From the NCBI GenBank assembly GCA_947167125.1, contig CAMVGT010000024.1, positions 1-37,034 of the forward strand: a stretch of 37,034 nucleotides of DNA. Reading direction: 5' to 3'. A model generated the notes under the pieces. The model made no database searches, was not told the origin of the DNA, and saw nothing but the letters and a program-made list of their open reading frames with translations. Shown piece by piece: positions 1 to 37,034 of the stretch. The DNA comes from an uncultured Erysipelotrichaceae bacterium. GTDB taxonomy: Bacteria > Bacillota_I > Bacilli_A > Erysipelotrichales > Erysipelotrichaceae. The first letter of the stretch is position 1. Every line of letters begins with the position of its first letter. Position numbers and translations under genes: made by a program.

Positions 1-12
1 TATAGGTTTCAG

Positions 13-67
13 ACATCAAAATTGGCTGTTATACGCTGGTTTCCTCCCACTTTTGATGTACATCAAA
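13..67. repeat. Repeated ACATCAAA motif with a 16-nt palindrome downstream of guaA
   Basis: The motif ACATCAAA occurs at 13-20 and 60-67, and its inverse lies at 52-59. The last two abut and form the perfect palindrome TTTGATGTACATCAAA. Read leftward after the guaA stop, the arms at 13-21 and 51-59 can also form a 9-bp stem with a 29-nt loop. It could be an operator for a gene beyond the left edge, or a weak terminator without a U-tract. Function is unknown. Confidence 0.4.
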
Positions 68-78
68 GCCTTGTTGAA

Positions 79-1617
79 CTATTCCCACTCAATTGTTCCG
101 GGAGGCTTGGATGTAATATCAAGAACTGTCCTGTTGACATGCTTTACTTCATTGACAATTCTTGTTGAGATTCTGTCCAGCACATCATACGGAATTCTTG
201 CCCAGTCTGCTGTCATTCCGTCGATTGAAGTGACAGCTCTGATGACAACCGTGTATTCATATGTTCTCTGATCCCCCATAACACCGACTGAACGGATATC
301 CGGCAGACAGGTGAAGTACTGCCAGATCTCTCTGTGAAGACCTGCTTTACGGATCTCTTCTCTGAGAATTGCATCGGATTCACGGACGATTTCCAGTTTT
401 TCTTCCGTGATTTCGCCAAGCACACGGACACCGAGACCGGGTCCCGGGAACGGCTGTCTCCAGACCATCTCTTCCGGCAGTCCGAGTTCTGCGCCGAGTG
501 CTCTGACTTCATCCTTGAACAGTCTGTTAAGCGGTTCGATCAGCTTGAATTTCATATCTTTCGGAAGGCCTTTTACATTATGATGCGACTTGATTTTCTG
601 AGCTGTCTTTGTACCGCTTTCAATGACATCGGTATATAAAGTTCCCTGTGCCAGCCATTTGATTTCCGTGCCTTCCAGCAGTTTTTTTGTTTCATCCGCA
701 AATGTATAGACAAATTCATTGCCGATGATTTTCCGTTTTCTTTCCGGACTGCGCTTTCCTTTCAGCTTTGAAAGGAAACATTCCGACGCATCAACCGGAA
801 TCAGATTCAGATCCATGTTTCTCGTGAATGTATCAATGATTGACTGTGTCTCGCCTTTTCTCATCAGGCCATGGTCAATATACATACAGTAAAGATTCTT
901 TCCGATTGCCTTATTCAAAAGAGCTGCGACAACAGAAGAGTCGACACCGCCGGAAAGTCCGAGCAGAACCTTGTCATCCCCGACTTTTGCGCGGATCTCT
1001 TCTACCTGCTGATCGATGAAATCCTTCATGGACCAGTTGGCCTCGGCTTTGCAGATACGGAAGACAAAGTTCTTTAACATGTCCAGCCCGAATTCGGAAT
1101 TGCGTACTTCCGGATGAAACTGAACCGTATAGATCTGCTTTTCTGCATTCATCGAAGCTGCATAGGGACATGTATCAGAGGATGCTGTTCCTGTAAATCC
1201 TTCCGCAAGCTCCGCCACCTGGTCGCCATGGCTCATCCAGACGGTCTGTGTTTCAGGAAGGCCTTCAAACAGCGGACAGTTTTCGGTATGAATGACTGCT
1301 CTGCCGTATTCTTTCTTTTCACTGGGCTGCACACTGCCGCCGAGCATATAATGGCTCATCTGCATGCCGTAGCAGATGCCGAGAATGGGAAGCCCGGATT
1401 TATAAATTTTCGGATCGCATTTCGGTGCGCGTTCTTCATAAACACTGTTGGGACCGCCTGAGAAAACAATTCCCTTCACATCTTTCATCGCAAGGATTTT
1501 CTTCAGTTTTGTTTTTCCAGGAAGAAGTTCACTGTATACACCGAATTCACGGATTCTGCGCGCAATGAGCTGATTGTACTGACTGCCGAAATCAAGAACG
1601 ATAATCTTATCCGCCAT
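79..1617 (-). CDS. guaA: GMP synthase (glutamine-hydrolysing)
   Basis: It converts XMP, ATP and glutamine to GMP in purine synthesis, in the cytosol. The N-terminal class I amidotransferase domain has nucleophile Cys82 in GICYGMQ and His168/Glu170 in FHPE. The ATP-pyrophosphatase domain has the PP-loop SGGVDS at 222-227, and the C-terminal dimerisation domain ends in IEWE. At 512 residues it has the usual family length. The start is the ATG at 1617 (MADKIIV), because a strong SD (AAGGAGAA) precedes it; the ATG six codons upstream overlaps that SD. It lies 53 bp downstream of pyrG on the same strand, so co-transcription of GTP and CTP synthesis genes is likely. No clear terminator follows it in the 78 bp left in the window. 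Confidence 0.97.
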
Positions 1618-1670
1618 AATTGCTTTCTCCTTCATTTTTAATAGTCACAATCATACAGGATTCAGTCTGT

Positions 1671-3269
1671 TCATGCATCAGTTTTTTTCATGCATGCGCA
1701 AAGAAATCCGGTAAAAAGCGGATGCGGTCTGTCAGGCCTGCTCTGGAATTCCGGATGGTACTGCACACCGACGAAGAAATCACAGTTTTCATTCTCAACC
1801 GCCTCCACAAGCAGCCTGTCGGGAGAAGTGCCGGCAATCTTCATTCCGTGTTCTTCAAATTCATTGCGGTATTCATTATTGAACTCATAGCGGTGGCGGT
1901 GGCGCTCATGAATCAGATCCTGCTGATAACATTGATAAAGAAGCGTGTCTTTCCGGACTGCACATGGATAGGCACCGAGTCTCATCGTGCCGCCTTTATC
2001 GATTTCATCCGACTGGTTCTCCATGAAATCAATCACCTTATGCGTGCTGGATTCATCAAATTCATTGGAATGCGCATCGCTGTATCCAAGGACATGCCTT
2101 GCAAATTCAATCACCCCGATCTGCATGCCCAGACACAATCCGAGATACGGGATGTTATTTTCTCTTGCATAGGCAGCCGAAGCAATCATGCCTTCAATTC
2201 CTCTTGAGCCGAAGCCTCCCGGCACACAGATGCCGCTGACATCATTAAAGATTTCCGGTGCTGTTTCCGCATTCACATCTTCCGATTCCACCCATTTGAT
2301 GCGGACATGTTTATGAGCCGCATAGCCGGCATGTTTCAATGATTCCGCAACGGAAAGATAGGCATCATGAAGACGGACATATTTACCTACAAGCGCAATC
2401 TTTACTTCACCGTCGGTCTGATGAATACGATCGACCATTTCCTTCCAGTCTGTAAGATCAATTTCATTAGGTTGCAGCCCCAGTTCACGGCAGACAATTG
2501 CCGAGAAGTTCTGTTCTTCCAGCATCAGAGGCGCTTCGTATAAATCCTGCACGGTTGTGTTTTCAATCACGCAGTCCGGTTTGACATTGCAGAAAAGAGC
2601 GATCTTTTTACGCACATCTGAAGGCATATGCCCATCGCATCTGGCAATGATCAGATCGGGCATGACACCGAGATTCTGCAGCTGTCTGACCGAATGCTGG
2701 GTCGGCTTGGATTTGTATTCTTCCGATCCGGGAATAAACGGAACCAGCGTCACATGCATGAAACATACATCCTCCGGCTGTTCCAGTCCGATCTGGCGGA
2801 TCGCTTCGATAAAAGGCTGCGATTCAATGTCCCCGACCGTTCCGCCGATTTCGGTAATTGTGATATCCGCGTTTGCGCGCTCACCGACATTGCGGATAAA
2901 GCGTTTGATTTCATCGGTGATATGCGGAATGATCTGTACCGTTTCACCAAGATACTCGCCTTTTCTTTCCTTCTGCAGAACATTCCAATACGCTCTTCCG
3001 CTGGTCAGATTGGAATAACGGTTCAGATCTTCATCAATAAATCTTTCATAATGCCCGAGGTCAAGATCCGTCTCCGCCCCGTCCTTTGTCACAAACACTT
3101 CGCCATGCTGGTGGGGAGACATCGTTCCCGGATCGATATTGATATACGGATCAAGCTTCTGCGAGATAATCCGGTATCCCCTCTGCTTTAACAGCCTGCC
3201 TAAAGATGCTGCGGTAATTCCTTTTCCAAGTCCTGATACAACTCCCCCTGTCACAAAAATATACTTCAT
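1671..3269 (-). CDS. pyrG: CTP synthase
   Basis: It aminates UTP to CTP using glutamine and ATP. The N-terminal synthetase domain has the P-loop-like VSGLGKGI near residues 11-18 and the expected conserved IGGTVGDIES. The C-terminal glutaminase domain has Cys379 in GLCLGMQ and His505/Glu507 in YHPEF. The length of 532 matches the family. The ATG at 3269 has an SD (AAAGGAAAA) at good spacing. Its leader carries a sigma-A promoter followed immediately by a terminator hairpin, so expression is probably set by transcription attenuation. This resembles pyrG control in Bacillus only in outline, because the G-run start used there is absent here. guaA follows on the same strand. Confidence 0.97.
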   Translation of the reverse strand: MKYIFVTGGVVSGLGKGITAASLGRLLKQRGYRIISQKLDPYINIDPGTMSPHQHGEVFVTKDGAETDLDLGHYERFIDEDLNRYSNLTSGRAYWNVLQKERKGEYLGETVQIIPHITDEIKRFIRNVGERANADITITEIGGTVGDIESQPFIEAIRQIGLEQPEDVCFMHVTLVPFIPGSEEYKSKPTQHSVRQLQNLGVMPDLIIARCDGHMPSDVRKKIALFCNVKPDCVIENTTVQDLYEAPLMLEEQNFSAIVCRELGLQPNEIDLTDWKEMVDRIHQTDGEVKIALVGKYVRLHDAYLSVAESLKHAGYAAHKHVRIKWVESEDVNAETAPEIFNDVSGICVPGGFGSRGIEGMIASAAYARENNIPYLGLCLGMQIGVIEFARHVLGYSDAHSNEFDESSTHKVIDFMENQSDEIDKGGTMRLGAYPCAVRKDTLLYQCYQQDLIHERHRHRYEFNNEYRNEFEEHGMKIAGTSPDRLLVEAVENENCDFFVGVQYHPEFQSRPDRPHPLFTGFLCACMKKTDA

Positions 3270-3299
3270 ACTTTTTCCTTTCCAGCCCTGTGAAACACG

Positions 3300-3354
3300 A
3301 AAAAAGAGGGCAATAAACCTTCGCGGCTGAGCGCCGTTTTTTTTATCGCCCTCT
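3300..3354 (-). terminator. Terminator hairpin inside the pyrG leader (putative attenuator)
   Basis: Read leftward, AGAGGGCGATAAA (3354-3342) pairs over 13 bp, one of them G-U, with TTTATTGCCCTCT (3317-3305), followed by a run of U. A smaller GC hairpin (CGGC/GCCG) sits in the loop. It lies between the promoter at 3365-3393 and the pyrG start, so it can stop transcription before pyrG. It could also end read-through from the upstream ccdA operon. Confidence 0.75.
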
Positions 3355-3364
3355 GGACATTCTG

Positions 3365-3393
3365 ATTATAGACCTCTGCGTGCATGTCCACAA
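3365..3393 (-). promoter_or_regulatory. Sigma-A promoter of pyrG
   Basis: On the minus strand, -35 TTGTGG (3393-3388), a 17-nt spacer and a perfect -10 TATAAT (3370-3365). The predicted start near 3358 is only a few nucleotides before the attenuator stem, so the transcript would begin almost directly with that hairpin. Confidence 0.7.
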
Positions 3394-3409
3394 GTCCGTT
3401 TTTCAGTTT

Positions 3410-4612
3410 TTAATTACTGTTTCTGCAGCTGTCAATGACTTCCAGGAATTCCTCTTCCGGCATGTATCCGGGCATATAGCCGTAGTACTGCCCATCCGGC
3501 TGGATGAAGAATGTGGTCGGATAGCCGCTGACCCCATAGTTCCTTGTCACTTCCAAAGAGGAATCAATCAGAAGACGGAATGAATATCCCTGATTCTTAA
3601 GATACTTCTGAATATATTCAATATCCCCTTCATTGCCGATTCCCGGTGTTACAACCATCAGCACCTGCACATCATCCATCGCGTCCGCTTTTGCCAGTGT
3701 GCCGAGCGACTGGTTGCAGTACCCGCACCATGTTTCATAGAAATCCAGTACAACCGTCTGTCCTTTGAATGAACTCAGACGCACTGTATTTCCTTCTGCA
3801 TCCGCAAGTTCAAAATCATATTCATCGGTTGTCGCGTTTTCACTGCTGTCGGTTTCTGCAGAAGAATCATCCGTTTTCTCTGCTCCGCTGTCAGTATCCG
3901 CGGCGGTGTTTGACGGAATGGCTGAATAATCGCGCACACCCTGCACCATCAGCCAGACACCCATGCCTGCCACAACAATGCCGGAAAGAATGCCGGAATA
4001 CTTCACAATGCCCCTGTACTTTTTCAGGAAACCGAGAACTTCGGAAGTAAACAGTCCCGCAATCAGGAAAATGCAGATAAAGCCGAGTGTATAGCAGCCA
4101 AGATACATCCAGCCCTGTGCGGATGTTTCCGCCTGCGAAGCACGCAGGACCGCCTGGGCAAGCATCGGCCCGACGCATGGCGTCCAGGCAAAGCTGACGG
4201 TAAATCCAAACACCCATGCCCCAAGAAAACTCATCGGGCCTTCCTGTTTTCTTCCGGCAGTGATTCTGTTCAGAAGCGGAATCTGGATAATGCCGAGAAC
4301 CGATAATCCCATGATCAGCAGGATCATGCCGCCGATTAATTCAAACAGAACACGGTAGGACTGAAACAGTGAACGCAGCGCCGCGGTGCTGAGACCGGCA
4401 ATCGCGAAAACCGTACTGATGCCGAGCACAAAGCCAAGCGTGAGCAGGAAGGTTTTCATCCGGTCATAGCGGACGGTTCCGTCTTCATCCACGGTCTGGG
4501 CGCCTTTTGTAAGATAGGCAAAATACAGCGGAATCAGAGGCAGAACACAGGGTGAGAAGAATGAAAGCAGTCCTTCGAGAAAAAGACTGCCTGCTGTAAG
4601 CTGTGTATTCAT
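3410..4612 (-). CDS. CcdA/DsbD-type membrane thiol transporter fused to a TlpA-like thioredoxin domain
   Basis: It probably moves reducing equivalents across the membrane and delivers them through its own thioredoxin domain. Residues 1-225 form about six membrane segments with the two hallmark CcdA cysteines, Cys22 in FFSPCVLP and Cys146 in WTPCVGP. A linker rich in Asp, Ser, Thr and Glu (about 232-262) leads to a thioredoxin fold with CxxC Cys296/Cys299 (WCGYC) and cis-Pro365 (GYPTTF), which would lie outside the cell. The ATG at 4612 is preferred over the GTG two codons upstream because the SD (GGAGAG, overlapping the uppP stop) is correctly spaced for it. It is last in a malQ-uppP-ccdA operon. 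No cytochrome c genes are nearby, so a role in extracytoplasmic disulfide reduction is more likely than haem ligation. The partner proteins are unknown. Confidence 0.9.
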   Translation of the reverse strand: MNTQLTAGSLFLEGLLSFFSPCVLPLIPLYFAYLTKGAQTVDEDGTVRYDRMKTFLLTLGFVLGISTVFAIAGLSTAALRSLFQSYRVLFELIGGMILLIMGLSVLGIIQIPLLNRITAGRKQEGPMSFLGAWVFGFTVSFAWTPCVGPMLAQAVLRASQAETSAQGWMYLGCYTLGFICIFLIAGLFTSEVLGFLKKYRGIVKYSGILSGIVVAGMGVWLMVQGVRDYSAIPSNTAADTDSGAEKTDDSSAETDSSENATTDEYDFELADAEGNTVRLSSFKGQTVVLDFYETWCGYCNQSLGTLAKADAMDDVQVLMVVTPGIGNEGDIEYIQKYLKNQGYSFRLLIDSSLEVTRNYGVSGYPTTFFIQPDGQYYGYMPGYMPEEEFLEVIDSCRNSN

Positions 4613-4624
4613 GTTCACACTCTC

Positions 4625-5479
4625 CTATGCAAGAACACCGAACAGTGTGAATATCAGCATCAGCACACCGAGGATAATCCGGTAGAAACCGAACAGTGTG
4701 AAATCATGCTGACGGATGTAATTCATCATGAAGCGGATGAAAACCATTGAAACGAAGAAGGCTGCCGCCATTCCGGCCAGCAGGATGCAGACCGCGGTCA
4801 TGCTCATGGCAGCTCCGCCGATCATATATTTGACAATCTTGAGCAGTGAAGCTCCGAACATCACCGGGATTGCCAGAAAAAAGGAAAACTCAACAGCAGT
4901 AACACGGTTGAAGCCCATCATCGTTTCGCCGAAGATTGTGGCACCGCTTCTGCTGGTTCCCGGAATCAATGCCAGAATCTGCCAGAAGCCTACCAGCAAT
5001 GCATGGATCGGAGCGATTCTTCCGATTGATGTGACTTTCACATCCCGGTCCTGGAATTCCATCCAGATCAGAAGTACACCGACCGTGATTAACATGAATG
5101 AGATCACCCATGAGGAACTTAACGCATTGTCAATGACATCATCCAGCAGGATGCCTGCAATTCCGGTCGGAATGCATGCGATCAGAATCATGACCCACAT
5201 TCTGAAGATGTTGTTCTTTCTCTTTTTTGCAATCTTCTTCTGAAACGGATTCAGTCTTTTGTGATACAGGACAACGACCGCAAGAATGCTGCCGAGCTGG
5301 ATTACGACCTTATAGAGGTCCCAGAATTCCTGATTGAATGCCGTGTTATCAAATACATTCAGCGGCAGAAAGGAACGCATCATAATCAGATGCGCCGTTG
5401 AGCTTACCGGCAGCCATTCGGTAATTCCCTGCACAATGCCGTAAAGAATGGATTTGATGAGATTAAACAGAAAACCCAT
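4625..5479 (-). CDS. uppP: Undecaprenyl-diphosphatase (BacA/UppP family)
   Basis: It dephosphorylates undecaprenyl pyrophosphate at the membrane, recycling the lipid carrier for cell-wall synthesis; overproduction is known to give bacitracin resistance. The 284-residue protein has about eight hydrophobic segments. Both family signatures are present: QGITEWLPVSSTAH (residues 17-30, with Glu21 and Ser26/Ser27) and PGTSRSGAT (173-181). The SD (GAGGAAT) overlaps the malQ stop 5 bp upstream, and its own stop overlaps the ccdA SD, so translation of the three genes is probably coupled. Confidence 0.95.
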   Translation of the reverse strand: MGFLFNLIKSILYGIVQGITEWLPVSSTAHLIMMRSFLPLNVFDNTAFNQEFWDLYKVVIQLGSILAVVVLYHKRLNPFQKKIAKKRKNNIFRMWVMILIACIPTGIAGILLDDVIDNALSSSWVISFMLITVGVLLIWMEFQDRDVKVTSIGRIAPIHALLVGFWQILALIPGTSRSGATIFGETMMGFNRVTAVEFSFFLAIPVMFGASLLKIVKYMIGGAAMSMTAVCILLAGMAAAFFVSMVFIRFMMNYIRQHDFTLFGFYRIILGVLMLIFTLFGVLA

Positions 5480-5484
5480 TGGCC

Positions 5485-6945
5485 TTATTCCTCACATTCA
5501 ATCCGGCCTGCCTCTTCCAGCAGACTGCGGATATCTTTTGTCTTTGACGCAAATGCGGAAAGCGATGTCAGACGCCACATCCAGTTCGGCGCACCGACTG
5601 TACCCGGCGTATTGAGTCTTGCCGAATGGCCGAGATGGAGCCAGTCGGCAAGCGGAATGACTGCCATTTCCGCCTGTGTATGCATCACATAGCTCAGCAC
5701 ATCATTCATAAAGCTGTGGGTATGATAGCCTTCAGAGCGCAGATATCTGCGCATCTTTCTCTTTTCAGCCTGTGACTTTTCCCTGTACCATGCAAAGATT
5801 GTGTCATTGTCATGGGTTCCGGTATAGACCAGCTGCAGCGGCTTGTCATGCACATCGGATTCATCCGGCAGGAAAGCAAACTGAATGACTCTCATGCCCG
5901 GGAAGCTGTAATGATCACGCAGCTGGTGAACTTCAGCTCTCAGATCGCCGAGATCTTCAGCCACAATCTTCAGATCTTCTGTCTTATCAAATAATGTATC
6001 GAACAGCTGATAGCCGGGTGCCTCCACCCAGACGCCGTCGATTGCGGTAGGACATTCCGCATTGATCTTCCAATAGGTATCAAATGCGCGGAAATGGTCA
6101 ATCCGGATGATATCGAACAGTCTCTGGGTATAGGAAATACGTTCGACCCAGAATGAGAAATCATTCTCCTGCATATAATCCCAGTCATAGATCGGGTTGC
6201 CCCATCTCTGTCCGGTCGCGGAGAAATAATCCGGCGGTACACCGGCAATGAAGATCGGTCTGCCGTCATCATCGAGCAGGAAGCTCTTTCTGTCTGCCCA
6301 GACATCAGCAGAGTCAATGCCGACATAGAAAGGAATGTCTCCCATGATTTCAATACCGCGGTCATTGGCATACTGCTTCAGATCCTTCCACTGCAGATAC
6401 AGCATATACTGCTTGAATACTTCAAACAGGATTTCATCTTCAAAAGGCTTCAGGATAAGATTGCCGGTAACCGGCTGATTCTTTTCATCCGCGTCTTCCC
6501 ATTCAAGCCAGCATCTCATGCCGTTCTTCTTTTTCAGCGCCATGAATACGGAATAGTTTTTCACCCATTCCTGATAGGAGAATGCCGAATAGTTCAGATC
6601 CGGCTTGAAATTGGCATATGCTTCGCGCAGATACGGTTCCCTGAATTTTCTGACTGCTTCATAATCGATCTGCTTCGCCTTCTTATTAAAGGAAGGAGCT
6701 TTCCGGATCAGACCGAGTTCATGCAAGCGGTCAAGGGAAATATAAATATCATCCATTGCATAGGATGAATAAGGCTGATAAGGAGAATTGCCGTAGCCGA
6801 GCGGATTCAGAGGGAGGATCTGCCAGATCGAAAATCCTGCTCTGGCAGCCAGATCCACAAAATGGTATGTTTCTTTGCCGAACGAACCGCAGCCGTGTCT
6901 TGACGGTATGGATGCGACAGGCATCAGTATTCCTGCTTTTTTCAT
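5485..6945 (-). CDS. malQ: 4-alpha-glucanotransferase (amylomaltase, GH77)
   Basis: It transfers 1,4-alpha-glucan segments between maltodextrins, making chains suitable for phosphorylase. At 486 residues it has the short bacterial form. GH77 features are visible: nucleophile Asp283 in RIDHFRAF, acid/base Glu330 in VAEDLG, and the HDNDT motif at 378-382. The ATG at 6945 (MKKAGILMP) has an SD (GAGG) 8 nt upstream; the longer open frame to 7026 lacks one. It is divergent from glgP, giving a paired glycogen/maltodextrin locus. A weak promoter, TGGAAA-17-TATTCT with its -10 at 6979-6974, is possible. It leads an operon with the apparently unrelated envelope genes uppP and ccdA. Confidence 0.95.
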
Positions 6946-7090
6946 AATTGCAACCTCATATTTATTCAGAATAAGAATAAACCAAACACCGTCTTTTTTC
7001 CACAGCGCCGACCCCAAAAAATCCACGCATGCATGTCAAACATGCCGTAAACACGCGGTTTTTTACTTATATAAGAAGAGTAAGAAAAGC

Positions 7091-7118
7091 GTGACACTGA
7101 AACGGATTGTGTTATACT
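7091..7118 (+). promoter_or_regulatory. Promoter of glgP
   Basis: -35 GTGACA (7091-7096), a 16-nt spacer and -10 TATACT (7113-7118) preceded by an extended TG (TGtTATACT). It leads to a leader of about 45 nt with a strong SD (AAGGAGG, 7151-7157). Confidence 0.6.
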
Positions 7119-7168
7119 TTTCAACTGTAATTGCCGGAATGCCGGTTTACAAGGAGGAAAAGCAGATT

Positions 7169-9427
7169 ATGTCACTGGAAAACGAATTTGCGGAATATCT
7201 GAAAAAACCGCTTTCCAATGCATCTGCTTCTGAAATTTATGAAGCAATGGTTGACCTGGTGAAAGCCAGATCCGCAGCTCTGCCGAAAATCAGAAGCAAT
7301 AAAAAAGTCTATTACATCAGTGCTGAATTCCTGGTCGGAAAACAGCTGGGTAAGAATCTGATCAACCTGGGAATCTATGACGAAATGAACCGTCTTCTTT
7401 CCGCCAACGGAATCAGAATGGAAGATATTGAAAAGGAAGAAAAAGAACCGTCCCTCGGAAACGGCGGTCTCGGCAGACTGGCTGCCTGCTTCCTGGATTC
7501 GATCGCAACACTGGATCTGGAAGGAGACGGCGTCGGACTGAACTATCATTTCGGCCTCTTCAAGCAGCAGTTCCGCGATCGCAAGCAGTATGAAGTACCT
7601 GATGAATGGCTCTCCGGCAAAAACATGCTCAGAGATACAGGCGTTCATTTTGAAGTTTCCCTTGCCGGAAAAACATATGAATCCAGAATGTACGATCTGG
7701 ATGTCATCGGCTATCACGGAAACAGAAACACCCTGCACCTGTTCGATCTTGATACAGTCGATGAAAGCATTGTCCATGACGGCATTGCCTTTGACAAAAC
7801 CGATATTGCGAAGAACCTGACTCTGTTCCTGTATCCGGATGATTCCGATAAAAACGGACAGCTGTTAAGAATCTATCAGCAGTATTTCATGGTTGCCAAC
7901 GCAGCCCAGCTGATTCTGAAGGAAGAAAAGGAAAAAGGACATGATATCCGCCATCTTGACCGCTATGTCGCGATTCAGATCAACGATACCCACCCTTCTC
8001 TGATTATTCCGGAACTGATGCGCCTGCTGATCAATGAAGGCATCACATTGAAGCACGCAGCTGACATTGTATCCAATGTCTGTGCCTATACAAACCACAC
8101 AATCCTTGCGGAAGCTCTTGAAAAGTGGCCGCTGAGCTACCTGATGCAGGTTGTACCGCAGCTGATTCCGATCATTGAAGGTCTGGACTATGCGGCTTAC
8201 TGCGCTTTCAACGGCAACCCGGATCTCGCGATCATCGATGATCAGAACCGTGTTCATATGGCAAAAATGGATATGCATTTCTCCCATTCCATCAACGGCG
8301 TGGCGGCTCTGCATACCGAGATCCTCAAGCACCAGGAACTCAAGCCTTTCTACAATGTCTATGCAAGCAAGTTCAACAACAAGACAAACGGCATCACATT
8401 CCGCCGTTTCCTGATGCATTCCAACCCTGAGCTTTCCGATTATATCGATCACCTCATCGGTGAAGGATGGAAGTCCGACGCGAATCATCTGGAAGAACTG
8501 CTGAGATATTATAACGATGAAAACGTGCTCGACCATCTGGTTGAAATCAAATATCACAACAAGCAGCGCGCTGCCCGTCTGATCAAAGAAAGAGAAGGCA
8601 TTGAAGTTGATCCCAACTCCATCTTCGACGTTCAGATCAAGCGTATGCATGAATATAAGAGGCAGCAGATGAACGCCCTCTGGGTCATCTACAAATACCT
8701 GATGATCAAGCGCGGCCAGAAGCCGATGACACCGATCACCGTCATCTTCGGCGGCAAGGCAGCTCCTGCCTATACAATGGCAAAGAATATCATTCACCTG
8801 ATTCTCTGCCTGCAGGAACTGATCAACAACGATCCGGATGTTGCACCCTGGCTGAAAGTTGTCATGTTGACAAACTACAACGTCCACAAGGCGGAAGCAG
8901 TTGTTCCGGCATGCGATATCTCCGAACAGATTTCCCTGGCTTCCAAGGAAGCTTCCGGAACCGGCAATATGAAGTTCATGTTGAACGGTGCTGTCACACT
9001 GGGTACAGCGGACGGCGCGAATGTTGAAATCCGCAATCTTGTCGGTATGGATAACATCTATATCTTCGGCAAGACATCGGATGAAGTCATCGGTCTGTAT
9101 AACTCCCATGGCTACCATTCCGCAGATTTCTATTACCGTTCCGCTTCCATCCACGAAATCGTAGATTTCCTGACCGGTCCGGAACTCTCCGCAATCGGCG
9201 ATGTCAATATGCTCGGCGAGCTGAGAGAAAACCTGATCAACAAAGACTGGTTCATGACTCTGCTCGATATTGAAAGCTATTGCGCAGTCAAGGAAACAGC
9301 ACTGTACGATTATGAAAACCGTGCATGGTGGAAGAGAAAGTCTCTGGTCAATACAGCCAAGGCAGGTTTCTTCAGCAGTGACAGAACAATCCGTGAGTAT
9401 AACTGGGACATCTGGAATCTGAAATAA
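7169..9427 (+). CDS. glgP: Glycogen/starch/maltodextrin phosphorylase (GT35)
   Basis: It phosphorolyses alpha-1,4-glucans to glucose-1-phosphate with a PLP cofactor. The PLP lysine is Lys602 in the family signature [12 protein letters not shown]. Other family blocks are [11 protein letters not shown] near the N-terminus, [16 protein letters not shown], and [14 protein letters not shown]. The length is 752 from the ATG at 7169 (MSLENEF), which follows AAGGAGG; the open frame runs about 100 codons further upstream but without initiation signals, through the promoter. Together with divergent malQ it forms a glycogen/maltodextrin breakdown pair. Whether it prefers glycogen or maltodextrin cannot be told from sequence. 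Confidence 0.96.
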
Positions 9428-9438
9428 TGTATGATATA

Positions 9439-9462
9439 GGGGCATGGGGAAATGCCCCTTTT
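9439..9462 (+). terminator. Short hairpin between glgP and the cyclophilin gene
   Basis: GGGGCAT (9439-9445) pairs with ATGCCCC (9452-9458), then TTTT. The stem is only 7 bp and the U-tract is short, so it may be a partial terminator allowing some read-through into the next gene. Confidence 0.55.
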
Positions 9463-9484
9463 CAATAACGGAGGAAAAAACGAT

Positions 9485-9961
9485 ATGGTAATTATTGAAA
9501 TGGACAACGGCGCAGTCATCAAGATTCAGCTCGATGACAAAGCAGCACCGAAGACCTGCGCAAACTTCCGCAAACTGGTTAAAGCAGGTTTCTATGACGG
9601 TCTGATTTTCCACAGAGTCATCAAAGGCTTCATGATCCAGGGCGGCGATCCGACCGGAACCGGCATGGGCGGAAGCGAAGAAACAATCAAAGGTGAATTC
9701 TCATCCAACGGATTCAACAATCCGCTGAAGCACACAAGAGGCGTTATCTCCATGGCACGTTCCATGAATCCGGATTCCGCTTCCAGCCAGTTCTTCATCA
9801 TGCATCAGGACGCACCGCATCTTGACGGAAGCTATGCCGCATTCGGAAAAGTTGTTGAAGGAATTGAAGCAGTTGATGAAATCGCTTCGGTCAGAACAAA
9901 CTTCCGCGACAAGCCGCTGACACCGGTTGTCATGAAGCACGTCTATCTCGAAAACGAATAA
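9485..9961 (+). CDS. Cyclophilin-type peptidyl-prolyl cis-trans isomerase
   Basis: It catalyses proline isomerisation during protein folding. The 158-residue protein is a single cyclophilin domain with FHRVIKGFMIQGGDPTGTG, SQFFIMH and GSYAAFGKV, covering the catalytic arginine and the proline pocket. There is no signal peptide, so it is cytosolic. The ATG at 9485 follows GGAGG (9470-9474); the earlier in-frame ATG at 9452 lies in the preceding hairpin. It has strong terminators on both sides and is probably expressed alone or by read-through from glgP. Confidence 0.95.
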   Translation: MVIIEMDNGAVIKIQLDDKAAPKTCANFRKLVKAGFYDGLIFHRVIKGFMIQGGDPTGTGMGGSEETIKGEFSSNGFNNPLKHTRGVISMARSMNPDSASSQFFIMHQDAPHLDGSYAAFGKVVEGIEAVDEIASVRTNFRDKPLTPVVMKHVYLENE

Positions 9962-9972
9962 GCATTCCTGTT

Positions 9973-9997
9973 TCCCCGGAAATTCCGGGGATTTTTT
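9973..9997 (+). terminator. Rho-independent terminator of the cyclophilin gene
   Basis: TCCCCGG (9973-9979) pairs with CCGGGGA (9985-9991), with loop AAATT, followed by six T. Confidence 0.85.
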
Positions 9998-10011
9998 CAT
10001 TTGAGGCGCAG

Positions 10012-10036
10012 AAAAAAACAGCCGGAGCTGTTTTTT
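10012..10036 (-). terminator. Terminator of butyrate kinase
   Basis: Read leftward, AAAACAGC, loop TCCG, GCTGTTTT and further T. The stem overlaps the buk stop codon (10037-10035). It is nearly symmetrical, so it may also act on rightward transcripts. Confidence 0.75.
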
Positions 10037-11141
10037 ACTTATCCCATTCAAATCCATCCCAGACAGGTTTTCCGGAATAGACCTTCGGTTCTTCCTCGCC
10101 TTTGATCACACGCAGAACGCCTTTGGCCAGCGCTTCCATTTCGCATTCGCCGACGTAGACCGCAATCGGTGCGAGCCATCCGCAGTATTCCTGCAGCTGT
10201 TCGCGGATATCATCAAAGCGCATTAAGCCGCCGGTCAGAATAATCGCGTCGACATCGCCATGCAGCACCATCGACATTTCGCCGATGCATTTGGCAATGC
10301 GGTAGATCATCGCATTCCAGATCATGACTGCCTTCGGATCTCCCTTTTCCACAAGTTCATGGACATAGTCTGAATTGGATGTTCCAAACCAGGAAGAGAA
10401 TCCTCCTGTAACAGAACAGAGATCGCGGATTTCCTGGGCAGGTTTTCCATACAGGAAGCGCAGGACATCGGTAACCGCCATGCCGCCCATGCGGGTCGGT
10501 GTGAACGGTCCTTCTCCTCCTGCCCCGTCGATCGCATCGATCATCATGCCCTTTTTATGGGCAGTGACGGAAATGCCGCCGTCGATATGGCAGGCAATCA
10601 GATTCAGATCGGAATACTTCTTTCCGATGGATTCCGCATATTTTCTGGATGTTGCCTTGAGGTTCAGCGGATGGGATGCGGCATGTCTGTAGCATCCTTT
10701 CACACCGGTGATTCTTGCAAGATCCTGCAGTTCATCCGTGCATGTCGGATCGATCATATACATCTTTCCGCCATAGATCTGCTGTACACGCTGTGCCAGC
10801 TGAACGCCGAGCAGTGAAGCATGATAGAGCTTTCCTTTGTTTGCCTTTGCGTCTTCAACAAGAAGATCGGTAATTTCATAGGTTCCGCTGATGACGGAAT
10901 AGCATCCGCCGCCTCTTGCGGCAATCGCGTCAATGCCTTCCAGGCTGATTCCGTTTTCCTTCAGGAAATCAAAGATTACCTCCATTCTGTAATCAACCTG
11001 ATCATTCAGTGTCGCAAAGTTCCGGAGTATCGTCGAGTCATGGAATACATCGCACTCGAAGAGTTTTTCATCGTTTTCAAACATCGCCAGCTTCGTGGAA
11101 GTGGAGCCGGGATTAATCACAAAGATTCTGTATTTTTCCAT
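10035..11141 (-). CDS. buk: Butyrate kinase
   Basis: It interconverts butyryl-phosphate and butyrate with ATP. It is an ASKHA-fold acetokinase: phosphate-1 motif VINPGSTSTK (residues 8-17), adenosine-site ILTGGLMR near residue 300, and the HIDGGISV and GGEGPFTPTR blocks. Its 368 residues fit the butyrate/branched-chain fatty acid kinase family. The usual partner phosphotransbutyrylase (ptb) is not adjacent, so it may act on branched acyl-phosphates, or ptb lies elsewhere. No SD precedes the ATG; instead an extended -10 (TGTGATAAT) ends 9 nt upstream, so the transcript may have almost no leader. LRR gene transcription upstream is closed by a terminator. Confidence 0.92.
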   Translation of the reverse strand: MEKYRIFVINPGSTSTKLAMFENDEKLFECDVFHDSTILRNFATLNDQVDYRMEVIFDFLKENGISLEGIDAIAARGGGCYSVISGTYEITDLLVEDAKANKGKLYHASLLGVQLAQRVQQIYGGKMYMIDPTCTDELQDLARITGVKGCYRHAASHPLNLKATSRKYAESIGKKYSDLNLIACHIDGGISVTAHKKGMMIDAIDGAGGEGPFTPTRMGGMAVTDVLRFLYGKPAQEIRDLCSVTGGFSSWFGTSNSDYVHELVEKGDPKAVMIWNAMIYRIAKCIGEMSMVLHGDVDAIILTGGLMRFDDIREQLQEYCGWLAPIAVYVGECEMEALAKGVLRVIKGEEEPKVYSGKPVWDGFEWDK

Positions 11142-11150
11142 ACGCTTTAG

Positions 11151-11159
11151 ATTATCACA
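11151..11159 (-). promoter_or_regulatory. Extended -10 element immediately before buk
   Basis: The minus strand reads TGTGATAAT, then 9 nt to the ATG. No convincing -35 is seen at 16-18 nt. A start 6-7 nt downstream would leave a leader of only 2-4 nt. Confidence 0.4.
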
Positions 11160-11180
11160 GCATCAGAGAATTTCCCACTG

Positions 11181-11223
11181 AAAAAACCGGGTGTTCAGGG
11201 ATTTCTCCCCGTTCACCCGGGTT
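11181..11223 (-). terminator. Terminator of the LRR protein gene
   Basis: Read leftward, AACCCGGGTG pairs with CACCCGGTT, with one bulged G and a 20-nt loop, followed by TTTTT. It separates the LRR gene from buk. Confidence 0.75.
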
Positions 11224-11234
11224 CATCGCTGATG

Positions 11235-12776
11235 CTATCCGATTCTGCAAAGCGCTCCCTGATAGGAAGCCAGCTTTACATCGCCGAATTCACCTTCGCC
11301 AAGTTCCATATTGTAAACATATGCCATCATCCAGCTGCTATCCGGACGGCTGATTTCCCAGTCCCGCCAGTCATGTTCAATGCACAGCATCACCAGTTCC
11401 GGTCCATAGCTGTAAGACTCAATGACATGATAGACAAGGATGCCGAACTGCTTTTCCGTCTGCCTGACAATCTGTTCATAGCGGGGATCATAGCTGATTG
11501 TATCAACCGATCCCATAAACCCGCCGGCAGTCAGATAGGAATAATATAATCTTCCCTGCTTGAAATAACGGCGCACATTGGGATTCAGTCCCAGATGTTT
11601 CACCAGCCATTTCAATCTGTCCATCGCTTCTTTTTCAGCCGCTTTGCGGATATCCGCTTTATAATCTTTGATCCCGGCAATTTCAGCGCAGAATGCGCCA
11701 TAGCCGGCATAAAGATCAGGCGGCAGCTGTTCGATGAATTTCAGACCCGAGCTGCGGATCATATCTCTCCACATTCTGCCTGCTTTTTCCGTACATGTGC
11801 CCCGATGGAGTTCAAAGAGCGCTTTGGAAAGAAGAGAAGGCGGAAATGTATCCGGACAGATCTTCAAATCACCCTTTTCCGGATCAAATTCTTCCAGCTG
11901 AGGGCAGGATGCGAAGCAGCCTTTTGACAATATGCAGGATTCCGCATTGATGATCAGCTTTTCGGTTCCGGATTCACGGAACGCGCCTCTGCCGCATACA
12001 ATGGTGCGGCCGCTCAGATTCACTTCCTTCAGCCATCTGCATTTTTCAAAGGCATGAGCGCCGATCTTTTCAAGTTTTTCCCAGGATACAAACTCCCTGA
12101 AACCTGTCCCGCTGAATGCGTTCTCTCCGATTTCAATGACATTCTCCGGCCACTCCGCATGTGCGAAAGATGTGCAGGAAGCGAAAGCATAGTCACCGAT
12201 TTTCGTACAGCTTTTCGGGAATGACACATTGTCAAGACTCCTGCAGCCGCGGAAACCGGTGATTTCCTGAATGCCTTCCTGCAGACGGATTGATTCAAGT
12301 TCTTTAAAGCCGGCGAATGCGTCCTGTTCAATATAACGCAGTGTCTTCGGGAAAATGATGCGCTTCACCTGTCTGATGGTTTTTCTGAATACAGCTTTCT
12401 GGCATGCATAAACCGGTTTGAACGCGTCCTTCCTGATTCCGGTTACACCGGACGAAATTCTCAGAGTGTGCCCTTCAAACTCTTCCGGAACCCATTTCAC
12501 CAGCTCGCCGCCGATGATACAGAATCCGCCGTTCTCCGGCTGCGGTGCTGAATCAAGAAAGCTCACCATTTCATTCACTGTTATTTTGACACAGGAATGG
12601 GAACGGTCTTTCTCAGGTCCGTCTGTTTTCTGAGCATCATAGATTACGTAGTCAGCACGGTCATCAGGTGACACCGTAAGTTTTCCGCACCGGAGTGAAA
12701 TATCCTTTGCGAATTTTTTACGGTAATAGTCACTGACGTTTTCAGAAATGAAGAAAGTTCTGTTTCTGATCTGCAT
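11235..12776 (-). CDS. Cytosolic BspA-type leucine-rich repeat protein (LRR_5)
   Basis: The function is unknown. Of 513 residues, about 80-340 carry degenerate 22-23-residue BspA/LRR_5 repeats with the pattern L..I.FP.S...IG..AF..C (for example around SCTKIGDYAFASC). The N-terminal 75 residues and the roughly 170-residue C-terminal region match no family I know. There is no signal peptide, membrane segment or anchor, unlike secreted BspA adhesins, so an intracellular scaffold or binding role is inferred. The ATG at 12776 has GGAGG 5 nt upstream. It is monocistronic between terminators, behind a promoter overlapped by a cre-like site, so expression may respond to sugar through CcpA. It is a possible relative of the LRR gene in the vWA/MoxR operon at 16298-20250. 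Confidence 0.8.
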   Translation of the reverse strand: MQIRNRTFFISENVSDYYRKKFAKDISLRCGKLTVSPDDRADYVIYDAQKTDGPEKDRSHSCVKITVNEMVSFLDSAPQPENGGFCIIGGELVKWVPEEFEGHTLRISSGVTGIRKDAFKPVYACQKAVFRKTIRQVKRIIFPKTLRYIEQDAFAGFKELESIRLQEGIQEITGFRGCRSLDNVSFPKSCTKIGDYAFASCTSFAHAEWPENVIEIGENAFSGTGFREFVSWEKLEKIGAHAFEKCRWLKEVNLSGRTIVCGRGAFRESGTEKLIINAESCILSKGCFASCPQLEEFDPEKGDLKICPDTFPPSLLSKALFELHRGTCTEKAGRMWRDMIRSSGLKFIEQLPPDLYAGYGAFCAEIAGIKDYKADIRKAAEKEAMDRLKWLVKHLGLNPNVRRYFKQGRLYYSYLTAGGFMGSVDTISYDPRYEQIVRQTEKQFGILVYHVIESYSYGPELVMLCIEHDWRDWEISRPDSSWMMAYVYNMELGEGEFGDVKLASYQGALCRIG

Positions 12777-12923
12777 AGTATCCTCCAACTTTACAAACAA
12801 AAACAATGCAAAACGTTTCGACGAAAGCCGCGGTAATTCTGAGCCATGTGCCTGAAATCCGGTCATCATCTGTCTGCCGTATTCAGCTATTCAGTTTTCA
12901 AAGAACAAGGCGAAAGGAATTTC

Positions 12924-12952
12924 ATTATTGCATTAAAAGAAAGCGTTTTCAA
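12924..12952 (-). promoter_or_regulatory. Promoter of the LRR gene overlapped by a cre-like (CcpA) site
   Basis: The minus strand reads -35 TTGAAA (12952-12947), 17 nt, -10 AATAAT (12929-12924). The sequence TGAAAACGCTTTCT (12951-12938) fits the Gram-positive catabolite-responsive element except for its last base and covers the -35, the position of a repression site. The leader to the ATG is about 140 nt. The site is also close to the terminator of the gene upstream. Confidence 0.55.
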
Positions 12953-12965
12953 TAAAGAATTATAT

Positions 12966-12998
12966 AAAAAAGGATATCCCTCATAAACGGAATATCCT
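12966..12998 (-). terminator. Terminator of the luxS-mtnN-nuclease-lipoprotein operon
   Basis: Read leftward, AGGATATTCC pairs with GGGATATCCT apart from one mismatch, with a short loop, followed by TTTTTT. Confidence 0.85.
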
Positions 12999-13028
12999 CA
13001 TCGTTTCAGTTCTGTATGGTGAATTCAA

Positions 13029-13367
13029 TCAGCCTTTCGCCTGTGTCAGAGCACTCTTTACAGCTTCGATAATCGCTTCCGATGTATCGGTACAGCCGGA
13101 AACCGCGTCCACATCCGGTGAATTTGCCTGCACAATTGCGGCCGGAATCTGTTCGAGAGCCGCGTCCGCAATGCCTGCTGTTTCCTGCTGTTCAGTGACT
13201 TTGACTTCAGTGATCGCTGTTTCAGATACGGTTACTTCGACGGTCAGGTTTTCATTATGTCCCATGACGGTTGCGCTGTAGGTTCCTGCTTTGTAGGAAG
13301 CGGATCCGGAACAGCCGGCAAGAAGTGCGGCCAGTGCTGCTGCTGTGAATGTTTTTAAGAATTTCAT
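13029..13367 (-). CDS. Small FMN-binding-domain lipoprotein
   Basis: Its 112 residues begin with a signal peptide and a lipobox ending at Cys19 (LLAGC), so it is probably an outer-face lipoprotein. The rest is one FMN_bind-type domain: YSATVMGHNENLTVEV, ETAGIADAA, IP..IV, and a C-terminal DAVSGCTDTS. In the family, a threonine in the SGAT-type motif takes FMN covalently from the transferase ApbE; here Ala is replaced by Cys (SGCT) but the threonine is kept. No apbE or Rnf/Nqr genes are nearby. Redox or extracellular electron transfer is a reasonable guess. The ATG at 13367 has AGGAG about 10 nt upstream. It is last in the luxS operon. Confidence 0.75.
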   Translation of the reverse strand: MKFLKTFTAAALAALLAGCSGSASYKAGTYSATVMGHNENLTVEVTVSETAITEVKVTEQQETAGIADAALEQIPAAIVQANSPDVDAVSGCTDTSEAIIEAVKSALTQAKG

Positions 13368-13427
13368 ATGATTAAATCTCCTGTCATTGTTATTATAGTT
13401 CAGGCCTTCTGCGCATGCATACATGAT

Positions 13428-14246
13428 TCAGTTTGCGCGTCTGCTGGTGCCGTCTGAATAATTGATTACAATTCCGGGCTGCACATTATAGCAGAAGACA
13501 CAGTAACAGATGCCTTCGCCTTTGTCTTCAATCGAATACGCCTCCATCAATACACCGCGGCATACCAGTTCCTTTCCGATGAATACCGGCGTGATGCGGT
13601 AGAGCACATGATTCTTTGTCAGGCGGATATAGGATGCGGTCTGATTTTCAAACGGCTCCATGCCTTCGGTATTGAAATATCTGGTACCGGTGATCAGATT
13701 CTTTGCATTCGCATTTTCTCCGGTCAGCTGGAAGCCGATCAGGTGGCAGCGGTTGTAAAGAAAACCGTCTTCAATCAGGTCTTCATAATATTCATTATGG
13801 TATCCGCTTGGTTTAATGGAATCCAGCGGTTCTCTTTCTTCTTTGGGCATCATTGATCTTTCCAGCATTGCCATTGCCGGTCCGCACCTGCCGAGGGAAT
13901 CAAGCTCACTGAATGTCTGATAAGGTTCTGCCTGTTTTTCTACATCCGTGAAATACGGACGGTTTCCGTTGATTTCTGTATAAGGAACATCGGTATATTC
14001 CGCAATCTCTTCATAGACAAACGGAATATCCGGCTGATTCTGACTGACCGGAAGGTACAGCAGTGAAATCCACAATACCAGCGAAAAGAGGAAGAAAATG
14101 GCAGACCGAATTGCTTTGTTTCGGTTTCTTTTTGTTTTTTCCTGACTGTATTTGAAAGAGGCATAGAAAAACAGCGCAAGACAGATCCCCGAAAGGATCA
14201 TGGCTGCCGTTTTGATCAACTGCTCATATTCTGTCCACGCTGTCAT
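13428..14246 (-). CDS. Membrane-anchored DNA/RNA non-specific endonuclease (EndA-like)
   Basis: Its 272 residues have two membrane segments (about 12-32 and 46-66), then an outward-facing beta-beta-alpha-metal nuclease domain. The core motif YNRCHLIGFQL with His168 matches the NRxH form of the DNA-entry nuclease family, and AKNLITGTRYFN (Asn183, Asn192) supplies the metal-side asparagines. Relatives include competence nuclease EndA and secreted DNases of streptococci, so roles in DNA uptake or nucleic acid scavenging are possible. The second membrane segment is unusual for EndA, which has one. The SD is AAAGGA. It lies 19 bp after mtnN on the same strand, so it may be co-expressed with the AI-2 synthesis genes. 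Confidence 0.8.
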   Translation of the reverse strand: MTAWTEYEQLIKTAAMILSGICLALFFYASFKYSQEKTKRNRNKAIRSAIFFLFSLVLWISLLYLPVSQNQPDIPFVYEEIAEYTDVPYTEINGNRPYFTDVEKQAEPYQTFSELDSLGRCGPAMAMLERSMMPKEEREPLDSIKPSGYHNEYYEDLIEDGFLYNRCHLIGFQLTGENANAKNLITGTRYFNTEGMEPFENQTASYIRLTKNHVLYRITPVFIGKELVCRGVLMEAYSIEDKGEGICYCVFCYNVQPGIVINYSDGTSRRAN

Positions 14247-14265
14247 TTTCTTTTATCCTTTTTTC

Positions 14266-14961
14266 TTAAAACTGTTCGAGAACCGACACAATCAGTTCGG
14301 CTGAATGTCTTGCCGCCTGTGCTTCAAATTCCGGATAGGAAATCTCTGCGCTTTCATCCGCCTTGTCGGAGATATAGCGCATAATCACAAACGGAATTCC
14401 GTTGACCGACGCTGTCTGGGCAATCGCCGCGCCTTCCATTTCGGTGCATTCCGCCCCGAATACTTCGCGGATTCTCTTTTTTGTTTCGGAAGAAGACACA
14501 AACTCGTCGCCGGTCGCGATTCTTCCTTCAAAGACCGCGATTTCCGGAGCTGTCTTACGGATCATATCCGCTGTCATTCTGCGCAGCGTCTCATCTGCTT
14601 TGAATGTCTGAAATCCCATTCCCGGCACTTCTCCGGGTTTGTATCCGAATACTTCCGCATGCATATCATGCTGGACGGCATCGGTGGAAATCACCACATC
14701 GCCGATATTGATTTCGGCGTTGAGGGAACCGGCAATGCCGCTGTTGATCAGATGCGTGATGCCGAAGCAGTCCGCAAGAATCTGGGTGCAGATTGCCGCA
14801 TTGACTTTGCCGACACCGCTTCTTACCACAACTGCTTCTGTCTTTCCGATTGTGCCGGTCACAAATTTCATGCCGGCTTTTGATGTTTCTTCTTTGCTGT
14901 TCATGCGGGAGAGGATATAGGAAATCTCACTCTCCATCGCACCGATAATTCCGATTTTCAT
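14266..14961 (-). CDS. mtnN: 5'-methylthioadenosine/S-adenosylhomocysteine nucleosidase
   Basis: It cleaves adenine from MTA and SAH, giving S-ribosylhomocysteine for LuxS. At 231 residues it has the family length. Signatures seen: IGAMESEI with the catalytic-region Glu12, SGIAGSL, EMEGAAIAQ and the catalytic Asp in YISDKADES. The SD is AGGAG, 5 nt before the ATG. It directly follows luxS with a 2-bp gap, matching their consecutive reactions in the activated-methyl cycle. Confidence 0.96.
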   Translation of the reverse strand: MKIGIIGAMESEISYILSRMNSKEETSKAGMKFVTGTIGKTEAVVVRSGVGKVNAAICTQILADCFGITHLINSGIAGSLNAEINIGDVVISTDAVQHDMHAEVFGYKPGEVPGMGFQTFKADETLRRMTADMIRKTAPEIAVFEGRIATGDEFVSSSETKKRIREVFGAECTEMEGAAIAQTASVNGIPFVIMRYISDKADESAEISYPEFEAQAARHSAELIVSVLEQF

Positions 14962-14963
14962 GT

Positions 14964-15446
14964 TTACTCCTGGTAGTTCATATGTTTTTCGTCAATATTC
15001 AAAAGTGTATTGTTCAGATATCTGTCCGCAAGCCAGTTTGCCATCGGCAGATTCTGATCCAGATAATTTCCGCAGTCCGCGGCCGCGGCTCCCGGAATCT
15101 CATCTTTGAAATCGCGGATGAATGTATACATTTCAATCATCAGCGGAATGATATCTTCCGATACCAGATCTCCTTCAAGAAGAAGATAGAAGCCGGTTCT
15201 GCATCCCATCGGTCCGAAATAAACCGTTCTGTCCTTCCAGACTTCATGGTTTCTTAAAAAGGTTGCACCGAGATGTTCGATTGTATGCATTTCCGCAGTA
15301 TTCATGACCGGCTCTTTATTCGGTGCGGTCATCCGCAGATCAAAAGTTGTAATCACTGTATCTTTGAAACGGTCTTTTCTTGAAACATAGACACCCGGTT
15401 CAAGAACCAGATGATTGACTGTGAAACTCGCAATTTTATCCATCAT
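14964..15446 (-). CDS. luxS: S-ribosylhomocysteine lyase (AI-2 synthase)
   Basis: It converts S-ribosylhomocysteine to homocysteine and DPD, the AI-2 precursor. The 160-residue protein has metal ligands His54 and His58 in HTIEH, Cys125 in DCGNY, and catalytic Cys82 in GPMGCRTGF. Two adjacent ATGs (15446 and 15443) are possible; AAAGGA upstream fits the second slightly better. It leads a run of four same-strand genes: luxS, mtnN, a membrane nuclease and an FMN-binding lipoprotein. The first two form a known methyl-cycle pair; the association with the other two is unusual. It is divergent from the MBL hydrolase gene. No convincing promoter was found. Confidence 0.97.
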   Translation of the reverse strand: MMDKIASFTVNHLVLEPGVYVSRKDRFKDTVITTFDLRMTAPNKEPVMNTAEMHTIEHLGATFLRNHEVWKDRTVYFGPMGCRTGFYLLLEGDLVSEDIIPLMIEMYTFIRDFKDEIPGAAAADCGNYLDQNLPMANWLADRYLNNTLLNIDEKHMNYQE

Positions 15447-15524
15447 TCAATTCCTTTCGAATTTGAAACAATCTTATCATATTCTTCTTTTTCCTGTGAT
15501 ACCATACACAAAGAGGTAACAAAC

Positions 15525-16301
15525 ATGACACTTTCCATCGGTCAGATCAAATACAATCTGTTTCAGATCAATGAAACAGATGATGATATGCATCTCAATG
15601 TGGATGCCTATCTTTATATCGGTGAAGAACGGGCAGTTCTCATCGATGCTCTTCAGGAAACAGAAGAACTTTATGATGCAGTACGCAGAATTACAGACAG
15701 ACCGCTTGAGCTGCTGATCACCCACGGCCATCCCGACCATGCCGGAAAAGCCGTAAAGCGCTTTGCGGAAGAAGGAATCCGGATGTGGATGAGTGAAAAG
15801 GATTTTTCACTGTATCAGGATTTCCTGGATGATCCCCTTCCTGCGGAATGCTTCAGTGAACTGCAGGACGGGCAGATCTTTGATCTTGGAGGAATACAGC
15901 TTGAAACCATCATGCTGGAAGGACATACGCCGGGCAGTGCTGTTTTCCTTGACCGTAAACATCAATATCTGTTTGCGGGCGATGCCATCGGTTCCGGTCA
16001 TTTCTGGATGCAGATACCGGGATGCCTGCCTCTGCACAATCTGAAAACAGCGATTGAAAACCTTCTGGAAAAGACAGAAGGAATGGATCAGCTTGCCGTT
16101 TATCCCGGCCACAGATGGCAGTCTCCGGTTCAGCTGAACAGGCAGTATATCAAAGACACCCTGAAACTGACGGAAATGATCATGGATGATCCGAAGATCG
16201 GAAAAGAGCAGGAAATGTCGATGAACGGAAAGAAGATCCGCTTCTGCGAATCTTCTTACGGTATGATGCTCGGTTATTGTTACAATCCTGAAAATCTTTA
16301 A
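15525..16301 (+). CDS. MBL-fold metallo-hydrolase
   Basis: This 258-residue metallo-beta-lactamase-fold hydrolase has the zinc motif HGHPDH (His67, His69, Asp71, His72), HTPGS, FAGDAIG and PGHRW. Members include glyoxalase II-like and lactonase-like enzymes; the substrate cannot be named. The ATG at 15525 is chosen because AAGAGG lies 9 nt before it; the open frame upstream overlaps the luxS 5' end. Its TAA shares bases with the stop codon of the convergent MoxR gene (16298-16301), and no terminator lies between them. Confidence 0.85.
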   Translation: MTLSIGQIKYNLFQINETDDDMHLNVDAYLYIGEERAVLIDALQETEELYDAVRRITDRPLELLITHGHPDHAGKAVKRFAEEGIRMWMSEKDFSLYQDFLDDPLPAECFSELQDGQIFDLGGIQLETIMLEGHTPGSAVFLDRKHQYLFAGDAIGSGHFWMQIPGCLPLHNLKTAIENLLEKTEGMDQLAVYPGHRWQSPVQLNRQYIKDTLKLTEMIMDDPKIGKEQEMSMNGKKIRFCESSYGMMLGYCYNPENL

Positions 16302-17767
16302 AGATCTTCTGCTTCAGGAAGATTCAAAGCGTCGATTCTTTCACCCAGTATGCTCTTTCTGTCTTCAAACAGCAGACGGTCATTGTATTCATAATATTTA
16401 TCGCAGCCATGGGCATAGATGTAGCGTGAAAGATCCGGACGGATGGTCAGCTCACTGACAAGAATGACCAGCTCCTGTCCCTTGCCGAATGCCTTTTCCA
16501 TAAAACCGAATACATTTTCCAGAGAACTCTGTGCTGACGCATTCATTTCTTTGAATGCGGAAAGAGAAGCGCCGAGTTCTTTTTTAACATTCTGCGGATC
16601 AGAGGAAGCCGCTTTGATCAATGGTGCATACTGCTCTGCGATATGTGCATACAGCAGCAGATTCTCCCTTGTGTCTTCCTTATATGTCTTTTCTTTCCAT
16701 TCCCGCTGCTTTTCTGCCAATGTGTCCGCACTCACGGGTTTTGTTTCACGGATGTCCGCAACGATCTGCTTCAGACTGTCCTCTTCGCGCAGTACGGAAG
16801 AGATCTGATCCTGCAGGGAATCAAGAAGCAGTGAAATCAGTGACAGTCTTTCATCGAACTTCGCATTTGAAGCGCGCTCTGTGATTTCATTTCCTGCATT
16901 TCCGGCAAGGATGGAATCCACCTGATAATCCGATCTGTATTTGCGGAACAGTTCATAATAATTGGCAAAATCAGAAGCGATCTGTTCATCCTGAATATAC
17001 TGGCCGATCAATGCTTTATCCGCATCCAGTTCATTTTCTTCATAGAGGGAAATCATCTTGCCAAGATCATCCCAGCCTCTTGCCGTCACAAAGCTCTTGC
17101 CGTCCACGGTCATTGAAACACGGTAGAAATACTGGGGCTTGATCGCAAGATAGGAAAGGATTGCCGGATGAACGCCTTCCTTTACGGCGAATTCCTTCCA
17201 GACGCCGTAATCCGGCTCCACTTCAATCTTTTTGAGACGGTCCAGCATGGCAATGTCAAATTCACGGACCGAATCGTTGTATTCCGGCGGATTTCCTGCT
17301 GTCACCACAATCCAGTTTTCCGGGACTTTATGCCTGCCGAATGTCTTATACTGCAGAAACTGCAGCATGCTCGGTGCAAGGGTTTCAGAAACACAGTTGA
17401 TTTCATCAAGGAACAGGATGCCCTGCTTCTTTCCTGTCTTTTCCATTTCATCATACACGCTGGCAAGAATTTCACTCATTGTATATTCGGATACACTGTA
17501 TTTCACTCCGCCGTATTCCTTTTCCACAATAAACGGAAGACCGAGGGCACTCTGTCTTGTGTGATGGGTCATGGAATAGGAAACAAAACCGATATCCAGC
17601 TCTTTGGCAATCTGTTCCACAATCGCTGTTTTTCCGATGCCCGGCGCACCGACCAGGAATACCGGACGCTGTGCCTGCACCGGGATTCTGGGATGGCCGA
17701 ACTCATCCTTTGAGGAATAGGCGATGATCGCGCTGCGGATCTGTTTCTTCGCTTCTTTGATATGCAT
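16298..17767 (-). CDS. MoxR-like AAA+ ATPase
   Basis: Its 489 residues include an AAA+ core in the first 260: Walker A GAPGIGKT (40-47), Walker B ILFLDEIN (117-124) and sensor 1 VVTAGNPP. The remainder is largely helical and charged. MoxR ATPases usually act as chaperone-like machines with a vWA partner, and a vWA gene lies directly upstream with 1 bp between its stop and this ATG. The SD AAGGAGA precedes the ATG at 17767; the longer frame to 17818 runs inside the vWA gene. It is third in the LRR-vWA-MoxR operon. The target is unknown; metal-dependent assembly, stress or conflict roles are known for relatives. Confidence 0.88.
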   Translation of the reverse strand: MHIKEAKKQIRSAIIAYSSKDEFGHPRIPVQAQRPVFLVGAPGIGKTAIVEQIAKELDIGFVSYSMTHHTRQSALGLPFIVEKEYGGVKYSVSEYTMSEILASVYDEMEKTGKKQGILFLDEINCVSETLAPSMLQFLQYKTFGRHKVPENWIVVTAGNPPEYNDSVREFDIAMLDRLKKIEVEPDYGVWKEFAVKEGVHPAILSYLAIKPQYFYRVSMTVDGKSFVTARGWDDLGKMISLYEENELDADKALIGQYIQDEQIASDFANYYELFRKYRSDYQVDSILAGNAGNEITERASNAKFDERLSLISLLLDSLQDQISSVLREEDSLKQIVADIRETKPVSADTLAEKQREWKEKTYKEDTRENLLLYAHIAEQYAPLIKAASSDPQNVKKELGASLSAFKEMNASAQSSLENVFGFMEKAFGKGQELVILVSELTIRPDLSRYIYAHGCDKYYEYNDRLLFEDRKSILGERIDALNLPEAEDL

Positions 17768-17768
17768 G

Positions 17769-19172
17769 TTATTCGTCTCCTTCCAGGGAATACCGGATCG
17801 CCCATGGCGGTACGGCAATATCTTTGTTGTTATGCGGGAACAGGAATGCGGTCAGAAATGACGGCTTCTGTTTGGGATAGACGCCATCCCCGTCGGTGAA
17901 ATAGAGCAGTCCGCCGAGTTTTCTGAAAACGCCGAGATCGATCTGTTCCTGTATATAGGTGAATACCGGCCGGAAGTCGGTTCCGCCGAATCCTTTGAGT
18001 TCAATGGTTTCAATATACCGGTCAAACGCGCTCATCGATGTGATTTCGCATACATCGCGGATGATCATATCGCACTGAATGATATGAATCCGGAATCTGG
18101 TAAAGAAGTTTTCCTTCTGCGAAAAGATGTTCCATGTCTTCTGCAGGAATGACTGTACAACATCTCCCTGAACCGAACCGGAAGTATCGATCGCGATCAC
18201 AAGTTCACGGATATTGTTCATTTCCTGATATTCCAGCGGTTCAATCAGCGGCAGATTTTTATACAGCCTTAATCCATAGGTATAGAAGATGGTGTCAAAA
18301 TCCTCATCGCTGATTTTCAGCTTCTCACCGTTTTTCATGAATTTCCGCAGGAATGTGCTGTAGCTGTATTTTTCCCTGTGCAGCGAGGCAAGTGACTGAA
18401 CCAGAGCCGGCAGCTGATCGCCGTATTCCTTATGGAATGTTTCAAGATCGGTTTCGATCTTTTCCGAAATATCCTTCCAGTCTTTTAACGCATTCTTTAC
18501 CATCCGGATTTCTTCATCCGACGGTCCGGATAATTCCTTTTCCGTCTTTTCGTCCGAATCATGGGTTGCGCCTTCAAATGTTCCGTTTCCGCTTCTGGTC
18601 GGATCATCCCGGTTTTCTTCCCCATAGATGGATTCGCCGGACGATACCGCATCGCGGATCTCATACCAGATTTCATGATTGTCAAAGCTGAATACCGGCG
18701 CCATCAGCCTGATTTCATCGGTTTCCATTTCTTCCAGAACATGGTAAATCCGCTGGGCGGTAAAATCCGGTGTCTTTTCTTTGATCTTTGCGATCAAACG
18801 TCTTCTTTCTTCATCCGCTTCTGTTTTTGTGCAGTCCAGTCCGAGCTCTTCAATCACATTTTCAACTGCCATGTCAGCCGCAAGATTCCAGAGCGACATC
18901 TTCCTGTTTTTTGAAAAATAAAGATGCTGGAAAACGGAATGCAGTACGGCATGAAGATAGCCGCGCACAAGCTCATTGGGATTGTATTGAAAGGTACGGA
19001 TCAGAGCGATCGGGGAATAATGAAAAAACACACCGTCGCATCTGTATTCCATGGTGTCCCCCACCGTTTTCAGACGGTTCAGGGCGGGATCCATAAAACG
19101 CAGATGAAGGGTCAGCTGCGAGATGATATATGCGAATATTTCATCGCTGATTTCCAGCAGTTCTTCATCCAT
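17769..19172 (-). CDS. DUF2201-type protein: degenerate metallopeptidase-like domain plus vWA domain
   Basis: Its 467 residues form two domains. The N-terminal half has LHAVLHSVFQH (His74, His78, His83) and NLAADMAVENVI (Asp100), aligning with the HExxH...D pattern of putative metallopeptidase vWA proteins (COG3864), but Ala replaces the catalytic Glu. A Ser/Glu/Asp-rich linker (about 177-222) follows, then a vWA domain with MIDAS residues DTSGS (329-333), a threonine in GGTDFRP and an Asp in YFTDGDG. The SD is AAGGA, and the ATG at 19172 lies 13 bp after the LRR gene. With the downstream MoxR ATPase it is a probable vWA-MoxR pair. Peptidase activity is doubtful without Glu. Confidence 0.82.
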   Translation of the reverse strand: MDEELLEISDEIFAYIISQLTLHLRFMDPALNRLKTVGDTMEYRCDGVFFHYSPIALIRTFQYNPNELVRGYLHAVLHSVFQHLYFSKNRKMSLWNLAADMAVENVIEELGLDCTKTEADEERRRLIAKIKEKTPDFTAQRIYHVLEEMETDEIRLMAPVFSFDNHEIWYEIRDAVSSGESIYGEENRDDPTRSGNGTFEGATHDSDEKTEKELSGPSDEEIRMVKNALKDWKDISEKIETDLETFHKEYGDQLPALVQSLASLHREKYSYSTFLRKFMKNGEKLKISDEDFDTIFYTYGLRLYKNLPLIEPLEYQEMNNIRELVIAIDTSGSVQGDVVQSFLQKTWNIFSQKENFFTRFRIHIIQCDMIIRDVCEITSMSAFDRYIETIELKGFGGTDFRPVFTYIQEQIDLGVFRKLGGLLYFTDGDGVYPKQKPSFLTAFLFPHNNKDIAVPPWAIRYSLEGDE

Positions 19173-19185
19173 ATCCGTTTCCTTT

Positions 19186-20250
19186 TTAGAAGAGATCATC
19201 AAGATCAAGAGAAGAAAGATCGTCCTTCTTTTCCTGATTCCTGTTCATTTCCAGAAGCTTCGCCTTTTCTGTACGGTCCGCAATCCTGCTTAAATACGGT
19301 TCGATCAAAGACGTTTCAATCATGCCGTTTTCCACAGCAGTATTCAATGCTTTGAACCTCTTTTCATTCACCATGTTTTCCAGCAGTTCTGAACCATTCT
19401 CACTGATCCAGGAATCATAAAAATCTATCGGATGATCATAGGTTTCCAGATAATTGAGAGCCAGAACCAGTCTTGCGGCAGGCTTCCATTCCTTCAGATT
19501 CACATTGGCAATCCTTGAATCATGAAGCTGGTAGTTGTCTTCGTTTCTGCCGTTGTAGCGACGGTTGACGCCGAAGTTCCAGTACATATTCCAGTTGTTG
19601 TCCAGCATTTTGGAATGGATCATCATATCATCCGGAACTGTCAGCTTCAGTTTTCCCCTTGTCTCAAAAGCGCCTTTTCCGATGGATTGCAAAGAAGCAG
19701 GAAGAACCAGCTCCTTCAGGGAATTGCAGTTAAAAAACACATTCTCGCCGATGGACTGCAAACCCTCATTGAGTCTTACGGTTTCAAGAGACGTGCAGTC
19801 ATCAAAAACATTTTCATCCAGAACCTTGACACTGTCCGGCAGAACAATCTCCTTCAGGCTGTGACACTGTTCGAAACATGCGCGGGAAATCTTTTCCAGC
19901 TTTGCGGGAAGATGGACTTCGCGCAGTGATTCGCATTGAAAAAATGTGATCTTGGGAAGATAGGTAAGCGAATCGGGAAAGATCACTTTTTTCAGATTCG
20001 CGCATCTTGAAAAGGCGGCGCTGCCCAGAAATGAGAGTGAATCAGGCAGACGGATTTCTATCAGATTTTCACAGTCGTAAAAGACATTGGAGCCGACCTC
20101 TTCCACTGTGTCGGGAAAGATGACTGTTTTCAGTTCTGCGGCACCGTAAAAAGCATAATCCGCAATCCGTTCTACCGAATCCGGGATGATGACCTGTTCA
20201 TCATTGCCTTCATATTTCTTCAATGTTCCGCTGACGATGTCAAATGCCAT
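19186..20250 (-). CDS. Cytosolic BspA-type LRR protein, first gene of the LRR-vWA-MoxR operon
   Basis: The function is unknown. Of 354 residues, about 15-205 form eight or so LRR_5 repeats of 23 residues (consensus L..V.LPDSL..IG...F..C.SL). A charged helical C-terminus follows, ending in an acidic SSLDLDDLF tail. There is no signal peptide or membrane segment. The SD is weak (AAGAAAGAG), before the ATG at 20250. It lies 13 bp upstream of the vWA gene, so it probably supplies the recognition or scaffold part of the same system. The terminator of the GH4 gene ends just 24 bp before the start, leaving no room for an ordinary promoter, so expression must come from read-through or from a promoter inside the GH4 gene. 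Confidence 0.82.
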   Translation of the reverse strand: MAFDIVSGTLKKYEGNDEQVIIPDSVERIADYAFYGAAELKTVIFPDTVEEVGSNVFYDCENLIEIRLPDSLSFLGSAAFSRCANLKKVIFPDSLTYLPKITFFQCESLREVHLPAKLEKISRACFEQCHSLKEIVLPDSVKVLDENVFDDCTSLETVRLNEGLQSIGENVFFNCNSLKELVLPASLQSIGKGAFETRGKLKLTVPDDMMIHSKMLDNNWNMYWNFGVNRRYNGRNEDNYQLHDSRIANVNLKEWKPAARLVLALNYLETYDHPIDFYDSWISENGSELLENMVNEKRFKALNTAVENGMIETSLIEPYLSRIADRTEKAKLLEMNRNQEKKDDLSSLDLDDLF

Positions 20251-20273
20251 GATTCACTCTTTCTTTTCTGTTC

Positions 20274-20298
20274 AAAAACCGGGGAGATAATCCCCGGT
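20274..20298 (-). terminator. Terminator of the GH4 gene
   Basis: Read leftward, ACCGGGGA (20298-20291) pairs with TCCCCGGT (20285-20278), followed by TTTTT. It lies between GH4 and the LRR-vWA-MoxR operon on the same strand and may be only partly efficient. Confidence 0.85.
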
Positions 20299-20308
20299 AT
20301 GCAATGTT

Positions 20309-21709
20309 TTATTTTCCGTTTTTCAGGAGATCCTGAACAACTTCATCCTTCGGATAGACGCCTGCTGCCTTGAGTTCGGCAATCTTTTCCGCAAACTGCG
20401 GCAGGTATTTTTCATGTGCGACAAGCAGTTCATCGAGAACTGTCTGGGCAATGTGACCGTGTTCAACCATCGGGTTCATTTCAAATGCGGCCAGTGCGAG
20501 ACCGTAGTTGCCGGTGATCGCTGCTTCAATGACGCATTCTTCCATTGCCTTCATCATCTGTACATATCCTCTTTCACTCGGATGGAAGCTGCCCCAATTC
20601 AAAGGCATCGGGCCTTTGCCGGTGATGATGCAGGAAATTTCAACGATGCAGTCATACGGCAGGTCGCTGATTGCGCCGTTATTCTGTGTGGAGACAACCA
20701 TGTGGGTTCTCTTGTCGTTGTAGATGGAGCAGATGCATTCGCATGCGGCATCGGAATAATGAGCGCCGCCGCGCTTGGAGAGCTGTTCCGGCTTGTAGTT
20801 CAGATTCGGATCCTTGTAGAGTTCAAACAGTTCAGCTTCTGTCTGCTTGACCTGCTGTGCGCGGGTGCCGACTGTGTTGAATTCTTCGATGGAATGCTTG
20901 AGCATTTCATCATGCATGTAGTAGTAGCGGTGATATCCGCACGGAATCAGCTGAATCTGCTTTAAGTGTTCCTTGAGGAACTTGCAGTCGAAGATATTTG
21001 CCGGTGTTCCGTCATCGACATTGGGATCATACATGTTGTCGATGAGCTTGTCTGTCAGATCATTTCCATGCGCATCGGTTACCTTGTGATAGTGGAAATG
21101 GTTGAGACCTGCAAACTGGTGGATGCATTCTCTTTCGGTGAGACCGAACTGCGGAGGTTCTCTGAGCAGTGCGCCGACAGGGACATTGCAGAGACCGACA
21201 GTCTTCTTCCATCCGCCCCACTTGATCGCTGCTTCAGTAACCATTCCGGACGGGTTTGTGAAGTTGATGAGCCATGCGTCAGGGCACAGTTCCTTCATGT
21301 CTTCGATGATGCTGAGGATGACAGGAATTGTACGGAATGCCTTGAACATACCGCCGGCACCGTTTGTTTCCTGACCGAGCATACCGTAGTAGAGCGGAAT
21401 GCGTTCGTCCTTGATTCTCGCATCGAGCAGACCGACACGGAACTGTGTTGTGACAAAGTCAGCACCGGGCAGTGCTTCCCTGCGGTCAAGAGTCAGATGG
21501 ACTTTGACATCATACGGTGTTGCGTCCCACATTCTCTGTGCCATCGCACCGACAATTTCAAGCTTCTCTTTTCCTGCTTCGACATCGCAGAGCCAGATCT
21601 CACGGATGGGAAGCTCCTCATAGCGCTTGATGAAGCCTTCCATCAGTTCCGGTGTGTAGCTGGAGCCGCCGCCGATTGTAACGATTTTGACACTCTTCTT
21701 TTCTGCCAT
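20309..21709 (-). CDS. 6-phospho-alpha/beta-glucosidase, GH4 family
   Basis: It hydrolyses phosphorylated disaccharides by the NAD+ and Mn2+ dependent redox mechanism of GH4. The 466-residue protein has the NAD loop IGGGSSYTPE (12-21), NFTNPSG near 149-155, metal ligand Cys174 in GLCNVP and a His in GLNHFHYH (about 201-208). The pattern fits 6-phospho-beta-glucosidases (CelF/LicH) better than alpha-galactosidases, but the substrate is not certain. The ATG at 21709 follows AAAGGAG; the frame further upstream crosses the promoter. It is divergent from an RpiR regulator, a common arrangement for GH4 genes. No PTS transporter lies in the window. Confidence 0.92.
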   Translation of the reverse strand: MAEKKSVKIVTIGGGSSYTPELMEGFIKRYEELPIREIWLCDVEAGKEKLEIVGAMAQRMWDATPYDVKVHLTLDRREALPGADFVTTQFRVGLLDARIKDERIPLYYGMLGQETNGAGGMFKAFRTIPVILSIIEDMKELCPDAWLINFTNPSGMVTEAAIKWGGWKKTVGLCNVPVGALLREPPQFGLTERECIHQFAGLNHFHYHKVTDAHGNDLTDKLIDNMYDPNVDDGTPANIFDCKFLKEHLKQIQLIPCGYHRYYYMHDEMLKHSIEEFNTVGTRAQQVKQTEAELFELYKDPNLNYKPEQLSKRGGAHYSDAACECICSIYNDKRTHMVVSTQNNGAISDLPYDCIVEISCIITGKGPMPLNWGSFHPSERGYVQMMKAMEECVIEAAITGNYGLALAAFEMNPMVEHGHIAQTVLDELLVAHEKYLPQFAEKIAELKAAGVYPKDEVVQDLLKNGK

Positions 21710-21738
21710 TATGTTTTTCTCCTTTGATTGACAAGAAA

Positions 21739-21767
21739 AATATATCGGAACATAAAAACGAAAACAA
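21739..21767 (-). promoter_or_regulatory. Sigma-A promoter of the GH4 gene
   Basis: The minus strand reads -35 TTGTTT (21767-21762), a 17-nt spacer and -10 TATATT (21744-21739). The predicted leader is about 25 nt, including the SD. Confidence 0.7.
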
Positions 21768-21825
21768 TGCGTGCGGACCATCTTGGCAGGAACTTTCAAT
21801 ATTGAATCCAAGCATTTCAAAATGG

Positions 21826-21854
21826 ATGAAATTTTATTTCATTTCGCTTACAAT
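21826..21854 (+). promoter_or_regulatory. Palindromic operator and promoter of rpiR
   Basis: The perfect palindrome ATGAAATTTTATTTCAT (21826-21842) sits just before a -10 TACAAT (21849-21854) and contains a fair -35 (ATGAAA, 17-nt spacing). A third copy of the half-site, ATTTCA, lies at 21814-21819. The location suggests autoregulation by the RpiR protein, and possibly of the divergent GH4 gene. Confidence 0.6.
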
Positions 21855-21860
21855 ATGTTC

Positions 21861-22694
21861 ATGAAAATCATCAGACAGCTGGAAGACCGGAATGGTTTTT
21901 CCCATAATGAAAAAGAAATCGCCCGTTATATTCTCGAAAAAAAAGATAAGATTCTCAGCCGCAGCGCTGCCGAACTTGCCAGGGACACATACACCTCGCC
22001 GGCAGCGATCATCCGCTTATGCAAAAGAATCGGCTTAAGCGGCTACCAGGAATTCAAGATCCGTTTTTCTGCAGAGCTGGAACAGCAGCGGCAGCTGATC
22101 AATGAAATCGACGCCAACATTCCCTTTCACAAACAGGATGGGATCAATGATATCGCGCTGCGCCTGGAAAAACTGACCGAGGAATCGCTGAAAGAGGCCA
22201 GGAGTCTGATTTCCGCTTCAGCCGATGACTTTGAAAGAGCCGGCAGACTGATGATGAATGCGGAAAGAGTCGTCATATTCGGAGTCGGCGACGCATTTGT
22301 CTCAGGTCTTGCCTTTCAGGCAAGGATGATGCGTGCAGGCTTCAATCAGTTCTTAAGTTCTCCCGTCTATGGCGAGCAGAGCCATCTCGCCCAGACCCTC
22401 GGTGAAAAGGACTGCGGCTTATTGCTGAGCTTTTCCGGTGTGACAGAATCAACACTGCAATGCGCGCGGATTCTGAAAGAAAACCGCGTTCCTTCCATCA
22501 CACTCACGTCCCTGCGTTCCGGTGAACTCGCGCTTCTCAGCGATGTGGTTCTGTATCTTCCCGACAAAGAGAAGAAATACCGCCGCTATGCCAACTTTTC
22601 ATCCCATGCATGTATGGAATATTATCTGAATGTGCTTTATTCCTGGTACTTCATCAATAAATACGATGATATTACCAAAATTAAAATCGACTGA
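21861..22694 (+). CDS. MurR/RpiR-family transcriptional regulator
   Basis: Its 277 residues combine an N-terminal RpiR helix-turn-helix domain (about 1-77, including SRSAAELARDTYTSPAAIIR) with a C-terminal SIS sugar-phosphate-binding domain (about 120-250, including VVIFGVGDAF and LLLSFSG). It probably controls the divergent GH4 gene in response to a phosphosugar. The ATG at 21861 is chosen from the family N-terminus (MKIIRQLE); an ATG two codons earlier is possible. There is no SD, and a TACAAT -10 ends 6 nt before the ATG, so the mRNA may be leaderless. dacA follows, but its own promoter begins right after this stop. Confidence 0.9.
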   Translation: MKIIRQLEDRNGFSHNEKEIARYILEKKDKILSRSAAELARDTYTSPAAIIRLCKRIGLSGYQEFKIRFSAELEQQRQLINEIDANIPFHKQDGINDIALRLEKLTEESLKEARSLISASADDFERAGRLMMNAERVVIFGVGDAFVSGLAFQARMMRAGFNQFLSSPVYGEQSHLAQTLGEKDCGLLLSFSGVTESTLQCARILKENRVPSITLTSLRSGELALLSDVVLYLPDKEKKYRRYANFSSHACMEYYLNVLYSWYFINKYDDITKIKID

Positions 22695-22700
22695 TCCAAA

Positions 22701-22729
22701 TTGTTTTTTCCTTTTAAAGAAGATAGAAT
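22701..22729 (+). promoter_or_regulatory. Promoter of dacA, positioned for a leaderless transcript
   Basis: -35 TTGTTT (22701-22706), an exact 17-nt spacer and -10 TAGAAT (22724-22729), then 7 nt to the ATG at 22737. The usual start distance places +1 at or next to the A of the start codon. Confidence 0.65.
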
Positions 22730-22736
22730 ACAGCAT

Positions 22737-23951
22737 ATGGAAAAGAAGAAATATCTCAGAATCCTGCCTGCCCTGCTGATGGTTCTTGCATTGTTTCAGC
22801 CATGGCCGGTCAATGCATATGCAGAGACACCCGACCCTTCCCTGTATGAAGGACTGGGCAGTGATTATATTTATATCTGCGACGCTGAAAGCGGACAGGT
22901 GCTTACGGAACGGAATCCCGATGAAAGAATGTATCCCGCTTCCATGACAAAAATGCTCACCGTGATTGTGGCGCTGGATCATCTGACTGACATGGATCAG
23001 ATCATTGAGATCACGGACCCTATGGTTGACGGTCTGGCTGAGGCAAATGCAACGGTTGCCGGATTTATAACGGGGGACAGAATCACAGTCAGGGATGCCC
23101 TGTACGGAGCGGCACTGCCAAGCGGCGCGGACGCGTCCAACGCCCTTGCCTTCACAGTTGCGGGCAGCGTGCAGAACTATGTAGACCTGATGAATGAAAA
23201 GGCACAGCAGATCGGAATGAGCAGCAGTCATTTCGTCAACAGCACCGGGCTTCATGACGATAACCATTACAGCACTGCCCGCGATATCGCTTCACTGCTG
23301 TCATACTGCATTAAAAATGAACAGTTTGTCGAAATATTCTCCGCAAAGAAATACACATCATCTCCGACTCTTCTGTATCCTGACGGAATCGAAATGAGAT
23401 CGACCACGTGGTACAGTGCGGATTACTTCGGTATCAGCCTGCCCGGACTGATCGGTTCCAAGACCGGATTCACCTATGAAGCCGGGCATTGTCTTGCCTG
23501 GTGGGCGGAAATCAACGGTATGAAGCTGGTCGGTGTCAATGCGCATTGCGATGAGGATGATATCAATTCCCACGGTCATCTGAATGAGAGTTCCGCACTC
23601 CTGAATGATCTTCATGGTTATGAGAAGACAACCGTTGTAACACAGGAGGATCTGCTGGACACTGTTGTCATTCATTATTCCGACCATGATAAAACCGTTG
23701 AAATACACAGTGATGAAACAATCAGTGAGGATATGAGAACCGGCAATGCCCCTGTGATCACCTCCACTCTGACTGATGAAGTGAGCGCGGGTCTTGATGA
23801 TCAGGAAATCACCGGTATCATCCGGATCGAAAAAGACGGACATCTCATGTTTGAAAAAGGAATCCGGATCACCGTTCCCAAAGAACGGAACTTCTGGGCA
23901 CGCGTGAAAATGCGCTGGAATTCCATATTCAACAAGAACGGCGGAAACTGA
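22737..23951 (+). CDS. D-alanyl-D-alanine carboxypeptidase (peptidase S11, DacA/PBP5-like)
   Basis: It trims the terminal D-Ala of peptidoglycan stem peptides outside the cell. The 404-residue protein has a signal peptide (about 1-29, ending AYA), nucleophile Ser69 and Lys72 in PASMTK, and Lys242-Thr243-Gly244 in GSKTGFT. The middle motif, usually S-x-N, reads Ser129-Gly130-Ala131 (PSGADASN); Asn is replaced, so activity may be altered, though similar variants may exist in the family. The C-terminal 120 residues form a PBP5_C-like domain ending in an amphipathic helix (NFWARVKMRWNSIF) suited to membrane attachment. No SD is seen before the ATG. Confidence 0.9.
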   Translation: MEKKKYLRILPALLMVLALFQPWPVNAYAETPDPSLYEGLGSDYIYICDAESGQVLTERNPDERMYPASMTKMLTVIVALDHLTDMDQIIEITDPMVDGLAEANATVAGFITGDRITVRDALYGAALPSGADASNALAFTVAGSVQNYVDLMNEKAQQIGMSSSHFVNSTGLHDDNHYSTARDIASLLSYCIKNEQFVEIFSAKKYTSSPTLLYPDGIEMRSTTWYSADYFGISLPGLIGSKTGFTYEAGHCLAWWAEINGMKLVGVNAHCDEDDINSHGHLNESSALLNDLHGYEKTTVVTQEDLLDTVVIHYSDHDKTVEIHSDETISEDMRTGNAPVITSTLTDEVSAGLDDQEITGIIRIEKDGHLMFEKGIRITVPKERNFWARVKMRWNSIFNKNGGN

Positions 23952-23991
23952 CAGCAGCGGACATTCAGATGTCCTGCTATGACTCAAATGA

Positions 23992-24043
23992 AAAACAGGT
24001 ATGAATGACAGATCATTCTGATCATTCTCATACCTGTTTTTTT
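23992..24043. terminator. Bidirectional terminator between dacA and the giant repeat gene
   Basis: ACAGGTATGA (23995-24004) pairs with TCATACCTGT (24028-24037), flanked by A-rich and T-rich tracts, so it can end transcription from both sides of this convergent gene pair. Confidence 0.85.
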
Positions 24044-24097
24044 GATGCTCTGATCAGGACTTCAATCCTGCTTTTCGGATTCAGCCTGAATACAATG

Positions 24098-27000
24098 TTA
24101 TTCAATTGCGGAGATGGTCAGACTCAGACGGCCGCCGTCATAGCTGTCATTGCCGTCCGGGTCGATTGCGATCATGATCTCATCACCCATTTTGACATCG
24201 TATTCACGGACGAAGGCAATCTTTCGTTCTTCGGCGAAATTGCCCTGTGTGTCGTTTCCGAACCATTCCTTTTCACTGCCGTTGATAAAGATGCGGAAAC
24301 ATGTTCCATTCGCCTCAGGATCTTCATTGTTTGCGAATTTCACATATTCACCGTCGAGTTTGATTTTGCCGTCTCTTGCGACAGTCCACTTATAGGCTGC
24401 GTTTCTGCCGCTGCCCGGTTCAACAAAGTCGGGCTTCAGTTCAGGCTTGGCGCCGCTGTTCATGTATCTGTTTTCTGCCGCGTCATAAGGCAGTTCTTCA
24501 AAGTTCTTTCCATCCCAGTCACACATACCGTAACGCCAGCCGTTTTTACCCTGGGTATCGCTGAAATCATCTTTCAGAACAGTGTTGTTTGTTCTGGATG
24601 CGGTGAATTTCCATGTGCCTGTGAATGTGACATCCGCTGCCTGTACGGTTTTGGTTTCAGCGTCCCAGCCCTGGAAATCCCAGGTGCCTTCTTCGCTGTT
24701 CACTGCTCCTGCCACAGATACAGCTGACGGCTGTTTTGCGGTTACTTCCGCACCGTCTGCGTATATCTGATCATCCGTAGGAAGTGTATCCATGACTTCC
24801 TGCGGATAATCCTGATCATATGCATAGCTGACTTTGTACTCTGCTGCAGGCTCTTCGTCCTTGACTTCGCTGATCTTAACACTGAGGCTGCCGCCGTCAT
24901 AGGCATTGTTGCCTTCCGGATTGACTGCGAATACAAGTGTATCTCCTGCCTTGACTTCGAATGTTTCATCGAATGTGACTGTCTTCGGCTCTGTGATTCC
25001 GCCTGCCTTGATTTCATCGCCTCTCCAGACTTTTTCTTCACCGTTCAGTGCAATTCTGAATGTTACGCCGTCTGCGTTTGCATCATCGCTGTTCGGTGCT
25101 TTTGTATATTCACCTTCAACTTTGATTGTTCCGTCTTTTGCCACAACCCATTTATAGGCTGCACTGTGATCGCCGTCAGGTCCCGGATGGACAAAGTCTG
25201 CTTTCAGTTCGAGTCCGTTTTCACCTGCATATTTTTCGCCGTCCTTGTTCAGGATTGATGTGAATACGGAGCCGTTCCAGTTGCTGTAGCCGTAGTACCA
25301 GCCCTGGCTTCCCGGTTCACCGAAGTCTTCAGCCAGTACTGTGTTGTTTGTTCTGTCTGCAGGATACGGTTCAGGCTCGCCTTCTTCACCGGCATCGCTG
25401 ATCTTAACACTGAGGCTGCCGCCGTCATAGGCATTGTTGCCTTCCGGATTGACTGCGAATACAAGTGTATCTCCTGCCTTGACTTCGAATGTTTCATCGA
25501 ATGTGACTGTCTTCGGCTCTGTGATTCCGCCTGCCTTGATTTCATCGCCTCTCCAGACTTTTTCTTCACCGTTCAGTGCAATTCTGAATGTTACGCCGTC
25601 TGCGTTTGCATCATCGCTGTTCGGTGCTTTTGTATATTCACCTTCAACTTTGATTGTTCCGTCTTTTGCCACAACCCATTTATAGGCTGCACTGTGATCG
25701 CCGTCAGGTCCCGGATGGACAAAGTCTGCTTTCAGTTCGAGTCCGTTTTCACCTGCATATTTTTCGCCGTCCTTGTTCAGGATTGATGTGAATACGGAGC
25801 CGTTCCAGTTGCTGTAGCCATAGTACCAGCCCTGGCTTCCCGGTTCACCGAAGTCTTCAGCCAGTACTGTATTGTTTGTTCTGTCTGCAGGATACGGTTC
25901 AGGTTCGCCTTCTTCTTCACCGGCATCGCTGATCTTAACACTGAGGCTGCCGCCGTCATAGGCGTTGTTGCCTTCCGGATTGACTGCGAATACAAGTGTA
26001 TCTCCCGCCTTGACTTCGAATGTTTCATCGAATGTGACTGTCTTCGGCTCTGTGATTCCGCCTGCCTTGATTTCATCGCCTCTCCAGACTTTTTCTTCAC
26101 CGTTCAGTGCAATTCTGAATGTTACGCCGTCTGCGTTTGCATCATCGCTGTTCGGTGCTTTTGTATATTCACCTTCAACTTTGATTGTTCCGTCTTTTGC
26201 CACAACCCATTTATAGGCTGCACTGTGATCGCCGTCAGGTCCCGGATGGACAAAGTCTGCTTTCAGTTCGAGTCCGTTTTCACCTGCATATTTTTCGCCG
26301 TCCTTGTTCAGGATTGATGTGAATACGGAGCCGTTCCAGTTGCTGTAGCCGTAGTACCAGCCCTGGCTTCCCGGTTCACCGAAGTCTTCAGCCAGCACTG
26401 TATTGTTTGTTCTGTCTGCAGGATACGGTTCAGGTTCGCCTTCTTCATTGCCGATTCTGACGCTGAGTCTGCCTGCATCCCATGCGTTGTTGTTATCAGG
26501 AGAAATCATGAAGGAAATCACGTCATTGGCTTCAACTTCCATCTCTTTGAAACTGAAATCAAAGACATTGTCGTTGCCGTCTCCCTGCTTCGCTTCAATC
26601 TTCTGCTTCAGAATCTGTCTGTCATTCTGATAAATGGTCAGTGTGACTCCGTCCGGCCAGTCAGGATTTGCGTCGTTGTGTGCGAACTTGGTATAGTTTC
26701 CGGTCAGATCAATCTTTCCTGCTTCCTTGACTACCCACTTGTAGATCGCACTCAGCTTGGTTCCTGTATGGACGTAGTCCTTCTTCATTTCAAGACCTGC
26801 GTCCCTGACGGACAGATATGCGCTGCCGTCATCGCTCTTCTTGCTTAACGGCTTTGCCTTGCCGACTTCCGTACCTTCCATGAAGTACCAGCCGTCTGTA
26901 CCCTGATCGATTGATGCGAGGTCTGCCAGAACTGTCTTGTTGTCATCGCCCGGCTTCAGGTCAATCGTCGATGTCGGTTCAATAACAACGGAGAGTCTGC

Positions 27001-30000
27001 CTGCATCCCATGCGTTGTTGTTATCAGGAGAAATCATGAAGGAAATCACGTCATTGGCTTTGACATCCATCTCTTCGAAATTGAAATCGAAGATGTTGTC
27101 ATTACCGTCTCCCTGCTTCGCTTCAACCTTCTGCTTCAGAATCTGCTTGTCATTCTGATAAATGGTCAGTGTGATTCCGTCCGGCCAGGAAGGATTCGCG
27201 TCGTTGTGCGGGAACTTGGTATAGCTGCCGCCCAGATCAATCTTTCCTGCTTCCTTGACTACCCACTTGTAGATTGCGCTCATTTTGCCGCCGGTATGGA
27301 CGTAGTCTTTCTTCATTTCCAGACCCGGATCCTTAACGGACAGATATGCGCTGCCGTCATCGCTCTTCTTGGTTAACAGCTTTGCCTTTCCGACTGATGT
27401 ACCTTCCATGAAGTACCAGCCGTCTGTACCCTGATCGATTGATCCAAGATCTGCCAGAACTGTCTTGTTGTCATCGCCCGGCTTCAGATCAATCGTTGAT
27501 GTCGGTTCAATCACCACGGAGAGTCTGCCGCCGTCCCAAGCCCAGTTGCTGTCCTGACTGATCTGGAAGCTCAGCTTGTCACCGCGCTTGACGCTCATAT
27601 TTTCGAAACTGAAGTCAATGACATTGTCATTGCCGTCACCGCGTCTTACGGCGACTTTCTGCTTGTAAAGCAGCTGATTGTTGCGCCAGATCCGGACTGT
27701 TACACCATCCGGCCAGGAAGGATTGGCATCCTCCTGTCCCCATTTGGTATAAGTTCCGGAAATATCAATCCGTCCGTCTGCGCCGGGCAGCCACTGATAA
27801 ATCGGATCGAGATAGCCGCCTGTATGAACCATGTCCTTTTTCATGACAAGTCCTTCGGATCTTCTGGATTCATATCCGAGGCCGTCATCTGACTTCTTTG
27901 TCAGGACTTTTGCGTTGGAAGGCTCTGTTCCCTCAAGGAACCACCATCCGTCTGTTCCCTGCTGCATTGAGGACAGGTCATTGAGGACTGTGAGGTTGTC
28001 GTTATTGCCGACTGCGACTTTCGGTGTCTTGTTTGCGTCTTCGATGACGAAGAGGTAATTGCCGCCGTCATAAGCTGCGTTTTCACCCGGATCGACGATC
28101 ATGGTGATGCAGTCGCCCTTGTTTACGGGTACACCGTATACAGAGAGATCTCCGGTTACCACAGCGTCAGTGCGCGGTGCGAAGTACTGCTCTTTGAGGA
28201 CTGTGCCGTTCTTCATCAGAAGGACAGTGACTCCATCCGGCCAGGAAGGATTGGCATCCTCGTTCAGCAGCTTTTTGTAAATCAGATCAATGTTGACCAC
28301 GCCGGTTTCAGCCGCAACCCACTTAACATTGGCAGATTTGCCGTTGCCTGCAGGTACGATATAGTCCTTCTTGATCTCAACGCCGTCGCTTGTATAATAC
28401 TTTTCATTGTTTTCGCAGTTTTCGATATTCACTGCACAGAACGGATCTCTGTTGTAACCATACTGGTAATACCAGCCGTTGTATCCCTGTGTGCCGTTGA
28501 AATCATCGAGTGTGGATGCGAAGTTTGTTCTCTTTCCGCTGTAAGTTGCGGGAACGTTCTTTTCTGAATTGCCGACCAGGCCGCTCAGGCTGCTGATCGC
28601 AAATTCATACTTGCCTCCGTCATAAGCGTTGTTGTCGATACCGTTGACAACCATGGTGATGTAGTCACCCTGACGGACATTCAGGGAAGCGATGTCCAGA
28701 CGCTTGGTGACTTCCTGGTTTGTCAGAGGTTCAAATGTCTGACGGGCAAGAAGTGTATTGTTTGCATAGAGGGAAACCCTTGTGCCGTCCGGCCATGCAG
28801 GATTTTTATCCTCGTTCTTCATCTTTGTATAGGATGCGCGGATGGAGATTGTTCCGTTCTGGGCAACCTTCCACTTGATGACTGCAGAACTGTCATGTTC
28901 ACCGGTATTGACATAATCACGTTTGATTTCAAGCCAGTTGTCAGAGAAGTATCTGTCCTGAACAGAATCAAACGGTGCCATATTGCGGGCGTTGAACGGA
29001 TCATCGCCATAGCCGCTCTGGAAGATCCAGCCGTTGGAGCCCTGAGGACCGAAATCATCCTTGACATCAGCGAAGTTCTGACGGATATCACCCTTTTCGG
29101 TCACAACAGCAGATTCATCTGTTGTTCCGTTAATATCGATGATCGTGACATCCAGGGCACCGCCGTCATAGGAGGAGTTGCCTTCCGCGTCCACCATGAA
29201 ATACAGCATATCCAAAGGCGAGACTGCCATGGAAGGAATCCGTTCCTTGATCAGGATTTCTCCGGAATCAGGCACATCCACATGCTCATTGAAAAGCTCT
29301 GTATCATTCTTGAAGATCTTGACGCGGACCCCATCCGGGAAATCAGGCATGCCGTCGTTCTGCTCAAACTTTGTATAGCGCAGACGCACATCCACATATC
29401 CGCTCACCGCCGGGTTCCATGCCAGAACCGCATTATGGTTGAGAGACGGATGAATGAAGTCCTTCTTGATTGTCAGGGAAGGTGAAATCCGGTCGATATA
29501 TTCGCCGTCCTTCTCATGGGAAACAGGATGGCAGTCAGAAGGATCATTGCCATACATATACATCCAGCCGTTGGATCCCTGTTCGCCGAAATCTTCTGTG
29601 CTGTTGGCATTGTTATTTGTTCTGCCGGTATCAGGCAGAATGGTCTGTTTCTTGTTTACATCCGAAACAGCCACGTAGAGGCTGCCGCCGTCATATGCGT
29701 TGTTTGTATTCGGATTGACAACAAAGTAAAGGCTTTCCAGCTTTTTGACCTCGAGATCATTGAGCTCGATCAGAGCGAAGTTTTCCTCCGTTGTGCTGAT
29801 CGGAACATTCTCAAGCTTCTGCAGTTCCTTTCCCTTGTAGACAAGCAGCTGCACACCGTCCGGATAGGAAGGATTCGCGTCGCCGTTGACATTTTTCACA
29901 TATGCGACCGTGACGTTTACTTTGCCGTTCTGGGCTGCGCGCCATTCCAGAATCGGCGAAACGCCCTGTGCGGTATGGACAAAGTTGTTCTTGATCTCCA

Positions 30001-30403
30001 GGCCGTTTGCGCCGGTCTGGGTATATGCTTCACCATTGAAGCGTTCCATCCGGTGTGAACGGTCAGGCTTTTTGTAATCACCATAACGGTAGAACCAGCC
30101 GTTGGATCCCTGTGCACCGAAATCGATGACATTGAACGCGTTGTTTGTACGGTTCGGATCATCTTCAAAAGGAGGCTCGTCATCCGCTTTTGCGACAAAT
30201 GCATCCGGCCAGAATTTTTCAATGATTTCAGTTCCGCCCTCTTCGCCTTTTTTACTGCCGCTGCCGCCTGAGAACAGAGCAGCGCTGCCGATTGCACCTG
30301 CCAGCAGTACCAGCAAAGCCGCGATAGCACCCTTTCTGTGTTTTGCGAACAATGCCGCAATCAATGCGGCGATTCCCGCTTTCTTATTATTGTTTTCAGA
30401 CAT
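24098..30403 (-). CDS. Giant membrane-anchored surface protein with 11 lectin-like repeats and a SHIRT domain
   Basis: Its 2101 residues begin with a short cytosolic, basic stretch and one membrane segment (about 26-44), then run outside the cell. Eleven repeats of about 176 residues start near 84, 259, 440, 625, 800, 976, 1155, 1331, 1508, 1684 and 1937. Each has DFG.QGSNGWYY.YG, then KKDFVHPG, a KW...A..G.I core, DANPSWPDGV, and a closing NNAYDGG.L.V.I. The pattern resembles beta-sandwich glycan-binding modules found beside carbohydrate-active enzymes. Repeats 5-7 form a second subtype (DQGTDGWYFMEGT). Residues about 1855-1936 look like a SHIRT domain (GTWDFQGWD, ADVTFTGTW). There is no LPXTG motif or C-terminal membrane segment. 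It lies 23 bp after the GH32-like lipoprotein gene, so binding of the same glycan is inferred. Confidence 0.8.
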   Translation of the reverse strand: MSENNNKKAGIAALIAALFAKHRKGAIAALLVLLAGAIGSAALFSGGSGSKKGEEGGTEIIEKFWPDAFVAKADDEPPFEDDPNRTNNAFNVIDFGAQGSNGWFYRYGDYKKPDRSHRMERFNGEAYTQTGANGLEIKNNFVHTAQGVSPILEWRAAQNGKVNVTVAYVKNVNGDANPSYPDGVQLLVYKGKELQKLENVPISTTEENFALIELNDLEVKKLESLYFVVNPNTNNAYDGGSLYVAVSDVNKKQTILPDTGRTNNNANSTEDFGEQGSNGWMYMYGNDPSDCHPVSHEKDGEYIDRISPSLTIKKDFIHPSLNHNAVLAWNPAVSGYVDVRLRYTKFEQNDGMPDFPDGVRVKIFKNDTELFNEHVDVPDSGEILIKERIPSMAVSPLDMLYFMVDAEGNSSYDGGALDVTIIDINGTTDESAVVTEKGDIRQNFADVKDDFGPQGSNGWIFQSGYGDDPFNARNMAPFDSVQDRYFSDNWLEIKRDYVNTGEHDSSAVIKWKVAQNGTISIRASYTKMKNEDKNPAWPDGTRVSLYANNTLLARQTFEPLTNQEVTKRLDIASLNVRQGDYITMVVNGIDNNAYDGGKYEFAISSLSGLVGNSEKNVPATYSGKRTNFASTLDDFNGTQGYNGWYYQYGYNRDPFCAVNIENCENNEKYYTSDGVEIKKDYIVPAGNGKSANVKWVAAETGVVNIDLIYKKLLNEDANPSWPDGVTVLLMKNGTVLKEQYFAPRTDAVVTGDLSVYGVPVNKGDCITMIVDPGENAAYDGGNYLFVIEDANKTPKVAVGNNDNLTVLNDLSSMQQGTDGWWFLEGTEPSNAKVLTKKSDDGLGYESRRSEGLVMKKDMVHTGGYLDPIYQWLPGADGRIDISGTYTKWGQEDANPSWPDGVTVRIWRNNQLLYKQKVAVRRGDGNDNVIDFSFENMSVKRGDKLSFQISQDSNWAWDGGRLSVVIEPTSTIDLKPGDDNKTVLADLGSIDQGTDGWYFMEGTSVGKAKLLTKKSDDGSAYLSVKDPGLEMKKDYVHTGGKMSAIYKWVVKEAGKIDLGGSYTKFPHNDANPSWPDGITLTIYQNDKQILKQKVEAKQGDGNDNIFDFNFEEMDVKANDVISFMISPDNNNAWDAGRLSVVIEPTSTIDLKPGDDNKTVLADLASIDQGTDGWYFMEGTEVGKAKPLSKKSDDGSAYLSVRDAGLEMKKDYVHTGTKLSAIYKWVVKEAGKIDLTGNYTKFAHNDANPDWPDGVTLTIYQNDRQILKQKIEAKQGDGNDNVFDFSFKEMEVEANDVISFMISPDNNNAWDAGRLSVRIGNEEGEPEPYPADRTNNTVLAEDFGEPGSQGWYYGYSNWNGSVFTSILNKDGEKYAGENGLELKADFVHPGPDGDHSAAYKWVVAKDGTIKVEGEYTKAPNSDDANADGVTFRIALNGEEKVWRGDEIKAGGITEPKTVTFDETFEVKAGDTLVFAVNPEGNNAYDGGSLSVKISDAGEEEGEPEPYPADRTNNTVLAEDFGEPGSQGWYYGYSNWNGSVFTSILNKDGEKYAGENGLELKADFVHPGPDGDHSAAYKWVVAKDGTIKVEGEYTKAPNSDDANADGVTFRIALNGEEKVWRGDEIKAGGITEPKTVTFDETFEVKAGDTLVFAVNPEGNNAYDGGSLSVKISDAGEEGEPEPYPADRTNNTVLAEDFGEPGSQGWYYGYSNWNGSVFTSILNKDGEKYAGENGLELKADFVHPGPDGDHSAAYKWVVAKDGTIKVEGEYTKAPNSDDANADGVTFRIALNGEEKVWRGDEIKAGGITEPKTVTFDETFEVKAGDTLVFAVNPEGNNAYDGGSLSVKISEVKDEEPAAEYKVSYAYDQDYPQEVMDTLPTDDQIYADGAEVTAKQPSAVSVAGAVNSEEGTWDFQGWDAETKTVQAADVTFTGTWKFTASRTNNTVLKDDFSDTQGKNGWRYGMCDWDGKNFEELPYDAAENRYMNSGAKPELKPDFVEPGSGRNAAYKWTVARDGKIKLDGEYVKFANNEDPEANGTCFRIFINGSEKEWFGNDTQGNFAEERKIAFVREYDVKMGDEIMIAIDPDGNDSYDGGRLSLTISAIE
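24868..26413 (-). repeat. Three near-identical tandem DNA copies (528/531 bp) inside the giant gene
   Basis: Repeats 8, 9 and 10 start at 26413, 25882 and 25354 on the minus strand, with spacings of 531 and 528 bp; the difference is one Glu codon in the linker. The proteins are essentially identical and the DNA differs at only scattered positions, while the other repeats are strongly diverged. This indicates recent duplication or gene conversion and likely copy-number variation. Confidence 0.9.
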
Positions 30404-30426
30404 AGTATTAGCCCTTCCGCATGGTT

Positions 30427-31926
30427 TTACTGATAGAGATTGAAATGATCGAATCCCGCGGTTGAATTAATTCCGAACAGCTGCCAATTGCTTCCCTGTG
30501 AGGTGTACATTCTGGCTGTCAGCGCCACCTCGTCATCGACATACATCGTAACGACACCGGCGTCTGCGAAGATATTGATATGAATGGAATCGCGTCCGCT
30601 GAAATCAAAGTCAATATATGACTGCGGATCGTCATCCATCAGGCGTTCTGTGTTATAGAATTCGATTCTGTTTTCCGGAACATTGAACACATAGTTCAAT
30701 GCGCTGACATTGCTGAAGTCCGGTGCGAATCCGATTCCGAACTTATCATCATCCTCATACCCGGAAATATCCGCCTCAATCCGGCCGGCATTTTCAAAGG
30801 CATCAAACTGAACAAGTTCATATTCATCACCGGCAAACTTCCATCCGTCGTCCAGTTTAGTGACTGTATTTGTCATCACAGCCGGTTCTTCGCCGAGCTG
30901 ATGCGACATCTTCGCGATCACACTTTCATTGGCAACTGCGCTCAATGTGCCGTCACTTTCCTGCTTCAGCTGGTGTACCACCACATTTCCTGCCCAGTCA
31001 TACTCATTGGCGTCATCATGACCGACTTTTGTGCCGTTCCATCCGACACAGTAGAGATTTGTTCCGTCTGTTTCCAGTCTTCCTGCATAGAAACCGTTTC
31101 CGTCCACGGTGTCATGTTCAGGTTTGACAAACGGTCCGCTGATCGAATCGGAAATCCGGTAATGAACAACTCTGTCCGGCCACTGATCAGAGAATGTGAG
31201 ATACCATTTGTCCCCGAATCTGATCAGAGTCGGACACTCCATATTGGTTCCGTATCCGAGATCGTCCTTGAAGAAGATTCCTCCGTCTTCCCACTTGCTG
31301 AGATCTTTGGAGGTGTATTTGACAATGACGCCGGTTCCTTCCGAACGCGTGACCACAAGCATCCAGTACTGACTTTCTTCAGGAACATAGATCACGTACG
31401 GATCACGGAAATCCGTCTGGGAATACGCTTCCGCTGCCAGGAAGGTATCCTCCGGGATCTTTGTCCAGTCCAGCATATCCGGGCTTGTCGCATGCATGAT
31501 CGCTTCGGCCGGTGCACGGTGGTCATTGTGTCCGGTAAAAAATGCATGATACAGGCCATTATTATCTTTAATTACACAGCCGGTACCCAGCGCAATATCC
31601 TGGTCATCAGCCGTTTCGCCATAGGGAAGAACAATGCCCTTGTCCTCAAATGTGCAGTAGTCTTCCGTTGTAAGCAGTCCCCAGGGATGATAGCCGACTT
31701 TACCGTCGCGCAGATCAGCCAGATAAAAGATGTTCATCTTTCCGTCATCAAAAAACGGCATCGTGTCACCGATCAGAGCTGTCTCTGTTTTCGGAAAAAT
31801 CTGAACTGTCTCAGCCGCTTCTCCCTCTGCCGGTGCAGCGGAACTGTCAGGACTTTCCTGCTGTCCGCCGCATGCACACAGCAGGATCATACACGCAGCT
31901 CCGGCTAAAATTGAACGCTTCCTCAT
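30427..31926 (-). CDS. GH32-like (clan GH-J) five-bladed propeller lipoprotein, probable fructan hydrolase
   Basis: Its 499 residues start with a signal peptide and a lipobox ending at Cys19 (LLCAC), then a Ser/Ala/Glu linker. The propeller carries GH32 landmarks: IGDTMPFFDDG with Asp54 in the nucleophile region, FRDPYVI (Arg174-Asp175-Pro176) and MECPTLI (Glu230-Cys231, acid/base). The C-terminal 160 residues form the beta-sandwich typical of GH32, ending STAGFDHFNLYQ. The canonical WMNDPNG is replaced by GDTMPFFDDG, so the substrate (levan, inulin, sucrose or another sugar) is uncertain and GH43-like activity is possible. The SD is GGGAGGAG. It is co-directional with the giant repeat protein. 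Confidence 0.8.
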   Translation of the reverse strand: MRKRSILAGAACMILLCACGGQQESPDSSAAPAEGEAAETVQIFPKTETALIGDTMPFFDDGKMNIFYLADLRDGKVGYHPWGLLTTEDYCTFEDKGIVLPYGETADDQDIALGTGCVIKDNNGLYHAFFTGHNDHRAPAEAIMHATSPDMLDWTKIPEDTFLAAEAYSQTDFRDPYVIYVPEESQYWMLVVTRSEGTGVIVKYTSKDLSKWEDGGIFFKDDLGYGTNMECPTLIRFGDKWYLTFSDQWPDRVVHYRISDSISGPFVKPEHDTVDGNGFYAGRLETDGTNLYCVGWNGTKVGHDDANEYDWAGNVVVHQLKQESDGTLSAVANESVIAKMSHQLGEEPAVMTNTVTKLDDGWKFAGDEYELVQFDAFENAGRIEADISGYEDDDKFGIGFAPDFSNVSALNYVFNVPENRIEFYNTERLMDDDPQSYIDFDFSGRDSIHINIFADAGVVTMYVDDEVALTARMYTSQGSNWQLFGINSTAGFDHFNLYQ

Positions 31927-31975
31927 AAATCTCCTCCCAATAAAATGATGTGATACGATTATGAAATCTTACATT

Positions 31976-32021
31976 TGCGCAATTTACGCACTAATACCCC
32001 CAATATCTGTGCATTTGCACA
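31976..32021. promoter_or_regulatory. Two related palindromic operators upstream of the GH32-like gene
   Basis: TGTGCATTTGCACA (32008-32021) is a palindrome with perfect 6-nt arms. TGCGCAATTTACGCA (31976-31990) has related arms. Both lie in the leader between a candidate promoter at 32047-32075 and the GH32 start, where a sugar-responsive repressor could block transcription. No regulator gene is adjacent. A CATAAT hexamer closer to the gene could be an alternative -10. Confidence 0.5.
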
Positions 32022-32046
32022 TTTATCATAATCAATTTTGGACATA

Positions 32047-32075
32047 TTTTTATAAAGAAATAACATCAACAGCAA
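32047..32075 (-). promoter_or_regulatory. Candidate promoter of the GH32-giant protein operon
   Basis: The minus strand reads -35 TTGCTG (32075-32070), 17 nt, -10 TAAAAA (32052-32047). The match is moderate. The implied leader is about 115 nt and spans both palindromes. Confidence 0.35.
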
Positions 32076-32280
32076 TATTTTTTATCCAAAAAAACACCCG
32101 AAGCCATGCAAACATGAGATTTTTTTCAGAAATCACGAATAAACCGCAGTGACAATCGTCTGTACCGGCCATACTGCGGTGTAATTTTCTCTTTTCACTG
32201 CATCTGTACAGACACTGTCTGCCGGATTTTCTGAAATGTTTCCCTTATGCATGAGAGTTCTGTGCAGAGTCCGTTATAAA
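32076..32280. other. Non-coding stretch with one perfect inverted repeat
   Basis: No gene was recognised here. ACCGCAGT (32143-32150) and ACTGCGGT (32173-32180) form an 8-bp stem with a 22-nt loop, without a clear U-tract on either side. The rest is AT-rich on the left and unremarkable. Confidence 0.35.
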
Positions 32281-32308
32281 AGCCGGCAGTAAGATCCGGC
32301 TGCCGGCT
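32277..32308 (-). terminator. Hairpin downstream of the SDR gene
   Basis: AGCCGGCAG (32281-32289) pairs with CTGCCGGCT (32300-32308). Read leftward it is followed by TTTATAA, a short U-tract. It lies about 65 bp past the SDR stop and probably ends that transcript. Confidence 0.55.
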
Positions 32309-32374
32309 TGTGTAAGTATTGTGCTCTTTTGCAAAAAACGGCTGACTCTGCCGCCTGTGATATGACAGCGGAAG

Positions 32375-33139
32375 TCACCGTTTTGTTTTCTTCTTCAGGC
32401 TTTTCAGTTTTGACCGTTTCACATAGGCAATCCTGACTGACAGCGGCAGCCATCTTACAAGATTGTTGATCCATCCCGGCACAATCACTGTCCTGCCTTT
32501 CCGAATCTTTTCATATGCGATCCGTGCGGTTTTTTCCGCGCTCATGATAAAGCGCGGTTTCTTTCCGCCGGACTTCATGTAAAAGTACGTATCCACCGGG
32601 CCGGGGCACAGACAGCACACATGCACGCCGGTATCTTTTGTTTCTTCCGCCAGTGCTTTTGTATAATTCAGCACAAATGCCTTCGATGCGTAATAGCCTG
32701 CGATATACGGACCCGGCTGAAAGGCTCCTGTGCTTGCCACATTGACGATCGTCCCTTCACCCCGCTGAATGAAATCATTCAGAAACAGCTTGGTCAGGCC
32801 CAGCAGGGCCTCATCGTTCAGACGGACCATGGTCTCTTCGGCTTCCAGCGGTATTTCCCAGCTTTTTCCGGTAAAGCCGATGCCGGCGTTGTTGATGAGA
32901 GTATCAATGTGCCGGTCTTTGACCTGCTCATAAAGCGTCTTTGCCGCATTGCGTTCAGAAAGATCCAGCGAGATGGTTTCGCAGCGCACATGATAAAGCT
33001 TCTGCACCTCATGTTTCGCATCATGCAGTTTTATTCTGTCTCTGGCGCAGAGAATCAGCTCATTTCCCGCTGCCGCATACAATTTTGCAAGTTCCAGGCC
33101 GATCCCTTCCGATCCGCCGGTAATCAAAACAGCACTCAT
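32375..33139 (-). CDS. Short-chain dehydrogenase/reductase (SDR family)
   Basis: This 254-residue Rossmann oxidoreductase has the NAD(P) loop TGGSEGIG (7-14), NNAGIG (83-88), Ser136 and the catalytic pair Tyr149/Lys153 (YYASK), plus the PGPVDT block after the active site. The basic C-terminus (KRSKLKSLKKKTKR) and the absence of a substrate signature leave the substrate unknown; the layout fits classical SDRs of the YqjQ/DltE-like type. No SD precedes the ATG at 33139, but a TATACT -10 ends 6 nt upstream, again suggesting a leaderless transcript. It is divergent from the RNA-rich intergenic region. Confidence 0.88.
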   Translation of the reverse strand: MSAVLITGGSEGIGLELAKLYAAAGNELILCARDRIKLHDAKHEVQKLYHVRCETISLDLSERNAAKTLYEQVKDRHIDTLINNAGIGFTGKSWEIPLEAEETMVRLNDEALLGLTKLFLNDFIQRGEGTIVNVASTGAFQPGPYIAGYYASKAFVLNYTKALAEETKDTGVHVCCLCPGPVDTYFYMKSGGKKPRFIMSAEKTARIAYEKIRKGRTVIVPGWINNLVRWLPLSVRIAYVKRSKLKSLKKKTKR

Positions 33140-33145
33140 ACAGCA

Positions 33146-33151
33146 AGTATA
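33146..33151 (-). promoter_or_regulatory. -10 element directly before the SDR start
   Basis: The minus strand reads TATACT, then 6 nt, then ATG. A good -35 is not visible, so the call rests on the -10 and the lack of an SD. Confidence 0.4.
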
Positions 33152-33255
33152 GCATTTTACCTGAAACTGAATTCTGTGATTGCATCACATATTTGTTCAG
33201 ATAATGTTCACAGAACGTTCCCGATTCTTTTACATTTCTCCGATATACTTGCACA

Positions 33256-33412
33256 TGTAAACAGATAGGAGCTGCTTACACAGCCCATGGAGCAGGGCTG
33301 AAATGAACTCAATGGATTTCCCCCTTCCATTAACCCTTGACATGCTTTACTCCTGAATGCAGAAATACCGCCGTACCTCCTTCCCCCTGAGGCTGTACAT
33401 GGCGGATTTTTG
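33256..33412 (+). ncRNA. Putative structured small RNA with two identical C-rich loop motifs
   Basis: A -10 TATACT (33244-33249) predicts a start near 33256. Downstream are hairpin CAGCCC/GGGCTG (33281-33300), hairpin AATGGA/TCCATT (33311-33331) with a TTTCCCCCT loop, and a terminator (CCGCC, GTAC and CTC at 33368-33379 pairing with GAG, GTAC and GGCGG at 33389-33405) followed by TTTTT. TTCCCCCT occurs in both loops (33318-33325, 33381-33388). The 5' CATGTAAACAG can alternatively pair with the 3' CTGTACATG, a closing stem reminiscent of 6S RNA. No open reading frame with start signals lies in it. An SD-targeting regulatory RNA or a divergent 6S RNA are the main alternatives. Confidence 0.5.
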
Positions 33413-33487
33413 TATTTATGCGTATGGTTTCACATATTATTTCACGAGATTCTCATCATCCTTCCGCAAAGATTTTACAATCGGACG

Positions 33488-33650
33488 CTATCATACGCGT
33501 GTAAGCTGACAGCGGGCTTACATAACTGCTTCCAATGCAGCGAATATAAGAATTTTGATTCATATGAATTTCCTTTTCTAACCTTTCCTATATAAGCAGA
33601 CTCCTTAAGGAAGCAGAATACACCGGGCGCATCATCCGGTGTATTTTTGT
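33488..33650 (+). promoter_or_regulatory. Putative leader or second small RNA before ldcA, with alternative stems and a terminator
   Basis: Hairpin TGTAAGC/GCTTACA lies near 33500-33524. CTGCTTCC (33526-33533) can pair locally with GCAG (33537-33540) or over its full 8 bp with GGAAGCAG (33609-33616). The latter abuts a 10-bp terminator, AATACACCGG/CCGGTGTATT (33617-33645), with TTTTG. ATTCATATGAAT (33558-33569) is a palindrome. A -10 TACAAT at 33476-33481 could start it. This could be an attenuated leader or a separate structured RNA. Confidence 0.4.
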
Positions 33651-33651
33651 T

Positions 33652-33657
33652 TATAAT
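33652..33657 (+). promoter_or_regulatory. -10 element of ldcA
   Basis: A perfect TATAAT lies just after the terminator T-tract and predicts a leader of about 13 nt containing GGAGG. The -35 region falls in the terminator stem and is weak. Confidence 0.45.
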
Positions 33658-33676
33658 AAGTGCGGAGGAACTGACC

Positions 33677-34660
33677 ATGATCTATCCTGAATTCCTGAAA
33701 AAAGGAGATACGATCGGCATCTGCGCACCGAGTGCCGGTGTCGGAAGAAAGCTTGAAGATTTTGACCGCTCCCTTGCGGTATTAAAAAAGAAAGGATGGC
33801 AGATCAAAGAAACAGCATCTGTCCGTCTGAATGACCAGAGAGGCGGAGATGCGCAGACGCGCGGAAAAGAACTGACACAGCTGTTTGAAGATGAAAGCGT
33901 CACAATGGTGATGGCAGCTGCCGGCGGAGATTTTCTGAATGAGATGCTGGAATATGCCGGATGGAATGCCATGAAGAAACATCCGAAATGGCTGATGGGC
34001 GCTTCCGATCCCACCGGACTGCTGTTTCCGTATACAACCCTGTATGATGTCGCGACAATCTATGGCGCAAATGCAGGTTCCTATGATATTGAACCTCTGC
34101 CCAAATATCTGAAAAACAATATGGATATCATTTCCGGAAAGGAAATTGTACAGACCAGTTTCAGCCGCTATATGAAAGCACCCGGTTTCCTTGCCGAAAA
34201 GATTGAATTCGACACACCGGTCAGATGGAAATCCACTGCCGGAGATATCCATGTGCAGGGACGCTGCATCGGCGGCTGCATCGACGTTCTGAAAGACCTG
34301 ATCGGCACAAAATTTGACGGCGCGAAGAAGTTCGTAAAGAAGTATCAGGATGACGGCATCATCTGGTATTTCGACAATTTCTCGCAGAGCGCGGAAGTCT
34401 TCTACCGCACCCTTGTGCAGATGAAATATGCCGGATGGTTTGAGCATACAAAAGCCGTGATTGTCGGAAGGGTTCTGTTTGAATCATCAGAAACAGGCAT
34501 GTCCTATGAAGACGGAATCAGGATGGCGCTGGAAGGAATTCCGGTTCTCTATCAGGCGGATGTCGGACACACGATTCCTTCGATGACAATGATCAACGGC
34601 GCTTTGCTGGATCTTGAATTCAGAGGCAGAAAAGCCGCTCGCAAATTTATATTAAAGTGA
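33677..34660 (+). CDS. S66 family peptidase (LD-carboxypeptidase/MccF-like)
   Basis: Family members are serine LD-carboxypeptidases that trim tetrapeptide stems in murein recycling, or MccF-type enzymes that cleave microcin C-like toxins. The 327-residue protein has nucleophile Ser110 in GASDPTG, the GGCIDVL block near 215-220, a glutamate in SQSAEVFYRTL (about 237) and a histidine in VGHTIPSMT (about 296), completing the Ser-Glu-His triad. There is no signal peptide, so it is cytosolic. The GASDPTGLLFPYTTLYD pattern and overall length look more MccF-like than classical LdcA. The ATG at 33677 follows GGAGG. It is monocistronic, with the tRNA gene 42 bp downstream. Confidence 0.88.
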   Translation: MIYPEFLKKGDTIGICAPSAGVGRKLEDFDRSLAVLKKKGWQIKETASVRLNDQRGGDAQTRGKELTQLFEDESVTMVMAAAGGDFLNEMLEYAGWNAMKKHPKWLMGASDPTGLLFPYTTLYDVATIYGANAGSYDIEPLPKYLKNNMDIISGKEIVQTSFSRYMKAPGFLAEKIEFDTPVRWKSTAGDIHVQGRCIGGCIDVLKDLIGTKFDGAKKFVKKYQDDGIIWYFDNFSQSAEVFYRTLVQMKYAGWFEHTKAVIVGRVLFESSETGMSYEDGIRMALEGIPVLYQADVGHTIPSMTMINGALLDLEFRGRKAARKFILK

Positions 34661-34672
34661 TGCATTTTTAAA

Positions 34673-34698
34673 GGAACGTGATACAATAGTCATGTTCC
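34673..34698 (+). promoter_or_regulatory. Extended -10 promoter of tRNA-Ala inside an inverted repeat
   Basis: TGaTACAAT (34679-34687) is an extended -10 lying in the loop of GGAACGTG (34673-34680)/CATGTTCC (34691-34698). The repeat has no T-tract, so it is not an obvious ldcA terminator, though it may slow read-through. Confidence 0.5.
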
Positions 34699-34702
34699 GT
34701 TT

Positions 34703-34775
34703 GGGGTATTAGCTCAGCTGGGAGAGCGCATGGTTCGCAATCATGAGGTCACGGGTTCGATCCCCGTATGCTCCA
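34703..34775 (+). tRNA. tRNA-Ala, anticodon CGC
   Basis: It folds as a full cloverleaf of 73 nt. The acceptor is GGGGTAT/ATGCTCC with the alanine identity pair G3-U70, the D-arm is GCTC/GAGC, the anticodon stem CATGG/TCATG carries loop TTCGCAA (anticodon CGC, codon GCG), and the T-arm is ACGGG/CCCGT with TTCGATC. The discriminator is A, and the 3' CCA is not encoded. The following 2.3 kb looks like a mobile element, so the 3' end may be its attachment site. Confidence 0.95.
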
Positions 34776-34778
34776 CTT

Positions 34779-34806
34779 AAAAAAGCCTTTATTTAAGGGC
34801 TTTTTC
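34779..34806 (+). terminator. Terminator of tRNA-Ala
   Basis: AAAAAGCC (34780-34787) pairs with GGCTTTTT (34798-34805) around an A/T-rich loop. Confidence 0.8.
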
Positions 34807-34989
34807 TTTATACTCATGCAAGCATACTTTTTGAAAAAATCGTGATTTGGTGACAATTTGGTGACAGTAGCATAAAAAAATGGGTTTTTGGTGACAATTT
34901 AACCAGCATAAAAGGCGGTTGTTACCATCCTGAAAACTATCTTTTGAATCTTCATTTTCTTCTGTAAAACTGATTTTAGAGCATCCCAT
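34789..34989 (-). CDS. Doubtful 66-residue ORF at the element edge
   Basis: It starts with ATG after AGGGG at suitable spacing, but the second half runs through the GGTGACA direct repeats and into the tRNA terminator, where coding is unlikely. The protein is Cys-rich and unlike any family I know. It may be the remnant or read-through end of an integrase/excisionase region rather than a gene. Confidence 0.2.
   Translation of the reverse strand: MGCSKISFTEENEDSKDSFQDGNNRLLCWLNCHQKPIFLCYCHQIVTKSRFFQKVCLHEYKEKALK
34847..34911. repeat. Direct repeats next to the tRNA, possible integrase arm sites
   Basis: GGTGACA occurs at 34849, 34860 and 34890. TTGGTGACAATTT is repeated exactly at 34847 and 34888, and AGCATAAAA follows the second and third copies. 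Short direct repeats like these beside a tRNA 3' end are typical of recombinase arm-binding sites of integrative elements. No integrase gene is in the window. Confidence 0.5.
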
Positions 34990-35023
34990 ATTTACCCCTG
35001 TGCATGATTGTTACCAGCAAATA

Positions 35024-35048
35024 TAAAAAGGGCGGTTATTCCCGCCCT
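35024..35048 (-). terminator. Terminator of the 123-residue hypothetical gene
   Basis: Read leftward, AGGGCGG (35048-35042) pairs with CCGCCCT (35035-35029), loop GAATAA, then TTTTATATT. Confidence 0.8.
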
Positions 35049-35059
35049 GAGTAGTATTA

Positions 35060-35431
35060 CTACTGATTTTCGCTTTCGTACAAAGCAATTACCGCTTGTC
35101 TTTGGGTTAATTCAGAAAGATCTTTTTTCCCGAGTTCAGATAACATTTCCTCAATCTCCGAAGCACTCAGCATATCCTTCAATTTCAAATACTGGGAAGC
35201 TGTAATTTCTTCATCACTCACTTTATCACGCATGTATTCCGCTTCTCGCTGTTCGATAGCTTCACCTATCAATCGCAGATTGTCCCCGATGATTTGCCCG
35301 GCATAGGGAAGGTATTCGCTTGTACCGCCTTCCTGAATTCCATTAATCAGTTCTTCAACGATGAGTGCCAAACCGCCCAAATAACTAGGGATTTCCGATA
35401 AATCGGCTGAAACATAAGGGTTTTCATTCAT
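35060..35431 (-). CDS. Hypothetical acidic protein of the mobile element
   Basis: The family is not recognised. The 123-residue protein is soluble, acidic and mostly helical. A conserved-looking N-terminus (NENPYVSADLSEIP) is followed by helices rich in Glu and Leu, and the C-terminal part (DKVSDEEITASQYLKLKDML...SELGKKDLSEL) may form paired helices. The ATG at 35431 is preferred over one three codons upstream because AGAGG is properly spaced from it. It has its own terminator, and a putative plus-strand RNA with an inverted repeat lies over its upstream region, so antisense or repressor control is possible. Confidence 0.6.
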   Translation of the reverse strand: MNENPYVSADLSEIPSYLGGLALIVEELINGIQEGGTSEYLPYAGQIIGDNLRLIGEAIEQREAEYMRDKVSDEEITASQYLKLKDMLSASEIEEMLSELGKKDLSELTQRQAVIALYESENQ

Positions 35432-35460
35432 AATAAGCATCCTCTCTTTTAGGTTAGTGC

Positions 35461-35495
35461 GGATTGCTTAATTGTGTATAATAAAGAAGCAATCC
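35461..35495. promoter_or_regulatory. Inverted repeat around a perfect plus-strand -10
   Basis: GGATTGCTT (35461-35469) and AAGCAATCC (35487-35495) are perfect 9-nt arms 17 nt apart. Between them lies TATAAT (35477-35482) on the plus strand, with -35 TTAGTG 17 nt upstream (35454-35459). The minus-strand leader of the hypothetical gene crosses the same site, so one protein bound here could control both directions. Confidence 0.5.
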
Positions 35496-35558
35496 AAATT
35501 GCATTGTGTATGTGTGTATCTTGTTTGCTGACAGTTAACACATACACTTTTATTTTTT
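35489..35558 (+). ncRNA. Putative 70-nt plus-strand small RNA (countertranscript-like)
   Basis: Starting about 7 nt after the TATAAT at 35477-35482, the RNA would contain a perfect 10-bp stem GTGTATGTGT (35506-35515)/ACACATACAC (35538-35547) with a 22-nt loop, then TTTTATTTTTT. The T-tract exists only on this strand. It is antisense to the stretch between two minus-strand genes and to the 3' end of the RHH-like gene, as plasmid countertranscripts often are. Confidence 0.45.
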
Positions 35559-35738
35559 GTGTGAATCCTGACGAATCAAAGCCTTAATATAATGGCTCTT
35601 GTTTTCCTGTTCTTCCAGCCGTTCGATAATATCAGCATCCGTTTCCTTGTTAAGCAGCACTTGAAGGCGGTAATACTTTTCACGCATAAACTGCTGAATA
35701 TATTGTGACTGGTCAAACGTTCCTTTTTTCCTTGCTAT
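35550..35738 (-). CDS. Small ribbon-helix-helix-like protein, apparently with an ATA start codon
   Basis: The frame gives 62 residues reading ARKKGTFDQSQYIQQFMREK after the start, followed by a strand-helix-helix pattern (YYRLQVLLNKETDADIIERLEEQE) typical of small RHH regulators of mobile elements. No ATG, GTG or TTG lies at a sensible place: the open frame reaches a TTG at 35798, but that stretch contains the palindromic operator. An SD-like AAGGAAGG lies about 10 nt before the ATA at 35738. Either initiation is at ATA or the start codon has mutated. It is probably a DNA-binding autoregulator. Confidence 0.5.
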   Translation of the reverse strand: MARKKGTFDQSQYIQQFMREKYYRLQVLLNKETDADIIERLEEQENKSHYIKALIRQDSHKK

Positions 35739-35772
35739 TCTCCGATCACCTTCCTTTCTATACCAAACTATC

Positions 35773-35790
35773 ACATTATGCGCATAATGT
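35773..35790. promoter_or_regulatory. 18-nt perfect palindrome upstream of the RHH-like gene
   Basis: ACATTATGCGCATAATGT is fully self-complementary and lies about 35 bp upstream of the deduced start, close to a TATAGA that could be a -10. It is a likely operator, possibly for the RHH-like protein. Confidence 0.6.
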
Positions 35791-35817
35791 AAAAACAAAA
35801 AAAAGAAAAAACCATTT

Positions 35818-36153
35818 TTATAAATGGCTGATTTCTCTTAATACCAGTTTTCGGCAGTAACCATAATCAGAATATCCGTAAATCCGCATACATATTTGCC
35901 CCCACGTTTTCCCCTTCTGATGCATGCGTATCATATCCACAATCTGTTTATCAGCTATAGAATCTATAGCCATCTGTATAGCTTCCGCTTCTTCCAGTAA
36001 CCGCCTGTTTTCTTCTTCCAGCCTGTTTACCAGCTTGCGGAAAGAATCGGGCATATCAGCCCCGCCTGTATTTCGCAGTAATGAAATAAGAAGATTGTTT
36101 GATTCAACCGTCAGCATAATGTATTTCGGTTTTGCCAAGTCTTTCAGTTCCAT
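35818..36153 (-). CDS. Phage/element helix-turn-helix protein with a coiled coil
   Basis: The 111-residue protein has a helical coiled-coil centre (RKLVNRLEEENRRLLEEAEAIQ) and a C-terminal helix-turn-helix-like segment (IVDMIRMHQKGKTWGQICMRIYG, then YCRKLVLREI), resembling small late-gene or DUF1492-type regulators of prophages and conjugative elements. The start is placed at the ATG at 36153 (MELKDLAK); an ATG seven codons upstream is possible. Neither has an SD, and TATATT ends 6 nt before 36153. The family call is by eye only. Confidence 0.55.
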   Translation of the reverse strand: MELKDLAKPKYIMLTVESNNLLISLLRNTGGADMPDSFRKLVNRLEEENRRLLEEAEAIQMAIDSIADKQIVDMIRMHQKGKTWGQICMRIYGYSDYGYCRKLVLREISHL

Positions 36154-36174
36154 AAAAGAAATATAGCATTCCAT

Positions 36175-36673
36175 GCCAGGATTTTTACCCCTTCAAAATC
36201 TTCTTGTGCTTCGGTATCATTTATATATCCTTTCTTAACCACAGTTTCACCTTGGATGCATCTGCCTGCATCCTTTTTTTGTGGGTATACTTTGCTGATT
36301 TTTATGGGGGTATTCTATATAAAAACATCGCTTTTACGTGCAATGCCACCCGCCGCATCCCCCTTTTGAAAAATCAGCACCCATTGAAGGGGCGGGGGGG
36401 TAGGTATGCCGTCCCAATCCCTTCATACAGTCAAAAACAATTCATTTACAGAATGATTTCAATGCATTGTGACCGTTTCCCCCATCCCTTCCCGTTCGTC
36501 CTGTATCGGCTTAAAAACGGCATTTCAGGAAGTGTATAAAAAAAGAGAACTGCATACCATTTTCGGCATGCAGTCCCCCGTTAGAAAGGGGTTGTGCACC
36601 ATGCACTGATTTGCCTAAAAAGGCTATAACAACACAAGTTTTTCCAATTCCCGCCCGCTTCCGTCTTGTGCTA
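36175..36673. other. 500-bp intergenic stretch of the mobile element
   Basis: No convincing gene. It holds a G-rich tract, GGGGCGGGGGGG (36389-36400), several C-rich runs on the plus strand, a minus-strand terminator at 36538-36574 and CCCC/GGGG arms at 36575-36594. Such regions in conjugative elements can hold transfer or replication origins, but no known oriT or origin motif was recognised. Confidence 0.4.
36538..36574 (-). terminator. Terminator of the leftward transcript at the right edge
   Basis: Read leftward, ACTGCATGCC (36574-36565) pairs over 10 bp, one of them G-U, with GGTATGCAGT (36558-36549), followed by TCTC and a run of T. It closes the transcript carrying the 83-residue gene. 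Confidence 0.75.
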
Positions 36674-36925
36674 TTACCGTTTTAATTTAGCAAGCAAGCT
36701 TTCTTTCAATGCTTCCAGCTTCCGCTGTCTTGTCTGCTCTTCGGGTTTCAGCTTGGAAATTTCTGCGTTCCATGCTTCACGGTCGCTTACATACAGAGCA
36801 TGCGTTTTCTTCGCTTTTTCTCTGCATCTTTTCTTGTGCTCCTGATGTGCTTTCCAGCGTTTCCGCATCACAGGGTTGTCAGTCCATCCGAACCGTCTTG
36901 ATGCATCACGATATGATTTTTCCAT
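36674..36925 (-). CDS. Small basic, helical hypothetical protein
   Basis: Of 83 residues, more than a quarter are Lys or Arg. The tryptophan-containing first half (FGWTDNPVMRKRWKAHQEH) is followed by a charged helix (ISKLKPEEQTRQRKLEALKESL). It is not recognised; nucleic-acid binding is a guess from charge. The SD GAAGGAG overlaps the stop codon of the partial gene upstream, so the two are translationally coupled. Confidence 0.6.
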   Translation of the reverse strand: MEKSYRDASRRFGWTDNPVMRKRWKAHQEHKKRCREKAKKTHALYVSDREAWNAEISKLKPEEQTRQRKLEALKESLLAKLKR

Positions 36926-36928
36926 GTT

Positions 36929-37034
36929 CTACTCCTTCGGCATAAGTGATTCAACTTCATGAATCAGCCTGTACAACCAACCACAGTCAAAATCAAATGT
37001 GAGATTATGCACCTTTTCGTTTTCCCCTGTGATA
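36929..37034 (-). CDS. 3' end of a gene running off the window
   Basis: An open frame enters from the right edge and ends at TAG (36931-36929). The last 34 codons include VHNLTFDFDCGWLYRLIHEVESLMPKE. The product is not recognised. The ATG of the next gene lies 3 bp downstream and its SD overlaps this stop, which supports coding and an operon. Confidence 0.5.
   Translation of the reverse strand, partial: ITGENEKVHNLTFDFDCGWLYRLIHEVESLMPKE

Follow-up and report, generated by a model that had tools for sequence, protein, structure and literature searches.

A conserved LRR–vWA–MoxR gene trio as a candidate enzyme-remodelling chaperone with an LRR adaptor

Introduction

MoxR–vWA machines are common, and their choice of client is mostly unexplained, which makes a separate LRR adaptor relevant. 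In the CbbQO Rubisco activase, a MoxR-type motor and a vWA protein with a perfect MIDAS serve one metabolic enzyme, and mutants support the binding of a client carboxylate by the MIDAS (portions of PMC4660213). NorQD similarly combines a MoxR ATPase with a vWA partner that acts on a cofactor enzyme (portions of PMC13036017). MoxR–vWA pairs also occur in ternary conflict systems, where the third component is, according to the portions of Kaur et al. 2020 consulted, a VMAP, iSTAND, FtsH or beta-propeller protein. Among the papers listed in searches of the open-licence PMC literature, none concerned an LRR–vWA–MoxR system. Here, we analyse such a trio from an uncultured Erysipelotrichaceae bacterium.

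The trio is a conserved unit

The window, i.e. the whole stretch of 37,034 nucleotides that was analysed, encodes three consecutive genes in the order LRR, vWA, AAA+, with intergenic gaps of 13 bp and then 1 bp:

19186..20250, minus strand: LRR partner gene (354 aa), with BspA-type repeats in the N-terminal part
17769..19172, minus strand: DUF2201 vWA gene (467 aa), putative co-chaperone
16298..17767, minus strand: MoxR-like AAA+ ATPase gene (489 aa), with a C-terminal extension
17627..17650, minus strand: Walker A motif GAPGIGKT of the ATPase; six of its eight positions are invariant in 14 of 14 ATPase rows

A first-pass annotation of this DNA had proposed a tight three-gene operon, and the common strand, the short gaps and the Pfam matches bear this out. 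The LRR protein matches LRR_5 (E 1.5e-58) and its repeats are of the BspA type. It shows no visible signal peptide, and the secretion signal or surface anchor of BspA-type LRR adhesins is not apparent (the N-terminus, MAFDIVSGTLKKYEGNDEQV, is polar, as judged by eye). The vWA protein scores above the cut-offs for DUF2201 (E 7e-12, 46 bits for a curated cut-off of 26.4) and DUF2201_N (E 2.6e-6, 27.7 bits for 23.2). The ATPase exceeds the cut-off for AAA_5 (E 1.5e-9) and lies just above that for bpMoxR (28.2 bits for 27). Residues G40, P42, G43, G45, K46, T47, D121, E122, N159 and R177 are invariant in the 14-row ATPase alignment; we take them to be the Walker A, Walker B, sensor and arginine finger of the AAA+ core.

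Adjacency of the three genes in other genomes had been named beforehand as a point on which this reading could fail. Among 315 genomes of the order, the LRR partner adjoins the vWA/MoxR pair in 43 of 47 family-type MoxR loci; one locus lacks it and three are cut by contig ends. It is thus beside the pair in 43 of the 44 resolvable loci, and the three genes occur in three kinds of order. The LRR–vWA–MoxR trio is a genuine unit. These results strongly support the earlier suggestion of a three-part machine with a recognition subunit, though not its conflict-module side (see below). The distribution is patchy, with the trio in 40 of the 315 genomes. Class and phylum searches beyond the order covered a single class.

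A mobile or phage origin was considered and rejected: the 55 loci that a vWA scan retrieved from viral contigs are without exception distant and lack any LRR match, and every plasmid match was distant (below 60% identity). A MoxR scan gave two weak loci. Members of the trio family are present in eight unannotated faecal records named 'Bacteriophage sp.' (six with an LRR partner, one with an LRR-less module and one cut), which may be bacterial DNA.

Motifs of the vWA protein

Three motifs of the vWA protein bear on its function:

18924..18953, minus strand: HxxxH....H (residues 74–83), a metallopeptidase motif without the catalytic Glu
18861..18875, minus strand: D100...E104; D100 is invariant and E104 is a family-specific Asn-to-Glu swap
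18174..18188, minus strand: MIDAS DxSxS (D329, S331, S333), completed by T398 and D427

The protein had been described as a degenerate metallopeptidase, rightly so, since HAVLH replaces HEXXH. The Glu of HEXXH is missing in 51 of 51 trio-family rows with letters (one more row has a gap) but retained in every one of the 63 distant DUF2201 rows. Position 104 separates the same groups, with E in 51/51 trio-family rows with letters and N in 63/63 distant ones. H74, H78 and D100 are conserved across the trio-family alignment. The MIDAS is intact: D329, S331, T398 and D427 are found in 52 of 52 trio-family rows and S333 in 51. Such a uniform loss of the peptidase Glu would make a clean transition from enzyme to co-chaperone. 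The vWA domain match stops at residue 460 of 467, and the Pfam scan of this protein found no extra domain C-terminal to it.

The LRR partner has an exchangeable head and a common C-terminus

LRR partners are built from an exchangeable N-terminal part, a common helical C-terminal module and, in most cases, an acidic-hydrophobic tail. In the window these last elements are:

19186..19533, minus strand: helical module at the C-terminus of the LRR protein; its last residues, DLDDLF, form the acidic-hydrophobic tail

Profile–profile comparisons match the module between branches with 84.9, 93.7 and 96.4% probability (0.4% for the control). Under a stricter rule, 33 of the 44 non-redundant partners have the tail, compared with 24 of 343 other ORFs, and under a looser one 29 of 44 do, compared with 37 of 343; both rules were drawn up with all tails already in view, and the 'test' rows (20/31 under the stricter rule) are not blind. 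The N-terminal part ranges from LRR, through LRR with DUF4132, to nothing (locus L126, 118 aa), while the module stays and the tail mostly does. DUF4132 is above the cut-off in the partner of L180 and below it in those of L111 and L184. In the branch of the family to which the window's copy belongs (the window branch), uncut LRR proteins have a steady length of 335–366 aa.

The window encodes another LRR protein (11235–12776), which had been proposed as a partner under a cre-like site. The gene is real and so is the site (12938–12951, one mismatch; the window holds 11 cre-like matches for 5.7 expected). The partner role is rejected: on inspection of the sequence, both module and tail are missing, and in L003–L005, the loci that reach what we take to be a butyrate-kinase-like gene, the only match to this second LRR gene was the LRR protein of the trio itself.

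Branches of the trio keep company with different enzymes

Upstream of the trio lies a glycosidase gene:

20309..21709, minus strand: GH4 glycosidase gene (PF02056/PF11975); its neighbourhood and genome co-occurrence make the enzyme the likely client
20283..20295, minus strand: weak terminator-like hairpin between the GH4 gene and the trio

The region has 11 such hairpins for 6.2 (sd 2.4) in shuffles, hence this one is not evidence of function. GH4 was the commonest neighbour family in an unbiased clustering of neighbours. Nineteen window-branch loci, the window's own among them, have a whole GH4 gene on the same strand next to the trio; it lies upstream in 17 of these loci and downstream in the other 2. 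Within this branch, identity to the window's copy is 35–71% for the LRR protein and 85–97% for GH4.

Across the 315 genomes, 23 have both the window-branch trio and the GH4 subfamily, three have only one, three only the other, and 286 neither (Fisher exact test, 1.3e-28, a statistic that ignores phylogeny). Co-occurrence with one client enzyme is a trait of CbbQO/NorQD-type enzyme activases, and it is found here when kinship is ignored. Part of the pattern is due to common descent, since the genomes that carry this GH4 subfamily are for the most part closely related. Following up the discordant genomes revealed GH4 pieces in two of the three trio-only genomes, trio genes in two of the three GH4-only genomes, and one additional GH4-only genome. 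Since this follow-up was aimed mainly at discordant genomes, its only possible effects are better agreement or further GH4-only cases; we therefore kept the first table as the main count. G746 and G734 have the GH4 subfamily but no window-branch trio; G738 has the trio but no GH4. In a second family, both occur in two genomes, on separate contigs.

Other branches have other neighbours. The second sits with its own flavin/iron-sulfur oxidoreductase, whose reductase, at 56% identity or more, is found among the 315 genomes only in the three with that branch. The third sits with its own molybdenum hydroxylase, present at 98–100% identity only in the two closely related genomes, among 43, with that trio. 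Hence, three branches each keep their own cofactor enzyme alongside. Neighbour clustering gave no common neighbour enzyme for the largest other branch (L033–L041). Two other-branch trios adjoin defence-type genes: L187 lies by TIR and Cas6 genes, and L188 by an Abi-like gene.

A putative enzyme-remodelling chaperone and its alternatives

We favour, with moderate confidence, the view that the trio is a dedicated ATP-driven chaperone that remodels an enzyme, for its maturation or re-activation, with the LRR protein as client adaptor and GH4 as the most likely client in the window branch. The observations behind it are the conserved trio, the common module and tail, the motif states and the co-occurrence with enzymes. 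The motor would be a ring of the MoxR ATPase, and the DUF2201 vWA protein would serve as its co-chaperone, with an intact MIDAS and a former metallopeptidase domain that keeps its metal-ligand positions without the catalytic Glu. The LRR protein would bind the client through its repeats and plug into the vWA/MoxR pair through its helical module and tail; in the simplest docking, an acidic residue of the tail would complete the MIDAS metal site. In the window branch the client would most probably be the GH4 glycosidase encoded upstream. GH4 enzymes require NAD+ and a divalent metal. This makes a Rubisco-activase-like job plausible, in which the trio would clear a dead-end state or restore a cofactor. 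Several points count against this view. GH4 enzymes are not known to need an activase, the largest other branch has no common neighbour enzyme, and a few genomes have the GH4 subfamily or the trio alone. Within the window branch the LRR protein is far less conserved than GH4, and two trios of other branches adjoin defence-type genes. A search of the open-licence PMC literature on GH4 biochemistry listed nothing useful.

The trio might instead be a module of biological conflict, in which the LRR protein senses an invader's product and MoxR–vWA sets a threshold or remodels the target. MoxR–vWA ternary conflict systems do exist (portions of PMC7159879), and the patchy distribution, the bpMoxR match and the genes beside L187 and L188 fit this idea. 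Yet no Pfam domain follows the vWA domain in the vWA protein, the LRR proteins of the window branch keep a steady length, and three branches each keep a metabolic enzyme. PADLOC at E 1 matches neither the LRR nor the vWA protein, and the ATPase weakly (best 1.2e-5). In the flanks (103 proteins, from 177 flank ORFs, one with a later start), it gave 60 profiles; among the 25 listed, two are found in 4 and 3 proteins and the others in one each. The conflict role mentioned in the first-pass annotation is thus not supported; we regard it as unlikely, and weaker than the enzyme-remodelling chaperone.

The common C-terminus bears on another possibility, namely that the LRR protein is the substrate, itself the working protein, which MoxR–vWA matures or disassembles. 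MoxR–vWA pairs do act on substrate proteins (portions of PMC7159879), and the AAA+ ring could use the conserved tail as a handle. A head that varies down to nothing, as in L126, alongside a module that stays and a tail that mostly does, fits an adaptor better, and the link with enzymes would require a separate reason; a substrate role therefore seems improbable to us. We give still less credence to a working peptidase in which E104 would have taken over as the base from position 75, making the trio an ATP-fed protease. In agreement with it, Glu75 is lost and Glu104 gained together in 51 of 51 rows, and H74, H78 and D100 are retained, but a HEXXH motif whose base has been swapped is not known to be active.

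If the enzyme-remodelling chaperone is the right reading, the branches suggest a tentative extension: a family of LRR-guided activases with one core of MoxR and disarmed-metallopeptidase vWA protein, a common C-terminal plug and exchangeable adaptors. Each branch would serve a different cofactor enzyme (GH4, a flavin/iron-sulfur oxidoreductase pair or a molybdenum hydroxylase). A shared plug with a changeable head, tied to one enzyme per branch, would then be a general and testable rule of client choice. Some glycosidases would depend on an ATP-driven helper, explaining failures when they are produced alone. No activase is known for a glycosidase that depends on NAD+ and a metal, and the GH4 case, if true, would be the first.

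Comparison with known systems

The trio resembles the ternary conflict systems in having MoxR, vWA and one extra conserved protein, and its ATPase matches bpMoxR. It differs in its third component, LRR_5 with a helical module, which is none of the four kinds, and in lacking an effector domain; the main text of the paper describing these systems contains neither 'LRR' as a whole word nor 'DUF2201'. In the yeh cluster of E. coli K-12 (yehF, yehI DUF4132, yehL MoxR, yehM, yehP vWA, yehQ), MoxR and vWA genes also adjoin a DUF4132 protein, but no LRR protein is annotated. The MoxR–DUF2201 pairs linked to phages or SNF2 helicases (phrog_1297/phrog_1314) share both protein families with the trio, whereas the distant rows keep HEXXH (63/63) and the viral loci have no LRR match (0/55). 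Among nine distant Bacilli loci, L112, L113 and L120 have a SNF2/ResIII-type helicase instead of the LRR partner, and L114 has a 1256-aa ORF whose start resembles that of the L112 ORF. We know of no DUF2201 domain in CbbQO. Its client is Rubisco, and the portions of PMC4660213 consulted name no separate LRR adaptor. NorQD consists of two proteins with a membrane client, and the portions of PMC13036017 consulted mention no LRR subunit. By analogy, CbbQO and NorQD may nonetheless be taken as precedents for reading the trio as an enzyme-remodelling chaperone.

Linkage of the LRR, vWA and MoxR genes

The first-pass annotation had placed an LRR, a vWA and a MoxR gene in one tight operon, and we confirmed this placement on the minus strand, where 13 bp and 1 bp separate the genes. 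The genes concerned, with Pfam domains in brackets, are these three (the trio) and the gene just upstream:

16298-17767, minus strand: MoxR-like AAA+ ATPase (AAA_5/bpMoxR)
17769-19172, minus strand: DUF2201 vWA protein (DUF2201_N and DUF2201)
19186-20250, minus strand: LRR partner (LRR_5)
20309-21709, minus strand: GH4 glycosidase

No NCBIfam equivalog was found for the trio proteins at its cut-off among the matches listed, and PADLOC profiles gave weak matches only, to the ATPase alone. Searches of solved structures returned no match to the vWA protein at E 1 and six weak AAA+ matches to the ATPase (best E 0.001). The vWA gene has a single copy in the window's own genome; in a sample of 195 genomes from the family, 12 encode the protein. 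Elsewhere in the window, an ORF of 2101 aa at 24098-30403 carries a SHIRT domain. Short opposite-strand ORFs recur across it every ~528 bp, which suggests the tandem DNA repeats of a surface protein.

Searching the 315 genomes of the order with a MoxR profile (A2) gave 47 places, spread over 40 genomes and 9 of 79 genera, and all 47 neighbourhoods were inspected (L numbers denote loci in other genomes or viral records, G numbers genomes surveyed). In these mostly draft assemblies, where contig ends lie close to the trio, the LRR partner gene adjoins the vWA and MoxR genes in 43 loci, is absent in one (L187), and three loci are interrupted by contig ends (L035, L168, L192). Partners were assigned with a profile from 13 trio LRR proteins (E 1e-3); Pfam LRR_5 was confirmed in those scanned, with scores under the cut-off for L180 and for one gene of the L189 pair. 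Gene order takes three forms: LRR-vWA-MoxR (36 loci), vWA-LRR-MoxR (three: L032, L034, L191) and vWA-MoxR-LRR (four: L180, L188, L189, L190). That the genes stay linked through such reshuffling is difficult to account for unless the three function together. No LRR match was found at 55 viral DUF2201 loci, our contrast set.

Other arrangements were seen outside the trio. L187 has a vWA-MoxR pair of the family type but no LRR partner; next to it are TIR and Cas6 genes and the gene of a 773-aa protein that Pfam does not match. The flank protein set also contains a match to a Csx20-like profile. Among nine distant Bacilli DUF2201 loci, an SNF2/ResIII-type helicase adjoins the pair in three by Pfam (L112, L113, L120), and L114 has an ORF beginning like that of L112. 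In these four loci, with L114 assigned by that likeness, the helicase (1105-1256 aa) lies upstream of the MoxR-DUF2201 pair, possibly as a separate three-gene system. One of the nine, L116 (1714-4036), has two LRR_5 genes adjoining a distant pair with HEXXH retained, perhaps an independent association.

Enzymes associated with the trio

Unbiased clustering of all flanking ORFs gave GH4 glycosidases as the commonest neighbour family (15 loci as selected there), followed by RpiR-type regulators (11 loci). By BLAST, GH4 occurs at 18 loci, or 19 including the window. It lies upstream at 17 of these and downstream of MoxR at two (L177, L178), with one extra ORF between GH4 and trio in L029 and L031. 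In five more loci of the window branch (the branch of the window's own trio) from this bacterial family, the contig stops on the side in question (L167, L168, L171, L176, L193); beside L176, that contig end encodes the C-terminal 51 residues of a GH4, in the same orientation and at 76% identity. The branch was defined by a 100/100 split in the MoxR tree that separates 28 rows of other branches; the short MoxR row of L193 was assigned from its gene neighbourhood and nearly identical LRR tail.

At the genome level, 23 of 315 genomes have both the GH4 subfamily (at least 85% identity; others among the matches listed were at 76% or less) and the window-branch trio, three have the trio alone (G738, G741, G747), three GH4 alone (G686, G743, G746) and 286 neither (Fisher value 1.3e-28, kinship ignored). 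The two lie on separate contigs in G684 and G692. On re-examination, the contig with GH4 in G743 also carries LRR and vWA genes and ends before MoxR; G747 has a GH4 piece (95%), G741 the 51-residue GH4 piece described above, and G686 a vWA piece (51%) at a contig edge. The clear exceptions are G738, a trio genome with GH4 matches at 30% only, and two GH4 genomes without the trio: G746, with a vWA of another branch only, and G734 (65% complete), in which GH4 is a piece at 95% identity and vWA has no match. Because re-examination was limited to discordant or suspect genomes, the initial table (23/3/3/286) stays our main count. Fourteen genomes carry trios of other branches only, and one of them (G746) has the GH4 subfamily. 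The subfamily is represented by 23 rows, two of which come from genomes without a full trio found (G686, G746). It is marked by diagnostic residues at 17 positions, absent from 14 other GH4 proteins; nine of these positions fall within residues 178-222 of the window's protein, a candidate contact patch.

Other branches also have neighbouring enzymes. A 402-aa reductase adjoins L032, L034 and L191, with a flavoprotein gene neighbouring it beside all three; at 56% identity or more it occurs in just those three of 315 genomes, the query's own included (next best 49%). A molybdenum hydroxylase adjoins L111 and L184, and at 98-100% occurs in just those two of 43 genomes, with 27-29% matches in eight others and none at E 1e-60 in 33. 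Since the L111 and L184 genomes share one genus, this association is one event. Two trios lie in one region with the molybdenum hydroxylase gene set in both L111 (G335) and L182/L184 (G694), and one vWA copy of L111 is divided into two ORFs. Flank-ORF clustering gave no common neighbour enzyme in the L033-L041 branch.

The LRR partner and the vWA protein

Judged from sequence, the C-terminal ~100 residues of the LRR partner are a helical-looking module common to the branches (hhalign probabilities between branches of 84.9, 93.7 and 96.4%; 0.4% for the MoxR C-terminus, a control). In most partners an acidic-hydrophobic tail closes the module, e.g. DLDDLF, DDLFDLL, YDFEDF, TFEL or DFSL. Two tail rules were used, both devised after the tails had been inspected: the stricter fits 37/50 partners (non-redundant 33/44), 24/343 other ORFs from these loci and 17/106 vWA/MoxR ORFs, the looser 33/50 (29/44), 37/343 and 22/106, respectively. 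Nine of the 50 partners, including one of the two L189 genes, fit neither. The partner's head is exchangeable: it is an LRR in most loci, LRR plus DUF4132 in L180 (DUF4132 over cut-off), L111 and L184 (below cut-off), and the 118-aa L126 partner has no head domain and retains module and tail. By eye, no such tail was seen in five other LRR_5 ORFs of the window's genome (eight sampled, three cut before the C-terminus). A second LRR gene in the window (11235-12776), earlier suggested as a possible partner, is without the module or tail. It encodes a cytosolic-looking LRR_5 protein, and a cre-like palindrome lies at 12938-12951.

The MIDAS of the vWA protein is intact. In row sets that each contain close relatives, the HEXXH Glu is absent from all 51 family rows with letters there (one further row has a gap) and Asn is changed to Glu at position 104 in the same 51, while distant DUF2201 rows keep both Glu and Asn (63/63). 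H74, H78, H83 and D100 are retained in family rows. With the Glu lost and these four kept, the metallopeptidase site is one without the usual base but with ligands; the domain may be either dead and metal-holding, or active with its base moved. Phage DUF2201 proteins (L128, which is Bacillus phage G gp576; phrog_1314) are annotated 'HNH endonuclease', 'homing endonuclease' or 'hydrolase', names that look wrong; in the gp576 alignment, HEXXH and most MIDAS residues are present.

Comparison with MoxR-vWA systems

In published accounts of MoxR-vWA systems, the MIDAS of the vWA protein binds a client carboxylate and the AAA+ ring provides force. CbbQO acting on Rubisco is an example (PMC4660213), the scheme is proposed for NorQD (PMC13036017) and described in general in PMC7159879; Mdn1 is treated in PMC8837202 and further ternary systems in PMC8195603. 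The trio fits this scheme. The LRR partner would sit as an adaptor between the MoxR-vWA machine and its client, and its acidic tail could serve as a natural MIDAS ligand. The job on GH4 would likely be re-activation or cofactor restoration. Compared with the published MoxR-vWA systems, the trio would add a separate LRR adaptor.
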